A stretch of DNA of 64,000 nucleotides from Candidatus Baldrarchaeota archaeon (GTDB lineage: Archaea; Asgardarchaeota; Baldrarchaeia; Baldrarchaeales; DXJG01): positions 285,103-349,102 of the forward strand of contig DXJG01000002.1 in NCBI GenBank assembly GCA_019056805.1. The letters are read 5' to 3'. The notes under the pieces are model-generated. The model was not told where the DNA came from and made no database searches. It was given only the letters and a program-made list of their open reading frames with translations. Position numbers and translations under genes: made by a program. This document shows positions 1 to 64,000 of this stretch, piece after piece. Within the stretch, counting starts at the first letter, position 1. Each line of letters begins with the position of its first letter.

Positions 1-153
1 AATGTACAATTAATTGACTTGAAAATAGATAAAAATTATATTAAACTTTTTATTCCGAAAAGCGAATTGAAAGAGATGAAAAGAGAACGAAAAGGCTTTT
101 TAGAATTACTAAAGACTTTATTACGCAGAAAAATAGAATTTAAGACCATTTGA
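1..153 (+). CDS. C-terminal end of an unknown protein (cut by window edge)
   Basis: Frame 1 is open from the first base and ends at TGA 151-153, giving 50 residues that finish with RRKIEFKTI. The piece is lysine and leucine rich with alternating charged and hydrophobic residues, as in a real protein tail. No domain can be named from it. The next gene lies on the opposite strand and converges on it. A chance open frame of this length is possible in AT-rich DNA, so the call is tentative. Confidence 0.45.
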   Translation, partial: NVQLIDLKIDKNYIKLFIPKSELKEMKRERKGFLELLKTLLRRKIEFKTI

Positions 154-196
154 TAGCTAATAGACACTATTTCAAAGAAATAAAAGAAATTAGATT

Positions 197-607
197 TTAG
201 CAAGTTTTTTCTTGTAAATATTGAGCCAATAGTTTTCCTCCCGGTGTTAAACACGCTGGTAAGCCTTTGTTGTTTTCATTTCCACCCTGTAATAGACCTG
301 CCTTTCGTAGTACATTGACGTTCCACTTGACAGTTGAAGGAGGCATCTTCAATTCTTTAGAAATCTTTTCTATCAGAGAATTCAGTGTCATTTTTTCATG
401 TTGTAGAAGTTTATGTGCCAAAAGCAATAGTTGCTTTTGTTTCTTCGATAGCCTAGTTTCGGCAAGCTTTATGAATACTGTTAAAATTTCTGAAAAATCT
501 TTGGCAGAAACAGATATGCCTATAGCAAAACTAGTTAAGAACGCAACGCCCTTCTCTAGGTGGAACACAAATTTCGGAAGCCCCTCGCTTCTTCCTGTAA
601 ACCCCAC
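197..607 (-). CDS. Winged-helix transcriptional regulator
   Basis: This is a 136-residue protein. Its C-terminal half reads as a winged helix-turn-helix: LNSLIEKISKELKMPPSTVK for the recognition region, then NVLRKAGLLQGG and a short wing before LTPGGKLLAQYL. The N-terminal half is a hydrophobic region of unknown role that includes a helix-rich KLAETRLSKKQKQLLLLAH stretch. The start is GTG at 607. An ATG a few bases upstream is in another frame and reaches a stop after 29 codons. The gene probably controls transcription locally, but its target and ligand cannot be read from the sequence. Confidence 0.7.
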   Translation of the reverse strand: MGFTGRSEGLPKFVFHLEKGVAFLTSFAIGISVSAKDFSEILTVFIKLAETRLSKKQKQLLLLAHKLLQHEKMTLNSLIEKISKELKMPPSTVKWNVNVLRKAGLLQGGNENNKGLPACLTPGGKLLAQYLQEKTC

Positions 608-708
608 TAGATTTAGCCATTGTCAGTCACCAATACCCACCTTATATTGCAACCCTTAAAAATTTTTAGGTAAAAATAATTGACAACATACTGTATTAAT
701 GTAAAGTG

Positions 709-819
709 CTATTCTTGTCTTGGTACCACTCTTTTTATCTCTTCAAGTAACTCTTGGAGATGTTTTTCCAATTTTGCCTTTTGATTTTCTCCTTTAGTTT
801 CTTCTTTTTTCTCTTCCAT
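709..819 (-). CDS. Small charged protein, 36 residues
   Basis: This short gene starts at ATG 819 and stops with TAG at 709-711. It begins MEEKKEETKGENQKAKLEKH and ends IKRVVPRQE. A strong Shine-Dalgarno sequence, GGAGGG, lies seven bases before the ATG, which is the main reason to believe it. The product is highly charged and would form one amphipathic helix, with leucines at LEKHLQELLEEI. It lies between the winged-helix gene and a hypothetical gene, all on the minus strand. The function is unknown. Confidence 0.5.
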   Translation of the reverse strand: MEEKKEETKGENQKAKLEKHLQELLEEIKRVVPRQE

Positions 820-927
820 TGTTGCAACCCTCCTAACTACAAGAGTTAAAAATATGTGAAGTTTTATTTAAAGTTATTTATACATTGCGAATACCACAAA
901 AGAAAGAAAAGATATTCGTAAGATATT

Positions 928-1425
928 TCAAGGTCTTTGCACATATCTTACCACATATCTTAAAACTTGCTCAACAAACTGTTGTTCTTCTCTATTAATA
1001 AAATTAATATCCCAAAAAACCTTTTTTGCCTCATCTAAAAACTCTTGATTATTATAAGCAATAGCTTTTAAAAGTAGAAGAGTAAAGCGAAATACTGGTT
1101 GTCTTTTTGCTTCATCCCTACGATCTACTTTTTCCAAAAATTTTGCTAGCAAGTTTGCTGCTTTTATCGGCTTTGCTACCATTAATATGGCTAAAGCTGC
1201 ACAACAAGCATATAAAGTTGCTACCGGAATGAGATCCATTTCAAGATATTTTTTAGCAGCCATCTTATATTCTTCTACCTTCGATAGGTAAATTTCAAAC
1301 CGTTTTTCACTTATCACTGGGTCTTCAATAATTACAGGGCTCAGTATTCTTTTCCCTTTTTTTAATTGCTCTAACTTCTTTGAAAGTTCTTCTATGACCT
1401 CTTCGTCTAACCCTTTATATGTCAC
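928..1425 (-). CDS. Helical protein of unknown function
   Basis: This is a 165-residue soluble protein with GTG start at 1425 and a GGTG ribosome site seven bases upstream. It begins with a charged helix (LDEEVIEELSKKLEQLKKGK). Then come alternating helices with a small-residue stretch (TLYACCAALAILMVAKPIKAA) and a C-terminal pair of helices ending YVVRYVQRP. The pattern resembles a TPR-like helical bundle, but no family signature is recognised. It shares the strand with the 36-residue gene and the winged-helix regulator and may be co-transcribed with them. Confidence 0.65.
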   Translation of the reverse strand: MTYKGLDEEVIEELSKKLEQLKKGKRILSPVIIEDPVISEKRFEIYLSKVEEYKMAAKKYLEMDLIPVATLYACCAALAILMVAKPIKAANLLAKFLEKVDRRDEAKRQPVFRFTLLLLKAIAYNNQEFLDEAKKVFWDINFINREEQQFVEQVLRYVVRYVQRP

Positions 1426-1506
1426 AATCTAACACCGTTTGATTCTTAAGTGGAAAATGAGATTTAAGTTTAATTATTATCATGTAGAAAAGCAAGGTGC
1501 GGTAGC

Positions 1507-2163
1507 GTGTACGATCTTCATATACACAGTATTTATAGCGATGGAACAGCAGGAATAGAAGAAATATCAAAGTATGCTCAAAGAAAAGGCTTGAAAATTA
1601 TCGCAATTACAGATCATTGTTCTCATGAACCATGGGGCAGTAAACTACTTGACTTAGAAACTGTAATGGAAAGAAAAAGTATAATAGAAAGCGCAAATAG
1701 CGGAAATCTTATAGTGTTAAATGGTTTAGAGACAGATATTCTTTGGAATGGACGTATTGTTTTTCCAAAAGGGTTAAAGAAAGATTTCTTTGATGTAATC
1801 ATTGGAAGTTTCCATATGTGGGGGAACATAAGTAAATGGGAGAAAAGCCTACTAAGTGTAATTAGAAGCGGAATGGTGGATATCATAGGTCATCCACTAG
1901 CATACATTGGGAAAATTCCTTGGAACATAGCTGAAAAAATTGCAATAACAGCCGCCGACTGCGATGTAGCATTAGAACTTAACTCCCACTATTCACTTCC
2001 AGACATCGAATTTCTAGAAATATGCCGAGAATACGGAGTTAAATTTTCTATCGGAAGTGATGCCCATCACTTATATGCCATTGGAAATGTTGAGGAATGC
2101 TTAGAAATAGCCAAAAATCTCCAATTAAAACTGCTTGACCCTTACATATTCTGCAAAAAATAA
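1507..2163 (+). CDS. PHP-domain metal-dependent phosphoesterase
   Basis: This 218-residue protein carries the PHP (polymerase and histidinol phosphatase) metal-site motifs: DLHIHSIYSDG at the N-terminus, ITDHCSHEPWG near residue 38, an ELNSHYS stretch and the C-terminal GSDAHHLYAIG. Proteins of this family hydrolyse phosphate esters using two or three metal ions. Related short archaeal proteins are often labelled histidinol-phosphatase or RNase P subunit Rpp30-like, but no clear sign of either is seen here. The start is GTG at 1507, which places the HIH motif within six residues of the N-terminus, as expected. The substrate cannot be inferred. Confidence 0.85.
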   Translation: MYDLHIHSIYSDGTAGIEEISKYAQRKGLKIIAITDHCSHEPWGSKLLDLETVMERKSIIESANSGNLIVLNGLETDILWNGRIVFPKGLKKDFFDVIIGSFHMWGNISKWEKSLLSVIRSGMVDIIGHPLAYIGKIPWNIAEKIAITAADCDVALELNSHYSLPDIEFLEICREYGVKFSIGSDAHHLYAIGNVEECLEIAKNLQLKLLDPYIFCKK

Positions 2164-2256
2164 CAATTAAAATATAACAAGCAAACCTGATATGCAATAC
2201 TAATTCTTAGCAAAAAATATATCCGAATTCTACAACCTAGTTTTGGAGGAGTAAAA

Positions 2257-3105
2257 ATGTCGGAAGAAATTGTAGGAGCCGAGGTAGTTAGTACAAAAGA
2301 AGGTAGACAATATCACATTAACCTAGCACCGGGAGAACTTGCAGAATATATAATTTTAGTAGGAGATCCGGCAAGAAGCCATAAAACTGCAAAGTTTTTC
2401 GATCAAATTCTGTTGAAAAGAGAAAATAGAGAGTTCATAACTTACACAGGTTTAATAGATAACATAAAAGTTTCCGTGATATCTACTGGTATAGGAACTG
2501 ACAACGTGGAAATAGTAGTTATAGAAGCTAGTCAAATAGTTAAAAATCCCACCTTCATTAGAGTAGGAAGCTGCGGAGGACTACAAAAACACATAAATTG
2601 CGGTGACCTAGTAATCTCGACCGGCGCCGTAAGATTCGAAAACACAAGTCTATACTTCGTACCAGAAGGTTATCCAGCGGTTGCAAGCTACGAAGTCGTA
2701 TTAGCCTTAATTGAAGCTGCTGAAAAACTTGGATATCCCTATCACGTAGGACTAACAGTTACCGCTTCTGGTTTTTATGGTGCCCAAGGTAGAAAAATTC
2801 CAGGGTTCCCGCTCAGATTTCCAAACTTAGTGGAAGAACTTGCAGAAAGAAATGTTTTAAACTTTGAAATGGAAAGTAGCACATTATTCACTTTAGCATG
2901 CGTAAAAGGATTTAGAGCTGGCACCGTCTGTGCAGTCTATGCAAATAGACCTAAAAACGAATTTATCAAACCTAAAGAAAAAGAAAAAGCCGAAGAAAAC
3001 TGCATAAAAACCGGCATAGAAGCTGTAAAAATACTTGCAAAAATGGACAAAGAGAAAAGAAAACAAGGTAAGAAATGGTGGCATATATCGATTTCCTCAA
3101 CCTAA
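2257..3105 (+). CDS. udp: Uridine phosphorylase (PNP/UDP family)
   Basis: This 282-residue nucleoside phosphorylase would cleave uridine, or a related nucleoside, with phosphate to the free base and ribose-1-phosphate in pyrimidine salvage. The family motifs are clear: ILVGDPAR near residue 34, STGIGTDN, RVGSCGGL for the phosphate and ribose site, and FEMESSTLF for the purine/uridine specificity loop near residue 206. ATG 2257 follows GGAGGAG with ideal spacing. The 3' end overlaps the converging Clp1-type gene by four bases. Purine nucleoside phosphorylases of the same fold are the main alternative. The FEMES spacing and the overall length favour uridine phosphorylase. Confidence 0.85.
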   Translation: MSEEIVGAEVVSTKEGRQYHINLAPGELAEYIILVGDPARSHKTAKFFDQILLKRENREFITYTGLIDNIKVSVISTGIGTDNVEIVVIEASQIVKNPTFIRVGSCGGLQKHINCGDLVISTGAVRFENTSLYFVPEGYPAVASYEVVLALIEAAEKLGYPYHVGLTVTASGFYGAQGRKIPGFPLRFPNLVEELAERNVLNFEMESSTLFTLACVKGFRAGTVCAVYANRPKNEFIKPKEKEKAEENCIKTGIEAVKILAKMDKEKRKQGKKWWHISISST

Positions 3106-4394
3106 ATTGACCATGGTCTTATTTTTCCTTCTTCCCTGGTCTCATCACTAATTTTAATACTTCCATACTGAATAATAGCTATTTTGTTTTCATCCACATT
3201 TGTTCTTATTATTAGTTCATTTGATTTGGGATTGTATTCTTTTATAATCCCCACACCAAGAAAATTCATCTTATCATCCATCAAACCAACTAAAATATCC
3301 TTAATCATACTGACCGAAACTATCCTTACATCTCTTACCTGTAAAACACGTTTTACAGCTTCAAGAGAAAGTGAATTAATCATTTCATGATTCTCAGTAA
3401 CTATCAGTAAATAATCTTCGCTCCTTTCACAGTGAACCACCTTTACCCCAAGCATAGCACTTACTCTTTCCACTAACTGTTGATCTGCAATTTTCCCAGA
3501 ACCCAATATACCATACGCCACCCCAACACGGCTTAAAGACACTTTTATTTCTCTTAAATTCTCCAAATACCTCCTAAACATAACTTCTCTCAAAAACTTC
3601 CTTTCTTCCCTATTTCTTTCTCTAATTCTAATCGGAGATTTAACCTTTATAACATTTAACTTCAACTTCCTGAGAGGAACAACTAAATGATCCAATTCTC
3701 CCTCATTTTTCTCCACTAAGATGACATGAGTAGGTTTTATAAGATAAAATAACATAGTTTTAAGCTCTCTTGCCTCCCTACCAAATACCCAGCCACACGT
3801 ATCTATCAGAATAACATCTGACCCAAGGTTAATAGCTTTTTCAACCATAAGCTTCGTACCAGCTATAGATCTTTGAATTAGCCCAGATGGACTGGTAGAA
3901 CCAACAAAAAATCCATCAATAAATTTTAAATCCGACAAAAAAGCTACAGGTTCTGTTAGAATTCCCAAACCAATTGTACATGGAGGTCCTACATCACTTT
4001 GTCCTACGTCCTCGTCCAATACTGCCACTTTAAATCCTTCTCTACATAAAATATTGCCGAGATACGTAACTAAGGTAGTTTTACCAGTATCAACATCACC
4101 AACAATAAAAACTATAGCCGGCTTCTCACTTTTCTTTAAATCCTCGGCAATCTTTACCCATTCTTCAGAAATTAACGAATAATCAACCTCTTCTACTTTA
4201 AAACCAAGCCCACCAGTTATCTCTAAACATAGTTCTGTATCTGCATGTATCCCAATGCTTTTCGCTTTTTTAACGACAATTATATCTCCCGTTCGTATAG
4301 GTTTTCCAAAAAGATCACCGGTCCCAGATTGCACTTCGATCTTTGCTGGACCATCAACAATTAATCCTTTTCCCTTGCTTACTTTCACCTGCAT
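3102..4394 (-). CDS. Clp1/Grc3-type RNA 5'-hydroxyl kinase
   Basis: This protein of about 430 residues has a P-loop (GDVDTGKTT, near residue 100) and the Clp1/Grc3 signature VLDEDVGQSDVGPPCTIGLG just after it. It also has a second conserved patch, VGSTSPSG. Family members transfer the gamma phosphate of ATP to 5'-OH ends of RNA, and in eukaryotes they act in tRNA splicing and rRNA processing. The N-terminal 80 residues and the C-terminal 150 residues fit the flanking domains of the archaeal type. ATG 4394 is preferred over 4418 because GGGG lies six bases before it. It sits back to back with the endonuclease-kae1 operon, whose first true gene carries a BHB intron. A role for this kinase in that processing is speculation. 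Confidence 0.8.
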   Translation of the reverse strand: MQVKVSKGKGLIVDGPAKIEVQSGTGDLFGKPIRTGDIIVVKKAKSIGIHADTELCLEITGGLGFKVEEVDYSLISEEWVKIAEDLKKSEKPAIVFIVGDVDTGKTTLVTYLGNILCREGFKVAVLDEDVGQSDVGPPCTIGLGILTEPVAFLSDLKFIDGFFVGSTSPSGLIQRSIAGTKLMVEKAINLGSDVILIDTCGWVFGREARELKTMLFYLIKPTHVILVEKNEGELDHLVVPLRKLKLNVIKVKSPIRIRERNREERKFLREVMFRRYLENLREIKVSLSRVGVAYGILGSGKIADQQLVERVSAMLGVKVVHCERSEDYLLIVTENHEMINSLSLEAVKRVLQVRDVRIVSVSMIKDILVGLMDDKMNFLGVGIIKEYNPKSNELIIRTNVDENKIAIIQYGSIKISDETREEGKIRPWSI

Positions 4395-4614
4395 CGCAAT
4401 CCCCTTTCTACTTATCAACTTCTGTTTGTATCTACCTTTTAGATAATTACCAACATCATCCTATATTTGTTAGTATTTTAACTTACAAACAAAAAACGTA
4501 TGTTAAAAGTCAAATTTTTAACAAAATGCTTCCAATGTAAATTAAGGACGAAAATGTTATTTACCATAAATAAGAATTACAGAGGCAAAACTGGAGTATT
4601 AAAAGGGGAGAAAA

Positions 4615-5919
4615 TTGCATAAAGATGCACGGAATAACGTAAATTTGACTAAACAACAAAAATCAGTTGAATTTGCAAATAGGATTCTCAAATATCTGAT
4701 CAGTCTTGGTAAAGATTTGGATTTTATTAATCACTTTTATGGATTAAATATTTCACAAAACGACATTAGAAGGTTTAAGGATTTTTTGAAAGTAATAAAA
4801 TTAAAGGCTAAAGGATATAGCCTCACCAAAACTTCCATGCTAGTTGGTGTTCCAAAAGATACGATTGCAAAATGGGTTTTTAACAAGAGTCTGCCATTCC
4901 TAGTTAGAATTTTTCAACATTATATCCAACTAGGAGATTCAAAAGATAAATTATGGTTGTCAGTTAATTCTACTAAAGGTGGATTGTTTACTGGGCCGTG
5001 GATACTGGTACCAGACAAAATTATTCACTATGACGACGTGTTATTTGTTATTAATCAACTTAAACCAATAAATGAATGTAAAATAAAACATCAATTTGAC
5101 TTAAAATCTGACAATCTGAAAAGAATGAAACCTAATTTTTTTGCATATCTACTTGGTATACTAGTTGGAGATGCCAGTAAAGTCGGTATAAAGAGGAAAC
5201 GAAGAACTACTAGAAGAATTTCACTATCTTTAACACGCACATATCCAACAAATGAACGATTGGGAGATTTTGTATCCCTATGTGCTAATTATTTAGGGTT
5301 ACGAATGACCAGAATAAAAGATGGACCAAAAGGTAGTAAAAATAAAAATAGCTTTTTTAGATGGAGTTCACAGTCTTCGCCATTAATTGAATGGATATTT
5401 AATGTCTGCTTAGGGCTTAACGATGATCAACTTACAACTTACGATGCAATTAAAGCCGATTGGATTTTAACTGCGCCTAAAACTTTTAGAATATGGTTTT
5501 TACAAGGACTAGCAGACTCTGACGGTTTCGTAGACTTACAAGCCCAGCAAATAGGAATCATAACGCAACCCAACACAGATTTGATTGAAAGAATTTTTAA
5601 GAGTTTAGGAGTTAATTCCAGAAAAAGAATTTTTAGCGGAAGACTAGAAGGTCTGATGATAAATATAAGAGATGCTTACAAACTTCCTATCTTTAACCCG
5701 TTGGTAAGAAGTTATAGATTTGAGTTACTAGAAAAACTTGTCAAAGCTAAAAGAATACGAGGACGTTGGCCAAAATGGTTAAGTGACAAAGTAGATACTT
5801 ACATAAGAAGCGGTTTGCAAGGAACTCAAATTGTAAAAAGAATCCTTAACGAGTTTAACATAGCTATCAGAACTAAACAAATTTATAAAAGACAAAAAGG
5901 GATAAGTCATGAAAAATAA
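4615..5919 (+). CDS. LAGLIDADG homing endonuclease-like protein
   Basis: This 434-residue protein has two LAGLIDADG helices. The first is LLGILVGDASKVG near residue 179 and the second is FLQGLADSDGFVD near residue 296. Both carry the acidic residue (D) needed to bind the catalytic metal. The first 110 residues include a helix-turn-helix (GYSLTKTSMLVGVPKDTIAK), and the last 50 contain another (IVKRILNEFNIAIRTKQIYK), probably DNA-binding modules. The start is TTG at 4615, seven bases after GGGGAG. Its last codons overlap the ATG of kae1 (5909), and the stop lies 35 nt before the kae1 intron. The gene is not inside the intron, and no extein-like flanks are present, so it is a free-standing ORF beside a mobile-looking insertion site. 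Confidence 0.82.
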   Translation: MHKDARNNVNLTKQQKSVEFANRILKYLISLGKDLDFINHFYGLNISQNDIRRFKDFLKVIKLKAKGYSLTKTSMLVGVPKDTIAKWVFNKSLPFLVRIFQHYIQLGDSKDKLWLSVNSTKGGLFTGPWILVPDKIIHYDDVLFVINQLKPINECKIKHQFDLKSDNLKRMKPNFFAYLLGILVGDASKVGIKRKRRTTRRISLSLTRTYPTNERLGDFVSLCANYLGLRMTRIKDGPKGSKNKNSFFRWSSQSSPLIEWIFNVCLGLNDDQLTTYDAIKADWILTAPKTFRIWFLQGLADSDGFVDLQAQQIGIITQPNTDLIERIFKSLGVNSRKRIFSGRLEGLMINIRDAYKLPIFNPLVRSYRFELLEKLVKAKRIRGRWPKWLSDKVDTYIRSGLQGTQIVKRILNEFNIAIRTKQIYKRQKGISHEK

Positions 5920-6954
5920 AAGTTTAATATGCATCGGCATCGAGAGTACCGCACTAGTTTAATCTGCGGAAATACTCTCGGTGTCGGAATCATCACCGAA
6001 GAAGGAAAAATACTAGCTAATGTTAAAGATTCTTATATACCGCCTTACGGGAAGGGGATTCATCCAGCGGAAGCTGCGAGGCATCATGCATTAAAAATGA
6101 GAGAAACTATTTTAAAAGCATTAAAACAAGCTAAAATAAAACTAGAAGATATAAATCTAATTGCTTTTGCTCAAGGACCTGGAATGGGACCATGTTTAAG
6201 AACAGGAGCTGTAGCAGCTAGAACACTAGCCTTAACACTAAATAGGCCTCTGGTAGGAGTTAATCATCTAGTAGCTCACATCGAACTTGGAAAACTAGTC
6301 ACTGGCACCACAGATCCAGTTATCCTAGTCGTAAGTGGCGGAACAACAGCCCTTGTAGCCTTAGCTGAAAACAGATATAGAATTCTAGGGGAAACCCTCG
6401 ATATAGCGATCGGAAACTGCTTTGACAGATTTGCACGAGAAGTAGGGCTACACGACCCAAAACACCCGTGGCCCGGACCCATGTTTGATAAAGTTGCTTC
6501 AAAAGGAACAAAATACATCGAACTACCCTACATAGTTAAGGGAATGGATCTAAGCTTCTCAGGACTACTCACCGCCGCTCTAAAGAAAGTTAAAGAAGGT
6601 TATAGAGTTGAAGACGTTGCATATAGTTTACAAGAAACTGCATTAGCTATGCTCACAGAAGTTACTGAAAGAGCCTTAGCACACACAGGTAAAAAGGAAC
6701 TTCTACTAACTGGTGGTTTTGCAAGGAATATTCGCTTACAAAATATGCTTAAAACAATGGTGGAAGGCAGAGATGCAACGTTCCATGTAACTCCACCCGA
6801 ATATGCCAGTGACAACGGAGCTATGATAGCTTGGCTCGGAATCCTTGCATACAAACATGGTATCACAACTAAAATAGAGGAGAGCTATGTTAGACAAAGA
6901 TGGAGAATAGAAGAGGTCGAAATAAAATGGATAAAAGAAAACCAACTAAAGTAG
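5909..6954 (+). CDS. kae1: tRNA t6A37 threonylcarbamoyltransferase Kae1, split by an intron
   Basis: Kae1 transfers the threonylcarbamoyl group to A37 of ANN-decoding tRNAs within the KEOPS complex. The main frame shows the metal-binding NHLVAHIE motif (family HxxxH), the VVSGGTTAL and LSFSGL patches and the C-terminal TGGFARN and ASDNGAMIA. The true start is ATG 5909 (MKNKSLICIGIESTA), but that frame meets TAA at 5960-5962. Removing 5955-5971 joins the exons in a CAT codon and yields GIESTAHTLGVGI, the family's first phosphate-binding loop. The spliced product is 342 residues, normal for Kae1, and has no Bud32 fusion. Starting at ATG 5929 instead would replace the conserved N-terminal strand with unrelated residues. 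yrdC overlaps the 3' end. Confidence 0.93.
5955..5971 (+). other. Predicted 17-nt BHB intron in kae1
   Basis: The sequence folds as a bulge-helix-bulge, the substrate of the archaeal splicing endonuclease. An outer helix pairs 5934-5948 with 5973-5987: 15 pairs, three of them G-U, with the inner eight all Watson-Crick. A 3-nt bulge AAA is at 5970-5972. A 4-bp helix pairs CCGC 5949-5952 with GCGG 5966-5969. A second 3-nt bulge ACT is at 5953-5955. A short inner stem pairs AG with CT around a 6-nt loop. Cuts after the second base of each bulge remove 5955-5971 and restore both frame and motif. The inner helix is only 2 bp, and a competing CCGCA/TGCGG pairing exists, so relaxed cleavage is possible. 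Confidence 0.85.
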
Positions 6955-7607
6955 TTAAAATAGATCCTAAAAATCCAGATTATAACATCATCAAGGAAGC
7001 CGCCTTAATTATTAAACAAGGAGGACTGGTAATCTATCCTACAGAAACATGCTACGGTTTAGCAGCCAATGCTTTAGATCCAAAAGCTGTAAAACGCGTC
7101 TATGAAGTAAAAGGAAGACCCTACAATAAACCTTTATCAATAGCAGTGTCTGACCTGGAAATGGCAAAAAGGTACGCTTATTTTACTCCAGAAGCAGAAA
7201 AACTAGTAAAGGAACTCTTACCAGGACCACTAACCATAGCTCTCCCTAAAAAACCAGAAATACCAGATATAGTTAACCCTGATAGAATTGCTATTCGAAT
7301 CCCAAATAATCTCATAGCTATTTTATTGATAAAAGAAGCAGGCATACCTATTACTGCTACAAGTGCAAATAAAACAGGAGATCCACCCCCATACAACATA
7401 AATGATGCAATTAACTCACTGGTCGGTAGTGTTGATTTCGTAATTGATGCCGGTCAACTTCCTAAAGTCCAACCCTCTACCATTGTGGATTTTACCGAGA
7501 AACCCTACCCATTAATTACTAGGGTAGGACCTATACCTCCTTCTAAAATCCTAAAAATACTTAATATTCCACGAGAAAAATGGAATAAGCACATAAGGCA
7601 AAATTAA
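6927..7607 (+). CDS. YrdC-type threonylcarbamoyl-AMP synthase
   Basis: This protein of about 226 residues makes threonylcarbamoyl-AMP from threonine, bicarbonate and ATP, the step before Kae1. YrdC motifs are clear: IYPTETCYGLAANA, VKGRPYNKPLSI, KELLPGPLTIALP, RIPN and ITATSANKTGDPP. It ends after the YrdC domain, so it lacks the extra Sua5 C-terminal domain. ATG 6927 has GAGGTC nine bases upstream and lies inside the end of kae1, giving a 28-nt overlap. An in-frame ATG at 6900 is possible but has no better ribosome site. The overlap implies co-expression of the two t6A steps, with the intron-bearing gene first. Confidence 0.92.
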   Translation: MDKRKPTKVVKIDPKNPDYNIIKEAALIIKQGGLVIYPTETCYGLAANALDPKAVKRVYEVKGRPYNKPLSIAVSDLEMAKRYAYFTPEAEKLVKELLPGPLTIALPKKPEIPDIVNPDRIAIRIPNNLIAILLIKEAGIPITATSANKTGDPPPYNINDAINSLVGSVDFVIDAGQLPKVQPSTIVDFTEKPYPLITRVGPIPPSKILKILNIPREKWNKHIRQN

Positions 7608-7664
7608 CGTAAAGTTTAAATATGGAAAATTTATTGTAGCTCCTCTCTTTTAGCGGTGATAAAA

Positions 7665-7979
7665 ATGCAGATTATCATGGAATCTAAAGGTATTGAGAAA
7701 GTATTGAAAATAGTGGAAGACGATAACGGTAAAATTATTGGCAGGGCGGTAGTATCTGAACACGAAAACTATGTAAGACTCCATTTGATACTAGTAGATA
7801 AAAATTATCGAAGCAAAGGTCTTGGCACAAAACTTTTGGAAAAAGTACTTTCACTTTACCAAAATAAAAACATAACATTATCAACCTTCCTAGGTAATGA
7901 AGAATGGTTCCAAAAATACGGGTTCAAAATAGTTAACAAACATGATGGTCTAATCTCAATGATAAGACCCGCAAACTAA
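7665..7979 (+). CDS. GNAT-family N-acetyltransferase
   Basis: This small protein of 104 residues has the GNAT fold. The acetyl-CoA pyrophosphate loop is visible as NYRSKGLGTKLLEKVL, and the C-terminal motif is EWFQKYGFKIV. The N-terminal strands (IIGRAVVSEHENYVRLHLIL) match the central sheet. ATG 7665 follows GCGGTGAT, and a GTG nine bases earlier is the alternative. The acceptor substrate is not predictable. It follows yrdC in the same direction with about 57 nt between them, so it may be read from its own promoter. Confidence 0.82.
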   Translation: MQIIMESKGIEKVLKIVEDDNGKIIGRAVVSEHENYVRLHLILVDKNYRSKGLGTKLLEKVLSLYQNKNITLSTFLGNEEWFQKYGFKIVNKHDGLISMIRPAN

Positions 7980-7992
7980 TTTCTGAAACTTC

Positions 7993-8685
7993 CTACAATA
8001 TTTCGTCTATAAGATTTAGCAGGTCTGTAAGTTTTGAAATTTTTCTACATCTTCTGTTTTTGTAAAGCCCTTTTCTGTCAAGAAGAACACCCATTATTCC
8101 AACTGACTCAGCTCCAAGATAATCATTTTCATAACTATCACCAATATGCATCATCCTTTCAAGAGGTGTATTCGACATTTTTGAAGCAAGTTTAAAAATT
8201 TCCGGGCTCGGCTTTTCATAGCCTACAGAACCAGAAGCCACCAATAAGTCAAAATAACTTTCTAACCCAATCCGAGAAAGATAAATTGATAAATTCCTGT
8301 GAGAAGAAACATTAGAAATTATAATAAGACGAAACCCCCGTTTTTTAAGTTCTTTGAGAGTAGGTTCCACATCTTCGTACGCCCTAAATACGACCCTATG
8401 AGGCCACAGCTCAGATACTTGCAAAGCAAGTTTACGTGGATTAGGTAGTCTTAAAGCTGATATCATGTGTTGAATAAGTTCAATAAATGCCTCTTCATTC
8501 CACAACTTACCAGTTTTAACTTTCTCCCACCTCCACCAATCACGTACACTTCTAAATACATCCTTAAGTTGTTCAACATCGACCTTATATCCTAATTCAC
8601 TTAAAATTTCATAAAAAACAATATGATCATCCTTTACTTCATAGGCAAGGGTCCCTCCAAAATCTAACGAAATAGTTTCTAACAA
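7993..8685 (-). CDS. HAD-superfamily hydrolase
   Basis: This 230-residue enzyme has the four HAD motifs. Motif I is SLDFGGTLAYE with the nucleophile aspartate, motif II is IISNVSS, the motif III lysine is in GYEKPSPEIF, and motif IV is HIGDSYENDYLGA. The second aspartate of the usual DxDGT is replaced, since the sequence is DFGGT, as in some archaeal members. The likely reaction is phosphate ester hydrolysis of a small molecule. TTG 8685 is chosen as the start because GGAGAGAGG stands directly before it. A longer frame from 8724 adds an atypical 13-residue leader. Confidence 0.83.
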   Translation of the reverse strand: MLETISLDFGGTLAYEVKDDHIVFYEILSELGYKVDVEQLKDVFRSVRDWWRWEKVKTGKLWNEEAFIELIQHMISALRLPNPRKLALQVSELWPHRVVFRAYEDVEPTLKELKKRGFRLIIISNVSSHRNLSIYLSRIGLESYFDLLVASGSVGYEKPSPEIFKLASKMSNTPLERMMHIGDSYENDYLGAESVGIMGVLLDRKGLYKNRRCRKISKLTDLLNLIDEIL

Positions 8686-8831
8686 ATTCCTCTCTCCTAC
8701 CAAATTTTTAAACGCACAGTTCAATCAAGTCTCCATAAAGCATTTATTGATTCAAACATTATACTTTTGACAATATTAACTTACGTAATATTTTTACATA
8801 AAAATCAAGGCAATCCATAGTTTAAATTCAA

Positions 8832-8880
8832 TCAGTAGAGGTGCATATCATCACTTTTCAGTTCAGGTCAGTATCATCAT
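8832..8880 (-). ncRNA. C/D box guide RNA (2'-O-methylation)
   Basis: Read on the minus strand, this stretch has a perfect archaeal C/D layout. Box C is ATGATGA (8874-8880), then 12 nt, box D' is CTGA (8858-8861), then 3 nt, box C' is GTGATGA (8848-8854), then 12 nt, and box D is CTGA (8832-8835). Both guide regions are 12 nt, the standard length, and the D'-C' spacer is the usual 3 nt. The predicted targets are the complements of TACTGACCTGAA and TATGCACCTCTA, with the methylated base five positions from each D box. The closing stem outside boxes C and D is weak. It lies in the gap between the HAD gene and the peptide transporter. Confidence 0.8.
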
Positions 8881-9100
8881 ACTGGATATAACTACCTACC
8901 GACAATACCATTCCACACATCCATATTTTCTTAGCAAACGAATATTAAATTATCGTTAATGCACTTACTTTTAATTTTTATGAATTTTTTCTTTCTTCCG
9001 TTAAGTCTTTCACGAGTTCACATTTTTGTTTTGCAATTAAAATGGTCTAGGTACGTATCTGGAACGTTTTTCCTCTATGTGCCAGTTAGGTCGATTTAAC

Positions 9101-9151
9101 CAAAATTTTTAATAAGTTTGGAGACATTAATACTAGAAGGAGAGGTGGAGT
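9101..9151 (+). promoter_or_regulatory. Promoter and ribosome site of the peptide ABC operon
   Basis: A TATA-like element, TTTTTAATAA, lies at about 9106-9115, preceded by an A/C stretch that could serve as BRE. A strong Shine-Dalgarno region (AGGAGAGGTGGAG, 9138-9150) directly precedes ATG 9152. The rest of the gap from 8686 holds the C/D box RNA on the other strand. I see nothing else in it. Confidence 0.45.
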
Positions 9152-10732
9152 ATGAGAAAACTAAAGTTTTCTAAAAGAGCTCAAACAAAGCTGATTGCAA
9201 TAATCGTTGTGATCATAGTAATCGCAGCAGTTGTTGGCATTGCTTACTATTACTTGGCACCTAAACCAGCTCCCAAACCGCTTACCTTAGGTACAACAGA
9301 TAAAATAACAGTTCTCGATCCTGCAAAAGCCTATGACTTCTTCACATGGGAGATATTTAACAACATTGGTGAAGGATTATTAAAGTACAAGCCTGGAACA
9401 ACCGAATTAGAACCGGGTATCGCAGAATCGTATACCGTCAGCGCTGACGGGCTCGAATACACCTTTAAACTCAGAGAAGGCTTGAAATTTACCGATGGAA
9501 CCCCACTTAACGCTACCGCTGTTAAATGGTCTATAGACCGAGTCATGAGACTAGATCTAGATCCTTCATGGCTAGTTACAGCCTTCGTTGACAGAGTAGA
9601 AGTTGTAGACACCTACACCGTAAAGTTCGTACTGAAAAAACCAGTTTCATACTTCCCAGCACTAGTTGCCACCGTGCCCTACTTCCCAGTAAGCCCCAAC
9701 TCCTACCCCGCAAATGACACCGCTGAACCTCTAGTAGGTCACTACGGCCCCTATAAAATCAAAAGCTGGACAAGAGATGTAGAAATCGTCCTAGAAGCCA
9801 ACCCCGACTATTACGGTCCCAAACCAAAATCGGAGATCTTCGTTGTAAAATTCTTTAAAGACGCTTCTTCATTAAGATTAGCGGTGGAAACTGGTGAAAT
9901 CGACATTGCTTGGAGGACACTAAGACCAACAGACATAATTGATCTTAAAGAGGCAGGAGAACTAACCGTAATAGAAGCACCAGGACCATATATTCGATAC
10001 ATTGTCTGTCGCTGCAACCAAGCACCCTTTAACAATACGCTCTTAAGACGAGCTGTTGCCGCAGCCATAAACAGGAGTAGAATATGTGAAGAAGTCTACA
10101 AGGGTACCGTTGAGCCACTTTACAGCATGGTTCCTAAGGGAATGTGGAGCCACATTGATGCATTCAAAGAGGAATATGGTGAGCGCAATTTAACACTAGC
10201 AAGAGAACTCTTAATGGAGGCAGGGTACAGCGAGGAAAATCCATTTGAATTCGAACTATGGTATACTCCTACACATTATGGAGATTTAGAGGCAGATGTA
10301 GCGGCTGTAATAAAGGAAGACCTTGAAGAGACAGGTATCATGAAGGTTACACTGAGAAGTGCTGAATGGGCAACATATGCTGGTGAGTACATAGCCCAAG
10401 GAGTTATGCCTATCTTTCTACTCGGCTGGTATCCAGACTACATAGATCCAGATAACTACTTAACATGCTTCCTTCACTCAGAATATTCGCCAGACCTGGG
10501 CGTATTCTACAATAACAGTCAAATGGACGAGTGGCTTGAGGCAGCTCAAACCGAATTAGACATAGAAACACGAACAGAACTCTATATAAATGTACAAAGG
10601 CTAATGGCCGAAGAAGCCCCAGTTATTCCGCTTTTCCAAGGAAAACTGACTATCGTCACTTCACCAGACGTAAAGGGAGTTGTACTAGACCCTGTAATGC
10701 TGCTCAGATACTACTTGATCTACAAAGAGTAA
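9152..10732 (+). CDS. Peptide ABC transporter substrate-binding protein
   Basis: This 526-residue SBP family 5 protein would capture oligopeptides or similar solutes outside the cell. A basic start is followed by one membrane helix (about residues 14-34, IIVVIIVIAAVVGIAYYYLA) and a proline-alanine linker. There is no lipobox cysteine, so it is probably held by the uncleaved helix. The family signature is visible: GIAESYTVSADGLEYTFKLR, then LREGLKFTDGTPLNATAVKW. Late regions include WYPDYIDPDNYL and the ending DPVMLLRYYLIY. It heads a five-gene operon with two permeases and two ATPases. Confidence 0.92.
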   Translation: MRKLKFSKRAQTKLIAIIVVIIVIAAVVGIAYYYLAPKPAPKPLTLGTTDKITVLDPAKAYDFFTWEIFNNIGEGLLKYKPGTTELEPGIAESYTVSADGLEYTFKLREGLKFTDGTPLNATAVKWSIDRVMRLDLDPSWLVTAFVDRVEVVDTYTVKFVLKKPVSYFPALVATVPYFPVSPNSYPANDTAEPLVGHYGPYKIKSWTRDVEIVLEANPDYYGPKPKSEIFVVKFFKDASSLRLAVETGEIDIAWRTLRPTDIIDLKEAGELTVIEAPGPYIRYIVCRCNQAPFNNTLLRRAVAAAINRSRICEEVYKGTVEPLYSMVPKGMWSHIDAFKEEYGERNLTLARELLMEAGYSEENPFEFELWYTPTHYGDLEADVAAVIKEDLEETGIMKVTLRSAEWATYAGEYIAQGVMPIFLLGWYPDYIDPDNYLTCFLHSEYSPDLGVFYNNSQMDEWLEAAQTELDIETRTELYINVQRLMAEEAPVIPLFQGKLTIVTSPDVKGVVLDPVMLLRYYLIYKE

Positions 10733-10777
10733 AAAATAAAAACCACTCACTTAACCTTTTTTTTCGGAGGAAAATAT

Positions 10778-11788
10778 ATGACATCTCTAAGAATATACGT
10801 TGTAAGGCGAATCCTTTTGGCTATTCCCACGATTCTTATTCTCCTCACGATTGTTTTTGTTGTAATGAGAGTCGCTGGAGACCCTGTCAGTGCCATACTT
10901 GGTGGTCACGCCCCCGCAGAACAAATCGAACGTATAAAAGAGCAGCTTGGACTTAATAAACCGCTATACGTCCAGTACCTTGAATATCTTTGGCAACTTT
11001 TCCATGGAGATCTAGGACGGTCAATGATTTGGGGGCGAAGACCCGTATTAGTTGAGATTTTAGAACACTTCCCAGCTACACTAGAACTTTCCATATCAGC
11101 ATTTATTGTGAGCATATTTATTGGAATAATTACTGGTGTCCATTCAGCTCGCAATTACAATAAACCTACTGACCACATGCTTAGGCTGTACGGCATTGTT
11201 ACCTATGCCCTTTTTATTCCTTGGATTGGACTAATATTACAACTAATATTCGGAGTATACCTAGGTTGGTTGCCAACCAGTGGACGAATAGATACCCTCA
11301 TGGAGCCAAAACACATCACCGGACTCTACGTGTTAGATAGTATCCTAACACTTAACATTCCCAGTTTGATCAGTGCGATAAGGCATCTAATTCTTCCATC
11401 CATAACCTTAGGAATTTATCTTTCAGGAATTTACACACGTCTTACACGATCAAACATGTTGGAGATTCTTAGAAAAGACTTCATAACAGCCGCTAAAGCG
11501 AGAGGGTTACCAGAAGATACAATAATCTACAAACATGCTCTAAAAAACGCGTTTATACCAATACTTACGATGATGGGGTTACAGTTCGCGTTGCTACTTG
11601 CCGGAGCAGTATTAACAGAGACAACATTTTCATGGCCAGGAATGGGAACATTTCTTGCCGAAAGGATATTTTACCGAGATTACACAACAGTTCAGGGAAC
11701 CATTGTTTTCTTCGCACTTCTAGTAGTTAGTGTGAGCCTTATAATCGATATTCTCTACGCTTATATAGATCCAAGAATTCGATATTAG
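10778..11788 (+). CDS. Peptide ABC transporter permease, DppB type
   Basis: This 336-residue inner permease has six membrane segments. It begins with the typical RRILLAIPTILILLTIVFVV and a DPVSAILGG periplasmic loop. The ATPase-coupling EAA loop is present as DFITAAKARGLPEDTIIYKH (about residues 230-249), followed by LKNAFIPILT. The C-terminus shows FSWPGMG and ends DPRIRY, both standard for this family. A GGAGG ribosome site precedes ATG 10778. It pairs with the permease gene that starts 12 nt downstream of its stop. Confidence 0.93.
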   Translation: MTSLRIYVVRRILLAIPTILILLTIVFVVMRVAGDPVSAILGGHAPAEQIERIKEQLGLNKPLYVQYLEYLWQLFHGDLGRSMIWGRRPVLVEILEHFPATLELSISAFIVSIFIGIITGVHSARNYNKPTDHMLRLYGIVTYALFIPWIGLILQLIFGVYLGWLPTSGRIDTLMEPKHITGLYVLDSILTLNIPSLISAIRHLILPSITLGIYLSGIYTRLTRSNMLEILRKDFITAAKARGLPEDTIIYKHALKNAFIPILTMMGLQFALLLAGAVLTETTFSWPGMGTFLAERIFYRDYTTVQGTIVFFALLVVSVSLIIDILYAYIDPRIRY

Positions 11789-11800
11789 GAGGTTAAAGTG

Positions 11801-12676
11801 ATGACACCAATTTTATCTTTTTCAAGATTGATTGCATCACTTAAGAGAATTTCCCCTAGAAGAGGGATTGAATATTGTTTTACCATTATAGGATTTGTGA
11901 TCACTCTTTCCATAATTTTAATGGCTATTTTTGCTCCATACATTGCTCCTTATGATCCAACAAAAAGAGTAGGCGGTCTTCTTGAGGGTCCAAATAGCCA
12001 TTTTATTATGGGTACAGATAGCCTTGGAAGAGATATTTTTAGCAGAATAATATATGGATCTAGGATCGTTCTACGTGTCACTCTTTTATCGATTGTTATT
12101 TCTTTTTTCTGCGGTGTACCACTTGGATTAATAGCGGGTTATGTTGGAGGTAAACTTGACAGCGTTTTATCCTTGGTCATGGATGCTATGTATGCTTTCC
12201 CAGGACTTATCTTGGCTATAGCCATAGCTGCCGCACTGGGTCCAAGTGAGATAACTGTATCTTTAGCAATAGCAGTGATTTACATCCCAACTTATTTCCG
12301 AATGATTAGAGGACACGTTTTATCTCTAAAAGAAAGCCTATTTATTGAAGCAGCAAGAGCGATTGGCGCTAGGGACAGAACTATAATATTCAAATACATT
12401 TTTCCAAACGTTATTCTATCTATTCCAATAATACTATCACTTAATGCAGCTGATGCCGTCCTAACAGAAGCAGCTTTAAGCTTTCTTGGACTTGGACCAG
12501 TCACTGCACCGACTCCAGATTGGGGAATGGATTTAAGGATGGGTCACGCTTATCTTGCTGCTAAAATTTGGTGGCCAAGTACATTTCCAGGGTTGATGAT
12601 AGTATTACTCACACTGGGCTTCAGCCTTCTTGGAGAAGGAATCAGCGAAATTTTGAATCCGAGATTAAGGAGATGA
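11801..12676 (+). CDS. Peptide ABC transporter permease, DppC type
   Basis: This is the second permease, about 291 residues. It has an N-terminal membrane helix, the FIMGTDSLGRDIFSR motif that marks DppC proteins, an EAA loop (SLFIEAARAIGARDRTIIFK) and the ending GEGISEILNPRLRR. ATG 11801 lies seven bases from AGGAGG. A GTG directly before it is less well spaced. The gene ends in an overlap with the ATPase gene, a sign of coupled translation. Confidence 0.92.
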   Translation: MTPILSFSRLIASLKRISPRRGIEYCFTIIGFVITLSIILMAIFAPYIAPYDPTKRVGGLLEGPNSHFIMGTDSLGRDIFSRIIYGSRIVLRVTLLSIVISFFCGVPLGLIAGYVGGKLDSVLSLVMDAMYAFPGLILAIAIAAALGPSEITVSLAIAVIYIPTYFRMIRGHVLSLKESLFIEAARAIGARDRTIIFKYIFPNVILSIPIILSLNAADAVLTEAALSFLGLGPVTAPTPDWGMDLRMGHAYLAAKIWWPSTFPGLMIVLLTLGFSLLGEGISEILNPRLRR

Positions 12677-12681
12677 AAGCT

Positions 12682-13641
12682 GTGGGGGAAAGTATCCTAG
12701 AAGTAAAGGGCCTAAAAGTTTACTATTATACAAGAGAAGGCGTCGTGAGAGCTGTGGATAACGTAGATTTTTTCATGGAAAAAGGAGAAACAGTGGGCTT
12801 AGTTGGGGAATCTGGTTCGGGAAAATCGACTTTAGGTTTTTCCATATTGAAGCTTATTCCTCCTCCAGGAAAAATAGTTGACGGAAAGATTATTTTTGAT
12901 GGAATTGATCTTACTGAGTTGGATGAAAAGGAGATGCGTGAAATAAGAGGAAAACGGATTTCAATGGTCTTTCAAGATCCAATGACTTCACTAAATCCGC
13001 TCATGAAGATAGGTGACCACTTAGTTGAGACTATAATGACGCATGAGGAAGTTACACGTGAGGAAGCCGAAGAAAGAGCACTTGCATTGTTAAGAGATGT
13101 TGGTATTATGCCGGATAGATTTCACGATTATCCTCATCAGTTTAGTGGGGGAATGCGGCAGAGAGTCATGATTGCTTTGGCATTAGCTTTAAATCCAGAT
13201 ATAGTTATAGCAGATGAACCTACCTCTGCTCTTGATGTGATTGTCCAATTTCAAATTTTGGATTTGATGGAGAGATTAAAAAAGCAATACAATGTAGGAA
13301 TGATCTTTATATCTCATGATATAAGTGTAGTCGCTGAAATTTCTGATAAAATAGCTTTGATGTATGCAGGCCAAATAGTTGAGTATGCTAATGCCATCCC
13401 CTTCTTCGAAGAGCATCTACATCCCTACGCCGAGCTACTGTTACAATCAGTGCCAAATATTGAGCTATCTGACCAAAAACTTAAATACATCCCTGGGTTG
13501 CCACCAGATTTACTTCACCCCCCTAGTGGTTGTAGGTTTCATCCACGGTGCCCATATGCTGAAAGCATATGCAAAGAGAAAGATCCCCCCTTACTTGAGA
13601 TAAATACAGGACACTTTGTAAAATGTTTTAGATATAAGTAG
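12682..13641 (+). CDS. Peptide ABC transporter ATPase, DppD type
   Basis: This ATPase of about 319 residues has Walker A GESGSGKST, Q-loop VFQDPMTSLNPL, signature FSGGMRQRVMIA and Walker B IVIADEPTSALD. The C-terminal oligopeptide-transporter extension carries CRFHPRCPYAESIC, a cysteine motif that binds an iron-sulfur cluster in some members. GTG 12682 is nine bases from AAGGAG and is preferred. ATG 12673 overlaps the stop of the permease but sits against the ribosome site. Confidence 0.92.
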   Translation: MGESILEVKGLKVYYYTREGVVRAVDNVDFFMEKGETVGLVGESGSGKSTLGFSILKLIPPPGKIVDGKIIFDGIDLTELDEKEMREIRGKRISMVFQDPMTSLNPLMKIGDHLVETIMTHEEVTREEAEERALALLRDVGIMPDRFHDYPHQFSGGMRQRVMIALALALNPDIVIADEPTSALDVIVQFQILDLMERLKKQYNVGMIFISHDISVVAEISDKIALMYAGQIVEYANAIPFFEEHLHPYAELLLQSVPNIELSDQKLKYIPGLPPDLLHPPSGCRFHPRCPYAESICKEKDPPLLEINTGHFVKCFRYK

Positions 13642-13660
13642 CATAAGAGGATGTGTAAAT

Positions 13661-14638
13661 TTGATAATTAAGGTAGTGAATCTAAAAAAATACTTCCCAG
13701 TACAAAAGAGTTTCCTAGAAAGATTGTTTGCCAGAAAACTTGATTACGTTAAAGCAGTTGACGGAATTAGTTTTGAAATAGAAAAGGGTGAAGTTTTCAC
13801 CATAGCTGGAGAAAGCGGATGCGGAAAAACAACAACTGGAAGATTAGTTACACGACTCATTGATCCTACTGATGGAAAAATTCTCTTTAAAGAAAAAGAT
13901 ATAACATTTCTGAGGGGAGAGGAACTAAGAAGACTCAGAAAACATATACAGATAATTTTCCAAGACCCCTACGCTTCCCTTAATCCTCGCATGAAGATAG
14001 GAGAGATCGTAGGGCATCCCCTTGAGATTCATGAAATAGCAACGGGAGATGAAAAGAAGAAGTTAGTCCTTGAAATGCTGGAAAAAGTCGACTTAAAACC
14101 AGCTGAAAAGTTTTATGACATGTATCCTCACGAATTGAGCGGCGGACAGAGACAAAGAGTAGCAATAGCAAGGGCTATGATACTTAATCCGGATTTCATT
14201 GTAGCCGATGAACCAATTTCGATGATAGACGTTTCTTTAAGAGCAAAGATACTTGAATTGATGACTGAGTTAAAAGAGGAATTCGATTTAACATATCTCT
14301 TTATAACACATGACCTAGCAGTAGCTAAATACATTTCTGATAGAATAGCCATTATGTACCTAGGAAAAATTGTTGAGATGGGTCAAAAAGAATTAATATT
14401 CTCTAACCCCCTTCACCCCTACACTATTGCATTACTCTCAGCGATACCAATTCCAAATCCAAAAAGAAAACGCAAACGCATAGAACTAAAGGGAGAAGTT
14501 CCTAGCTCCATTAACATACCATCCGGCTGTAGATTCCATCCACGCTGTCCATATAAAGAGGACATATGTTCCAAGGAAGAACCACAACTAATAGAGGCAG
14601 AAAAAGACCATTACGTAGCATGCCACCGAGTCCAATAA
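13661..14638 (+). CDS. Peptide ABC transporter ATPase, DppF type
   Basis: This 325-residue second ATPase starts at TTG 13661. It has Walker A GESGCGKTTTG, Q-loop IFQDPYASLNPR, signature LSGGQRQRVAIA and Walker B IVADEPISMID. In the last, the usual TSALD is ISMID, but the catalytic glutamate is kept. The C-terminal CRFHPRCPYKEDIC motif parallels its partner. It closes the operon that runs from 9152. The downstream gap to 14815 is short and shows no gene. Confidence 0.92.
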   Translation: MIIKVVNLKKYFPVQKSFLERLFARKLDYVKAVDGISFEIEKGEVFTIAGESGCGKTTTGRLVTRLIDPTDGKILFKEKDITFLRGEELRRLRKHIQIIFQDPYASLNPRMKIGEIVGHPLEIHEIATGDEKKKLVLEMLEKVDLKPAEKFYDMYPHELSGGQRQRVAIARAMILNPDFIVADEPISMIDVSLRAKILELMTELKEEFDLTYLFITHDLAVAKYISDRIAIMYLGKIVEMGQKELIFSNPLHPYTIALLSAIPIPNPKRKRKRIELKGEVPSSINIPSGCRFHPRCPYKEDICSKEEPQLIEAEKDHYVACHRVQ

Positions 14639-14815
14639 CTACATTATCCATATAACTAACAATGAAAAAGTTAACTAGCATCACCAATTTAAGAGATAAC
14701 TAAACCTTCCATGAGACATAAATATCTCCTGAACAATATCTCGACCTGTTAATGTCCGTTTAAATGAAAACAAAAACGGCTGGTTATAGACATTTCTATT
14801 ATTTTATATCCGAGG

Positions 14816-15268
14816 TTAAGTTGGTTTCTTATATTTTCTTATTTTTATTCCTGCTTCTTTTAATATCTCTTTTGCCAGTTCATCCTCATATTCGTCATCA
14901 TAAATAACTTCTTTGATTTCCGCATTAATAATTAATTTAGCGCAAACAACACAAGGATATGTCGTTGTGTAGAGAGTTGCTCCCCTAGTGCTTACGCCAA
15001 AAACAGCAGCTTGCACAATAGCATTTTGTTCAGCATGTAATCCACGGCATAGTTCCTGTCTCTCTCCCGACGGAACTTTCATTTTCTCTCTAAGACAACC
15101 TACAACTTCGCAATGCGGTAAGCCTTTTGGCGTACCGTTATACCCTGTGGCTAAGATTCTTCTTTCTTTGACAAGTACTGCACCCACTTTTCTTCTTAAG
15201 CACGTTGATCTTTCTTTAACTAGATGTGCTATTTTCATGAAGTATTCGTCCCAGCTTGGCCGTTTCAC
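14816..15268 (-). CDS. dCMP deaminase
   Basis: This 150-residue zinc enzyme converts dCMP to dUMP for dTMP synthesis. The zinc-site motifs are [12 protein letters not shown] (His and catalytic Glu) and [11 protein letters not shown] (two Cys). The N-terminus [20 protein letters not shown] matches the family start. GTG 15268 is therefore chosen, with GGTGA just before it, instead of the longer frame from 15394. An extra loop around [11 protein letters not shown] is typical of family members that bind a second zinc. Confidence 0.9.
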
Positions 15269-15469
15269 ACGCTCACCTTCTCCTACCGAAGATAAGAAAT
15301 TTACAATCTTAACCATAGGAGGAGGGTCTGCAAAATATATAAACTTTAATATCCTTGTAGCGATGGTTAAAATTGATTCACACGAAATTTCCAATTTGAT
15401 TGAGAATTACAATTTTAGCTTCTATATTAAGTTAACATTTGTATCTGAAAATAAATGAGGTGGTATTTC

Positions 15470-16837
15470 ATGTTGAGAGGAAGGAAGATTCCATGCGCGT
15501 TGACAATAGCTGGCTCAGATTCAGGAGGGGGTGCAGGTATCCAAGCGGATTTAAAAACCTTTGCAGCTTTAGGAGTTCATGGAATGTCAGCTATAACTGC
15601 AATAACTGCTCAAAATACCGTTGAGGTAACGGCAGTCCACCCAGTCCCGCCTGAAATAGTGAAGCAGCAAATTGAAGCTGTTGCCACGGACATTGGTGTA
15701 GATGCTGCAAAAACAGGTATGCTCTATTCAACCGAAATTATCAAAGTAGTTGTTGAAGAGGTAAAAACGCATGGATTTCCTGTAGTTGTTGATCCTGTGA
15801 TGATTGCGAAAAGTGGGGCTTCTTTACTTAGAGAGGATGCGAAAAGAACATTAATAAATGAGTTAATTCCGTTGGCAACAGTTGTAACTCCAAATGCGAT
15901 GGAAGCCCAAGAAATAACTGGCATAAAAATTCAAGACATAAAAGATGCCGAGCTTGCGGCTAGGAAAATAGCTGAACTAGGTGCAAAATCGGTAGTAGTT
16001 AAAGGCGGACATATATTACAAGGCGGAAAGGCGGTAGATGTACTTTACTATGATGGGAAATATCATTATTTTGAAAGTGAACGATTAGAATCAAAAACAA
16101 CTCACGGTACAGGATGTAGTTTTGCAGCCGCTATAGCAGCCGAACTTGCAAAAGGAAAAAATATACCAGAAGCCGTTGAAGTAGCCAAAAAAGTTGTAAA
16201 TATGGGTATCAAATTTGGCTTAAACATTGGTAGAGGCTTCGGACCTGTAAACCCTATGGCTGAGCTTTACAAAGAAGCTTCCAAATATAAAGTTTTGAAA
16301 AATGTTAAAGAGGCAATAAAACTTCTTGAATACAACCCTGAAGTTTCTAATCTAGTTCCAGAGGTTAGAATGAACCTTGTCATGGCTCTACCGTACGCTG
16401 AGACTTTAGACGACATTGTAGGAGTTGATGGCCGTATCACCATAGTGAATGGAAGAGCTAAGGCGGCTGCCTGCCCGGAATTTGGAGTTTCGCGACATCT
16501 TGCTAAATACGTTTTAACTGCTATGAAGTACGATTCTTCAATTAGAGCAGCGATAAATATCAGATACTCCATGGATATCCTAAATATTTGTAAAAAACTT
16601 GGATTATCTGTGTCATTTTATGATCGAAGAAAGGAACCTGAAGAAATCAAAAAGATTGAGGGGATGTCGGTGCCTTGGGGAGTGGAGCAAGCAATAAAAA
16701 GTATTGGAAAGGTTCCTAACGTCATTTATCATGAAGGTGATTGGGGCAAAGAGCCAATGATAGTCTTACTCGGTGAAAACGCTATAAATGTTGCTAAACT
16801 CGCTATTAAAATTGCCAAGAACTTAGTAAAATCATGA
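15470..16837 (+). CDS. thiDN: ThiD-ThiN bifunctional HMP(-P) kinase / thiamine-phosphate synthase
   Basis: This fusion of about 455 residues has two domains. Residues 1-265 form the ThiD kinase ([40 protein letters not shown]), which phosphorylates hydroxymethylpyrimidine phosphate. Residues 280-455 form ThiN ([31 protein letters not shown]), the archaeal enzyme that joins the pyrimidine and thiazole parts. ATG 15470 is six bases from AGGTGG. An upstream ATG at 15455 lies inside that ribosome site. The ThiW transporter follows, so the pair would salvage thiazole or precursor and make thiamine phosphate. Confidence 0.93.
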
Positions 16838-16979
16838 AAATATTTAGTATAACTTCATTTTATAACGCAATAAACATTGTTCAGTTTACCGAAGCAGATA
16901 GATTATAAATAAACTCGGAAGATTTAAATCACCTCTTTTATTCTTAAGGGCAGAAACTTCGCATAGAGAGGTGAAAGAA

Positions 16980-17516
16980 GTGTCCTATAAGAGCGTCAAT
17001 GTAAAACAAGTTTCGCTTGCAGCAATGCTAATTGCACTAGGTGTAATTCTCGCGCCTATGTTCTGGTTTCCTTTCCTTACAACAAAAGCTTACCCGGGTC
17101 AACATATGATAAATGTTTTAGCAGGCATATTGTTGGGACCTCTCTGGGCAGCATTCATAGCCTTTTGCATCGGAATAATTAGAATGAGCATAGGTATAGG
17201 AACCATATATTCCATGCCTGGAGGAATACCAGGGGGAATAATTGTAGGATTCTTTTACTGGTTATTCAAAAAGTTTAAGATAAAATACCCGGAAATTGCG
17301 GCATTTACAGAGCCAATAGGCACCGTAATCATAGGAGGAACACTAGCAGTACTACTTGTAGCACCATTAATTGGAGATGTAAGGTTAATAGGAGCTCCGC
17401 TTCTTCTACTTTGGACAGGATGGGCTGTTAGCTCTGTTCCAGGATGTATACTAGGATTTATCGTAGTGGAGGTCCTTAGACTTGCAGGAATTACCAGAGA
17501 AACTTTCCGTGAATGA
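16980..17516 (+). CDS. thiW: ThiW thiazole-uptake membrane protein (ECF S component)
   Basis: This membrane protein of 178 residues has about five hydrophobic segments. The segments include VSLAAMLIALGVILAPMFWF near the N-terminus, VLAGILLGPLWAAFIAFCIG, SMPGGIPGGIIVGFFYWLF and VIIGGTLAVLLVAPLIG. The PGG..GG pattern and the position next to thiDN mark it as ThiW, thought to take up the thiazole part of thiamine. GTG 16980 lies after GAGAGGTG with good spacing. GTG 16971 sits inside that site. No thiamine riboswitch is visible upstream. Confidence 0.85.
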   Translation: MSYKSVNVKQVSLAAMLIALGVILAPMFWFPFLTTKAYPGQHMINVLAGILLGPLWAAFIAFCIGIIRMSIGIGTIYSMPGGIPGGIIVGFFYWLFKKFKIKYPEIAAFTEPIGTVIIGGTLAVLLVAPLIGDVRLIGAPLLLLWTGWAVSSVPGCILGFIVVEVLRLAGITRETFRE

Positions 17517-18069
17517 AATATTGGGAAGGAAAATACTGATAGTAGGAGATGTAGGAACTGGAAAAACAGCATTTACAGCTCAAATACTTAAAAAACTTAT
17601 TGATTCCGGATTAAAAAATGAAATTACAGTTATCGATATGGCTCCAAAAACTCTTTTTTTCTCTGGCAAACGAATTGGTGGAAGATTAGATGAATACACT
17701 AATCTTGTTAAAAAAGTAAAATATCTAGTTCCTACCGTTGTATATCCTCCTAGATTAGCCTCTAAAAACAGTAAAGAGCTTTTATATTTTGCAGAGGAAA
17801 ATTTAAGAAACATAGATCCCCTTATCAACAAATATCTAAAGAATCCAACTAAAATTCTCATAATTAATGACATCTCCATATATTTTCACGCAGGCGACCT
17901 ATCCAAGATACTTCAATGTATAAGTAAAGCTAAAACTTTCATAGCTAACAGTTATTATGGTGAAACTTTAAAGAACGATTTTGGAACGGGAATATCACGT
18001 AGAGAAAGAACCTTAATAGAGAAATTAATGAAATATATGGACAAAATAATTATGTTAAAGAAATATTAA
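17509..18069 (+). CDS. P-loop protein of unknown function
   Basis: This 186-residue protein has a Walker A motif (GDVGTGKTAFT near residue 12) and a Walker B-like strand, KILIINDISIYFHAG. An unusual conserved-looking patch is APKTLFFSGKRIGGRL. The GTG start at 17509 overlaps the thiW stop, which suggests translation coupling. No known thiamine role exists for such a protein, and it lacks the ABC signature that an ECF ATPase would need. It may be a regulator or chaperone ATPase. I do not recognise the family. Confidence 0.75.
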   Translation: MNEILGRKILIVGDVGTGKTAFTAQILKKLIDSGLKNEITVIDMAPKTLFFSGKRIGGRLDEYTNLVKKVKYLVPTVVYPPRLASKNSKELLYFAEENLRNIDPLINKYLKNPTKILIINDISIYFHAGDLSKILQCISKAKTFIANSYYGETLKNDFGTGISRRERTLIEKLMKYMDKIIMLKKY

Positions 18070-18357
18070 ATTGTTTTTAAGATTATTTTTAGAATTTAAT
18101 TAAAGTCATTTCTCCATGGAACATTGCAATTTGATTGAAAGAACTATATAAACAAATTTTAGTTGGAAAATAACTGGTCGTTTAGAGAGCATAAAGAACA
18201 TCTTATCAAATTTGACGTAATATAAGCCTTCGTAAATTGAAAAATTGGCAAAGTCTTAATACCGAAAATCAATAAAATAATTTATGGGGATGAAGAAAAA
18301 TTACTATGTACTTTTAAGTTAAAATCCTTAACTGTTAATTATCGATCGGTGATGGAT

Positions 18358-18927
18358 ATGAAGGTTTTAAACAAATTTATTGAAGAACTACTGAAACAAA
18401 CGCTTGAAAACATCAAAAAAATTGACGAAGAACAGGTTGAGAATGTTTTAAAAACATTGCAGAGTGCCAAACGAGTAATAACTGTTGGCATGGGTAGGTC
18501 TGCAGTAGTAGCAAGAGATTTTGCCATCAGACTTCTACAAGCAGGGTTTAATGTCTTAACGATTAGGGAAGATTTAATAGGGCTTACTCCTGTGATAAAA
18601 GGTAGGGACGATGTAGTCGTTGCTATTTCTGGATCCGGAGAAACGGAAGAAGTAATAACAATCTGTAAAGTTGCTAAGGAGAAAGGGGCAAAAGTAATTG
18701 CGGTAACATCTTTTCCAGACTCTAGACTGGGAAAACTAGCAGATCATATACTTTACATTGGTGGTAGAACGAAAAGGTGGAAATACAGAGACTTCTTAGA
18801 AAGAGAAGTTGAGGGAGAAAGAGAACCTATTTCGCCCTCAGGGTCTCTCTTCGAAGTAAGTTCAATCATAGTATTAGAAGGGTTGGTAGCAGAGCTTGTT
18901 TATTTAAAACAAGGTAGTGGAGGCTAA
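18358..18927 (+). CDS. SIS-domain sugar-phosphate isomerase, PHI-like
   Basis: This 189-residue protein has a single SIS domain. Key parts are VITVGMGRSAVVARDFAIRL, AISGSGETEEVITICKVAKE and the C-terminal SPSGSLFEVSSIIVLEGLVA. The last matches 6-phospho-3-hexuloisomerase, where the histidine and glutamate near the C-terminus act in catalysis. In archaea such enzymes make ribulose-5-phosphate from fructose-6-phosphate with a partner synthase, which is not seen here. ATG 18358 is preferred, with GGTGATGG just upstream. An insert at RTKRWKYRDFLEREVEGERE is longer than usual. Confidence 0.82.
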   Translation: MKVLNKFIEELLKQTLENIKKIDEEQVENVLKTLQSAKRVITVGMGRSAVVARDFAIRLLQAGFNVLTIREDLIGLTPVIKGRDDVVVAISGSGETEEVITICKVAKEKGAKVIAVTSFPDSRLGKLADHILYIGGRTKRWKYRDFLEREVEGEREPISPSGSLFEVSSIIVLEGLVAELVYLKQGSGG

Positions 18928-18931
18928 AACA

Positions 18932-19471
18932 TTGGGAAAAGTTAAGGAAACTATGAAAAAAATCCTACAGCTTTCAAATGAAGTAATAAGTGAATTAGAC
19001 AGTCTAACAGTTGAGAACTTTATTGAACAGTTAAATAAGGCTAAACGAGTATATACAGTCGGAGTGGGGTCACTTGGACTTATTGTTAAAGGATTTGTCA
19101 CAAAACTTATGTACCTAGGTTATGAAACTTACTTCATAGGCGAAACACTCATGCCGTCTCCCAGCAAGGATGATCTTCTCATAGCAGTATCAGAGAGTGG
19201 CGAAACAGACTACACGGTAAAGGCAACTCATATTGCAAAAAATCTCGGAGCAACCATCGTAGCTATAACATCCAATTCACAATCAACTCTGGGGAAACTA
19301 GCAGATCTAAACATAGAAATTAAATGGAAAGAACCGTCATCTAAAGAGAGGGGAGAATTAAAAGAAAGTACAGGTGAGATCTTAACACTTGACTCAAGCT
19401 TATTTGAAATTGCAACACTCGTGTTCTTAAACGCTATTGCCTCTGAACTAGCTAATAAACATCGAAAATAG
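18932..19471 (+). CDS. Second SIS-domain protein, tandem paralogue
   Basis: This 179-residue protein is a paralogue of the gene before it. The same blocks are visible: VYTVGVGSLGLIVKGFVTKL, AVSESGETDYTVKATHIAKN and TLDSSLFEIATLVFLNAIAS. The TTG start at 18932 is eight bases from GGAGG, which itself lies in the end of the first paralogue. The loop residues differ: SGSGET becomes SESGET, and GMGRSA becomes GVGSLG. The two may therefore form a heteromer or act on different sugar phosphates. The exact reaction is not known. Confidence 0.8.
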   Translation: MGKVKETMKKILQLSNEVISELDSLTVENFIEQLNKAKRVYTVGVGSLGLIVKGFVTKLMYLGYETYFIGETLMPSPSKDDLLIAVSESGETDYTVKATHIAKNLGATIVAITSNSQSTLGKLADLNIEIKWKEPSSKERGELKESTGEILTLDSSLFEIATLVFLNAIASELANKHRK

Positions 19472-19490
19472 AGAAAAGAATAGAAACAAA

Positions 19491-20828
19491 TCAACTATAT
19501 GCATATACTTTTTCTTCTAGGATTTCTATGATCTTTGATATATTAACCCTTTCTTGAACACCAGTTTTCATATTTTTTAAAACTACGAAACCTTCCTTAA
19601 GATCTTTCGGACCTACAATAATTACAAAAGGAATGTTTCTCTTATCAGCATACTCAAGAGACTTATCCAGCTTACGTCCCATTAACTCTACATCGGTAGC
19701 GATGTTTGCCCGTCTCAATTTTTGCGCAATTTTCATAGCTTCCAATCTTGCTTCTTCCTTTACAGGAGTAACATAAACCTTAGTTAACGTTTCCTCAACC
19801 TTCAAAACCTTATCATCCAATACTTCCATAATTCTCTCCACACCTAACGAAACACCCGTAGCAGGAACATGAGAACCACCATAAAGCTCAATTAAATTAT
19901 CATATCTACCTCCTCCAGCAATTGCAAGTCTAAACGGTTCTCCACCAACTTCCCCTTTCAAAATATATTCAAAAATAGGACCAGTATAATAATCTAGACC
20001 TCTCACAATACTCAAATCAATCTTAACATACTTACGAACATCATAAGCTTCTAAAATATTCAGAATACTTACTAATTCTTCTATACCCTCTTCCCCTATC
20101 TTTGACCCTCTCAAAAGACTTCTAGCCTTCTCAAGCACATCCATATCTTCACCAGTTATTGAAATAAACTCCAGTAGCTTCTCAGAAATTTCTCTAGATA
20201 CACCTCTTAAAGAAAGCTCTTTCATAACTCCTTCTAATCCTATTTTATCCAACTTATCAATAGCTCTAAATACATCTAAAACTTTGTCAGCGGGAACACC
20301 TACCTTAAGAGCCATACCTTCCAAAATTTTCCTGTTATTAAGTCTAACTTCGATATTCTTTAACCCTAAAGCCATAAGAGCATCTACAGCAACAGCAATT
20401 ACTTCAGCATCTGCATCAGGTAAAGATGAACCTGCAATATCCGCATCGGCCTGCCAAAACTCACGATATCTACCAGTTTGCGGTCTTTCATACCTCCAAA
20501 CACGCGCAATACAATACCTCTTAAAAGGCTTGGGAAGATTAGGATTTTGTGCTACAACTCTAGCGAAAGGCACGGTTAAATCAAACCTTAAACCCACGTC
20601 ACGCCCGCCTTTATCTTTAAATTTAAATATTTGCCTTTCTACATCTTCTCCACATTTTCTAGACAAAACTTCCCAGTATTCAATTGCAGGGGTTTCTAAA
20701 GGTTCAAATCCGTAACTTTCAAAAGTTTCCCTTATAATACGAAGCACCTTCTCTCTCCTTATCATCTCTTGCGGCAAGAAGTCTCTCATACCCCTTAAAG
20801 TCCTAAATTCCTTCAAGACACTCACCAT
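19491..20828 (-). CDS. hisS: Histidyl-tRNA synthetase
   Basis: This 445-residue class II synthetase charges tRNA-His. Motif 1 lies after RGMRDFLPQEM, motif 2 is around CIARVWRYERPQTGRYREF with the QADADI step, and the histidine-specific blocks are VRGLDYYTGPIFEY and AGGGRYDNLIELYGG. Motif 3 is in TGVSLGVERIMEVL. The C-terminal 90 residues form the anticodon-binding domain (KVYVTPVKEEARLEAMKIAQ). Start ATG 20828 gives the family length. It converges with the SIS gene. Confidence 0.96.
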   Translation of the reverse strand: MVSVLKEFRTLRGMRDFLPQEMIRREKVLRIIRETFESYGFEPLETPAIEYWEVLSRKCGEDVERQIFKFKDKGGRDVGLRFDLTVPFARVVAQNPNLPKPFKRYCIARVWRYERPQTGRYREFWQADADIAGSSLPDADAEVIAVAVDALMALGLKNIEVRLNNRKILEGMALKVGVPADKVLDVFRAIDKLDKIGLEGVMKELSLRGVSREISEKLLEFISITGEDMDVLEKARSLLRGSKIGEEGIEELVSILNILEAYDVRKYVKIDLSIVRGLDYYTGPIFEYILKGEVGGEPFRLAIAGGGRYDNLIELYGGSHVPATGVSLGVERIMEVLDDKVLKVEETLTKVYVTPVKEEARLEAMKIAQKLRRANIATDVELMGRKLDKSLEYADKRNIPFVIIVGPKDLKEGFVVLKNMKTGVQERVNISKIIEILEEKVYAYS

Positions 20829-21030
20829 CTTGGCAAACTTAACAATTAAATATACAATCCATATTTAAACTTCAAGCTATTCAATACGATCAGCATCAAG
20901 AAGACAAATAAAGCGTATAAAATTACCTAGTCAAATTAAAAAGTGAGAAATAATATCACCAATCTATAAAATCGAAATAATATCCATAGATGGGAGAGAC
21001 GTTTTATTCTAAAAATGTTCATGGTAAATT

Positions 21031-21444
21031 CTATTCTCCGATCACTTGAACTATTAATCGTCTAGACCTAGGTCTTACATCTAATTCGACGAACACTATT
21101 TGTTGCCAAGTCCCTAAAGTTAATGTTCCACCCACAATAGGCACCGACAAACTAGGACCTAGAATAGAGGCTCTCAGATGACTATGACCGTTAATAGGAT
21201 GTCTATAATGTCCAGTTTTTGGTACAAGTTTCTCTAAAATATCTTTAAAATCTTGAATAAGATTAGGTTCAAACTCTATCGTTGTAATAGCACCAGTTGC
21301 ACCTGGAATAAATATCGTAGCTACACCGTTCTTTATCCCAGAATCTCTAACAATATCTTCAACCATCCTAGTAATATCTACAATATCAATCTCACCTTTA
21401 GTATTAATTCGAATCTCATTTTTTACAACTTTCACCTCTTGCAC
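21031..21444 (-). CDS. YjbQ/UPF0047 family protein, first copy
   Basis: This 137-residue protein of the YjbQ family is sometimes annotated as a secondary thiamine-phosphate synthase. The motifs are GVATIFIPGATGAITTIEFE, RHPINGHSHLRASILGPSL and GTLTLGTWQQIVFVELDVRP. The conserved histidine trio around GHSHLRA forms a metal or phosphate site. In this copy the usual HTTAA is changed to GATGA, so a catalytic histidine of the family is missing here. The copy at 34063 keeps it. Its 3' neighbour is hisS, and its 5' end overlaps nth. Confidence 0.85.
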   Translation of the reverse strand: MQEVKVVKNEIRINTKGEIDIVDITRMVEDIVRDSGIKNGVATIFIPGATGAITTIEFEPNLIQDFKDILEKLVPKTGHYRHPINGHSHLRASILGPSLSVPIVGGTLTLGTWQQIVFVELDVRPRSRRLIVQVIGE

Positions 21445-22105
21445 CCCTTTTTAATTTATGATAAAATGCACAAAACTTTGAGATAGAACATTTATCACAT
21501 AAAGGTTTCCCGCTCTTACAAACATTTCTGCCATGCATGATCAAGAGCACATGGGCAACAGCATATTTCTCATGAGGAAGACCTTTTTCCCAAGCACGTC
21601 TAATATCTTCATACCCCGCCTTATCTCCAACTATTCCAATTCTCTTAGAAATTCTCACAATATGCGTGTCAACAGGGAAAACAGGTTTGCCGGCGGCGAA
21701 CAATAAAACAACATCAGCAGTCTTAAAACCGACTCCAGGAAGACCCAGAAACTCCTTTCTAGCCTCATTTAAAGACAAATTTAAAATTCTATTTAAATCG
21801 CCGCCAAATCTCTCTACTATAACCTTAGCAATTTCTTTAATCCTAACACTTTTCATATTGTACAAACCAGCAATTCTAATGCATTCTTTAATATCTTCAA
21901 TACTAGCCTTGGCGAGGGCATACGGGCTAATTCCAATTTTATTTTCCAATCTTTCGATTGCTTCTTTTACATTCATCCAATTAGTTCTTTGAGAAAGAAT
22001 TGTAGAAATCAATATTTTAAATGGATCGCGTGTTTCCCATCTCCAAGGAACATATATTTTCTCCAAAACTCTAACGATACTGCTCAAATTCTTTTTGTCT
22101 TCCAT
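21416..22105 (-). CDS. nth: Endonuclease III-type DNA glycosylase/AP lyase
   Basis: This protein of 229 residues belongs to the HhH-GPD family and would remove oxidised pyrimidines and cut the abasic site. The helix-hairpin-helix with the catalytic lysine is LGLPGVGFKTADVVL. The catalytic aspartate follows in FPVDTHIVRISKRIG. Four cysteines in CKSGKPLCDKCSISKFC (spacing 6-2-5) bind a 4Fe-4S cluster. ATG 22105 has GGTG upstream and is preferred to 22120. The end overlaps the YjbQ gene by 29 nt. Confidence 0.93.
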   Translation of the reverse strand: MEDKKNLSSIVRVLEKIYVPWRWETRDPFKILISTILSQRTNWMNVKEAIERLENKIGISPYALAKASIEDIKECIRIAGLYNMKSVRIKEIAKVIVERFGGDLNRILNLSLNEARKEFLGLPGVGFKTADVVLLFAAGKPVFPVDTHIVRISKRIGIVGDKAGYEDIRRAWEKGLPHEKYAVAHVLLIMHGRNVCKSGKPLCDKCSISKFCAFYHKLKRGARGESCKK

Positions 22106-22240
22106 TGCAACACCACGCAAAGATAATAAATAACATTACACACACTTAAATTAATAACATAACAACATCATAATACATTCTATATCAAAATAGACTCGTA
22201 TTCGAACTGTACAGTTCCTTGCAATTAAAACTAAATTAAA

Positions 22241-23104
22241 GTGTGGAAGAGAATAATGTACCAAATCATATCACTCTTAATTCTCACTGTACTCGGCATA
22301 TTTTCTCTTGTTCATGGTCTTGAATCTGAAACTAGGAAAGATAAAAGAGAAATATTTTCTTCTCTGCTTGCAGCCTTTATACTTTTCTATCTAGCACTTT
22401 ATATTTACCTAAATTTTACAAATCTAATTTTATTGACTATAACTCTAAGTATACCCATAACTATTATTTCTGTCCTATTTCTGAATATCCTTAAACCTCC
22501 AATTCAAAAATTAAAGTCACATGTAGAAAAATACGTAAAGGATAGCAAAACAAGAGAAGTACTTCGAAAATTCTTTCATCTTCTCTCCTTAATTCTCATT
22601 ATAACCTACACATACCTGGGCGAAGAAATAACTATCCAAATAACCTACCTTGCTCTTATTTTTTTCTATCTCACAGATATCCTAAGATTTTGGATGCCAA
22701 AATATTACCCCTTTTCGGTTATAGCTGACCTAGTTTTAAGAAAGGAAGAAACACAAAAAATAGGGCCTCACACCTACTATGTTATTAGTACAAGCTTAAC
22801 CCTCGTGTTATTTTCCACCTATACGGCTGTAATTGCACTGATGGCAGCAGCTATAGGGGATGCTTCAGCAGCGATAGTAGGGAAAACCGTAGGGAAACAT
22901 AAATTACCGTGGAAAAAGGAAAAAACCGTAGAAGGGTCAATAGCAGCTTTTGCAACAACTTTCATTGCTCTCACTCCATTTATAACTATAGAAAAAGCTT
23001 TACTAGGAGCATTACTACTCTTAACCATAGACATCATAGATCCGCCTATAAATGACAATCTTATCAATGGAATAGCGATAGCAACAGGTATAACATTATT
23101 ATAG
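22241..23104 (+). CDS. CTP-dependent lipid kinase (dolichol/phytol kinase family)
   Basis: This 287-residue membrane protein has about eight helices. The C-terminal part has the family signature: AAAIGDASAAIVGKTVGKHK, then KEKTVEGSIAAF, and late DIIDPPINDNL. These enzymes phosphorylate isoprenoid alcohols with CTP. In archaea that would feed dolichol phosphate for protein glycosylation or archaeol recycling. The start is GTG at 22241, or ATG at 22256, and neither has a strong ribosome site. Confidence 0.8.
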   Translation: MWKRIMYQIISLLILTVLGIFSLVHGLESETRKDKREIFSSLLAAFILFYLALYIYLNFTNLILLTITLSIPITIISVLFLNILKPPIQKLKSHVEKYVKDSKTREVLRKFFHLLSLILIITYTYLGEEITIQITYLALIFFYLTDILRFWMPKYYPFSVIADLVLRKEETQKIGPHTYYVISTSLTLVLFSTYTAVIALMAAAIGDASAAIVGKTVGKHKLPWKKEKTVEGSIAAFATTFIALTPFITIEKALLGALLLLTIDIIDPPINDNLINGIAIATGITLL

Positions 23105-23163
23105 TCAACTTAACAACCCTATGATTCTCATGAACTTCTATAATGTAGCAATTTAATTTGTAA

Positions 23164-23952
23164 GTATCTTTCAGAGTTAACAAAAAAGTTAGTAGAGAGG
23201 ATGCTAGAAAGATTGTAAATTGTATTAGAAAAGAACTGGAAGAGGAAGACGAGCTGAGAGAGAAAATTTATTCCGCTGTAGTTTTTGGATCCTTTGCGAG
23301 AGGAGACTTTATCTCTGGGGTTAGTGATTTAGATTTCTATGTAGTTTTTAATAATATGAGCAATGTTGAGATTGAGAGAGCTGTAGAATTGATGCATAAT
23401 ATTATTAGAAAATGTGAAAAGGAACATAAGATGGAGGGATTCGTTGACTTTGCCTGGAGCCTCCTCAGCGAAATAGAAGACCCACTTAAGAAAGGATACC
23501 CCTTTAAGTTCCTTACAATATATGTTGACGATTTTATTGAGAATCACATAATCATATATGGTGAGGATTTCACATCAAGAATTAGAAGGTACGATTTTAA
23601 CAAGCTTGTCTGTTGGAGAATTAAAAGAATAAAAGAATTGTTAAAGGCTAGGAGTCAGGATTTAAAAATGATAAAGATTATTTGCGGTGAAGCACTAAGA
23701 CTGCTAGCTTTGGCCTATGGAGCCAAGAATTTATCTAAGAAAGAGATAGCTCATGTTTTGGATAACTTAGTTCCAGAATTTCCCACAAAAACATATACAC
23801 TGAGGATATGGAAGTATTATTTGAAAGGCAAAGAATTAGATGAAGAACTCATTAATTTCATTCCTAAAACTATGGGTGAAGCGTTAAAGCTTGTAAGTGT
23901 AAAGTTTAATTGTCAACATGAAGCTAAGAACCAAGCCACAAGAAAGATGTAA
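23164..23952 (+). CDS. Nucleotidyltransferase-domain protein, start codon unclear
   Basis: The open frame runs from 23164 to TAA at 23950-23952 and contains a MNT-type nucleotidyltransferase site, VVFGSFARGDFISGVSDLDF, at about 23284-23340. That site lies upstream of the first ATG (23356). No ATG, GTG or TTG exists in this frame between the preceding stop (23161) and the site. An ATG at 23201 after GAGAGG is in another frame and stops after five codons. Either a base is missing near 23205, or the gene has decayed, or a rare start is used. The C-terminal 110 residues are helical (KRIKELLKARSQDLKMIKII) and may be a HEPN-like domain. The substrate is unknown. Confidence 0.6.
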   Translation, partial: VSFRVNKKVSREDARKIVNCIRKELEEEDELREKIYSAVVFGSFARGDFISGVSDLDFYVVFNNMSNVEIERAVELMHNIIRKCEKEHKMEGFVDFAWSLLSEIEDPLKKGYPFKFLTIYVDDFIENHIIIYGEDFTSRIRRYDFNKLVCWRIKRIKELLKARSQDLKMIKIICGEALRLLALAYGAKNLSKKEIAHVLDNLVPEFPTKTYTLRIWKYYLKGKELDEELINFIPKTMGEALKLVSVKFNCQHEAKNQATRKM

Positions 23953-24102
23953 AAACACAAGAACGAGTAGGAAGATAAGACTACATTATCCTTTCCTTCC
24001 ACATAATAAGTTGACAACTCATCTTACGTAATCTTTAAATAATAATTAAAAAGTTCAATTCTAACCGTAAACCCTATTCCGCTCACGTCATTAAGAGATA
24101 AC

Positions 24103-24119
24103 AAGTCATTATATGACTT
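24103..24119. promoter_or_regulatory. Inverted repeat upstream of the EF-2 gene
   Basis: AAGTCAT and ATGACTT form a perfect 7-bp inverted repeat with a 3-nt spacer, about 70 bases before ATG 24191. It could be an operator or part of the leader RNA. No TATA box is clear next to it, so the role is open. Confidence 0.35.
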
Positions 24120-24190
24120 CGAATTTTATGAAATCACAAACCTTAAAATCATTACATTCAAAATAAAACTATAAGACGGGAGTGAAACAC

Positions 24191-26401
24191 ATGGTAAGAA
24201 TAAAACAACCAGAGGAAGTAGTTGAACTAGTAACAAGAGGACCCTTTGAAACAAAACGAATATTCAGCATAGTTGCTCACATAGACCATGGAAAAACCAC
24301 CACAACAGACTATCTATTAAGAAGAGCAGGACTTATGTCTTTTGATGCTGCAGGACAAGTACTAATGACAGACTACGATGAAGAGGAACAACAAAGAGGA
24401 ATAACTATATTCACCTCAGTAGTAAACTTAAGCTACGAATACAATGGCAGAAACTACATATTTCAAATTAATGACACACCAGGACACATATCCTTCACAG
24501 GAGAAGTATCAAGAGCACTAAGAGCTAGCGATGGAGCAATAATTCTAGTAGATGCATTAGAAGGGGTAATGACACAAACAGAAACAAACATACGCTTATC
24601 AGTAGGGGAAGAACTTTGCAAACCCGTACTATTCATTAACAAAGTTGACAGATTAATCAGCGAACTCAGGTTGCAACCCAAAGATGTTGGACAAAAACTA
24701 GATAAAATAGTTAAAAAAGTGAACAGCATTATTAGAAAGGTAGCACCGCCACAATTCCAAAAAGAATGGCAAGTATCATTCCAAAAGGGAACAGTAGCAA
24801 TAGGATCAGCAAAACATGGATGGGGCTTCACTATTGACATACTCAAAGAAAAAGGGATCGATGCTAACATCATATTTCAAAAATATAAAGATGGGGAGGT
24901 CGACTGGCTTAGAAAAAACCTACCATTAGATGATGCGCTACTAAGAATGGTTATTCATCACCTGCCAGACCCAAAAACTGCACAAAAATATAGAATACCA
25001 AAAATATGGACAGGAGATATAAACACACCAGAAGGACAAGCACTCATAAACTGCGATCCCAACGGACCTCTAATAGGTATGATTACCAAGATATTCATTC
25101 ATCCTAAAACAAAAAGACCTACGGTAATAGGACGTATATTCTCAGGAACCCTAAAAACAGGAGAAGAAATCTATTTTGTAAACCAAAAGAGTACCACAAG
25201 AGTACGAAGACTAGGAGTTATGGAAATAACAGACCTACTAGACGTAGAAGAAATACCCGCAGGAAACTTATTTGCAATCTACGGCCTTCTATGTCCCGCT
25301 GGGGAAACCTTCATCAGGCCTGGTAGTAGCATTCCAGTTTTTGAACAAATCAAATATGTAGCAGAACCAGTAGTATCAAGAAAAATAGAACCAGTGGATC
25401 CACAAGACCTTGCAAAACTAGGAGAAGTAGTAAAAATGTGGGTCTCAGCAGATCCAACAGCTTCCTTCTATCTAGATCAAGAAGCAAGACAATACATACT
25501 ATCCGGAATCGACCCGTTACAGATAGAAATTCTTACAAAACGAATAAACGAGCAAGTACCAATAAGAGTTTCTCCGCCGATCATTGTGTACCGTGAAGTG
25601 CCAACTAAAAGAGGAATGGAAGTCCATACAAAATCACCCAATACACACAATAAACTAAAACTCTACATAGAACCATTAAGCAAAGAAACCATAGAACTAA
25701 TAAGACAAAGAAAAATCTGGGCAGAACAAGACAAAAAAGAAAGAGCAAGAATACTAAGAGAAATAGGATGGGACGCCCACGAAGCAAGAGGCATATGGGA
25801 CATATGGGGAAACAATATACTTGTAGACATGACAAAAGGAGTACAAAGACTAGACAGAATAAAAGCTTACGTCATAGCGGCATGGAGAGACTGGTGTACA
25901 AATGCTACCCTTGCCCAAGAACCAGCAATGGGAGTAAAAGCCGTAATAACAGACGCTGTTGTACACGTAGATCCAGCACACACGGGGATGGGACAAATAG
26001 CACCAATGACACATGCAGCACTACACATAAGCTTCCTGACAGCCAATCCCAAACTATACGAACCAATACTAAAAATAGACATAAAAGCTCCAAGCGATAT
26101 GCAAGGAACCGTAATCAGAATACTAACCCAGCATCGAGGAGTCGTTACAAACGTAGTTATCGAAGAAGACTGGGTTACAATTCAAGGAAACATTCCAACC
26201 GCAGAAACACTAGGAATCGCGGACGAATTCAGATCAGCAACCGCTGGAAAAGCATTTTGGGGCTATGAGTTCCTAGAATTCAGACCAGTACCAGAAAACA
26301 TGCAGGAACAGCTCATCTTAGAAATCAGGAAAAGAAAAGGCTTACCAACACAACTACCGACACCAAAACTCTGGGAAAGACTGATATACGCGCGTTCATA
26401 A
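24191..26401 (+). CDS. Translation elongation factor EF-2
   Basis: This GTPase of 736 residues moves tRNA and mRNA through the ribosome. G motifs are AHIDHGKTTTT, the DTPGH switch and NKVDR. The C-terminus ENMQEQLILEIRKRKGLP is typical of archaeal EF-2. ATG 24191 lies after GGGAG; GTG 24182 is inside that site. The diphthamide loop is odd. Family members read HEDAIHRGPAQ, but here it is HVDPAHTGMGQ (His at about residue 597). The modified histidine is kept while the arginine and the glutamate are lost. Asgard archaea can carry two EF-2 copies, so this may be a divergent paralogue or a factor used without diphthamide. Confidence 0.94.
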   Translation: MVRIKQPEEVVELVTRGPFETKRIFSIVAHIDHGKTTTTDYLLRRAGLMSFDAAGQVLMTDYDEEEQQRGITIFTSVVNLSYEYNGRNYIFQINDTPGHISFTGEVSRALRASDGAIILVDALEGVMTQTETNIRLSVGEELCKPVLFINKVDRLISELRLQPKDVGQKLDKIVKKVNSIIRKVAPPQFQKEWQVSFQKGTVAIGSAKHGWGFTIDILKEKGIDANIIFQKYKDGEVDWLRKNLPLDDALLRMVIHHLPDPKTAQKYRIPKIWTGDINTPEGQALINCDPNGPLIGMITKIFIHPKTKRPTVIGRIFSGTLKTGEEIYFVNQKSTTRVRRLGVMEITDLLDVEEIPAGNLFAIYGLLCPAGETFIRPGSSIPVFEQIKYVAEPVVSRKIEPVDPQDLAKLGEVVKMWVSADPTASFYLDQEARQYILSGIDPLQIEILTKRINEQVPIRVSPPIIVYREVPTKRGMEVHTKSPNTHNKLKLYIEPLSKETIELIRQRKIWAEQDKKERARILREIGWDAHEARGIWDIWGNNILVDMTKGVQRLDRIKAYVIAAWRDWCTNATLAQEPAMGVKAVITDAVVHVDPAHTGMGQIAPMTHAALHISFLTANPKLYEPILKIDIKAPSDMQGTVIRILTQHRGVVTNVVIEEDWVTIQGNIPTAETLGIADEFRSATAGKAFWGYEFLEFRPVPENMQEQLILEIRKRKGLPTQLPTPKLWERLIYARS

Positions 26402-26770
26402 ATCAACAACTTTTAACGTCTAAAACATCAAAATACACAAACAAGGAGGAATTTTTTCCTCTAATTTCATATTTTAAATTCCAATATTTAGAGAGTAGTT
26501 GATTTTAGATTTTCTAAACGAGAAATTCTTGTTATTTCTGTAACAAGAACCCATTTCTTGACTAAGATTAAGTTTTTAATTATTTTACCCTGGTAGTAGA
26601 GTTTTTGCCTAAAAGTACTTCATTATACCTTGATATGTTAAGATTTAGGTCAACGGTTATCCTGTAAATATAATAAGTTTTATGTAGACCTTTACTTCAA
26701 TTAGAACTCAAGAGACAGAAATAATACGATACTGATTAAAAATTCATGTTTATTGTTGCGAGGGATGGTT
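26402..26770. other. Gene-free gap after EF-2
   Basis: No convincing ORF or RNA is seen here. A weak hairpin, GAGGAA-TTTT-TTCCTC at 26446-26461, follows the EF-2 stop by about 45 nt and could mark the transcript end. The remainder is AT-rich and leads into the broken agmatinase. Confidence 0.4.
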
Positions 26771-27221
26771 ATGGAAAAGAAAGAAGATCTCAAGCTGTTC
26801 TTTGGAATTACTTGTGATGATATAAAATCCGAACTTTTATGTTTTAGGTATTCCTTGGGACTCTTCTTCATATCGCAGAGGAGCAGCTGAAGCTCCTTAC
26901 TTTATAAGAAAAGCTACATCTGGCATAATCTATAATATTTTTTCCGAAAATTTGGTTAACCTTGGATATTTTTGGAGATTTTGTGACCTTGGTGACATAA
27001 AAGTCGAAAATAAAACGTTAAATCAAGTTTATGAAGATTTGCTAAAAATTATTAAGGAGCATTATAATAGTAACGATGTTTTTCTTCTCTTAGGCGTTGA
27101 TCACATTATAACTTATCTTTGCATAAAAGCTGTAAAAACTAGTGTAGGAGGTAAGTGGGGCCTAATATATTTTGATTTGCATCCTGATCTCTATAAGGAA
27201 TATGAAGGAGATCTTAAGTGA
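26771..27221 (+). pseudogene. Broken agmatinase/arginase-family gene
   Basis: The remnant begins at ATG 26771 (MEKKEDLKLFFGITCDDIKS). It shifts frame near 26830 and continues in another frame as NFYVLGIPWDSSSSYRRGAA, then LLLGVDHIITY and FDLHPDLYKEYEGDLK. These match the agmatinase blocks GIPfD, GgDHsiTy and DAHpDlyDeYeG. One extra base around 26829-26832 would explain the frame change. The gene stops right after the DLHPDL metal motif, so the second half of the enzyme is absent. An inverted repeat begins six bases after the stop. The family removes urea from agmatine to make putrescine. With speD and speE intact elsewhere in the window, putrescine must come from another gene if this one is dead. 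Confidence 0.75.
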
Positions 27222-27227
27222 GGAGCA

Positions 27228-27281
27228 TTATACACCTAAATGATTTTTTAATTATATTTTGCTTATCGACGAGGTGTATAA
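27228..27281. repeat. 10-bp inverted repeat beside the truncated agmatinase
   Basis: TTATACACCT at 27228-27237 and AGGTGTATAA at 27272-27281 are exact reverse complements separated by 34 nt of AT-rich DNA. It begins directly after the premature stop of the agmatinase remnant. It could be the scar of a small mobile element or an RNA hairpin that ends transcription before the por operon. Confidence 0.5.
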
Positions 27282-27374
27282 AAGCCTATCTTTAATTGCT
27301 TATCCAACAAATATAAATAAACAAGAGACATACCACAACTGACAAAACTATTAATAATTTAATGAGGGGTAAAA

Positions 27375-27941
27375 ATGACAGAAGAAGACAAAATAATGGA
27401 AATTCGCTTTCATAGTCGTGGAGGACAAGGTGGATGGACTGCCTCGCAGCTTCTAGCTCTTGCAGCCTTAAAAGAAGGAAAATACATGCAGAGTTTTCCA
27501 ACATTTGGCCCCGAAAGACAAGGAGCTCCAATTCAAGCCTTTACAAGAATCAGCGATAAACCAATCAACTTACATGCAAGCGTTTATTTCCCAGATGTTG
27601 TGGTAGTTCTAGACCCAACTCTGCTTGGTCCTTCAGTCGTAGAAGGTATAAAAGAAAACACAATAATTATTGTAAACACTGACGAATCACCTCAAGAAAT
27701 TAAGGAAAAACTTGGCTTAAAAGACCGTGAAGTATGGACAGTAAACGCCACGGATCTAGCTATCAAAATCTTAGGACGCGCCATCACAAACACAGCAATG
27801 TTAGGCGCCATAGTTAAAGCTACAGGCATCGTAAAACTTGAATCGGTACTTGAAGTAACTAAAGAAAGATTTCCCGGTGAAGTTGGAGAGAAAAACGTAG
27901 AATTGATTAAAAGAGCATATGAGGAGGCGATAAAAGGATGA
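27375..27941 (+). CDS. porG: Pyruvate:ferredoxin oxidoreductase, gamma subunit
   Basis: This 188-residue protein is the gamma subunit of the 2-oxoacid:ferredoxin oxidoreductase. The family start is FHSRGGQGGWTASQLLALAA, followed by SFPTFGPERQGAPIQAFTRI and FPDVVVVLDPTLL. ATG 27375 follows GAGGGG. It is the first gene of four in the archaeal order G-D-A-B, with a four-base overlap to the next. The complex splits pyruvate to acetyl-CoA, CO2 and reduced ferredoxin in the cytosol. Confidence 0.95.
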   Translation: MTEEDKIMEIRFHSRGGQGGWTASQLLALAALKEGKYMQSFPTFGPERQGAPIQAFTRISDKPINLHASVYFPDVVVVLDPTLLGPSVVEGIKENTIIIVNTDESPQEIKEKLGLKDREVWTVNATDLAIKILGRAITNTAMLGAIVKATGIVKLESVLEVTKERFPGEVGEKNVELIKRAYEEAIKG

Positions 27942-28219
27942 GTCTTGAAGAAAAACTTCCTGGATGGAAAGAAATACCCATCGGCGGCATACCATTCAAA
28001 CCCAGCACCGAATACAAGACCGGAGACTGGAAAGTATTCAAACCAGTGATAAACTATGAAAAATGTACTAAATGTTTGTTCTGCCACATATATTGCCCCG
28101 ATGGTGCCATAAAAATTAAAGAGGACGGATACCCTGAGCCAGACTACGACTTCTGCAAGGGATGCGGTATTTGTGCGGAGGAATGCCCTGTAAAAGCTAT
28201 TGAAATGGTTAAAGATTAG
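27938..28219 (+). CDS. porD: Pyruvate:ferredoxin oxidoreductase, delta subunit (2[4Fe-4S])
   Basis: This 93-residue ferredoxin-like subunit carries two cluster motifs, CTKCLFCHIYCP and CKGCGICAEECP, each followed by a proline. It passes electrons from the thiamine site to ferredoxin. Its start ATGA overlaps the end of porG, and the next gene starts 14 nt later. Confidence 0.96.
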   Translation: MSLEEKLPGWKEIPIGGIPFKPSTEYKTGDWKVFKPVINYEKCTKCLFCHIYCPDGAIKIKEDGYPEPDYDFCKGCGICAEECPVKAIEMVKD

Positions 28220-28233
28220 TGGAGGTATGAAAA

Positions 28234-29454
28234 ATGGAGATCAAACAAATTCTTATGGGTTTAAATGGTGACGAAGCTGTTGCATACGCTATCAAACAAG
28301 TAGATCCAGATGTAGTTGCTGCTTACCCAATAACTCCACAAACTATCATCGTAGAGAGATTTTCTGAGTATGTTGCTGATGGCGAAGTGCATACAGAATT
28401 TATTTCTGTCGAATCTGAACATAGCGCCCTAAGCGCCTGTGTTGGCGCTGCAGCTGCTGGCGCCAGAGCTTTCACAGCAACCGCTGCAAATGGTTTAGCG
28501 CTTATGTGGGAAATCTTATACATAGCAGCTTCATGCAGACTTCCAATAGTCATGGCAATTGTAAATAGAGCTTTAAGCGGACCAATTAACATTCATTGTG
28601 ACCATAGCGATGCTATGGGTGCCAGAGACAGTGGATGGATTCAAATTTTCTGTGAAAATAGTCAAGAAGCTTACGACTCTACAATTCAAGCCTGGAGAAT
28701 AGCAGAACACCCTGATGTACAATTACCTGTCATGGTTTGTCTCGATGGTTTCGTACTAAGTCACACATTGGAAAATGTCATGACATTGCCAGACGAAGTT
28801 GTTAAAAAATTCATTGGCGAAAGAAAATTCGTAACGATAAAAAATCACTTTGGAAAGGAAGTTCCATTTATACTAGATCCTGAAAATCCGATCACCATCG
28901 GTCCATTAGACCTCTACGACTTCTACTTTGAACATAAAATGCAACAAATCCACGCTATGGAAAACGCTCCAAGAGTCATCGAAGAAGTCGGTAAAGAATA
29001 CGGAAAAATCTCTGGTAGAACCTACGGGCTGGTTCACCCATATAAATTAGAAGACGCTGAAATAGCTATTATCGGACTTGGATCAACGATGGGAACCGCA
29101 AAAATCGTTGTAGATAGATTAAGAGAGAAAGGTGTAAAAGCTGGGCTTCTAAGAATAAGATCCTTTAGACCATTCCCAGCTCAACAAATAATTGAACACT
29201 TAAAAGATAAGAAGGTAATCGGAGTTCTCGACAGAGCAGCAAGTTTCGGTGCCTATGGCGGTCCACTATTTAATGAAGTAAGAAACGCGTTTTATGATCA
29301 GGATATTAAACCATTAATCTCCAATTACATCTATGGACTCGGCGGCAGAGACATGCCTCCTCAGAGACTAATGATAATTTTCGAAGACCTACAGAAAATC
29401 ATGGAAACCAAGAGAATTGAAAAGACTGTAAAATATATTGGAGTTCGAGAATAG
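28234..29454 (+). CDS. porA: Pyruvate:ferredoxin oxidoreductase, alpha subunit
   Basis: This 406-residue alpha subunit has the family N-terminus MGLNGDEAVAYAIKQVDPDV and then AAYPITPQT. The SVESEHSALSACVGAAAAGA region helps form the active site with the beta subunit. The C-terminal third (GLGSTMGTAKIVVDRLREKG) is the transketolase C-like domain. GGAGG precedes ATG 28234. The closeness to pyruvate enzymes is judged by gene order and motif wording, and another 2-oxoacid is possible. Confidence 0.95.
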   Translation: MEIKQILMGLNGDEAVAYAIKQVDPDVVAAYPITPQTIIVERFSEYVADGEVHTEFISVESEHSALSACVGAAAAGARAFTATAANGLALMWEILYIAASCRLPIVMAIVNRALSGPINIHCDHSDAMGARDSGWIQIFCENSQEAYDSTIQAWRIAEHPDVQLPVMVCLDGFVLSHTLENVMTLPDEVVKKFIGERKFVTIKNHFGKEVPFILDPENPITIGPLDLYDFYFEHKMQQIHAMENAPRVIEEVGKEYGKISGRTYGLVHPYKLEDAEIAIIGLGSTMGTAKIVVDRLREKGVKAGLLRIRSFRPFPAQQIIEHLKDKKVIGVLDRAASFGAYGGPLFNEVRNAFYDQDIKPLISNYIYGLGGRDMPPQRLMIIFEDLQKIMETKRIEKTVKYIGVRE

Positions 29455-29467
29455 GAGGGGAGAATAA

Positions 29468-30448
29468 ATGGCTGAAAAATTAACTCTAAAAGATATTGCT
29501 AAAAAACCCGATCTACTTATGTCTGGCCACAGACTTTGTGCTGGATGTGCAGCAGGTACAATTGTGAGACTCGCATTAAAAGCAACACGAGGCCCCGTAA
29601 TTCTTGCTAACGCTACTGGTTGTCTCGAAGTAGCAACTACGATCTTCCCATACTCATCTTGGAAAGTACCATGGATACACAACGCATTTGAAAATGTTGC
29701 AGCCACCGCAAGCGGGATCGAAGCAGCATTTAGAGCAATGAAAAAGGTAAATAAAGGCCCATTGGCAAAATATGAACATATAGACGTAATAGCATTTGCA
29801 GGAGACGGAGGAACCTACGACATAGGATTCCAAGCCTTAAGTGGAGCCCTTGAAAGAGGACACGACTTCCTATACATACTCTATGACAATGAAGCCTACA
29901 TGAACACAGGTATTCAAAGAAGTGGCGGGACTCCTCGCTTTGCTTGGACTACTACCTCTCCTGCTGGCAAGGTTATCCCAGGTAAGCGAAAATGGAAGAA
30001 ACCAATTGCAAGAGTAGTTGCTGAACATGAAATTCCCTATGTGGCAACCGCAAGCATAGCATATCCAATGGACTTCGTTAGGAAAGTTAGAAAAGGCTTA
30101 GAGGTTGAAGGACCAGCTTTTATACATGTACTATCTCCTTGTACACGTGGTTGGAGATATCCACCAGAAAAAACCATAAAGATAGCTAAGTTAGCTGTTG
30201 AAACATGTTTCTTACCGCTGTGGGAAGCAGAGTTCAAAGATGGTGAAATAGTCTACACACTTTCCGCTCCCAGCGAGAGAATCGCTAGAAAACCCGAGTT
30301 AAAGAAACCTATTGAAGAGTATTTAAAGCTTCAGGGAAGATTTAGCCACCTATTTAGGCCCAAGAAAAGAGACGACCTCATAAGCGAAATTCAACAATGG
30401 GTAGACTACGAATGGAGATTGATATTAAAAAGATGCGGAAAACTTTAA
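29468..30448 (+). CDS. porB: Pyruvate:ferredoxin oxidoreductase, beta subunit
   Basis: This 326-residue beta subunit binds thiamine diphosphate. The first cysteines (GHRLCAGCAAG) and a later one at TGCLE bind the proximal 4Fe-4S cluster. The thiamine motif is FAGDGGTYDIGFQALSGALE followed by YDNEAYMNTG. GGAGGGG precedes ATG 29468. It completes the por operon. The next 280 bases lead to the profilin-like gene. Confidence 0.96.
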   Translation: MAEKLTLKDIAKKPDLLMSGHRLCAGCAAGTIVRLALKATRGPVILANATGCLEVATTIFPYSSWKVPWIHNAFENVAATASGIEAAFRAMKKVNKGPLAKYEHIDVIAFAGDGGTYDIGFQALSGALERGHDFLYILYDNEAYMNTGIQRSGGTPRFAWTTTSPAGKVIPGKRKWKKPIARVVAEHEIPYVATASIAYPMDFVRKVRKGLEVEGPAFIHVLSPCTRGWRYPPEKTIKIAKLAVETCFLPLWEAEFKDGEIVYTLSAPSERIARKPELKKPIEEYLKLQGRFSHLFRPKKRDDLISEIQQWVDYEWRLILKRCGKL

Positions 30449-30677
30449 ACCCAATTTATCTCTTTTTTAATCCTCAGTAAAATGACAAAATTTTCCTAAA
30501 GATCTAAATATAATAAAAGTTTTAGAAGATTAGGACCGCTAAAACTACATTAATTTTTTCAAAAATCTCCACTATAAGCATAACCTTTTAGATTTCTATT
30601 TTTAAACGTGTATCGAAAGTAACGCTATTTTACAAGTCTTTATTCTTTGATTGTAGTTTTTATCGGCATATTTATGA

Positions 30678-30706
30678 TTAGAAAACTTAATATTTAAGTT
30701 TTCTAA
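30678..30706. promoter_or_regulatory. 13-bp palindrome over the TATA box of the profilin-like gene
   Basis: TTAGAAAACTTAA (30678-30690) and TTAAGTTTTCTAA (30694-30706) are perfect reverse complements with a TAT spacer. The centre contains AATATTTAA, a good TATA box placed about 35-43 bases before ATG 30732. A repressor bound here would block TBP. GGTGGT, the ribosome site, is at 30717-30722. Confidence 0.65.
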
Positions 30707-30731
30707 ATTGTTGTAATGGTGGTAATAAAAA

Positions 30732-31103
30732 ATGTCCGAAGAAGCTATACATATAATAAGCGAATTAATGACACAAAATCCCACGATTACGGCCTTAGCC
30801 ATTGTTTCAAGCAGCGATCAAGTTTTATGGCAAACACCAAGCTGGAATATCCAAGGATCAAGAATCATCTCGGCTTGGATGAATAGAGAACCTAGCATAG
30901 TTGTTCAAGGTGTAAAATATTCAACCTTCCAAGCAGAACCAGAAAAACTTATAGCCAAAAACCTCTTTGGCTACGGTTATATAGTTGCAACACCTATAAC
31001 CAGCGAGTTATTTCTAGTAGCTTACGTTATCCCCGATGGAGATCCAAAAGCAGCTTTTGTAGATCTGTATAATGCAGCTATAAAAATAAGAAAAATAATC
31101 TAA
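30732..31103 (+). CDS. Profilin-like protein, Asgard type
   Basis: This 123-residue protein reads like a profilin. A first helix (AIHIISELMTQ) is followed by strands ITALAIVSSSDQVLWQTPSW, a helix with ISAWM, then VVQGVKYSTFQAEPEKLIAK, GYGYIVATPI and a long final helix (DPKAAFVDLYNAAIKIRKII). Eukaryotic profilins show the same order, with the GvKY strand, the GK.G..G turn and the C-terminal helix. Profilins bind actin monomers and slow filament growth, and Asgard versions do so with eukaryotic actin. A roadblock/LC7 protein is the main alternative. Its promoter carries a striking palindrome. No actin gene is in this window. Confidence 0.7.
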   Translation: MSEEAIHIISELMTQNPTITALAIVSSSDQVLWQTPSWNIQGSRIISAWMNREPSIVVQGVKYSTFQAEPEKLIAKNLFGYGYIVATPITSELFLVAYVIPDGDPKAAFVDLYNAAIKIRKII

Positions 31104-31200
31104 TTTAAAATTAGTTTTTGAATCTTAATTTTATTTGATTTTGTTTTAAGAACACTATTAATTTATATTAGGGAGACATATTAAGAGCATTGGTGATTAC

Positions 31201-31932
31201 ATGGCATTTGTCGGCGCAACTGGAGATATTCACTCCCCCAAACACTTTCAACTATTTAAAGAAGCGCTAGAAAAAACAGAGATAGATAAACTTGACATTC
31301 TAATTTTCGCCGGAGATCTCATCTACAAAGGAAAAATCGAAGAATTTAAAAACATTCTAAAGGCTTTAGACGATTTTGGAGTTAAATGTCCAATCGTATC
31401 CATCTTTGGAAATGAGGAGTATGAACACCTCCACAATAAAATTCGTGAAATTACCTCTGGAAAAATCACATTTCTCGAAGATGAACTTCTAGAAATTAAA
31501 ACCAACGGAAAAACTTTAGGAATAGTTGGCTCAAAGGGATCGCTAGACAAACCTACAACGTGGCAAGCAAGAAATATCCCAAACATTAGAGAAATATATA
31601 GCGAGAGAGTAAACAAAGTCGATGAACTACTCGGAAAGTTAAATACAGACTTTAAGATACTTGTTTTACATTATGCTCCGACCTATAAAACACTTGAAGG
31701 AGAAAAACCATCAATTTACCCTTATCTAGGATGCAAAAAATATGAAAAAATTATTGCCAAGAGACGTCCAGACCTTGTTATCCATGGTCATGCTCACAAT
31801 GGAAAACCAAAGGATTATGTAGAAAATATCCCAATATACAATGTTTCTCTTCCCTTGGTTAAAAAAATAATCACCATCAAACTTCCAATTAAAACGTCTC
31901 TAGAATACTTCTTTGCAAAGAGGGAAAGATAA
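31201..31932 (+). CDS. Calcineurin-like metallophosphoesterase
   Basis: This 243-residue phosphoesterase has the metal-site blocks in order: TGDIHSP at the N-terminus, IFAGDLIYKG near residue 37, SIFGNEEYE near residue 66, VLHYAPTYK and VIHGHAHNGKP. It ends with a short KIITIKLPIKTSLEYFFAKR tail. The family cleaves phosphomonoesters or diesters using two metals. The substrate is unknown. The next small gene starts one base after its stop. Confidence 0.85.
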   Translation: MAFVGATGDIHSPKHFQLFKEALEKTEIDKLDILIFAGDLIYKGKIEEFKNILKALDDFGVKCPIVSIFGNEEYEHLHNKIREITSGKITFLEDELLEIKTNGKTLGIVGSKGSLDKPTTWQARNIPNIREIYSERVNKVDELLGKLNTDFKILVLHYAPTYKTLEGEKPSIYPYLGCKKYEKIIAKRRPDLVIHGHAHNGKPKDYVENIPIYNVSLPLVKKIITIKLPIKTSLEYFFAKRER

Positions 31933-31933
31933 A

Positions 31934-32203
31934 ATGAGAGAATTTCTTGAAATAGAAGATCCTGACGCCTTTATAAAAATATCTCAAGCCGCTAATTTCG
32001 TAATTAGAGTCGATCCATTCATTTTTATCTACATCTATGGCCTTATATTCTACATCGACCTTGGAAAACTAGAGACTGCAGAAGTCAAGAAAATCTTTCA
32101 AAATCTTAGAGACAAGCTAGTAATCGTAAAGAACGTGGAAAAAAGCAGGTCTATATATGAATTCCTAAAAGAAAAGTTAGGAAAAAGAATGAAGAAACCC
32201 TAG
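31934..32203 (+). CDS. Small protein of unknown function
   Basis: This 89-residue protein starts at ATG 31934 directly after the phosphoesterase, so the two are likely co-expressed. It has a strand-rich middle (FVIRVDPFIFIYIYGLIFYI) followed by two charged helices that end KEKLGKRMKKP. The hydrophobic stretch contains aromatic residues and one aspartate and may be a buried sheet and not a membrane segment. No family is recognised. The last four bases overlap the converging deacetylase-like gene. Confidence 0.65.
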   Translation: MREFLEIEDPDAFIKISQAANFVIRVDPFIFIYIYGLIFYIDLGKLETAEVKKIFQNLRDKLVIVKNVEKSRSIYEFLKEKLGKRMKKP

Positions 32204-33045
32204 TCATCTGTAGCAAGCAGTTTAACAATTTGCGGAAATATGTATTCTGCTACATCTCTTCTTGATCCACCACCAGTTAAAACTACATATTTTCCTTCAC
32301 ATACTTCCTCACTGCAAATCTTCACAACTTTTACAAGTTCTATAAAAAAGTTTGGTGATAGTCCTCGATCTCCGTAGTCTCCTTCACACGTGTCATGTCC
32401 CAAAAAATGAAAAATTATCTGGGGCCGAAAACTACGGACCCTTGGTATAAATTCTTCCTTAACAAATTTAAGATACATCTCATCCGTAGTTTTCCACCCG
32501 ACATCTACATCGACTTTTGTACCGTCATCTTCAATAACATTACTACTACAGAAACATACATGTAATACATCTCTATTTCCCATAAACATTGCTCTATCTC
32601 CGTCTCCATGATGACTATCAGTATCTAAAATCGCAAACTTCTTCACTCCATGTTTTTCTCTCAGATACCTAATTGTTGGTCCTAGAGATGACAAATAGGT
32701 CCCACCCCATGCACTAGATGGGCCAGCATGATGACCTGCTGCAACCGTAAATACTAATGCATTTCTTAATTCTCCTTTCCACACCATTTCTGCTGCCTTT
32801 ACACAACCACCCACCGCTCTTAAAGCCCCCTCATAATACCATGCACTTCTAGTCTGTTCCAAAAGTTCTGGAGTATGAACTTTTCTTAACAGTTCCTCAT
32901 CAACAGGCGGAGAGTCAAATAACTGAACATTTGGAAGCCTTAAAATATCATTCATAACCTCGGGAAAATTCCTAAACTTATCTCCAATAATCGGCCAATC
33001 CCGTCCCTTAAAAACGCTCGAAAAGAAAACTCCAGTTATCCGCAT
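32200..33045 (-). CDS. Histone deacetylase-family amidohydrolase
   Basis: This 281-residue protein belongs to the arginase/deacetylase fold of class II HDAC-like enzymes. The paired catalytic histidines are in AAGHHAGPSSAWG. The zinc ligands are in ILDTDSHHGDGDRAMF, and a further aspartate lies in FLGHDTCEGDYGDRGLSP. The closing GGGSRRDVAEYIFPQ block is typical. Targets could be acetylated polyamines, acetyl-lysine or small acetamides. The presence of speD and speE in this genome makes polyamine deacetylation a reasonable thought but not a finding. It overlaps the MaoC-like gene by ten bases. Confidence 0.87.
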   Translation of the reverse strand: MRITGVFFSSVFKGRDWPIIGDKFRNFPEVMNDILRLPNVQLFDSPPVDEELLRKVHTPELLEQTRSAWYYEGALRAVGGCVKAAEMVWKGELRNALVFTVAAGHHAGPSSAWGGTYLSSLGPTIRYLREKHGVKKFAILDTDSHHGDGDRAMFMGNRDVLHVCFCSSNVIEDDGTKVDVDVGWKTTDEMYLKFVKEEFIPRVRSFRPQIIFHFLGHDTCEGDYGDRGLSPNFFIELVKVVKICSEEVCEGKYVVLTGGGSRRDVAEYIFPQIVKLLATDD

Positions 33046-33512
33046 TTTACCCTCCTCACTGTCTGGGTACTTCGTTTTTTAAAAAGAATTTTAGCATCAC
33101 AAACCATCACAATCTCACCACGTTGATTAACAACCTCGTTATGAAACGTTATTAGTCCCGTCTCGCCTCTATCCTCCATACCGACTATCTTCATTTTTAC
33201 TTTTATTGTATCTCCTATAAAAACTGGTCGAGTAAACCTTAATCGATCCACACCATAAAAGGCTTCTACCGTACCTTCTAGGAACCCTATACGTCCCCAC
33301 AAGCCTGTCATTATAGCGAATGTTAAAGCGCCATGGGCAATACGCCTACCAAACCTTGTCTTCTTTGCAAATTCTTTATCTATGTGAAGAGGATTAAAAT
33401 CCCCGCTTATTCCAGCAAAATTAACAATATCGGCCTCTGTTACCGTTCTAGCTGGAGATTCAAACTCTTCACCCTCTTTAAAATCTTCAAAAAATCTACC
33501 AACCTCAACCAT
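33036..33512 (-). CDS. MaoC-like acyl dehydratase (hot-dog fold)
   Basis: This protein of 158 residues has the MaoC/R-hydratase motif: RTVTEADIVNFAGISGDFNP followed by LHIDKEFAKKT and GRRIAHGALTFAIMTGLWGR. The conserved D-x4-H pair (GDFNPLHID) is the catalytic dyad that hydrates enoyl-CoA. MVEVGRFFEDF at 33512 is a normal family N-terminus. A longer frame to 33563 adds an unlikely leader. The natural acyl-CoA is not known. Confidence 0.85.
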   Translation of the reverse strand: MVEVGRFFEDFKEGEEFESPARTVTEADIVNFAGISGDFNPLHIDKEFAKKTRFGRRIAHGALTFAIMTGLWGRIGFLEGTVEAFYGVDRLRFTRPVFIGDTIKVKMKIVGMEDRGETGLITFHNEVVNQRGEIVMVCDAKILFKKRSTQTVRRVKCG

Positions 33513-33559
33513 ATCATCACCTGCAAACATGATGAATTTTACTTTCAACAGTAATATTC

Positions 33560-34003
33560 TCAACCTTTTCCTTTATTTTTGTGTTTAGGGACCCAAACTC
33601 TTTCAGCATCTAAAATATGAGCGACTCGCCATCCACGTTCCTCCAAAGTTATACTAATATATTTGCGATGACATCTCCATGGGAACCTCTCCGCACACAT
33701 GATTACAGTTCTACTGTCCTCAGCTATTTTCTCCAGCTTTTTAATACCCATCATAAACTCTACGCTTTCCATATATCTCTTGTATCCACCTCTCCTATAT
33801 CCTCCTAATTCCTTACCCAAATAGATGTACCGTATTCCTTCCTGTTTCAAAAGATGCTCCAATTTTTCTTTTTTAAAATGTTCAAGCTTACTGGTAGGAA
33901 ATCTTCTAACATCAACCAAAATACTTATCTTAAACTGCTTCAAAAGCGATAAAAATTCCTCAAAACTCCTAGTACTATGACCAATAGTAAAGATTTCTTT
34001 CAT
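33560..34003 (-). CDS. DUF488 family protein
   Basis: This 147-residue protein of the DUF488 family opens with IFTIGHSTRSFEEFLSLLKQ, then ILVDVRRFPTSKLEHF. Its C-terminal MCAERFPWRCHRKYISITLE keeps the family's cysteine and arginine pattern. The function is unsettled; a nucleic-acid or metal role has been suggested for the family. ATG 34003 has GGTG six bases upstream. Earlier GTG codons are inside the ribosome site. Confidence 0.85.
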   Translation of the reverse strand: MKEIFTIGHSTRSFEEFLSLLKQFKISILVDVRRFPTSKLEHFKKEKLEHLLKQEGIRYIYLGKELGGYRRGGYKRYMESVEFMMGIKKLEKIAEDSRTVIMCAERFPWRCHRKYISITLEERGWRVAHILDAERVWVPKHKNKGKG

Positions 34004-34062
34004 TAAATTCACCACTAATCATATATTAAATTACAAATTCGATTTAAGTTGGAGGGATAACC

Positions 34063-34491
34063 ATGAAATATGTAAACGACAGTTTCACGATAAAAACTAG
34101 TAAACGATTAGAAATAATAGATATTACAAATTATGTTGAAAGCATGGTTAGAAAATCTGGAATAAAAGAAGGAGTACTGATTGTTTTTGAACCTCATACC
34201 ACAGCGGCTATAACAATTAATGAGAACGATCCTGAACTATTTGAAGATCTACTCCATATTTATACCAAAATTGCACCAATAGAACAGAAGTATCAACACA
34301 ACTTGAAGTATGCAGGTGTCCCCGGAGAACAGAACGCTCATGCTCACATACTTTCCTCACTTATAAAACCCTCAGTAATTATCCCAATAACAAATGGAGG
34401 TATCCAGCTAGGTACATGGCAGAGAGTGTTATTTGTTGAAATGGATGGACCAAGAACCAGAAAAGTCTATATAAAAGTAATAGGAGAATAG
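34063..34491 (+). CDS. YjbQ/UPF0047 family protein, second copy
   Basis: This 142-residue YjbQ protein keeps the full site: VFEPHTTAAITINENDPELF, then NAHAHILSSLIKPSVIIPIT and GGIQLGTWQRVLFVEMDGPR. The HTTAA and NAHAH blocks carry the conserved histidines. GGAGG precedes ATG 34063. It differs from the copy at 21031 in the HTTAA block, so the two are diverged paralogues and this one is more likely to be the active enzyme. A thiamine-phosphate synthase activity has been reported for family members, but the main role is unclear. Confidence 0.88.
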   Translation: MKYVNDSFTIKTSKRLEIIDITNYVESMVRKSGIKEGVLIVFEPHTTAAITINENDPELFEDLLHIYTKIAPIEQKYQHNLKYAGVPGEQNAHAHILSSLIKPSVIIPITNGGIQLGTWQRVLFVEMDGPRTRKVYIKVIGE

Positions 34492-34510
34492 TTTTAACTA
34501 AAAAGTTGAG

Positions 34511-34840
34511 TTATCTAACTTTGGTACCCGGTGGAACCTCTTCTTCCACCGTTAAAAGTATTGGTTTCTCTTTAGTGTCAGCAGCAAGGAGCATACCTTG
34601 AGACTCGATCCCTCTAAATTTCTTTGGCTCTAGATTCACGAGTACAACTATGAGTTTTCCCTCAATTTCCTCTGGTTTATACCAGCGTGCAATACCAGCA
34701 ACTAATTGTCTTTTCTCTTCTCCTAAATCCACTTCTAAGCGGATTAGATTTTTTGTTCCTTTAACTTGTTCGGCTTTCAGAACTTTTCCAATTCTTATAT
34801 CTAATTTTTGAAACTCGCTAAATGATATAGTTTCCACCAT
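34511..34840 (-). CDS. tRNA-binding protein (MetRS beta/Trbp111 type)
   Basis: This 109-residue OB-fold protein has the EMAP/Trbp111 motif FQKLDIRIGKVLKAEQV, then RLEVDLGEEKRQLVAGIA and the closing KKFRGIESQGMLLAA. In many archaea it is a separate partner of methionyl-tRNA synthetase that binds the tRNA corner. It follows scpB by 17 bases on the same strand, so it seems to belong to the smc operon transcript. Confidence 0.9.
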   Translation of the reverse strand: MVETISFSEFQKLDIRIGKVLKAEQVKGTKNLIRLEVDLGEEKRQLVAGIARWYKPEEIEGKLIVVLVNLEPKKFRGIESQGMLLAADTKEKPILLTVEEEVPPGTKVR

Positions 34841-34857
34841 TGCATATCCCTCTCAAA

Positions 34858-35418
34858 TCATTTTTTAGAGAGATACTTTTTAAGATCCTCCCCTATTTTC
34901 TGTTTTCTCCTCTCCTCAATGCCTTCTTTTAAATATTTTGAGGACAATCCAAAATATTCCTTTGATAATTTAGTAAGTGAAATGTAAATTACTCCTTCTT
35001 TATTTTCTCTAGCTATGTATCCCTCTTTTTCAAGTCTTTTAAGATGCGTATAGGCGTGTTTTCCAACTTTTTTAACGATCTCTGCTTGGGGGATAGATTG
35101 TTTTAACGCCAATAAACTTAAAATTTTTAAATCTGTTTTGGTGAGCGGAAACGGAGATAAATCAATAACATAAGGTGTATATTCAGATTTTAATTGCATA
35201 ACAGCCATATCATCAATAAATACTATTTCTATTGCACTCTCTCTTTCATCATACTCTCTTATTAATTCCTCTATAATTTTTATTACTCTTTTTGGAGTTG
35301 TTTTTGCTTTTTTAGCTAGTGTTGTTACTTTAACGGGTTTGCCCGCAGCATAAAGTACTGCTTCTACAATAGATTTTTTACTTAAACTACTAAGCTGGCT
35401 TGACAAATATTTCACCAT
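34858..35418 (-). CDS. scpB: Chromosome condensation protein ScpB
   Basis: This 186-residue ScpB forms dimers with two winged helices. SIVEAVLYAAGKPVKVTTLA is the standard start, PFPLTKTDLKILSLLALKQS opens the second winged helix, and YTHLKRLEKEGYIAR follows. It binds ScpA and stimulates the SMC ATPase. The start overlaps scpA by 29 nt. A basic tail, RRKQKIGEDLKKYLSKK, ends the protein. Confidence 0.9.
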   Translation of the reverse strand: MVKYLSSQLSSLSKKSIVEAVLYAAGKPVKVTTLAKKAKTTPKRVIKIIEELIREYDERESAIEIVFIDDMAVMQLKSEYTPYVIDLSPFPLTKTDLKILSLLALKQSIPQAEIVKKVGKHAYTHLKRLEKEGYIARENKEGVIYISLTKLSKEYFGLSSKYLKEGIEERRKQKIGEDLKKYLSKK

Positions 35419-36049
35419 CTTCTGTCTGATATATACTAATCTTACCTTCTAATTCAAGATACAGGAGACATAGAAGAGTTCTTATAATTTCTAGTTTTTC
35501 GTACCCCAATATAATATCTCTAAAAGCTATGTTTTTTGAACCCTTTTTGTAAAGGTCAATAATTTTCTCGTATACTTCACTAAGAAATCTTTCTATATTC
35601 ACCCTTTGCTCATTAAATCCAATAGTACTTTTAATATGTTCTTCCAACGCTTTTAAACGCTCATTAGATTTTCTCTTATCTTTAGTTTCCAATTCCATAA
35701 ATGCCAAAAGAAAATCCATTAACATGGGTTTTCTTCCAGGAACTCTAATTGCTGGAAACATGTACTCTACTTCTTTCTCACGATCTAACTCTTCAATAGT
35801 TGTCTTTTCTTCCAATGTTTTTGGAGGTGAAAGTATATAATTTACTTTTTGATGAAGAATGTAACTCAAGCTTGAAAAGCTTTTTCCAAGCAATCCTAGG
35901 GACATATCTCCCTTACGATATTTTTCCAAAGCTTTTTCTAGGAGGGGTATGATTTTAATGACCCAAGGATTGTTTTTATAAAATCTAGGGAAGAAAAGCC
36001 ATGTATCTTCTTCTTGATTGAAAAAATCTTCTTCATTGTTATTGACCAT
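35390..36049 (-). CDS. scpA: Chromosome segregation kleisin ScpA
   Basis: This 219-residue kleisin bridges the two SMC heads. The early region NNPWVIKIIPLLEKALEKYR fits the N-terminal helices that touch the coiled coil. The C-terminal winged helix is DIILGYEKLEIIRTLLCLLY followed by LELEGKISIYQ. The middle is longer and more charged than in bacterial ScpA. It starts inside the last codons of smc. Confidence 0.87.
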   Translation of the reverse strand: MVNNNEEDFFNQEEDTWLFFPRFYKNNPWVIKIIPLLEKALEKYRKGDMSLGLLGKSFSSLSYILHQKVNYILSPPKTLEEKTTIEELDREKEVEYMFPAIRVPGRKPMLMDFLLAFMELETKDKRKSNERLKALEEHIKSTIGFNEQRVNIERFLSEVYEKIIDLYKKGSKNIAFRDIILGYEKLEIIRTLLCLLYLELEGKISIYQTEDGEIFVKPA

Positions 36050-39000
36050 ATTTTTTCGCCTCCTCTAATGTCAATTCTATAACTTTGCTAAGTCCGTTTC
36101 TTCCAGTCACTCCAATTAACTTATCAGCCTCAGACATTGTTACGTCGCGAAGAGTTACTACTATGAATTGTGATCTGTTAGCCATTTCCCTTATCAACTT
36201 TGCAACCTTTTTAGCATTAGCATCATCAAGCGCAGCATCAATTTCATCAAGAATATAGAAAAACGAAGGTCTAACATGTTGAATAGCAAAAATCAAACTC
36301 AATGCTGTAAGAGTTTTTTCTCCTCCACTCATAACCTCAATAGATTTTAACTTTTTCCCTGGAGGCCTTGCAAATATTTTCACTCCACCTTGAAACGGGT
36401 CTTCAGGATTTTCTAAAACTAAACTTGCCTCACCTCCACCAGACAAAGTACTAAATATATCCCTGAAACTTCTCGACACTTTATCAAAAGTATTCATAAA
36501 AACTCTTTTCTTTTCCACCTCAATTTTCTGTAAATGTTCCTCTAAGGCAACTTTTTCACTTCTAACCTCCTCAAACATTTGTTTGAGCTTTTCATATCTC
36601 TTTCTTACTTCTTTAAATTGCTCTATGGCTTTCATATTTACTGGTTCAAGCTGTCTTCTCTTATTCTTTAACTCTTCGATTTCTCTTTCTAAACTATAAG
36701 GATCCATTATTCTTACAGTCTCGGGCAAATCTTTCTTTCTCTCTTCAAGCTCTTTTTCAAGTGAACGTAAATCATCTTTGGCTTTTTCAAGTTTAATAAT
36801 TATTTGAGTAATCTCGTTTCTCAGTTTTTCCAAATCTTCCTTTATAAATTCGTAGTCGCGTCTCTTTTCTTTTAAAGTTTCTCTCAACTTTTCTACTTCA
36901 TTTTTTAAATCTTTTATTTCGTCAAGGACTTTTCTTTCAAGCTTAGACAAGTTCTTTACTTCTTCTTCTTCATATATTGCTATTTCTTCACCCAACTTCT
37001 TAATTCGGTCTTCTAAACTCTTTATTTCTTCTTCTGAGCGACATATTTCTTCTTTTAATTCCTTTTCTCTTTCAACTAATTGGTTTAACCTACCTCTCTT
37101 ACTTGCTAAATCGTAATTTATCTCTTCTAATTTCTTTCTAACTATTTCTACCTCTTCTTCTTTCTGCTTAATTTTTTGTTGAAACTTTTTTGCTTTTATT
37201 TTCTCTAGCAACACAGTAAGTTCCATCTCAACTTTCTGCTTCTCTCTTACTTCTACTTCAATATTTCTTATTTTAGATCTTACTTCTGAAAGTTCTTTCC
37301 TTTTTTGTTCTATTAATTTGATTTTTTGTTCAATCTTCTGCTGTTGTTCCTCCAATTTCCTTGTTATGTTCTCTATTTTTATATGTAACTTGTCTAGCTC
37401 CTTATGTTTTTCATTTAATGCATCAAATACCTTCTTTCTCTCTTCCCTAAGAGTATCTAAATCTTCAAAAAGCCTTTTCCTAAGTTCTTCCATTTCTCTT
37501 TTCCTGGCTTCTAATTCAGTAAGCACACTTTCAAGTTTATTTGCCTCCGCCTCTAAATTAAAAATTGACACTTTTTCCCTTCTAGTAAATCCTCCACGAA
37601 TTACTCCCGAAGCCTCTATCACATCACCTTCAAGCGTAACTATCTTTACTCTTCGTTTTCTCGCCACTTTTCTTGCCACATCAAGATCCTTAACTATAAC
37701 GGTTCGACCTAAAAGATACTCAAAAGCAGGTCTACACTGAGGAGGAAACTCAACAAGATCAACAGCTATATCTAAAACATCTTTCTCATCGAACTCATCA
37801 ATGAATATTCTTTTAGGCCTAAGAAGATTCAAAGGGAGGAAAGAAGCTCTTCCGAGTTTTTTCTCCTTTAGGAATTTGATACATTCAGCAGCTACTTGGT
37901 CATTTTCAACAATTATATAGTTGACTTGATTTCCCAAAGCTGCATTAATAGCTAAGAGAAATTTTTCATCAACATTTAGAAGTTCCCCAACGGTCCCGAT
38001 TATACCAGAAATTTCACCACGGTCCCTTAATTCAAGTATTTTCCTTATTGCAACGTACTGTGCAGATTCTCTTAAAGCTTCAAGTTGGCCCTCTATACGC
38101 TTTAACTTTCCTCTTAACTCATTATATTCTAAAAAGATCGCTTTTAGTTTCCTATCAACTTCTTCGATTACTTTTCTTTTTTCTTCAACTTTTCTCTGAA
38201 TTTCTGCATTATTCTTTCTCATTTCATTTATTTCAAACCCTAAACGATCTTCTTCCGATCGCATAGACTTTAATTTCGCCTCAAACTGCTCTTGCATTTT
38301 CTTAAAAGAACTTATTTCCTCTTCTAAATTAGCAATTTCATCTAACAAGAATTTTTCCTCGGTTCTAAGGGAAGAAAGAGTAGATTGAAGCTTTGAAAGT
38401 TCCTCTTTAATCATTTTTAATTTAAATATGGCATCTAAGCCAGCTTTAGAAGCTTCCTCTCGAACATCTTCAAGTTCTCTTAACTTTTCTTTCAAAACGT
38501 TCTCTGTTTTTTCCTTTTCTTTTTCAAGTGTTCCTATCTCTTTTTCCAATGCAACGATATTCCTCGAAGTATCCTTAAGTTTTTTAAACAAATCTTCTTT
38601 TTTACTAAGCGTATCTCTCAGTTTTTCTTCAAGCATTTTTAAAGAAGATTTCTTACCTCTTAACTCTGCTCTAAGATTAGATAATTTTTCCTTAACGTTT
38701 CCAAGTCTTTCAGAAATATATTGTTCAACAATTCCACGTTTAGCTTCAAACTCTTCTTCTAAACTCCTGATTTCAGCCAATAACGCCTTTTCTTTTTCCT
38801 GCACCTCAGATAAGTTTCCTTCAACCATCTTTTTCATATGAAATAATTGCTCTACCTCATCCAACTTTATAGCATGCCTACTATAGGTAAGAAGAGCTTC
38901 TTTTTGCTTTATATCTTCGCCTAAGGCAATATAGTATAGAGCTGTTTCCCGTTCTTCCTTAACTCTTTCAAACTCTCTCTGAACCTCTGCAATAAGTAAC

Positions 39001-39581
39001 TTAACTCTTTCAAACTTTTCCGATATTTCCCTAAGCTCTTGTTCTGTTTTCAATTTCTCCTCTTCAAAAACAGAGACTTCGGAAACCTCTTCCAAAAGCT
39101 GCCTTACTTCTGTAGGACTCATAGTAGCAAACTTAGTTACCTCACCTTGAAAAATGAAATTATAACCTCCAGGAGAAAATCTTAAACTATCTAAAAGCCC
39201 CAAAAGCTCAACACGTGTAGCTCTCCTACCATTAATCCTATAAATAGTACCTCCTTTCTTTCTCACAATCCTCGTAATAGAAATTTCCTCACCACCGAGG
39301 GGAAGCTTACCATCAGAATTATCCAAAATTAAAGTAACACGAGCCATATCAGCAGGTTTCTCTTTTTTAGTACCGACAAAAATTAAATCACTAAGACTTC
39401 TAGCTCTCATTCTCTTAGCGGAAATGTCTCCCAAAACAAAAGACAAGGCATCAATCACATTACTTTTACCAGCACCATTAGGACCAACAATAACATTAAA
39501 TCTCGGGCTAAAACTAATACTCACTTTCCTATTTCCAAAACTTTTGAAACCATAAAGCTCGATACGCTTAATATAAACCAA
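36039..39581 (-). CDS. smc: SMC chromosome partition ATPase
   Basis: This 1180-residue SMC protein has the complete set of parts. Walker A is VGPNGAGKSNVIDALSFVLG near residue 32. Two long coiled coils are separated by a hinge at about residues 510-660 (ISGIIGTVGELLNVDEKFLL, then LGRTVIVKDLDVARKVARKR). The signature is MSGGEKTLTALSLIF and Walker B is FFYILDEIDAALDDANAKKV. Dimers entrap DNA loops and compact the chromosome. The order smc-scpA-scpB in one operon is found in many euryarchaea and some other archaea. Confidence 0.97.
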   Translation of the reverse strand: MVYIKRIELYGFKSFGNRKVSISFSPRFNVIVGPNGAGKSNVIDALSFVLGDISAKRMRARSLSDLIFVGTKKEKPADMARVTLILDNSDGKLPLGGEEISITRIVRKKGGTIYRINGRRATRVELLGLLDSLRFSPGGYNFIFQGEVTKFATMSPTEVRQLLEEVSEVSVFEEEKLKTEQELREISEKFERVKLLIAEVQREFERVKEERETALYYIALGEDIKQKEALLTYSRHAIKLDEVEQLFHMKKMVEGNLSEVQEKEKALLAEIRSLEEEFEAKRGIVEQYISERLGNVKEKLSNLRAELRGKKSSLKMLEEKLRDTLSKKEDLFKKLKDTSRNIVALEKEIGTLEKEKEKTENVLKEKLRELEDVREEASKAGLDAIFKLKMIKEELSKLQSTLSSLRTEEKFLLDEIANLEEEISSFKKMQEQFEAKLKSMRSEEDRLGFEINEMRKNNAEIQRKVEEKRKVIEEVDRKLKAIFLEYNELRGKLKRIEGQLEALRESAQYVAIRKILELRDRGEISGIIGTVGELLNVDEKFLLAINAALGNQVNYIIVENDQVAAECIKFLKEKKLGRASFLPLNLLRPKRIFIDEFDEKDVLDIAVDLVEFPPQCRPAFEYLLGRTVIVKDLDVARKVARKRRVKIVTLEGDVIEASGVIRGGFTRREKVSIFNLEAEANKLESVLTELEARKREMEELRKRLFEDLDTLREERKKVFDALNEKHKELDKLHIKIENITRKLEEQQQKIEQKIKLIEQKRKELSEVRSKIRNIEVEVREKQKVEMELTVLLEKIKAKKFQQKIKQKEEEVEIVRKKLEEINYDLASKRGRLNQLVEREKELKEEICRSEEEIKSLEDRIKKLGEEIAIYEEEEVKNLSKLERKVLDEIKDLKNEVEKLRETLKEKRRDYEFIKEDLEKLRNEITQIIIKLEKAKDDLRSLEKELEERKKDLPETVRIMDPYSLEREIEELKNKRRQLEPVNMKAIEQFKEVRKRYEKLKQMFEEVRSEKVALEEHLQKIEVEKKRVFMNTFDKVSRSFRDIFSTLSGGGEASLVLENPEDPFQGGVKIFARPPGKKLKSIEVMSGGEKTLTALSLIFAIQHVRPSFFYILDEIDAALDDANAKKVAKLIREMANRSQFIVVTLRDVTMSEADKLIGVTGRNGLSKVIELTLEEAKKYGQ

Positions 39582-39844
39582 CGATAACCCCCGACCTATT
39601 ACACATCAAAAACTCCAAAACAAATAAAAATCATTTGGTAAACCCAACATAATACCACCACATACATACAAGAATCTGACCTGCTTCCTTCGCGCTTTCT
39701 CTCTAATAGATGATAAGAAAAAGCGTCTCACACAGTTCATAGTTTTACTGAAACATAATTAAGAAAATTTTTCCGTAACATAAGAATCGAATTGCATCCA
39801 TTTAAAGAAAACTATTGGACTCATGTGCTCAAAAGAATTTGAAA

Positions 39845-39948
39845 TGGTAGCCCGGCCCGGATTCGAACCGGGGTCTCCCGTACACATTGAATTGATGTGT
39901 ATCTCGGGGTCCAGAGCCCCGAAGGCTTGACCGCTACCCCACCGGGCT
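39845..39948 (-). tRNA. tRNA-Gln(CUG) with non-canonical intron, CCA encoded
   Basis: The acceptor stem is AGCCCGG/CCGGGCT and the T arm is CCCGG-TTCGAAT-CCGGG. The anticodon stem is CGGGG/CCCCG around loop CTCTGGA, giving anticodon CUG. The discriminator A and the CCA end are encoded (39845-39848). After the anticodon stem the variable region is 32 nt instead of the 4 nt normal for this tRNA. It contains a perfect 7-bp hairpin. Removing 28 nt (39875-39902) leaves variable region AGAC and an ordinary cloverleaf. Confidence 0.93.
39875..39902 (-). other. 28-nt intron in the variable region of tRNA-Gln
   Basis: The intron holds a hairpin TACACAT-CAATTCA-ATGTGTA. On the exon side CCCG pairs with CGGG, with 3-nt bulges AGA on each strand. 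That gives a relaxed BHB (helix-bulge-helix) with cuts AG/A. The outer helix of the full motif is not clear. The site is after tRNA position 45, not the canonical 37/38. The GAGA on both sides lets the cut slide a few bases without changing the product. Confidence 0.8.
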
Positions 39949-40309
39949 TCACAGGTTTCTAAATGTTTTATTTGTTTGCGTTATTTATTTTTTATGTTTT
40001 TATTAGGTTTATTTGCGGATTGTTTAAATATGTATAGTATTGGTAGTGGTTTTTTGTAGTGCAGTTTTGGCACAGAGTCGTTATGTTTATTGTGTTTTGT
40101 TTTATTTGGCTATGTTAAAAGGTTGTATGTTTTATCATTTGAATTTTGGAGTTTTCCTTTCAGAGTAGGGAAAATTCACGCTTTTTATTATTGTTCTTCT
40201 TGACTTCATTTTTGCTTGTTTTATTTTTTAAGAGGAGGATTGATAAGTCGTAAGTTTATTAAGGGTTCTTGCCTGTTAGGGTAGTGGTAAGTTTATTAGA
40301 GGGATTAAA
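39949..40309. other. Gap between tRNA-Gln and dtd2 with a direct repeat
   Basis: This is a T-rich stretch without a convincing gene. GTAAGTTTATTA occurs twice, at 40250-40261 and 40287-40298, just before the deacylase gene. A 14-codon ORF from TTG 40241 with GAGGAGG upstream could be a leader peptide, but it is too short to trust. Confidence 0.4.
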
Positions 40310-41146
40310 ATGCCAGTTATCGTAACGTCTGAGAAAGATATGGCTAGTCTTAATATTAAGAATAGGCTTTTAGAACTTTATGATTTCACGGAAACTGGGG
40401 ATTTTTTTGAGAATTCTCCAATTTATAAGTTTGCTGATATTCTTCTTATAACTACGGTTAAGGATTTAATTTATGCTGATCACTTAGAAGAAAATATTAA
40501 GGCTGATTTGTTCGTTTTTGCTAGTCGTCACAAGTCTGTTTCAGGGACTCCCGCTCTATTGGTACATTCACCTGGTAATTGGACTGATGAAGCTCTTTAC
40601 GGTGGAAATCCAAGAGAACTTTCAGTAGCCCCTCCCCAAGCTATTAAGGAAGCTTTAATCGAATTAGCGAATCAAAAGGAAAAACTTGATTTAAACAAGT
40701 ATGATGTCACGTTAGAAGTTACTCATCACGGACCAACTTCTATGAATACACCTCTTGTTTTTGTTGAGCTTGGTAGCAGCGAGAGGGAGTGGAAGGATCC
40801 GGTTGCTGCTGAGGCTGTTGCCCATGCATGTATTAAAGCCGCAAAGTCTTTAGATAAGATGTATAAGATTGGGGTTGGTTTTGGTGGTCCACATTATGCT
40901 CCTCAATTTACAAAGGTTGTTTTGTTTTCAGAGTTTGCAGTTGGACATATAATTCCAAATCACGTTTTCGATAAAATTGATAGGGATATGGTGGTCAAAG
41001 CCGTTGAAAGAACGAGCGGTGAGGTAGAATATGCTCTTTTAGATTGGAAAGGACTGAAGAAAAATCATAAGGACTTTCTTATTCCTATACTTGAGGAGTT
41101 AGGTTTGAAAATAGAAAGAACTCAAAGAATTAAAGGAAGAAAATAA
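40310..41146 (+). CDS. dtdA: D-aminoacyl-tRNA deacylase, archaeal/plant type (DTD2)
   Basis: This 278-residue enzyme removes D-amino acids wrongly attached to tRNA. The archaeal and plant type is recognised from FASRHKSVSGTPALLVHSPG, LEVTHHGPTSMNTPLVFVE and GVGFGGPHYAPQFTKVVL, all with the conserved histidines of the zinc site. The C-terminus ends RIKGRK. GAGGGA precedes ATG 40310. Its stop lies next to the stop of the converging aminotransferase. Confidence 0.94.
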   Translation: MPVIVTSEKDMASLNIKNRLLELYDFTETGDFFENSPIYKFADILLITTVKDLIYADHLEENIKADLFVFASRHKSVSGTPALLVHSPGNWTDEALYGGNPRELSVAPPQAIKEALIELANQKEKLDLNKYDVTLEVTHHGPTSMNTPLVFVELGSSEREWKDPVAAEAVAHACIKAAKSLDKMYKIGVGFGGPHYAPQFTKVVLFSEFAVGHIIPNHVFDKIDRDMVVKAVERTSGEVEYALLDWKGLKKNHKDFLIPILEELGLKIERTQRIKGRK

Positions 41147-42304
41147 CTATTTTATTTCATTACACTTTAAAGTTTTCACTAAGTTTACTAGTTCCTCTAT
41201 TTCTTGTTTAGTATTGTAGAAGTGTGGTGATACTCTTATTGCATTCAATCTAAGCGATACTACAATGTTATTTTTTAGAAGGTTATCGTACATTTCCTTG
41301 ACGTTTTTACAAGTAAAGGATACGATTGCCGTTTGGGGCTTATCTTCTTCAAGAGGAGTTACTATCCTTACATCTAGATTTTGAAGCTGTTCTACCAAAT
41401 ACTCTGCTAGTTCTAAATCTTTCTTTTCGATACGTTTTATCCCTATTTTGTGGATGTATTTTAGCGATTCCAAAAGGCCTTGTATTCCTATAAAGCTTGG
41501 TGATCCTACTTCAAACCTCCTGGCTGTATCAGCTAATTTAAACCACCTATAACCATAGTTGTCGGGGTCTTCGTCACTTCTCCACCCGACATATGCTACA
41601 TCTATCTCATCTATGAGTTCCTTACGAACGTATAGAAATCCTGTTCCAATTGGAGAAATCAGCCATTTAGCGCAGGCACATGCAAGAAAATCTACGTCCA
41701 TTTTCTTTACATCGATGTCTAGCATTCCTACACCTTGTATACCATCTACAACAAGATATGCACCATGTGCATGTGCAGTTTCAGCTAAAGCTTTAAGATC
41801 ATGTTTAAAACCATTTTGAAATTCAATCCAGGAAACAGCAACAACTCTTGTTTTTTCATTAATCTGTTTTTCATATTCCTCCAGTGGTACTTTTCCACCG
41901 ATGCTTTTAGTTATTCTTATTTCTAAATTATGTTTTTTCGCTTGGTTTTGCCATGGAAATATGTTTGCTGGAAACTCTAGATCATTCAGCACGATGTTTT
42001 CTCCTCTCTTCCATTTTATACCATTTGCTACGATGTTTAACCCTTCGCTTGTATTAGATGTGATTGCTATTTCTTCTTTCTTAGCTCCTATGAGCTCAGC
42101 TATCAATTTCTTTACTTGTTCAAGCTTTTCTTCCCATTCCCTCCAGTAAATGTTACCGTACATTCTTTCTTCGTCTAAATATCTTTTCATAGCTTCTATT
42201 GTCTGTTTGGGAAGTAAACCTACTGAGGCAGTATTCAAATAATTATATTTCTTGATTGCTGAGAAGTCCTTTCTTACCTCATCTATCTTGGAAACTATTG
42301 CCAA
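41147..42304 (-). CDS. Class V aminotransferase (cysteine desulfurase-like)
   Basis: This 385-residue PLP enzyme has YLNTASVGLLPKQTIEAMKR at the start, ITSNTSEGLNIVANGI for the cofactor phosphate, VDGIQGVGMLDIDVKKMDVD and the lysine in ACAKWLISPIGTGFLYV. TTG 42304 is eight bases after GGAGG. The sequence lacks an obvious catalytic-cysteine loop, so it may be a selenocysteine lyase-like, isopenicillin epimerase-like or kynureninase-like member and not a true sulfur donor. Confidence 0.85.
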   Translation of the reverse strand: MAIVSKIDEVRKDFSAIKKYNYLNTASVGLLPKQTIEAMKRYLDEERMYGNIYWREWEEKLEQVKKLIAELIGAKKEEIAITSNTSEGLNIVANGIKWKRGENIVLNDLEFPANIFPWQNQAKKHNLEIRITKSIGGKVPLEEYEKQINEKTRVVAVSWIEFQNGFKHDLKALAETAHAHGAYLVVDGIQGVGMLDIDVKKMDVDFLACACAKWLISPIGTGFLYVRKELIDEIDVAYVGWRSDEDPDNYGYRWFKLADTARRFEVGSPSFIGIQGLLESLKYIHKIGIKRIEKKDLELAEYLVEQLQNLDVRIVTPLEEDKPQTAIVSFTCKNVKEMYDNLLKNNIVVSLRLNAIRVSPHFYNTKQEIEELVNLVKTLKCNEIK

Positions 42305-42509
42305 AATGTTTTCCTCCCATTGTTTGATCGGTTATAACTTAGACACGATACTTTAACTTTCTTATCATAATCCTAACTATGGAATTTTCTTTCTTTTTAG
42401 ACTTTTTAAAATTCGGATATTGCTTTTGGCATGTTTACTATTGTTTTTAAATTTAAAGAAAATTGTATGTAATTTGTGTAATAAAACCCCAGAGAGTTTA
42501 AGTTTCAAG

Positions 42510-43163
42510 TCAAATAATTCTTTCTCCTATCTTTATGCCATCCTTAGTAATCTTTAGTTCGTAGAAGTCTGTATGAGGAGCTAAGGGATTTTTCTTTACT
42601 CTTATTCCTCTTTCTATTTTCAGCCATTTAAGTAATTCCTCTATCTCAATGACTACATCCGATTGTTCTTCAAACATCGCAAGAGCCCTTGGTTTAGAAA
42701 GCTTCTTATCTATGGTAAATATCCCAGTGACTTCCTCTTTCTTCAAAATATTAACAACGTCCAAGAAAAAATTATAGATTTTTTGAGAACCATGTAAAAT
42801 TAAAAGAGGTTGAAGTATCTCTATGCTACCAAGCTTGTTCTTCTTTGCTTCCTGCCTGATAGCGAAGCTTATCGTATAGAGTTTATAGAGGTCAACGGTC
42901 TTATATCCCAATTCCGTAGATGTTATAATTGTAAGTCTGGTTTCATCCTCTACTCCTCTACTTTTTAGAATTTTCTTGATATCTCGCACTCTACTCCTTC
43001 CAAGAATCAAAAAGACGTTTTCTCCACTTTTCAAGGCCTCAGCAACAAAGTTCGTTGCTATTTCTTCACCAAGTTCACCTATAGTTTCGATTAAAACGAT
43101 CCTTCCTTCCTCAACACCACCGCCAAGTAACTCGTCTAACTTTGAAATACCAGACGAGAACAT
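42510..43163 (-). CDS. RecA/KaiC-like protein with a lost Walker A
   Basis: This 217-residue protein begins FSSGISKLDELLGGGVEEGR, exactly like KaiC-family ATPases, but the P-loop position reads IETIGELGEEI. The GxxxxGKT motif is gone, so it probably cannot bind ATP normally. Later blocks (VFLILGRSRVRDIKKILKSR and TIDKKLSKP) hold the fold. It follows the intact KaiC-type gene by six bases, so the two may form a regulatory pair in which this one is the inactive partner. Confidence 0.78.
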   Translation of the reverse strand: MFSSGISKLDELLGGGVEEGRIVLIETIGELGEEIATNFVAEALKSGENVFLILGRSRVRDIKKILKSRGVEDETRLTIITSTELGYKTVDLYKLYTISFAIRQEAKKNKLGSIEILQPLLILHGSQKIYNFFLDVVNILKKEEVTGIFTIDKKLSKPRALAMFEEQSDVVIEIEELLKWLKIERGIRVKKNPLAPHTDFYELKITKDGIKIGERII

Positions 43164-43169
43164 GAGTAA

Positions 43170-43865
43170 TCACGTGAACAACCTTTCTTCACTATAAACT
43201 TCTATACCTTGAGACGTTATACGATAAGGTCTTATTTGCTCGTCGAAATCAGAACCCCTAATCTTTCTTATTCTTATACCTCTTATTGTCTTGCCTTGTA
43301 TTTCATAATTTAAGAGCTCGATTATACCGCTTACAAGGAAATCTTCGGCGGATTCTTGAGTCCTTTCTGTTGTTAAAATAACTGTTACATTAAATTTTTT
43401 GAGCATTTGGAAAAATATAAGCAAATTTCTTCTATACTCTATTTCCTTTTCAGCTGCAAGTTCGAGCATGGTGATCGGATCGATTACGACTCTTGAAGGT
43501 TTGATTTGTTCTAATGCTTGCTCTAATGCTGTTCTTAATCCTTGTAGATCTGGTGAAAAATCTCTGAAAAATAGATCACCAAATATCGCTAGCTTACCTG
43601 TAGGAGATGCATCTATTATATGAAAGTTTGGATATTCGTCAAGGTTCATGCCGAGAAGTTTCATATTCTCTTTAATTTCTTCTGTTGGCTCTTCAAGTGT
43701 CACGTAGATTACATTTTCTCCATTTTTTACCCCGGTATATAAGAATTGTATGCTAAATATTGTTTTACCAGCTCCTGGCCCTCCTTTTACCAAATAGATT
43801 CTGTTTGGAATTAGACCGCCTTTAAGCATAGTGTCAAGACCTTTAATACCAGTATGAATTTTCGT
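43170..43865 (-). CDS. KaiC-family ATPase, probable ACG start
   Basis: This is a RecA-type ATPase with Walker A KGGPGAGKTIFS and Walker B RVVIDPITMLE. The first ATG (43829) would cut off conserved N-terminal residues. In the same frame upstream the protein continues as KIHTGIKGLDTMLKGG, the normal family start. No ATG, GTG or TTG lies before it, but ACG at 43863-43865 is six bases from GGGGGAG. The start is therefore either a rare ACG or a base change. The family includes circadian and signalling ATPases. The full product is about 231 residues. Its promoter has a palindrome. Confidence 0.82.
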   Translation of the reverse strand, partial: TKIHTGIKGLDTMLKGGLIPNRIYLVKGGPGAGKTIFSIQFLYTGVKNGENVIYVTLEEPTEEIKENMKLLGMNLDEYPNFHIIDASPTGKLAIFGDLFFRDFSPDLQGLRTALEQALEQIKPSRVVIDPITMLELAAEKEIEYRRNLLIFFQMLKKFNVTVILTTERTQESAEDFLVSGIIELLNYEIQGKTIRGIRIRKIRGSDFDEQIRPYRITSQGIEVYSEERLFT

Positions 43866-43888
43866 TATGAACTCCCCCTTACTTAGGT

Positions 43889-43920
43889 CTCAAAACACCC
43901 TTTTGAGTATTTAAATATAA
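43889..43920 (-). promoter_or_regulatory. TATA box and palindrome before the KaiC-type gene
   Basis: On the minus strand the TATA-like TATTTAAATA is followed at once by CTCAAAAGGGTGTTTTGAG (43889-43907), two perfect 7-bp arms with a 5-nt centre. It would cover the zone between TATA and the transcript start and is a likely operator. A GGGGGAG ribosome site follows. Confidence 0.55.
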
Positions 43921-44283
43921 GGGTCGTTTTCAAGATATATATATTGTGTTTATTACAACAATGAAATGTTACTAAAACACTGATTTGCCATATCACTGCA
44001 GTTGTTATCGTAAAATAAGTAAAAGATATCGTTTTCTCACTCTATCGGAAGTTTTAATCCTAATAAAAATTTTGAATGACCTTTACCATCTTTTTCTTTG
44101 ATCACTGCAATGTCAATAAATCATCTTGACTTTTCCTGGTGGAACTAAATTAAGTGTTAACCGTTTCCACAAGAGTTACTCTGATAATTTATGAATTCAG
44201 GCGAAGAACTATTTTACTCACAATAGTAAGTAGATTTAAAATTATTTGCATTAAGAATAGTGAGGACAAGTTGAGGTGATATG
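43921..44283. other. Gap between divergent KaiC-type and beta-lactamase-fold genes
   Basis: Nothing coding is seen. The right end carries a probable promoter (TTTAAAATTATTTGC near 44235) and the GAGGTGAT ribosome site of the next gene. No guide RNA or tRNA pattern was found. Confidence 0.4.
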
Positions 44284-44955
44284 ATGCAAGCAACAAGAGT
44301 TGTTGAAAATCTTTACTACATCGAGGGAATCGGCTTTGATTCCAATATTTACGTGATAATTAACGATGAAGGAGAAGCTATGCTTATTGATTCTGGAACT
44401 GGCTCCTACTTTAATAGGCTTTTAGACGAGCTTGATAATTTGAATGTTGGTCTTGAAAATATTCAAAGCATTGTTTTAACTCATATGCACTTTGACCATT
44501 CTGGTGGCGTTATTAAATTTTTAGAAAAAAGGTCTATTGATGTTTTAGCTCATAAACTTGATGCTAAATACTTGGAGGAAGGTAATGATGAGTACGTTTT
44601 TGCATGGGGATTTGGTGCAAAGTTAAAGCCCATTAAGATTGCTAAATATTTGAAAGAAGATGACAATATTAGTTTTGGAGATTTTAATTTTAGAATTCTT
44701 CATACACCTGGCCATACTATTGGAAGTATATGTCTATATGACGAAGAAAAGAAAATTCTTCTTTCTGGAGATACCGTTTTCACTGGGGGTGGGGTTGGCA
44801 GATTCGATTTGCCAACTGGTAGTTTAAGGGATTTGATAAATAGCTTAGAAAGATTATCGAAATTAAAAGTAGAAAAACTTTTGCCAGGACATGGAGAAAT
44901 CGCTACCGAAAACGGGAATGTACATATCGAATTAGCATTAAAATGGATAAAATAA
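44284..44955 (+). CDS. Metallo-beta-lactamase-fold hydrolase (glyoxalase II-like)
   Basis: This 223-residue enzyme has the zinc motif THMHFDHSGG (HxHxDH) near residue 66, HTPGHTIGS, LSGDTVFTGGGVGRFDLPTG and the final LLPGHGEIA. The set fits glyoxalase II or a persulfide dioxygenase-like enzyme. ATG 44284 is four bases from GAGGTG; ATG 44281 is nearly touching it. The thioester substrate cannot be chosen from the sequence. Confidence 0.88.
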   Translation: MQATRVVENLYYIEGIGFDSNIYVIINDEGEAMLIDSGTGSYFNRLLDELDNLNVGLENIQSIVLTHMHFDHSGGVIKFLEKRSIDVLAHKLDAKYLEEGNDEYVFAWGFGAKLKPIKIAKYLKEDDNISFGDFNFRILHTPGHTIGSICLYDEEKKILLSGDTVFTGGGVGRFDLPTGSLRDLINSLERLSKLKVEKLLPGHGEIATENGNVHIELALKWIK

Positions 44956-44984
44956 CACATGAGGAATCCATAACGTGATTTGAT

Positions 44985-45605
44985 CTATTTTTCCAATTCT
45001 TTTATTTTTCTATTTATTTCTTTCAATTTTTTCCCGTATTTTTGCTTCATTTGTTTATAAGTTGACTCCGTTATTCTTCTTGCCTTATATTGTTCTTCTA
45101 ATCTGGTTAGTAATTCTTTTATCGCCAATTGTTCACTCTTCAAGTCTATAAGAACTGCTTCTCTACCTCTTTCCTCAATTGTGGGTGTTACGATGTACGA
45201 TGTTTTTATGCTTGTTGTTTGAGGCACAGGTACACCTGTTTCTTGTTTTTCATAATACCTCAATTTTTCTTCAAGTTCTTGTACTCTTCTTTGAAGCTGC
45301 AATATTTTCTGCTCATATTCTCTACGTAAAGTGTCAATGTCTTCGATATTTTCTCTCGAAAAACTAAGTTCAGGAGTTACTAATTCGAGAGGTCTTTCAG
45401 TAACCGTTATAGCTTCTTTTTCTTCTTCTTTCTCAAGAAGTTTTATTACCGAGACTGCAAAAATCGGGAAGGATAAAATAGCTGTAATCCATATAATTTT
45501 CTCCATCCTTGGCGTTATGAATGGTAAGAGTCCTATATAGTGATTTGTTAAAGCAAATAAAAAGTATAGTAGCCATAGGATCGAAATATCTTTTTTCAAA
45601 CTCAT
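44985..45605 (-). CDS. Membrane protein with coiled coil, unknown function
   Basis: This 206-residue protein has two membrane helices in the first 60 residues (LWLLYFLFALTNHYIGLLPF and IIWITAILSFPIFAVSVIKL). A coiled coil of about 35 residues follows (REYEQKILQLQRRVQELEEK). The C-terminal segment resembles a SHOCT-type helical pair (LLTRLEEQYKARRITESTYK). It probably sits in the membrane with the helical part inside. It lies directly downstream of the gingipain-like protease on the same strand. Confidence 0.68.
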   Translation of the reverse strand: MSLKKDISILWLLYFLFALTNHYIGLLPFITPRMEKIIWITAILSFPIFAVSVIKLLEKEEEKEAITVTERPLELVTPELSFSRENIEDIDTLRREYEQKILQLQRRVQELEEKLRYYEKQETGVPVPQTTSIKTSYIVTPTIEERGREAVLIDLKSEQLAIKELLTRLEEQYKARRITESTYKQMKQKYGKKLKEINRKIKELEK

Positions 45606-45645
45606 GTTTATCCCTTACATAATATTTTGTTAGAGCATGTTAAAA

Positions 45646-48600
45646 TTATTGTTCTCTTTCCTTTAAACCTGTATAAGACCCACAGTAAGGACAATACATA
45701 TAAGGTCCACTAAGATAACTTTTACAAAATGGACAGATATAACCAGTTTCTTCATACCTTGGCTTTATTTCAACCGGCTTAAACTCTGTAACTATCCTGG
45801 TTTCCTTTTTACGCTTCCTAAGAATTAAGGCTATAACAATAACTAATAAAATTACAACAAATAGTACTAGAAAGATTTGAGAGTACGTGTTAACTCTTAA
45901 TATTATAATGGATGATGTAGGATCATATCCTTCTTTAAAAGCTTTAACAATTATTTGTACAGTTCCTTCAAGTTCACTGGTATCTATAGTTGCAGTATAA
46001 GAACCATTGCCCAGAGAAACAGCTTCTATGATCATGGAACCTACATAAACTTCTACTTTTGCATCTGAAATACTCTGCAAATACTGGTTAGTTAATTTTA
46101 AAGTTAATTTTACTTTTTCACCTTTCAGGACAGAAGTTTTAGAAATATTTAAACTTTCAATAAAAAGCGCAGGAACATTTTTCCAGGCAAATAGGTTTTG
46201 AAGCAAAGCCGTATCATTGTTAATGTCTGGTTTCAATGTTAAAACAGTTATTTTTCCGAAATGATAGCTCGAAGCTAACCAAACCGGGTACCCTTCTTCA
46301 TTGGTTGCAAGCACAAAATACCTAGGATCAAAATCCATGAAAACTCCATAATATTCCATATTTTCCCCCAAAGTATTTGGGGTATTTACTAATGGATGAG
46401 ATGTAAATGAAATTCTTATACCTGAACCATACTTAGACGTACTTGACTCAATTTTTAGAGGGAGCCATTCAATCGACTCTTCTTCAACCCCCAGAACTAT
46501 AATTGTACCACCATTTTCAATAAAACTCTCTATAGCCGATTTGTAACTCTCTAAATTATCATTGAGAAGTTTTAAGGTTTCACTTTCAAAAATTACTACC
46601 TTAAACAAATAAATTTGTTCAAACAAACTTTCAATATCAATATCAGATACATTAAATACTTTAAGTGAATCACTAGGATAAACTTCGTTTAAATCATCTA
46701 GAAGATAACCATTAATTGAAACAATACCAATTTCATATAGACCGTAATTCGGTATATGTCCTCCAGCTATAACACTTTGAGGTTCCACAGCCAAGGGCTC
46801 CTTCCAGCTACTTGTATACAATTTTAACAATGGATCACCGAACAAAACATATGTGAGAGACCAGTCTGATTCGCTTAAAAATCCTTCAGAATAGATGTCA
46901 CTACTATCTATAATGCTTTTTCTCCAAGCTTCCCCAAGGGTAGCATTATTTGCTATTTCTTCGAAAAATCTAGTTGTAAACCACCCTCCCGCCTCAAAAT
47001 ATATAGTACGAACAGGAGCTAAAACAAAAGCAGCTCCATGTCTCAATAAAATGTTAGGAACTCGTGTTGCGCCAAGCAAACATCCAGAAATAACAACTAA
47101 AGTAGAACCTACTCTATTAAGCCTATAATCCAAGGTATTGTCATAAATAGACTGATAATATATTTGTGGGGGATTAACTATACCATCACCATTCCCATCA
47201 GGGTTACTTTCATCGCCATTCGAATCAATACCCCATTTGCCAGACTTGCTACTCAACGTGATAATTCCAATGCCATGGAGCCGCCCCTCATCTCCATATA
47301 TTACGTTTCCGTGAGTTGATAGCATCCAAACACCAACACTACTATTCAGAATATTAAGGATGTTATCCATACCAACTTGGTAAATTGTAGTGTAATTATA
47401 TGATGTAAGGGACATGTTTATGGATAATCTTTCATAGACATCGTGAATGTTTCCATAGTTGTCGAGAAAGGCGGCTCCCTCAGTGTAAGCGAAGAAGGTT
47501 AGAAGAGCAGTGTTTCTATTAGGATTACTATAAATTAAAGCGGGGTAGAGAATATTTCTTAGTGCAAAGGCAACAGCTTCATCCTTAGTATTACCAATAA
47601 TTCTTCCTACGACAGCTTTACCAACGATAGCTCTATCAAACGTTGGTTTCAACAATGTTAAGGGAGAAACAACGATAACATCGCTACCATTGATGCCATA
47701 GCTTTCCAAAAATTCGAAAAAGGTATCTGAAGTCTTTTTCATCACATAGAAATGAGGAACCATGTCATCAAAAACGGTTCCTTCATACTGTTCATACTCT
47801 GGGATAAATGGAATCCAAGACGCCTCCACCATAGTTATTAAACTTCGAGGAAGAACTACAACTGGCATTTTATGATAAGCAGCGATTAAAGCAGAAGCTG
47901 GAAAGTATTTTGCATCTGGAACGGTTACAACCACACCACTACTAACGTTTTCAAGAATTTTCGAATATAAAAGCTCTTTAGAATTGAGAACTTCAAGAAC
48001 AACACCGGTCGCAGTTAACTCCTGGATAACACTACTGTCAACCACTCTGTAAGGATCAGCGAGAATGACTTTTGAAACAGATAGTTTCAATAAAACATCT
48101 AGAACATCTGATGAAAGACTATTTGTTGACGTGTAAAGGAGAGGAGCGTTTAATTTAGATGATAAAACAGCTGCGTTTAAAGCGACTTCAAGATATTTTT
48201 CTACATCATTAGACTTAGTAACCAGCTTATAAGATAAGGTAGCGTTTAAATCACCTACACCATCCCACCAACTAGTAAGAATAGTCCATTCACCTGGCAT
48301 AGGACAATAAATACGAAGTTCCTCTTCAGCTGATCCCAAATCTTTGTTATTAGAGATGGACCAACTGGCAATCATACCATCAGGCGAAATAGCAATAAGA
48401 TCAAGGTCATTGTTATAATCATCCCAGCTAAGAGTTAAATTAAGCCAAACCGAGTTCTCAGGAACAGTTAATATTTGTTTCAAACCAGCGTGAAAACTAA
48501 GAGAGACATTAAGAGCCTGAGTACCAACTACCTCATTTCCAAAAATATTAAGCACATAAGGACCTGGATTAGCATTAGGAACTATAAAAAAGTCAGTATT

Positions 48601-49407
48601 CTCTCCTTCTTGTTTAACAAGATACTCCATCCACGAATATCTACTATAGCTTACATTGAATCCAGAAGGATCTAAAAGGAAATGAGTAGTAACTGCTGAA
48701 GCAGATAACCCTTCGATACTACCTTCAATCCATCCTTCGCCCTCAAATGCTTCAAAATTGATTTTCTGAATGGCTCCTTCATTAATATTAATAGATTCAG
48801 TTACATTGCGTATGGACGCATTTACAAATCGCAATTCCCATTCATCTTCGATGATGTATATCTCAGGGGTTGAGAAATCGCTGGGAATAGGAGTTAAAAT
48901 GACATAGTTGCTATTTGTCCAGTCAAGAAGTGCAAGTTTCGCAGACAATGTGTATAGATTATCCGTTGGGAAGGATGGATATATCGGGGTTTCGATGATT
49001 TGATGTACTTTTTTCTCGTCATCTAAGCTTAAGGATCCGATACCTATGATATGACTTATATTTCCATGTCTCTCTACATAGGAAGTCCAGTCTTTAAGTA
49101 AGTTTTCTTCTGCTGTAGAAAAAGTAGAAAAAAGAATAGGAGATACGTAAACTGAATCTTCATGATGAAAAATTGCTAAGGGCAAAGTAGTTAGAAAAGC
49201 AAATTCATCGACATAGGAACTTTCATTGGTAGAAACGACAAAAATTCTTTGCAGCGGAACAAAAGTTTCATTTATGCCAGATTTCTTCGATAAGGGCAAT
49301 TTGTTGTAAACATTTGTTGGAGTGGAATATAATTCCCCTATGGGGCTTATAACCGGTAAAGTAAAGGTAATTATAATAATTAAACATAAGATTTGTGAAC
49401 CTCTCAA
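45646..49407 (-). CDS. Giant membrane-anchored gingipain-like (C25) protease
   Basis: This 1253-residue protein starts with a signal peptide (LCLIIIITFTLPVIS). The C25-like region shows the histidine in WMLSTHGNVIYGDEG (about residue 699) and the cysteine in VVISGCLLGATR (about 776), the expected dyad. A glutamine-amidotransferase-like domain follows (IESFIENGGTIIVLGVEEES), then an Ig-like repeat, one membrane helix (IFLVLFVVILLVIVIALIL) and a cytoplasmic zinc ribbon, CPFCKSYLSGPYMYCPYC. TTG 49407 has GGTGAAAG just upstream. It probably works outside the cell in protein turnover or processing. Confidence 0.82.
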   Translation of the reverse strand: MRGSQILCLIIIITFTLPVISPIGELYSTPTNVYNKLPLSKKSGINETFVPLQRIFVVSTNESSYVDEFAFLTTLPLAIFHHEDSVYVSPILFSTFSTAEENLLKDWTSYVERHGNISHIIGIGSLSLDDEKKVHQIIETPIYPSFPTDNLYTLSAKLALLDWTNSNYVILTPIPSDFSTPEIYIIEDEWELRFVNASIRNVTESININEGAIQKINFEAFEGEGWIEGSIEGLSASAVTTHFLLDPSGFNVSYSRYSWMEYLVKQEGENTDFFIVPNANPGPYVLNIFGNEVVGTQALNVSLSFHAGLKQILTVPENSVWLNLTLSWDDYNNDLDLIAISPDGMIASWSISNNKDLGSAEEELRIYCPMPGEWTILTSWWDGVGDLNATLSYKLVTKSNDVEKYLEVALNAAVLSSKLNAPLLYTSTNSLSSDVLDVLLKLSVSKVILADPYRVVDSSVIQELTATGVVLEVLNSKELLYSKILENVSSGVVVTVPDAKYFPASALIAAYHKMPVVVLPRSLITMVEASWIPFIPEYEQYEGTVFDDMVPHFYVMKKTSDTFFEFLESYGINGSDVIVVSPLTLLKPTFDRAIVGKAVVGRIIGNTKDEAVAFALRNILYPALIYSNPNRNTALLTFFAYTEGAAFLDNYGNIHDVYERLSINMSLTSYNYTTIYQVGMDNILNILNSSVGVWMLSTHGNVIYGDEGRLHGIGIITLSSKSGKWGIDSNGDESNPDGNGDGIVNPPQIYYQSIYDNTLDYRLNRVGSTLVVISGCLLGATRVPNILLRHGAAFVLAPVRTIYFEAGGWFTTRFFEEIANNATLGEAWRKSIIDSSDIYSEGFLSESDWSLTYVLFGDPLLKLYTSSWKEPLAVEPQSVIAGGHIPNYGLYEIGIVSINGYLLDDLNEVYPSDSLKVFNVSDIDIESLFEQIYLFKVVIFESETLKLLNDNLESYKSAIESFIENGGTIIVLGVEEESIEWLPLKIESSTSKYGSGIRISFTSHPLVNTPNTLGENMEYYGVFMDFDPRYFVLATNEEGYPVWLASSYHFGKITVLTLKPDINNDTALLQNLFAWKNVPALFIESLNISKTSVLKGEKVKLTLKLTNQYLQSISDAKVEVYVGSMIIEAVSLGNGSYTATIDTSELEGTVQIIVKAFKEGYDPTSSIIILRVNTYSQIFLVLFVVILLVIVIALILRKRKKETRIVTEFKPVEIKPRYEETGYICPFCKSYLSGPYMYCPYCGSYTGLKEREQ

Positions 49408-49564
49408 TTTCTTTCACCTAGCTGAGTTAGCATAGACATAAAGGGTAAATGGAACATTTAAAATCTTCTAAAATCTCCTATTATACTAAGAAGTACGTGT
49501 ATAAATTCCGTCAAAAAACAAATGAAGTTGAATATTCTCTACTGTTGATTAGGAGTATGTCGAA

Positions 49565-51547
49565 ATGGAAGAACAAAAATTATTGTCGCTCTTTCCGTAT
49601 GAAACACCTTATGAAGCTCAAATAGAATATATGAAGGATGTTAGGAGAATTTTAGAGGGTGGGGGTATTGCTATTCTTGAGGCACCAACCGGATTTGGTA
49701 AAACAGCTGCTTTATTGGCAACAACCCTTCAATATGGGAGACAAATAATATACACAAGTAGAACGCACACACAAATGCGTCAAGTCGCCCTAGAAGTTGA
49801 AAAAATAAATAAAAAAAGAAGCAAAAATTTTTCCCTTGTAGTTAAAGGGGCAAGATCAAGACTTTGCCTGAATCCCATGGTTAGAAAGATACCAGATCCA
49901 GAAGAAGCCCTACATGCATGTCTTGCAAGCATAAAAAACTTAGAGGAAACCCAATTAGGTGGAGGAGACTACATTAAACAAACATTTCAACATACATTCC
50001 AAACAAGTGGGGAATGGATTTGTCAAGCTGGTTTAAAGCAAATAAAGGTTCCAGTCGACGTTCCAACCGACGCCCCAAGACTAGCAACAGTCGAAAAGTT
50101 AAGAGAATACGGGAAGAAAAAGAAGATTTGCCCATATTTTCTCTCAAAAATATTAGCCGCAGAGGTCAATGTAATAGTATGCAACTATCAATACATATTA
50201 AATCCCACCATAAGAAGTCTTCTTTCATGGAGCCTCCAGGATGCCATCCTAATTTTAGATGAAGCTCATAACATAGAAGATATATGTACAGAAGTACTAT
50301 CAAAAACTTTAAGCCAAACAACCCTAGAGAAGGCGCTACAAGAAGTTTTAACTGTAACCGGGACCCATGAACTAGAGAAGATGCTCTACGAAATAAATGA
50401 TGTTTTTGAAATAGTAGATCTTCCCTTAGAAGAACCAGTTAAGGGAACCGAATTTATGGAAAAATTAGCGGAAGTAGGTATGGATAATGATTGGATAAAC
50501 AAGTTCCTGGCTCAAATCCCAATAATGATAAAAGTTCAAAAGGAAATTGTAGAGAAGAGCGGATTTAATAGACTATATTTACCGCGAATCTTTAGCTTCT
50601 ACACAACTTTGTCAAGCTATGATCCTAGAAGTTTTGTTGCAATGTATCATAGCTATGGAACAGGAGAAAAACGGAGATGGACGGTAACGTATAAGTGTTT
50701 GGATCCAAGCTTGGCTTTTAACCAGATAGCAGATCAACCTCATGCATTAATATTAACTAGTGGAACTTTATCGCCTCTACAAGGATTAGAAGAAAGACTT
50801 GGCATAAAAGCTAAAATCAAAAAAACCTATCCACCTACAATAAGCAAAGGAAACATACTAGCCATAATTTTAACACGTGGAATACATGGAAAACCCTTAA
50901 CAACAAAATATGAAGCAAGAGATGAAGAAACAGCTCTAGAATATGGTGAAACTATAGCAAAAATATTACCATACATACCAAACGGAACAATACTCTTTTT
51001 CCCATCTTATGAAGTCCAAAGAAATATGATGACCATATGGCATAGACATGGATTACTAGAAAAGTTCAATGCCCCAATCTTTATAGAGGAGGAGAGAGCA
51101 GACGTAGAGATTTTAGAAGAGTATAAAAAAGCAGCAAAAAAAGGAAAAGCTATATTAGCAGCGGTTTGTAGAGGAAAAATGAGTGAAGGCCAGAATTTCA
51201 AAGATGAAGAAGGAAGAGCAGCAGTAATGATAGGTATACCATTTGCAAACATAAAAGATTCCTACATAAAGGCAAAAATTGAATATTATGAAGAAAAAGA
51301 ACGAGGCAAAGGGAGGAGATGGTATTTAGACGACGCTGTAAGAACGGTAAACCAAGCAATAGGCAGAGTATGGAGACATAAGGACGATTATGCGGTTGCA
51401 ATTTTAATGGATAATAGATATGCTCAACCCTATATCTTAACGAGAGTAACATCGTGGATAAGGTCGAGAATTGTTCGTCCCTACTCAAATATGCCAATAA
51501 CAACTATCAAATGGTATTTACAAAAATTCTACAATGAAATGGAATAA
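49565..51547 (+). CDS. XPD/RTEL-type iron-sulfur DNA helicase
   Basis: This 660-residue superfamily 2 helicase has Walker A APTGFGKTAALLAT, the Ia motif TSRTHTQMRQ, DEAH as ILDEAHNIED, and late motifs VCRGKMSEGQNFKDEEGR and QAIGRVWRHKDDYA. Four cysteines between motifs Ia and II (SRLCLNP, HACLAS, WICQAG, KICPYF) would hold the 4Fe-4S cluster. The SRTHTQM wording and the 660-residue length are nearer to RTEL1/FANCJ than to the short archaeal XPD. It likely unwinds DNA 5' to 3' in repair. Confidence 0.9.
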   Translation: MEEQKLLSLFPYETPYEAQIEYMKDVRRILEGGGIAILEAPTGFGKTAALLATTLQYGRQIIYTSRTHTQMRQVALEVEKINKKRSKNFSLVVKGARSRLCLNPMVRKIPDPEEALHACLASIKNLEETQLGGGDYIKQTFQHTFQTSGEWICQAGLKQIKVPVDVPTDAPRLATVEKLREYGKKKKICPYFLSKILAAEVNVIVCNYQYILNPTIRSLLSWSLQDAILILDEAHNIEDICTEVLSKTLSQTTLEKALQEVLTVTGTHELEKMLYEINDVFEIVDLPLEEPVKGTEFMEKLAEVGMDNDWINKFLAQIPIMIKVQKEIVEKSGFNRLYLPRIFSFYTTLSSYDPRSFVAMYHSYGTGEKRRWTVTYKCLDPSLAFNQIADQPHALILTSGTLSPLQGLEERLGIKAKIKKTYPPTISKGNILAIILTRGIHGKPLTTKYEARDEETALEYGETIAKILPYIPNGTILFFPSYEVQRNMMTIWHRHGLLEKFNAPIFIEEERADVEILEEYKKAAKKGKAILAAVCRGKMSEGQNFKDEEGRAAVMIGIPFANIKDSYIKAKIEYYEEKERGKGRRWYLDDAVRTVNQAIGRVWRHKDDYAVAILMDNRYAQPYILTRVTSWIRSRIVRPYSNMPITTIKWYLQKFYNEME

Positions 51548-51648
51548 ACCATAAAAAAGCTTCCACTTAAAACACAAGAAACCTCCAAGGTCCATTATTT
51601 TATAACGAAACTTAGAGTACGTAAATGTTAATAAAAATAGTTGTATCA

Positions 51649-51771
51649 TCAAATTTTTCTAATAAAGGCAAGGGCCGCAATGACTAAACCAATGCTTCTT
51701 AAGGCAACACCGTAAAAACCAAACAAAAGAGCCAGAGACCCGATTAAATCAAAAAATTCTCTTAGTAACAA
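51649..51771 (-). CDS. Short hydrophobic ORF or membrane-protein remnant
   Basis: The minus strand encodes about 40 residues that look protein-like: EFFDLIGSLALLFGFYGVAL, then RSIGLVIAALAFIRKI, ending at TGA 51649-51651. The frame is open upstream only to a stop near 51795. TTG 51771 is the only start and has no ribosome site. It is either a small one-helix membrane protein or the end of a lost gene. Confidence 0.35.
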   Translation of the reverse strand: MLLREFFDLIGSLALLFGFYGVALRSIGLVIAALAFIRKI

Positions 51772-51996
51772 TAAAATAACAAGAAAAAATCAATCAAAAC
51801 CTAATAAAACAAAAACAGTCAGTTAAAATCAAATTAAACCATAAAAAGACAACACCAAACCAGAACAAATAAATACTAAACAAACAGAACCACCGCAAAT
51901 TTTAAATGAAAACTTTAAATTGAAAAACATACATAATAATTCCTATCAAACCTTCCATATCCCAACAAAAAAGATAGAAAATGGAGAGAGACGAAA
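51772..51996. other. Upstream region of speD, strongly strand-biased
   Basis: The plus strand is almost free of G and poor in T for about 120 bases (51780-51900), mostly A and C. A TATA-like AATTTTAAATG is at about 51898-51908. GGAGAGAG precedes ATG 51997. No gene is visible here. Confidence 0.4.
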
Positions 51997-52419
51997 ATGA
52001 TCGAGCTAGGATGGCACATAATAGCTGAACTCAACGGCGTAGACCCTAAACTGCTCGACGACGAAAAATATCTCGTTGAAGCATTGAAAAAGGCCGCAAA
52101 AGATGCCAAATTAACAGTGCTAAGCACAAAAACACATAAATTCAACCCACAAGGAGTAAGCATCGTACTGGTTATCGCAGAGTCGCATATATTCATCCAC
52201 ACATGGCCAGAGCATGAATACGCAGCCCTTGACATATTTACCTGCAAGAATGAAAAGAGCACATGGAAAGCGTACCACACAATATTGGAAAAACTGAAAC
52301 CAAAAGGCGCGCAGGTTATTATGTTGAAAAGGGGAATAGTGACACGAAGAAGAACAATAGAGCTACCAGTTCAAACAGGAGGAACAACGGAGGCAAAGGG
52401 GGAGATAGTAGTTGAGTAG
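51997..52419 (+). CDS. speD: S-adenosylmethionine decarboxylase proenzyme
   Basis: This 140-residue proenzyme cuts itself before Ser63 in AESHIFIHTWPEHEYAALD to make the pyruvoyl cofactor, then decarboxylates S-adenosylmethionine for polyamine synthesis. The HTWPE motif and the second cysteine region (LDIFTCKNEKS) fit the small archaeal class. The basic C-terminal tail (RRRTIELPVQTGG) is longer than usual. It overlaps speE by eight bases. Confidence 0.95.
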   Translation: MIELGWHIIAELNGVDPKLLDDEKYLVEALKKAAKDAKLTVLSTKTHKFNPQGVSIVLVIAESHIFIHTWPEHEYAALDIFTCKNEKSTWKAYHTILEKLKPKGAQVIMLKRGIVTRRRTIELPVQTGGTTEAKGEIVVE

Positions 52420-53347
52420 TGACGATGACTCCGATCAGGCTATCGATGTTGGAGGAATATTATACCACGAGCGCTTATCCAAAACCCTCTCAAGAATATT
52501 CCAAGTAAACAAAGTGTTCTACGCCGGAAGAACGAAGTACCAACGTATAGAGGTAGTGGATACTCCAGATTTCGGAAAGACTCTTCTCTTAGACGCTAAA
52601 GTACAGTTCTCTTTAAGCGACGAGTTCATATATCATGAAAGTTTAGTTCAACCAGTAATGCTTAGCCACCCTAGCCCAGAAGAGGTGCTAATTGTTGGTG
52701 GAGGAGATGGAGGGGCTCTGAAAGAGGTTCTTAAACATAATGTAGTCAAAGATGTAACCCTTGTAGATTTAGATAGGGAAGTTATGGAAATAGTTAAAAA
52801 ATATGTCCCAGAAATGGTTAATGGAATTTATGAGGATCCTAGGGTAAAAATCGTAAATATGGATGGTAGAAAATTTCTCACAGAAACTAAAAACAAATAT
52901 GATATAATTATTGTGGATGTTACAGATCCGTTTGGTCCTTCAATTTATCTTTACACTAAAGAATTTTATCAAATTGTTAAGAATGCTTTAAAAGATGGAG
53001 GGGCTATGGTCACACATTGCGAGGGTTTGTATTTTAGTAGAAAAACATTTATCGCGATCTATAGAACTATTGAAACTGTATTCAAAAAAGCTAGAACATT
53101 TGGTGCATTTATTCCATCTTTTGGTGACTTTTGGATGTTCACGATAGCATCCGATGATTTAGATCCTTTAAATGTTGATATAGAAACAATAAAGGAGAGA
53201 ATGGAGAAAAGAAATGTGAAAACAAAATTTTACTACCCAGAACTTCATAAAGCGCTTTTTACATTACCAAAAGATGTCTTAAAAGATCTAAAAGAAATGA
53301 AAGTAGAAATATCGACCGATGAATCTCCAGTTCAAATACCCGCATAA
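52412..53347 (+). CDS. speE: Polyamine aminopropyltransferase (spermidine synthase)
   Basis: This 311-residue enzyme uses decarboxylated S-adenosylmethionine from SpeD to add aminopropyl groups to a polyamine. It shows VLIVGGGDGGALKEVLKHNV for the cofactor, VDLDREVMEI and DIIIVDVTDPFGPS for the catalytic aspartate. TTG 52412 is seven bases from GGGGGAG. The first 20 residues are an acidic leader absent from many relatives. The pair is translation-coupled. Confidence 0.95.
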   Translation: MSSDDDSDQAIDVGGILYHERLSKTLSRIFQVNKVFYAGRTKYQRIEVVDTPDFGKTLLLDAKVQFSLSDEFIYHESLVQPVMLSHPSPEEVLIVGGGDGGALKEVLKHNVVKDVTLVDLDREVMEIVKKYVPEMVNGIYEDPRVKIVNMDGRKFLTETKNKYDIIIVDVTDPFGPSIYLYTKEFYQIVKNALKDGGAMVTHCEGLYFSRKTFIAIYRTIETVFKKARTFGAFIPSFGDFWMFTIASDDLDPLNVDIETIKERMEKRNVKTKFYYPELHKALFTLPKDVLKDLKEMKVEISTDESPVQIPA

Positions 53348-53536
53348 ATTAAACTTCTAACTCAATGTTCAAAAATTACTTTATTTTCTATTCTCATTTT
53401 GTACTAATATCAACTTTTATAATGTAAAAGAATAAATTAAGATTACAATTTTAGAAAGTAAAAGTATGCACATATATCTTCAACTACTTATCACTAAAAA
53501 TATAAAAGAACTTATAGGTGGCAAGGAGGTACAAGC

Positions 53537-54676
53537 TTGGGGAGTATAGCTAAAGCTATCAAAGTTAGTAAAAAAGAAGCTACCCTAATATTAATAATTG
53601 CGATCCTATACTTGTATACATTATACTTTCGTGTTCTAAGTTTAATGTTACCCTTAGGAATATTTTTAGGTGGATGGCTCGTATTTAGACCTTCTGAATG
53701 GACTGTGGAAGGAATAGAAGGAATAAGCAAAACTGTTGGCCTTACCGCATATTTTGCCGGAGTTTTAACAAGCTTAGCATCAAATTTACCAGAAGCTGTG
53801 ATGCTAGGTCTAACCTTATGGCGAGGACATATTATGAAAAACCCAGCAATGATAGATATAGCAATACTTACAGTTCTCTCCTCAATAGGTTTTAACATGA
53901 TACTTTTAGGATCAGTAATATTAATAGGAACAAGAAAAACAGGAGGAATTGTGAAAATCCCTAAAACCGCAATAGAACACGAAATAGAACTCATAAGATT
54001 CACAATAGTTGCCTTGCTTGCTGTATTTGCTCTTGGTGTAATAGACATATTATTTACCATAGGTACAGGAGGAAGTATAACAACTACATTCTACATACCA
54101 AGAGAGGCAACAATACTTCTTGTACTCTCTTATGTGGTCTACATAATATTCACCGTGAGGAAAGGAACTACCCAAATCGAAAAAAACGAAGAATTGAAAA
54201 AATCTCACCATTTTACAGTTAAAACTTATTTAATATTTCTTGTAATGGGAATAGTTGGAATATATATTGGTGGCGAACTTATAGTTAGAAGCGTTGAATC
54301 TATACTTAGTGAAGAAACTCTTGCACCCTACGGGAATCCAATCATATTGGGCGGTCTCTTAATGGGTGCTTTAGCAGCAATACCTGAACATGGAATAGCA
54401 GTAATCTCAGCTTACAAAGAAAAAATGGATATATCGCTAGGCAATTTACTTGGAGGATTATCACAAATAATACTTCTGATTCTAGGATTAGTGGGAACAA
54501 TAATTCTAATTCCCCTCGATGAATACGTACTTTTCCAATTATTAATAACAGCATTGTGCATGTGGTTTCTCAAAAGAAGTATAGTAGACGATGGAAAACT
54601 AGACAATTTCGAAGGAATCATGCTTATAATAGTACAAATCTTCGTTTTCATTTTGCTTCTCAAAGGACTAGTATAG
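53537..54676 (+). CDS. Sodium/calcium exchanger family membrane protein
   Basis: This 379-residue antiporter has about 11 helices. The two repeat motifs of the CaCA family are visible: SLASNLPEAVMLGLTLWRG in the first half and GALAAIPEHGIAVISAYKE in the second. Each carries the acidic residue that binds the cation. TTG 53537 follows AAGGAGGT. A glutamate stays in both repeats, although the second is EHG where many proteins have ETS, so ion choice may differ. Confidence 0.85.
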   Translation: MGSIAKAIKVSKKEATLILIIAILYLYTLYFRVLSLMLPLGIFLGGWLVFRPSEWTVEGIEGISKTVGLTAYFAGVLTSLASNLPEAVMLGLTLWRGHIMKNPAMIDIAILTVLSSIGFNMILLGSVILIGTRKTGGIVKIPKTAIEHEIELIRFTIVALLAVFALGVIDILFTIGTGGSITTTFYIPREATILLVLSYVVYIIFTVRKGTTQIEKNEELKKSHHFTVKTYLIFLVMGIVGIYIGGELIVRSVESILSEETLAPYGNPIILGGLLMGALAAIPEHGIAVISAYKEKMDISLGNLLGGLSQIILLILGLVGTIILIPLDEYVLFQLLITALCMWFLKRSIVDDGKLDNFEGIMLIIVQIFVFILLLKGLV

Positions 54677-54722
54677 CAAACCCGCACTTTAAAACATCAA
54701 CATCTAAAATGCAATTTTAACT

Positions 54723-55919
54723 TCATAGTTCTGGTACGATTTCTCTGATCCTTCTCACTGCTTCTCTTAAATTCTCCCGTGAAGTTGCAAACGATATCCT
54801 TAGGTGCCCTTCTCCAACCTTTGGTCCAAAAATAACCCCAGGAACTGTAACTACCCTTGCTTTTTCAAGTATATGCATGGCAAGTGACATAGAATCTTTC
54901 GAAATCTCTGAAAAATCTGGAAAAACATAGAAAGCACCTCTTGGCTTAAAACACTTAACCCCACTAATTTTATTTAGTTCTGAGACAATTAAATCTCTTC
55001 TATACTCATATTCTCTTACCATCTCTTTTACAGAGTCTTGAGGTCCTTTTAACGCTGCCAACGCTGCATATTGAGCAATTGAACTTGCACAAACTGTAGA
55101 AATAGAAACTATTTTTCTCATATGTCCTATAAAGATGGGATTAGCAATTACGTAGCCAACACGCCAACCAGTCATTGCGTAACTCTTTGAAAACGAAAAA
55201 ACACTAATAACCTTATCTTTTACATCGGGATTAGAAGCAATGCTAAAATGTTTTTCTCCATCAAAAATGATCTTTTCATAAACTTCATCACTTAACAGAA
55301 TGACATCTCTCTTTCTAATAATGTCTGCGATTTCTTCAAGGAGTTTTCTATCTAATATAGCTCCAGTCGGATTTTGAGGCGTATTTAAAACAATTAACTT
55401 AGTTCTATCACTAATCTTACTTTCTAATTCTCCTATATCGGGCTTAAATCCAAGATCTTCATGTAAGGGACAATAAACTATTTTTGCTCCTACAAACTTA
55501 GCAACACTAAAGTAAGCAGACCACGCAGGGTCAGTTAATATAATCTCATCTCCTGGATCTAAAAGTATATTAAAGGCAGCAAAAACTGCATGGTAACCTC
55601 CGCAAGTAACAAGAATCTCACTTTCAGGATTAACTTCAATACCATTTTCTTCCATAAGTTTCTCAGCAATAGCTTCTCTAAGTTCAGGTATCCCGGCAAT
55701 TGCTGTATAATGGGTGTAACCCTTGTCCATAGCCTCCTTAGCAGCTTCTTTAATAAAATCAGGTGTATCAAAATCAGGTTCTCCAAGTTCAAGTCTTATC
55801 ACATTTCCCAAAGCAAGGGCTCTCTCGCTAAACTTCTTAATGCCAGAAAGTGGAGTTCTAACTGCACGTTTAGAAATAAAATTTTCCAAATTTTTCACCA
55901 CCAAAGCTTGGTGAACCAT
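54723..55919 (-). CDS. Class I/II aminotransferase (aspartate aminotransferase-like)
   Basis: This PLP enzyme of about 398 residues shows VIRLELGEPDFDTPDFIKEA, YTHYTAIAGIPELREAIAEK, NTPQNPTGA for the substrate loop, the lysine in FSFSKSYAMTGWRVGYV and a late GEGHLRISFA arginine. MVHQALV at 55919 is taken as the start. A TTG further in, after GGTGGTG, is another choice. It transfers an amino group between an amino acid and a 2-oxoacid; aspartate or an aromatic substrate is possible. Confidence 0.9.
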   Translation of the reverse strand: MVHQALVVKNLENFISKRAVRTPLSGIKKFSERALALGNVIRLELGEPDFDTPDFIKEAAKEAMDKGYTHYTAIAGIPELREAIAEKLMEENGIEVNPESEILVTCGGYHAVFAAFNILLDPGDEIILTDPAWSAYFSVAKFVGAKIVYCPLHEDLGFKPDIGELESKISDRTKLIVLNTPQNPTGAILDRKLLEEIADIIRKRDVILLSDEVYEKIIFDGEKHFSIASNPDVKDKVISVFSFSKSYAMTGWRVGYVIANPIFIGHMRKIVSISTVCASSIAQYAALAALKGPQDSVKEMVREYEYRRDLIVSELNKISGVKCFKPRGAFYVFPDFSEISKDSMSLAMHILEKARVVTVPGVIFGPKVGEGHLRISFATSRENLREAVRRIREIVPEL

Positions 55920-56276
55920 GGAACGATACGAATACCGATATAAAAAAACTACGAAACCATTTGTCATTCTAAGAATCAAAGTGTGTATGTGAATTTTGGA
56001 GTAAACAATTCATCAAAATGATCTTTGATAGTACAGCATACTTGCTGTCTAAGACGATTAGATCAGCCAACAGATTTACGTAAACATCCTTTTGTCCACA
56101 AACTTCTTTTTGGCTTATTGGTTACATAAAAGTAGTTAAAGAGAGTTATGAGATGTATTTTTGCCTCTACAAACTTTACGTAATACTTATTGCGTACAAC
56201 AATTACATAATCATTATTGATCTAGATTAAGTCAAATACCCTAAAAATAGGATAACGATACGAGATGGGGATATTT

Positions 56277-58211
56277 ATGTCTACAAAGCTATCTATGGAA
56301 ATCCAACACCTTTTTAAAAGCGGTAAAATAGGAAAAATGGAACTCAAAAATAGAATAATCATGGCCCCAATGTTAATTGGTTTATCAGAACTTGATGGTA
56401 CCGTTGGAGAAAAGTTTACTCGTTTTTATGCAGAGAGAGCAGAAGGCGGTGTAGCTCTCATAGCTGTAGGGGGAATATGTCCAGATGACAGATACAGAAG
56501 TCATCCAGGTCAACCATCTTTAGATGACGACAGATATATTTCTGGGTGGAAAATGTTTATAGAAGAAATTAAAGAAAAAGAAGTAAAAGTTACAGCTCAA
56601 CTATTACATCCCGGTAGATATGCTCCTTCTATAATCACTGGAAGACAACCAGTTGCTCCCTCGCCAATACCTTCAAAATTCACAGGGGAAACGCCAAGAG
56701 AACTTACGGTTGAAGAAATATTAGAAATTGAAGAAAAATTTGCCGAAGCGGCTAAAAGAGCTATGGTTGCTGGTTTTGACGGTGTTGAACTTTGCGCCTC
56801 AGCTGGTTATCTCTTCAGTCAATTTCTCTCACCAGCAACCAATAAAAGAAACGATGAATATGGGGGAACCCTTGAAAATAGAATGCGATTTCTAATAGAA
56901 ACTGCTAAAAAAATAAAAAAGGCAACTGGAGAAGGATTCCCCCTCATAGTGAGGTTAAGTGCTGAAGACTACATGCCAGGGGGCACTACTCTCGAAGAAA
57001 CAATAATTGTTGCAAAAGCTCTCGAGGATGTTGGTGTTGACGCGTTAAACATTACCACAGGATGGCATGAATCTCCAAGACCTTTAATAACAAGAGAAGT
57101 TCCTCCAGGAGGATTCGTGTATCTTGCAGAGGCAGTTAAGAACGTTGTAAGCATACCTGTAATTGCAAGTAATAGAATAAAGTATCCTCAACTTGCTAGC
57201 AAAATAATAGAAGAGGGAAAAGCCGATTTCGTCGCGATAGGTAGGCCTTTAATAGCTGATCCACAATGGCCTCAAAAAGCATATGAAGGACGATACAACG
57301 AAATAAGGCCTTGTATCGCTTGCGGACACTGTTTAGAAAGCTTGTTCTCCGGAAACTCTATCGAGTGTACAGTCAATCCAAGGGCAGGAAAAGAAACCAA
57401 ATATCAAGTAAGAAAAGTAGAAAAAAGTAAGAAAGTTCTTGTTGTTGGAGGAGGTCCAGCAGGATTAGAGGCAGCATTAACTGCGGCGCTTAGAGGACAT
57501 AACGTAACGTTGTGCGAAAAATCCAATGATTTGGGAGGACAGTTTAGAATCGCTTCCATTCCACCTTACAAGGAGGAGCTTAGGGAACTTATAGAGTATT
57601 ACAAAGTCATGTTAACAAAATTAAATGTAGAAATAAAATTAAACATCGAAGTAACCGCCGATACTATTGAGAAGTTTTCAAGTGATGTCATTATAGTTGC
57701 TACGGGGGCTAAGCCATTAATACCTAATATACCTGGTGTTCGTCAAGAAAATGTAGTTACAGCGTATGATGTTCTAGCTGGTAAAGCTACATGTGGTAAC
57801 GTTGTTGCGATTATTGGTGGTGGAGGTGTAGGGCTTGAAACAGCAGACTATTTGTCTGAAAAGGGTAAAGAAGTTACCATTATAGAAATGCTTGGCAAAG
57901 TAGGGTTAGATATGGAAAGAACGATAAGATGGACTCTACTAAAAAGATTGAAAACAAAAAATGTTAAAATTCTTACAAATACTAAAGCTATAGCTATAGA
58001 AAAAGACGGTGTAACAGTTAGATATGGAGAATCGGAGAAAAAGATTCTGGCTGAGACGATTGTTTTGGCAGTTGGTATGGTGCCGAATGGAAGACTGTAC
58101 GAAAAACTTAAAGACAAATTTGAAGACGTATATGCAGTGGGAGACTGTGTAAAACCTCAAAGAGTTAGACAAGCAATTGCAACAGCCTTTAAAACGGGCA
58201 TAAGAGTATAA
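56277..58211 (+). CDS. Old-yellow-enzyme-type NADH:flavin reductase (2,4-dienoyl-CoA reductase-like)
   Basis: This protein of 644 residues has an FMN TIM barrel in its first half (MELKNRIIMAPMLIGLSELD, GFDGVELCASAGYLFSQFLS, FVAIGRPLIADP). A cluster-binding region follows (CIACGHCLESLF and IECTVNPRAG). The second half binds FAD and NAD (VLVVGGGPAGLEAALTAALR and AIIGGGGVGLETADYL). The layout is that of bacterial FadH. ATG 56277 has GGGG six bases upstream; ATG 56265 is the alternative. The natural electron acceptor is unknown. Confidence 0.92.
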   Translation: MSTKLSMEIQHLFKSGKIGKMELKNRIIMAPMLIGLSELDGTVGEKFTRFYAERAEGGVALIAVGGICPDDRYRSHPGQPSLDDDRYISGWKMFIEEIKEKEVKVTAQLLHPGRYAPSIITGRQPVAPSPIPSKFTGETPRELTVEEILEIEEKFAEAAKRAMVAGFDGVELCASAGYLFSQFLSPATNKRNDEYGGTLENRMRFLIETAKKIKKATGEGFPLIVRLSAEDYMPGGTTLEETIIVAKALEDVGVDALNITTGWHESPRPLITREVPPGGFVYLAEAVKNVVSIPVIASNRIKYPQLASKIIEEGKADFVAIGRPLIADPQWPQKAYEGRYNEIRPCIACGHCLESLFSGNSIECTVNPRAGKETKYQVRKVEKSKKVLVVGGGPAGLEAALTAALRGHNVTLCEKSNDLGGQFRIASIPPYKEELRELIEYYKVMLTKLNVEIKLNIEVTADTIEKFSSDVIIVATGAKPLIPNIPGVRQENVVTAYDVLAGKATCGNVVAIIGGGGVGLETADYLSEKGKEVTIIEMLGKVGLDMERTIRWTLLKRLKTKNVKILTNTKAIAIEKDGVTVRYGESEKKILAETIVLAVGMVPNGRLYEKLKDKFEDVYAVGDCVKPQRVRQAIATAFKTGIRV

Positions 58212-58347
58212 TTGAAGACTAAGATAATAATATTAAGTACATGCTTTGTTTAGGAATAAGGAGTCATCATCTACTAAAATTTTCATTTATCATGTTGGAG
58301 AGTTGTATAAAGTGAGAACCTCAAATTCAAGTGTACGGTGATGCAAT

Positions 58348-59490
58348 TTGAGAGTATGCATGATTTCTACTTTCTATCCCATAGTGGGAGGAGTAACGAG
58401 ATACACTCATGAATTAGCAAAAAGATTAATGGAAAAAGGATATGAAGTATGGGTTGTTACAGGACATGGAGAAATCAATGGAACTAGAAATTATGAACAG
58501 GTTCCTGTCTTTGATGTTCAATGTATGAAAAGTATTTACGAGTCCGTCTTTATTAATCCTTTAGATTCTCACTGGATATTGCTAAAGTTTTTGAAAGAAA
58601 AAAAGTTTGACTTAATCCATATTCAGCATTTCGGTTTCACTATGCTTTTATTTCTCCTAAAACATGTAAACATCCCAGTTGTATCTTCAACACACCTTGA
58701 ACCTGAACGTTATTTACATGTTAATAGAATCGTTAACACATTATGGAAAAATGTCGCCATTAACATGTGGGCCAAATACATACTTGAAAAATCAAAGTAT
58801 ATAATTGCGGTAGGTGAATTTTACCGGAAAACTCTAATGGAAATAGGACTTTATGATCCCGAGAAAGTAATTTATGTTCCCAACGGCGTAGACTCAAAAA
58901 AGTTTTCTCCAGGAGATTCAGAATTTAGGTCAAAGCTCGGAACAAGATACATTTTATTTGTTGGGCGTCTTGATGTAGTCAAAGGACTAAAATATCTAAT
59001 TACTGCCTTTAAACTTGTTGAATCGAAATTTCCTAAAGTAAAATTAGTGATCGTAGGAGATGGTCCAGAAAAAGAACGATTAAAAAGAATGGCATCTACA
59101 AATGTTATTTTTACAGGTAAAGTTTTAGGAGATAGACTCGTAGATATCCTCAGAGGAGCTGAAATGTTTGTTCTCCCTTCCATAGCTGAGGGATCTCCTC
59201 TTGCTGTATTAGAAGCTATGTCTTGTGGAATTCCTGTAATCTCAACTACAGTTGGAGAAATTCCATACATTCTTTCCGATGGTAAGGGGCTTCTCGTAAA
59301 ACCATGTTCGGTAAACGAATTGGCAAATGCTATATTCTTTCTTCTAGAAAATGAAGATATAAGAAAGAAAATGAGCATTAAATCACGAGAGTATATTAGA
59401 AACCGTAGAGACTGGAAAAACATCATAGGAAGAATCGAAAAAGTATATCATAAAGTTCTTGAATGTCATGAAGACAATTTTCTTCGCTAA
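58348..59490 (+). CDS. GT4-family glycosyltransferase
   Basis: This 380-residue glycosyltransferase of family 4 starts MISTFYPIVGGVTRYTHELA, with the glycine-rich acceptor loop. The donor half has VPNGVDSKKFSPGD, YILFVGRLDVVKGLKYLITA, then VIVGDGPEKERLKRM, VLPSIAEGSPLAVLEAMSCG (the E-x7-E motif) and PVISTTVGEI. It probably adds a sugar to a lipid or glycan on the cytoplasmic side. TTG 58348 is five bases from GGTGAT. No other glycan genes are near. Confidence 0.93.
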   Translation: MRVCMISTFYPIVGGVTRYTHELAKRLMEKGYEVWVVTGHGEINGTRNYEQVPVFDVQCMKSIYESVFINPLDSHWILLKFLKEKKFDLIHIQHFGFTMLLFLLKHVNIPVVSSTHLEPERYLHVNRIVNTLWKNVAINMWAKYILEKSKYIIAVGEFYRKTLMEIGLYDPEKVIYVPNGVDSKKFSPGDSEFRSKLGTRYILFVGRLDVVKGLKYLITAFKLVESKFPKVKLVIVGDGPEKERLKRMASTNVIFTGKVLGDRLVDILRGAEMFVLPSIAEGSPLAVLEAMSCGIPVISTTVGEIPYILSDGKGLLVKPCSVNELANAIFFLLENEDIRKKMSIKSREYIRNRRDWKNIIGRIEKVYHKVLECHEDNFLR

Positions 59491-59620
59491 ACTCCGAAAA
59501 GTGCAAACCTTGCTTTTCCATAAATCATATAAAACCATTCTTCTGATTTAAATTTGGGAAATTCTAATTTGTTGTTGAAATTAAATTATTGTTTATATCT
59601 AATGTTATGGAGGATAATAT

Positions 59621-60160
59621 TTGAAAAATTTGAAAAAAGTTAATATCTTTGTAACAGGTCCCCCGAGAAGCGGTAAAAGTACACTTATTGAAAAAATTGT
59701 TACAAATCTTAGGGAGCAAGGCTTTACTATTGGGGGCATTTCCACTCCCGAAGTAAGAGAAAAAGGAAGAAGAATCGGTTTTAAAATAATTGATTTAGCT
59801 AGCGGTAAATGGGGCTGGATGGCACACATAAATATTTTCAGCCGATACAAAGTCTCTAAGTATGGTGTAGATATAAAAACCGTGGAAGACATTGGGGCAA
59901 ATGCTATACTCTCAGCTATTGAAAACGCTGACGTAATAGTAATAGATGAGATCGGTAAGATGGAACTTTTCTCAAGAAAATTTCAAGAAGCTGTTAAGGC
60001 AGCCCTCGATAGTGTTAAACCAGTTATAGGAACAATCGGGTTAAAGTTATACCATCCTTTTGCAAACGAAGTTAAAAAAAGAAAAGATGTAACAATAATA
60101 TTCCTTACAAGAGAAAAATGGGAAGAAGTTTATAAGCAAGTTAAAATGATGCTACTCTAA
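59621..60160 (+). CDS. THEP1-type nucleoside triphosphatase
   Basis: This 179-residue protein has Walker A FVTGPPRSGKSTLIEKIV near residue 10 and the family block IGGISTPEVREKGRRIGFKI. Walker B with the conserved IDEIGKMELFSRKFQEAV follows. Members hydrolyse NTPs to NDPs and also resemble nucleotide kinases; the cellular role is not settled. TTG 59621 begins it. The last bases overlap the converging subtilase. Confidence 0.9.
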   Translation: MKNLKKVNIFVTGPPRSGKSTLIEKIVTNLREQGFTIGGISTPEVREKGRRIGFKIIDLASGKWGWMAHINIFSRYKVSKYGVDIKTVEDIGANAILSAIENADVIVIDEIGKMELFSRKFQEAVKAALDSVKPVIGTIGLKLYHPFANEVKKRKDVTIIFLTREKWEEVYKQVKMMLL

Positions 60161-63100
60161 TTCCTCATCTTCTCTAGTTTCAGTCGAGTCCTTAGTCTCC
60201 CCGGTTTTTACAATTTGTGCTCCACACATCGGGCAATATCTTGCCCCCGGTGGTAATCTAACACCACAGTAAGGACAATAGTTTATAACAACTGGATATC
60301 TTGGATAATATTCTGGTAACGGGGCAAATTCCTTCTTTTTCTTTCTTCTATAAACCAGATAAGCAACTATTAAGACTACAAGAAGAAGAGTAGATGTTGA
60401 AATAAAGATTGGAAGAATTGGTATTGTTATGATTCCTGCACTGACATACAAGAGTGTATATTGATACCCGATTTGTCCATCCTTGTCTCGAAGAATTAGA
60501 AAGAGTACTAAAACACCACTAAGCGAAACATAACCTAATGGAGTCTTTATAGTACCATTTTCTGGAATCTTTACTACACCTTGCCAACCATTTTCTGTCA
60601 GATTTCCTTTGAATGCCAAAAGCGGAAGACCGGAAATAACATATATATCGTAGTCAACTAACAGAGCAAATGCCTCTAATTCTTCGTTCAAATCCTCCAG
60701 ATCACTTCCATAAATCTTATATGATAAAGTATCACCTAAACTGACAGTTAATGCTTTTGTTGTTTCATTTATCTCTTCTAACGTCTGTCCTTCAACTATA
60801 CTGTCCATAGAAACCTCCGGCTCTATGTCAACTACAAGAAATATTCCCGTAGCATTTGTCATATCTAATATGGTGTTGTTTTGCGAATCTTTTACAACCA
60901 CATAATACACATACAGGTCTGAAAAAGTATCTAAACTTGGTTTAAATATTGCGACCCATACATTTCCACTCTTAATCATAGGTATGCTTTTGAAAGTTAA
61001 AGGTTGACGAGACATACCAGAAAACTGGAGATAAGGAGAAAGATATAGCGTAACATCAAGGTTGCTATCATTGCTAGGAATGTAAGCTGTAATCTTTATG
61101 TAATCATCTAAGCGACATATCATATCAATACCAGCAACATACTTTACCCAAGAGGGATATTCTATATCGGATGGATGTTCTATAACAACAGTATTTGAAA
61201 CTCTGGTAATTGTAGGGAAACTTGACGCTACTCTTACAAAACTTCTCTCAACAATTTTCGAACCAGCAATAACATCTATTGTATATACTCCCTCTTCTTC
61301 AAGAACGAAAGATGCCTTAAAAATAGTTTTACTAACATTACTTAAAGTTACATTAAATACAGTGCCATTAGGAATCGTTATCTTAACAGTCACATTCTCC
61401 CTTTCTAATATAGATGCATTTAGAACATATAGAGCTAAATTTAGCGTTGAATTCGTAGTATAGGCGTAATCATCAAGAAGTAACATGACATCCTTTTTCT
61501 TTTCTAAAAGCCAGTTGAAAACATTTTCTTCCAACTGAATATGAGAGGGGTTTTCTTGGAGAAGATCATCATAAAACATTCTTTCACTTCCAAAAACGAC
61601 GATTCTCCCACCACCAGTTACATCTTCATCAGCCACAGCTATGACCACATTATTTTCTAGGTAAGCTATATCGGTAACTCCAATTTTTTCTTCGGTTTTT
61701 AAAGCAACGCCCGTAACCCAGCTTATATTTTCTACGTTACTTGTGATGGGATGTTCTGCAAGATTATCTCGCGTTATATTTAAGATTTCTTTTAGAAAGT
61801 TAAGTATCACAAGGTCAGTTTGCTTAGCTATTGTTTTGTTTGTAAACGATATACCATAGGGCGATAATATGTCATTTAATGGTTCTGCAGCAAAAGCCTG
61901 ATAGAAACTTCCTAAAACAAGTAGTGATCCTCCATTTTCTACGAATTCCCAAATTGCATATTTTTCATCCGATGTAAACATTAGTTCTACATCAGGTAAA
62001 ATCAAAATATCGTAGTCTTCAAGCTTCTCTACAGTCAGAATCCCTTCATAAACATCTAAATCAATTGACATGCTGGCTAGATACCTAGCAAAAAGATAAT
62101 AATTGTGCCAAGGACTGTCTGTAAAATCGAAATTATGATACCAGTCGAATAATGCCTTAGCTTTGGGTATATCTACCTCCACTTCTAGCTCTATATTTGC
62201 TAAAACCTCTGAATCAACGCTTGAATGGTTAATGAAGTTGATTTGCCCAATATATCTGCCCGGGATTATAGCCAGAGGTATTTCCAATTCTATTTCTAAC
62301 GTAGCAACGCCAAAAATATTAGTAAAAGCAGTTTTATTCACACTTATGTTCAGATTGGTGATATTTCCAGAAATTTCAATATCTATATCACATTCAGCAC
62401 CACTCAGCAAAATGACGGTAGTAACTAAGTCATCACCAGGAAATCTGATTATTTGAGGTGGTGTCGGGATACTACTAGGCAACACCTTTACAACAGGTAG
62501 AAACGAGTCCCTTAAGTTTTGTTCAAGAAAACGATATGCTTCATAGACATCGACAATTCCCGCACCTTGGACATTGTCATCCAAACCAAGATTTTTTGCG
62601 GTCTCCATTAAAGCAAGTCGAATGGCATGGGGATTGCTCCTTCTAAGAGTTGGGAATGCTTGAAGAAGAAGAGCCGCTGCGCCAGCAACAGCAGGGGTAG
62701 ACATAGAAGTTCCGCTCAGAGAAATATAAGCATTGTCTATAATTGTACCTAATTTTTGCCCTGTTCCTTCTAAATACGAGTCTGGAGCTAACGGCGCGAC
62801 TACATCAACTCCCGGTGCCAGAACATCTGGATCTGGGCTCCAAGCTAATGTCGGTCCCCTACTACTGAATGATGCCACATTTCCTTCCCAGTCGCATGCA
62901 CCCACTGTGATAACACCGTAAGCAGCACCAGGAGAACTTATCGATGAATAATATGGTCCAGCGTTTCCAGCAGCAGCAACCACGACAATCCCTTCTTCAA
63001 CAGCTTTTTCAGCAGCTATGCTTATGATATCGTTTGGATCGCCGAGACTTGCACCGAGAGACATACTAATTATATCAACATCCATGGCAACTGCCCATTC

Positions 63101-63898
63101 AATCGCTTTTAAAATCGCTGCTGTTGTTCCCTGACCAAACATGTTAAGACATTTTATGTTGACAATTTGCGCTCCAGGAGCTACACCACTATACATTCCA
63201 TTTGAGGCTGCACCTGTTCCTGCTGCTATTCCGGCCACGTGTGTTCCATGACCATTAAAATCGGTAGAGTTCTCATCAAAATCAAAACCATATTTTTCTA
63301 GTACGAAAGATTTTTTCCAAAGAATTTTTCCTTTTAAATCTGGATGTGCTTCACTAACTCCTGTGTCGAGTATAGCGATCTTAATACCGCTTCCATTAAA
63401 GTTAGGCCATAACTTGTCAGCACTTATGAATTTTGGAACAGTTTCATTAGGTAAATCGTAACTTTTCATGAGGTTGAAGTGAGTTTCTATATCAGGTATG
63501 GCTTGAAATTTTTCGTTGAGATAAATAGTTTCTATAATTTGAAGAGATGCTAACTTTTTCACTTCACTAATTTGCACATAGTAAAGTGCAGCTGGAATTA
63601 TATTAAACACATCAACTTCTTTTAGGCTTTTTATGTTAATGTTGCTAAAATATTCTTGTCTCATACTTAAATGGGCATAATCTTTGAATAATATTATAAC
63701 TTGTATTTCCTTTTCAATATTAGAACTTTCTTCTAAAATCTTAAGAAGTTTAGGAGAAATTTTAGAATTCTCATTTTCATAGGAAATTGGAACTTTTGAG
63801 GAATAATGGTATGCAAAAAACGGAGTGATAAGCGTGGAAGTCACCAGAAAAAGCAATAACAAGCTAAGCATACATCTTAGGTGTTTCCTTATTTTCAT
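60152..63898 (-). CDS. Giant membrane-anchored subtilisin-like (S8) protease
   Basis: This protein of 1248 residues has a signal peptide (MLSLLLLFLVTSTLITPFF) and an I9-like propeptide. The S8 triad is complete: Asp in IAILDTGVSEAHPDL (about 178), His in FNGHGTHVAGIAAG (about 217) and Ser in SLSGTSMSTPAVAGAAALL (about 398). An amidotransferase-like domain follows (YAIWEFVENGGSLLVLGSFY), then Ig-like repeats, one membrane helix and a cytoplasmic zinc ribbon (CPYCGVRLPPGARYCPMC). ATG 63898 has GGTG six bases upstream. Its architecture matches the gingipain-like protein, including the amidotransferase-like part. Confidence 0.93.
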   Translation of the reverse strand: MKIRKHLRCMLSLLLLFLVTSTLITPFFAYHYSSKVPISYENENSKISPKLLKILEESSNIEKEIQVIILFKDYAHLSMRQEYFSNINIKSLKEVDVFNIIPAALYYVQISEVKKLASLQIIETIYLNEKFQAIPDIETHFNLMKSYDLPNETVPKFISADKLWPNFNGSGIKIAILDTGVSEAHPDLKGKILWKKSFVLEKYGFDFDENSTDFNGHGTHVAGIAAGTGAASNGMYSGVAPGAQIVNIKCLNMFGQGTTAAILKAIEWAVAMDVDIISMSLGASLGDPNDIISIAAEKAVEEGIVVVAAAGNAGPYYSSISSPGAAYGVITVGACDWEGNVASFSSRGPTLAWSPDPDVLAPGVDVVAPLAPDSYLEGTGQKLGTIIDNAYISLSGTSMSTPAVAGAAALLLQAFPTLRRSNPHAIRLALMETAKNLGLDDNVQGAGIVDVYEAYRFLEQNLRDSFLPVVKVLPSSIPTPPQIIRFPGDDLVTTVILLSGAECDIDIEISGNITNLNISVNKTAFTNIFGVATLEIELEIPLAIIPGRYIGQINFINHSSVDSEVLANIELEVEVDIPKAKALFDWYHNFDFTDSPWHNYYLFARYLASMSIDLDVYEGILTVEKLEDYDILILPDVELMFTSDEKYAIWEFVENGGSLLVLGSFYQAFAAEPLNDILSPYGISFTNKTIAKQTDLVILNFLKEILNITRDNLAEHPITSNVENISWVTGVALKTEEKIGVTDIAYLENNVVIAVADEDVTGGGRIVVFGSERMFYDDLLQENPSHIQLEENVFNWLLEKKKDVMLLLDDYAYTTNSTLNLALYVLNASILERENVTVKITIPNGTVFNVTLSNVSKTIFKASFVLEEEGVYTIDVIAGSKIVERSFVRVASSFPTITRVSNTVVIEHPSDIEYPSWVKYVAGIDMICRLDDYIKITAYIPSNDSNLDVTLYLSPYLQFSGMSRQPLTFKSIPMIKSGNVWVAIFKPSLDTFSDLYVYYVVVKDSQNNTILDMTNATGIFLVVDIEPEVSMDSIVEGQTLEEINETTKALTVSLGDTLSYKIYGSDLEDLNEELEAFALLVDYDIYVISGLPLLAFKGNLTENGWQGVVKIPENGTIKTPLGYVSLSGVLVLFLILRDKDGQIGYQYTLLYVSAGIITIPILPIFISTSTLLLVVLIVAYLVYRRKKKKEFAPLPEYYPRYPVVINYCPYCGVRLPPGARYCPMCGAQIVKTGETKDSTETREDEELE

Positions 63899-64000
63899 TA
63901 ACTTCACCACTTTGTATCCGTAGATATCAAATAGATCTTATTTATAGAAACACTTGAAATCAACGTAATACGCATTAAAATAATTTATGCTTGTCGAAAT

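Follow-up and report, generated by a model that had tools for sequence, protein, structure and literature searches.

Results and Discussion

The kae1 locus of the window genome

The window, a stretch of 64,000 nucleotides, belongs to the genome of an Asgard archaeon of the Baldrarchaeum order, and the nearest named relative of its kae1 gene is that of Candidatus Baldrarchaeum yapensis. The kae1 gene serves tRNA modification and is near-essential. Here it is preceded by a gene for a putative homing endonuclease, whose 3′ end overlaps the first kae1 codons and lies 35 nt upstream of a 17-nt predicted intron (Table 1).

Table 1. Features of the kae1 locus, by window position, and intron-bearing cbf5 genes of other Asgard genomes.
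Feature	Location	Strand	Evidence
Segment without blastn-level homology to two same-genus genomes, candidate co-inherited block	4526..6003	+	
Gene for 434-aa HTH and double-LAGLIDADG protein, putative freestanding homing endonuclease	4615..5919	+	Motifs, alignment
kae1 exon 1, codons 1-15 and the C of the CAT codon	5909..5954	+	Spliced translation, alignment to Kae1
RNA hairpin with BHB (predicted)	5934..5987	+	Minimum-energy fold, geometry, chance tests
17-nt BHB intron (predicted), TAGTTTAATCTGCGGAA	5955..5971	+	Fold, helix geometry, chance tests, absence in sister genomes
kae1 exon 2 to stop codon	5972..6954	+	TIGR03722, PF00814
cbf5 with 29-32 nt BHB intron (predicted)	L228, L229, L232 (family f12); L230, L231 (family f6)		

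As an earlier note on this DNA had read from the letters, and as is seen in the open reading frames, the kae1 frame that opens at ATG 5909 is closed by TAA 5960-5962, its translated start being MKNKSLICIGIESTALV, whereas the other 300-odd codons, downstream of this stop, continue in a different frame. The archaeal Kae1 model TIGR03722 matches this downstream frame alone with 464.7 bits and leaves the model's first residues unmatched; PF00814 also matches the exon 2 frame. In silico excision of the 17 nt, which split the His16 codon between its first and second bases, yields a single Kae1 frame of 342 amino acids with GIESTAHTLGVGI, and the claim that their removal rejoins a CAT codon is thereby borne out. 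The loop GIESTAHT is the nucleotide-binding loop of Kae1. Against 2ivn and other solved archaeal Kae1 proteins, the N-terminus of the spliced protein aligns from residue 6-7 with the loop ungapped.

The genome holds one copy of kae1 and no second intact one. Two other matches to the TsaD family are weak (28 and 24.7 bits, compared with 277 bits) and sit in frames of 525 and 757 amino acids. Nor was a source of the 17 nt found elsewhere in the genome, where matches with up to two mismatches occur only at kae1 itself.

A BHB at both boundaries

The minimum-energy fold of the intron region is a BHB hairpin of -28.9 kcal/mol. Its outer helix joins 5934-5948 with 5973-5987 through 15 contiguous pairs, all four positions of the middle helix are paired (5949-5952 with 5966-5969), and the two bulges comprise three nucleotides each (5953-5955, ACU; 5970-5972, AAA). 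The inner helix has only 2 bp, with a 6-nt loop. The hBHBh arrangement, with 3-nt bulges and a 4-bp middle helix, is present at both boundaries, and both fold and geometry agree with the canonical BHB that the earlier note had described, including its 15-bp helix. Cuts after the second base of the bulges recover the reading frame together with the conserved residues, the conserved His codon included.

Structures of this kind are rarely expected by chance. No other BHB site on the + strand of the window reaches 14 outer pairs, where 0.2 such sites would be expected, and the - strand holds two; at 15 or more outer pairs, order-1 Markov sequences give an expectation of 0.075 sites per 64 kb strand. 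In a synonymous recoding test that kept the Kae1 protein constant and drew codons by usage (n=200,000), at least 15 outer pairs arose in 15 recodings, and at least 15 outer pairs with a full middle helix in 6 (3e-5). A group I or group II catalytic core, which takes several hundred nucleotides, was not found: the intron has 17 nt, and no Rfam match in the window reached the gathering threshold.

The host also encodes the splicing endonuclease and the RtcB ligase, the former as two EndA paralogs, situated around C9:13779-14039 and C9:197884-198129 of the window genome (G000). Inspected by eye, the 189-aa EndA keeps the Tyr, His, and Lys expected of an active subunit, and the second paralog has no His at the matching place, as a structural subunit would. 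Approximately 18 of the 27 tRNA matches in the genome span 92-191 nt, being intron-bearing or long, and a canonical BHB could be fitted to several. The window itself carries a 101-nt tRNA gene at 39848-39948 on the - strand, Gln-like with anticodon CTG (by eye) and likely to contain an intron, which neither ARAGORN nor the Rfam gathering scan reported.

Close relatives lack the intron

Intronless close relatives exist: kae1 is uninterrupted in two genomes of the same genus (G001 and G002), whose Kae1 is 88% identical, and in B. yapensis (G003). The sister genes encode the same peptide with only 0-1 contiguous outer pairs, as opposed to 15 in the window gene. The comparison with sister genomes that the earlier note had proposed thus finds the intron and the exon pairing missing together. 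In a phylum-wide protein search, an intron at this first site was met in one genome only among the matches listed. The lineage of the window genome probably acquired the intron once it had diverged from the same-genus genomes.

A second intron site in kae1

The phylum-wide kae1 search covered 228 Asgard genomes. Among the matches listed, the kae1 genes of families f5, f6, and f12 are interrupted between QGPGL and GPCLR; predicted BHB introns of 13-32 nt occupy this second site in at least 11 other Asgard genomes, and their length and sequence vary between families. The best BHB cut falls at the identical base in all nine genes examined and restores QGPGLGPCLRT or RGPGLGPCLRT. The same split arrangement is seen on a truncated contig (G044). 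In L072/G184, apparently one gene, the second-site intron preserves the reading frame yet carries a stop, which fits excision and not frameshifting.

A covariance model separates the 11 intron-bearing kae1 genes (61-80 nt, E<1e-13) from the intronless ones (48 nt). In the second-site helices 97.5% of cells are paired, and the covariation score is 0.328, as compared with 0.183 for shuffles and a lower value for every slide; compensatory exon-intron pairing is present in the 11 genes at this site. With related genomes counted as independent in Fisher's test, two glycine-codon wobble positions pair in 11/11 intron-bearing but 19/55 intronless genes (p=5e-5), and a full 8-bp outer helix is found in 9/11 and 7/55, respectively (p=1.3e-5). 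Judged from these alignments, exon pairing at the second site is kept by synonymous covariation, which intronless genes do not show. In the Kae1 tree, f6 and f12 cluster and f5 stands apart, so that both origins are possible, either one old intron with losses or repeated gain.

The 80 named nearest kae1 loci give near-full-length matches, the intron-bearing L072 being among them. The contig of L072/G184 is labelled Sigynarchaeota (family f29), but its kae1 groups with f12 and carries that family's intron, through either gene transfer or misplacement of the contig. In the kae1 of L042 (G030), the stretch VSGGNT...GETLDIA is tandemly repeated in two frames, a duplication or an assembly fault. 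The kae1 break of G009 was considered as an intron and rejected: it has no BHB, and a base error is probable. As far as the gene sequences tell, kae1 introns recur in Asgard archaea and are not unique to the organism of the window.

cbf5 introns and known BHB systems

Introns in the pre-mRNA of cbf5 were reportedly described in Crenarchaeota by Watanabe in 2002. Genomes of f6 and f12 have a split cbf5 as well, with the predicted introns lying inside GTLDP, where they divide the catalytic Asp codon between its first and second bases; cbf5 is open in the window genome (G000), G001, G003, G006, and G015. Crenarchaeal cbf5 introns sit at that same catalytic-Asp position, and spliced cDNA has been observed for them (Yokobori 2009, PMC2738675). 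The Asgard cbf5 intron, being at a proven site, thus serves as a positive control for some of the lineages with a kae1 intron.

The kae1 intron resembles crenarchaeal cbf5 introns (PMC2738675) in being a short BHB intron (17 nt, with 16-44 bp in cbf5) in the catalytic-motif coding region of an RNA-modification enzyme, with predicted cuts between the second and third bulge bases and a heteromeric EndA. It differs in gene and site, in its longer and fully canonical outer helix, in being known at its site from one genome among the matches listed, and in the adjoining homing-endonuclease gene. BHB architecture and the enzymes EndA and RtcB are likewise shared with archaeal tRNA introns; here, however, the host is an mRNA, whose splicing must therefore come before translation or keep ahead of it. 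Archaeal rRNA BHB introns with internal LAGLIDADG genes also combine BHB splicing with a LAGLIDADG endonuclease, but the kae1 intron, of only 17 nt, contains no endonuclease gene; the gene stands upstream of kae1 instead. Finally, at the 5′ UTR intron of Haloferax HVO_1309 (PMC7714728) the splicing endonuclease acts on an mRNA other than cbf5, as is predicted for kae1, although the HVO_1309 BHB is in the 5′ UTR and that of kae1 in the coding frame.

The 2020 paper that added this 5′ UTR case recognised no further BHB intron in archaeal mRNAs except that of cbf5 (PMC7714728). Among the open-access papers searched, no prior report was found of a kae1/tsaD intron or of an Asgard mRNA intron.

The neighbouring LAGLIDADG gene

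The protein encoded upstream of kae1 is laid out as HTH-LAGLIDADG-LAGLIDADG-HTH and is 22-28% identical to freestanding proteins of two other Asgard families. Both motifs, YLLGILVGDAS and WFLQGLADSDG, keep their acidic residues, and D186 and D303 are invariant in an alignment of 12 sequences; the score is below the PF14528 cut-off (17.2 compared with 22.5 bits). A single-sequence AlphaFold model was unusable (pLDDT 34.8), and the profile match to I-DmoI is weak (E=0.24).

The endonuclease gene was not found in G001, G002, or G003, and the clp1-kae1 interval of G001, approximately 270 bp, contains none. In the window genome, gene and intron occur once each. Homology by blastn to the same-genus genomes ends at 4525 and restarts at 6004, and the intervening segment takes in the endonuclease gene and exon 1 as well as the intron and 32 nt at the start of exon 2. 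Relative to G001, no other 20-codon stretch of kae1 has changed as much as codons 12-31 (85% of codons, compared with a median of 45%), with synonymous changes at 12/15 as compared with 99/272 (p=0.0015, for a stretch picked after seeing the data). The endonuclease gene and the intron, together with the diverged exon sequence beside it, thus have the appearance of a single block.

No endonuclease gene was found beside the second-site kae1 introns in the flanking DNA that was read, nor any relative of this gene in viral contigs. Relatives in L151, L139, and L148 adjoin a pyruvate-carboxylase-like gene (named by eye), and in L151 the endonuclease gene is flanked on its far side by a 5′-end fragment of the carboxylase-like gene, as though the insertion had duplicated it. 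Further relatives, in L132, L134, L133, and L149, lie beside conserved genes that recur in different genomes: acyl-CoA carboxylase, and ribosomal L44E and eIF2-alpha (by eye). This latter pattern suggests a family of freestanding chromosomal endonucleases.

Probable splicing of kae1 and the origin of its intron

Together, these observations make it highly probable, at approximately 0.95, that positions 5955-5971 are an intron of the kae1 mRNA spliced by EndA and RtcB. The sequences show a broken frame, a BHB structure, a protein that excision restores, genes for the enzymes, and a consistent pattern among relatives; from these we infer cutting and ligation in the cell. In the transcript, exon 1 would pair with exon 2 over 15 bp and with the intron through the 4-bp middle helix, leaving two 3-nt bulges. 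EndA, a predicted alpha and beta heterotetramer, would cut past the second bulge base, at 5954/5955 and 5971/5972, and RtcB would ligate the exons, thereby recovering the CAT codon and the GIESTAHT loop.

Were kae1 instead decayed or mis-assembled, the 17 nt would represent a mutation or an error of sequencing or assembly. The window genome is indeed a draft of 18 contigs, and the break in G009, an Asgard kae1 without a BHB, resembles a one-base error. Yet the rest of the window gene is intact, with a protein 88% identical to that of its sisters, and it is the sole copy of a near-essential gene. That an error should create a BHB of 15 and 4 bp with frame-restoring cuts would be an extraordinary coincidence, and BHB introns are also found at another kae1 site in other lineages; we regard this explanation as very improbable. 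It is harder still to credit that the break is bypassed by programmed frameshifting or that Kae1 begins at the internal ATG 5929. While an open reading frame from ATG 5929 is present and short insertions are sometimes read via frameshifting, both readings lose the GIESTAHT loop, and the product from ATG 5929 opens with MHRHREYRTSLICGNTLGVGI, without G10, E12, and A15, which are invariant in the alignment. Moreover, a frameshift has no need of a 15-bp exon pairing and 3-nt bulges, and the stop-containing yet in-frame intron of L072/G184 also speaks against a bypass.

How the spliced kae1 intron arose is a separate question. In phages, a freestanding endonuclease mobilises an intron that has none of its own, known as collaborative homing (PMC2988022), and here too a freestanding endonuclease gene is the neighbour of an intron that lacks one and interrupts a conserved motif; unlike the phage group I case, the kae1 intron is of the BHB type and lies on an archaeal chromosome. 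By analogy, the LAGLIDADG gene may have fixed the intron by cutting intronless kae1 alleles, and we tentatively consider that the two could form one mobile unit, with collaborative homing of a minimal BHB intron, although we hold this to be less probable than not. Slightly more probable than not is an origin by chance through relaxed splicing next to an unrelated LAGLIDADG gene; this concerns the origin only and is compatible with splicing. No such gene adjoins the second-site kae1 introns in the flanks read, the endonuclease family adjoins many conserved genes without an obvious break, and cbf5 introns have been accounted for by relaxed splicing without homing (PMC2738675). Against chance proximity stand the joint absence of gene and intron from two sisters, their single occurrence here 35 nt apart, and the concentration of change in codons 12-31, at the intron. 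In place of one block, codon selection for the BHB helix in the exons, together with an unrelated endonuclease gene, is an alternative.

Implications

Asgard archaea are regarded as the lineage closest to eukaryotes. The kae1 intron and the similar tiny introns of its relatives imply that splicing of protein messages in archaea extends more widely than cbf5. With kae1 as a second host gene, interrupted at two sites, introns in protein genes that depend on the tRNA-splicing enzymes would recur in the catalytic motifs of RNA-modification enzymes. The products of both host genes, kae1 and cbf5, work on tRNA or rRNA, so that splicing would be coupled to tRNA modification and to translation. Standard gene callers break such genes, which would therefore be absent or shortened in Asgard gene catalogues. 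With an endonuclease gene next to the intron, the way in which tiny introns are gained can be tested directly. If intron and endonuclease gene are indeed one mobile unit, the locus would preserve an intermediate stage in the emergence of archaeal mobile introns, and would account for the arrival of tiny mRNA introns in the catalytic motifs of essential genes.
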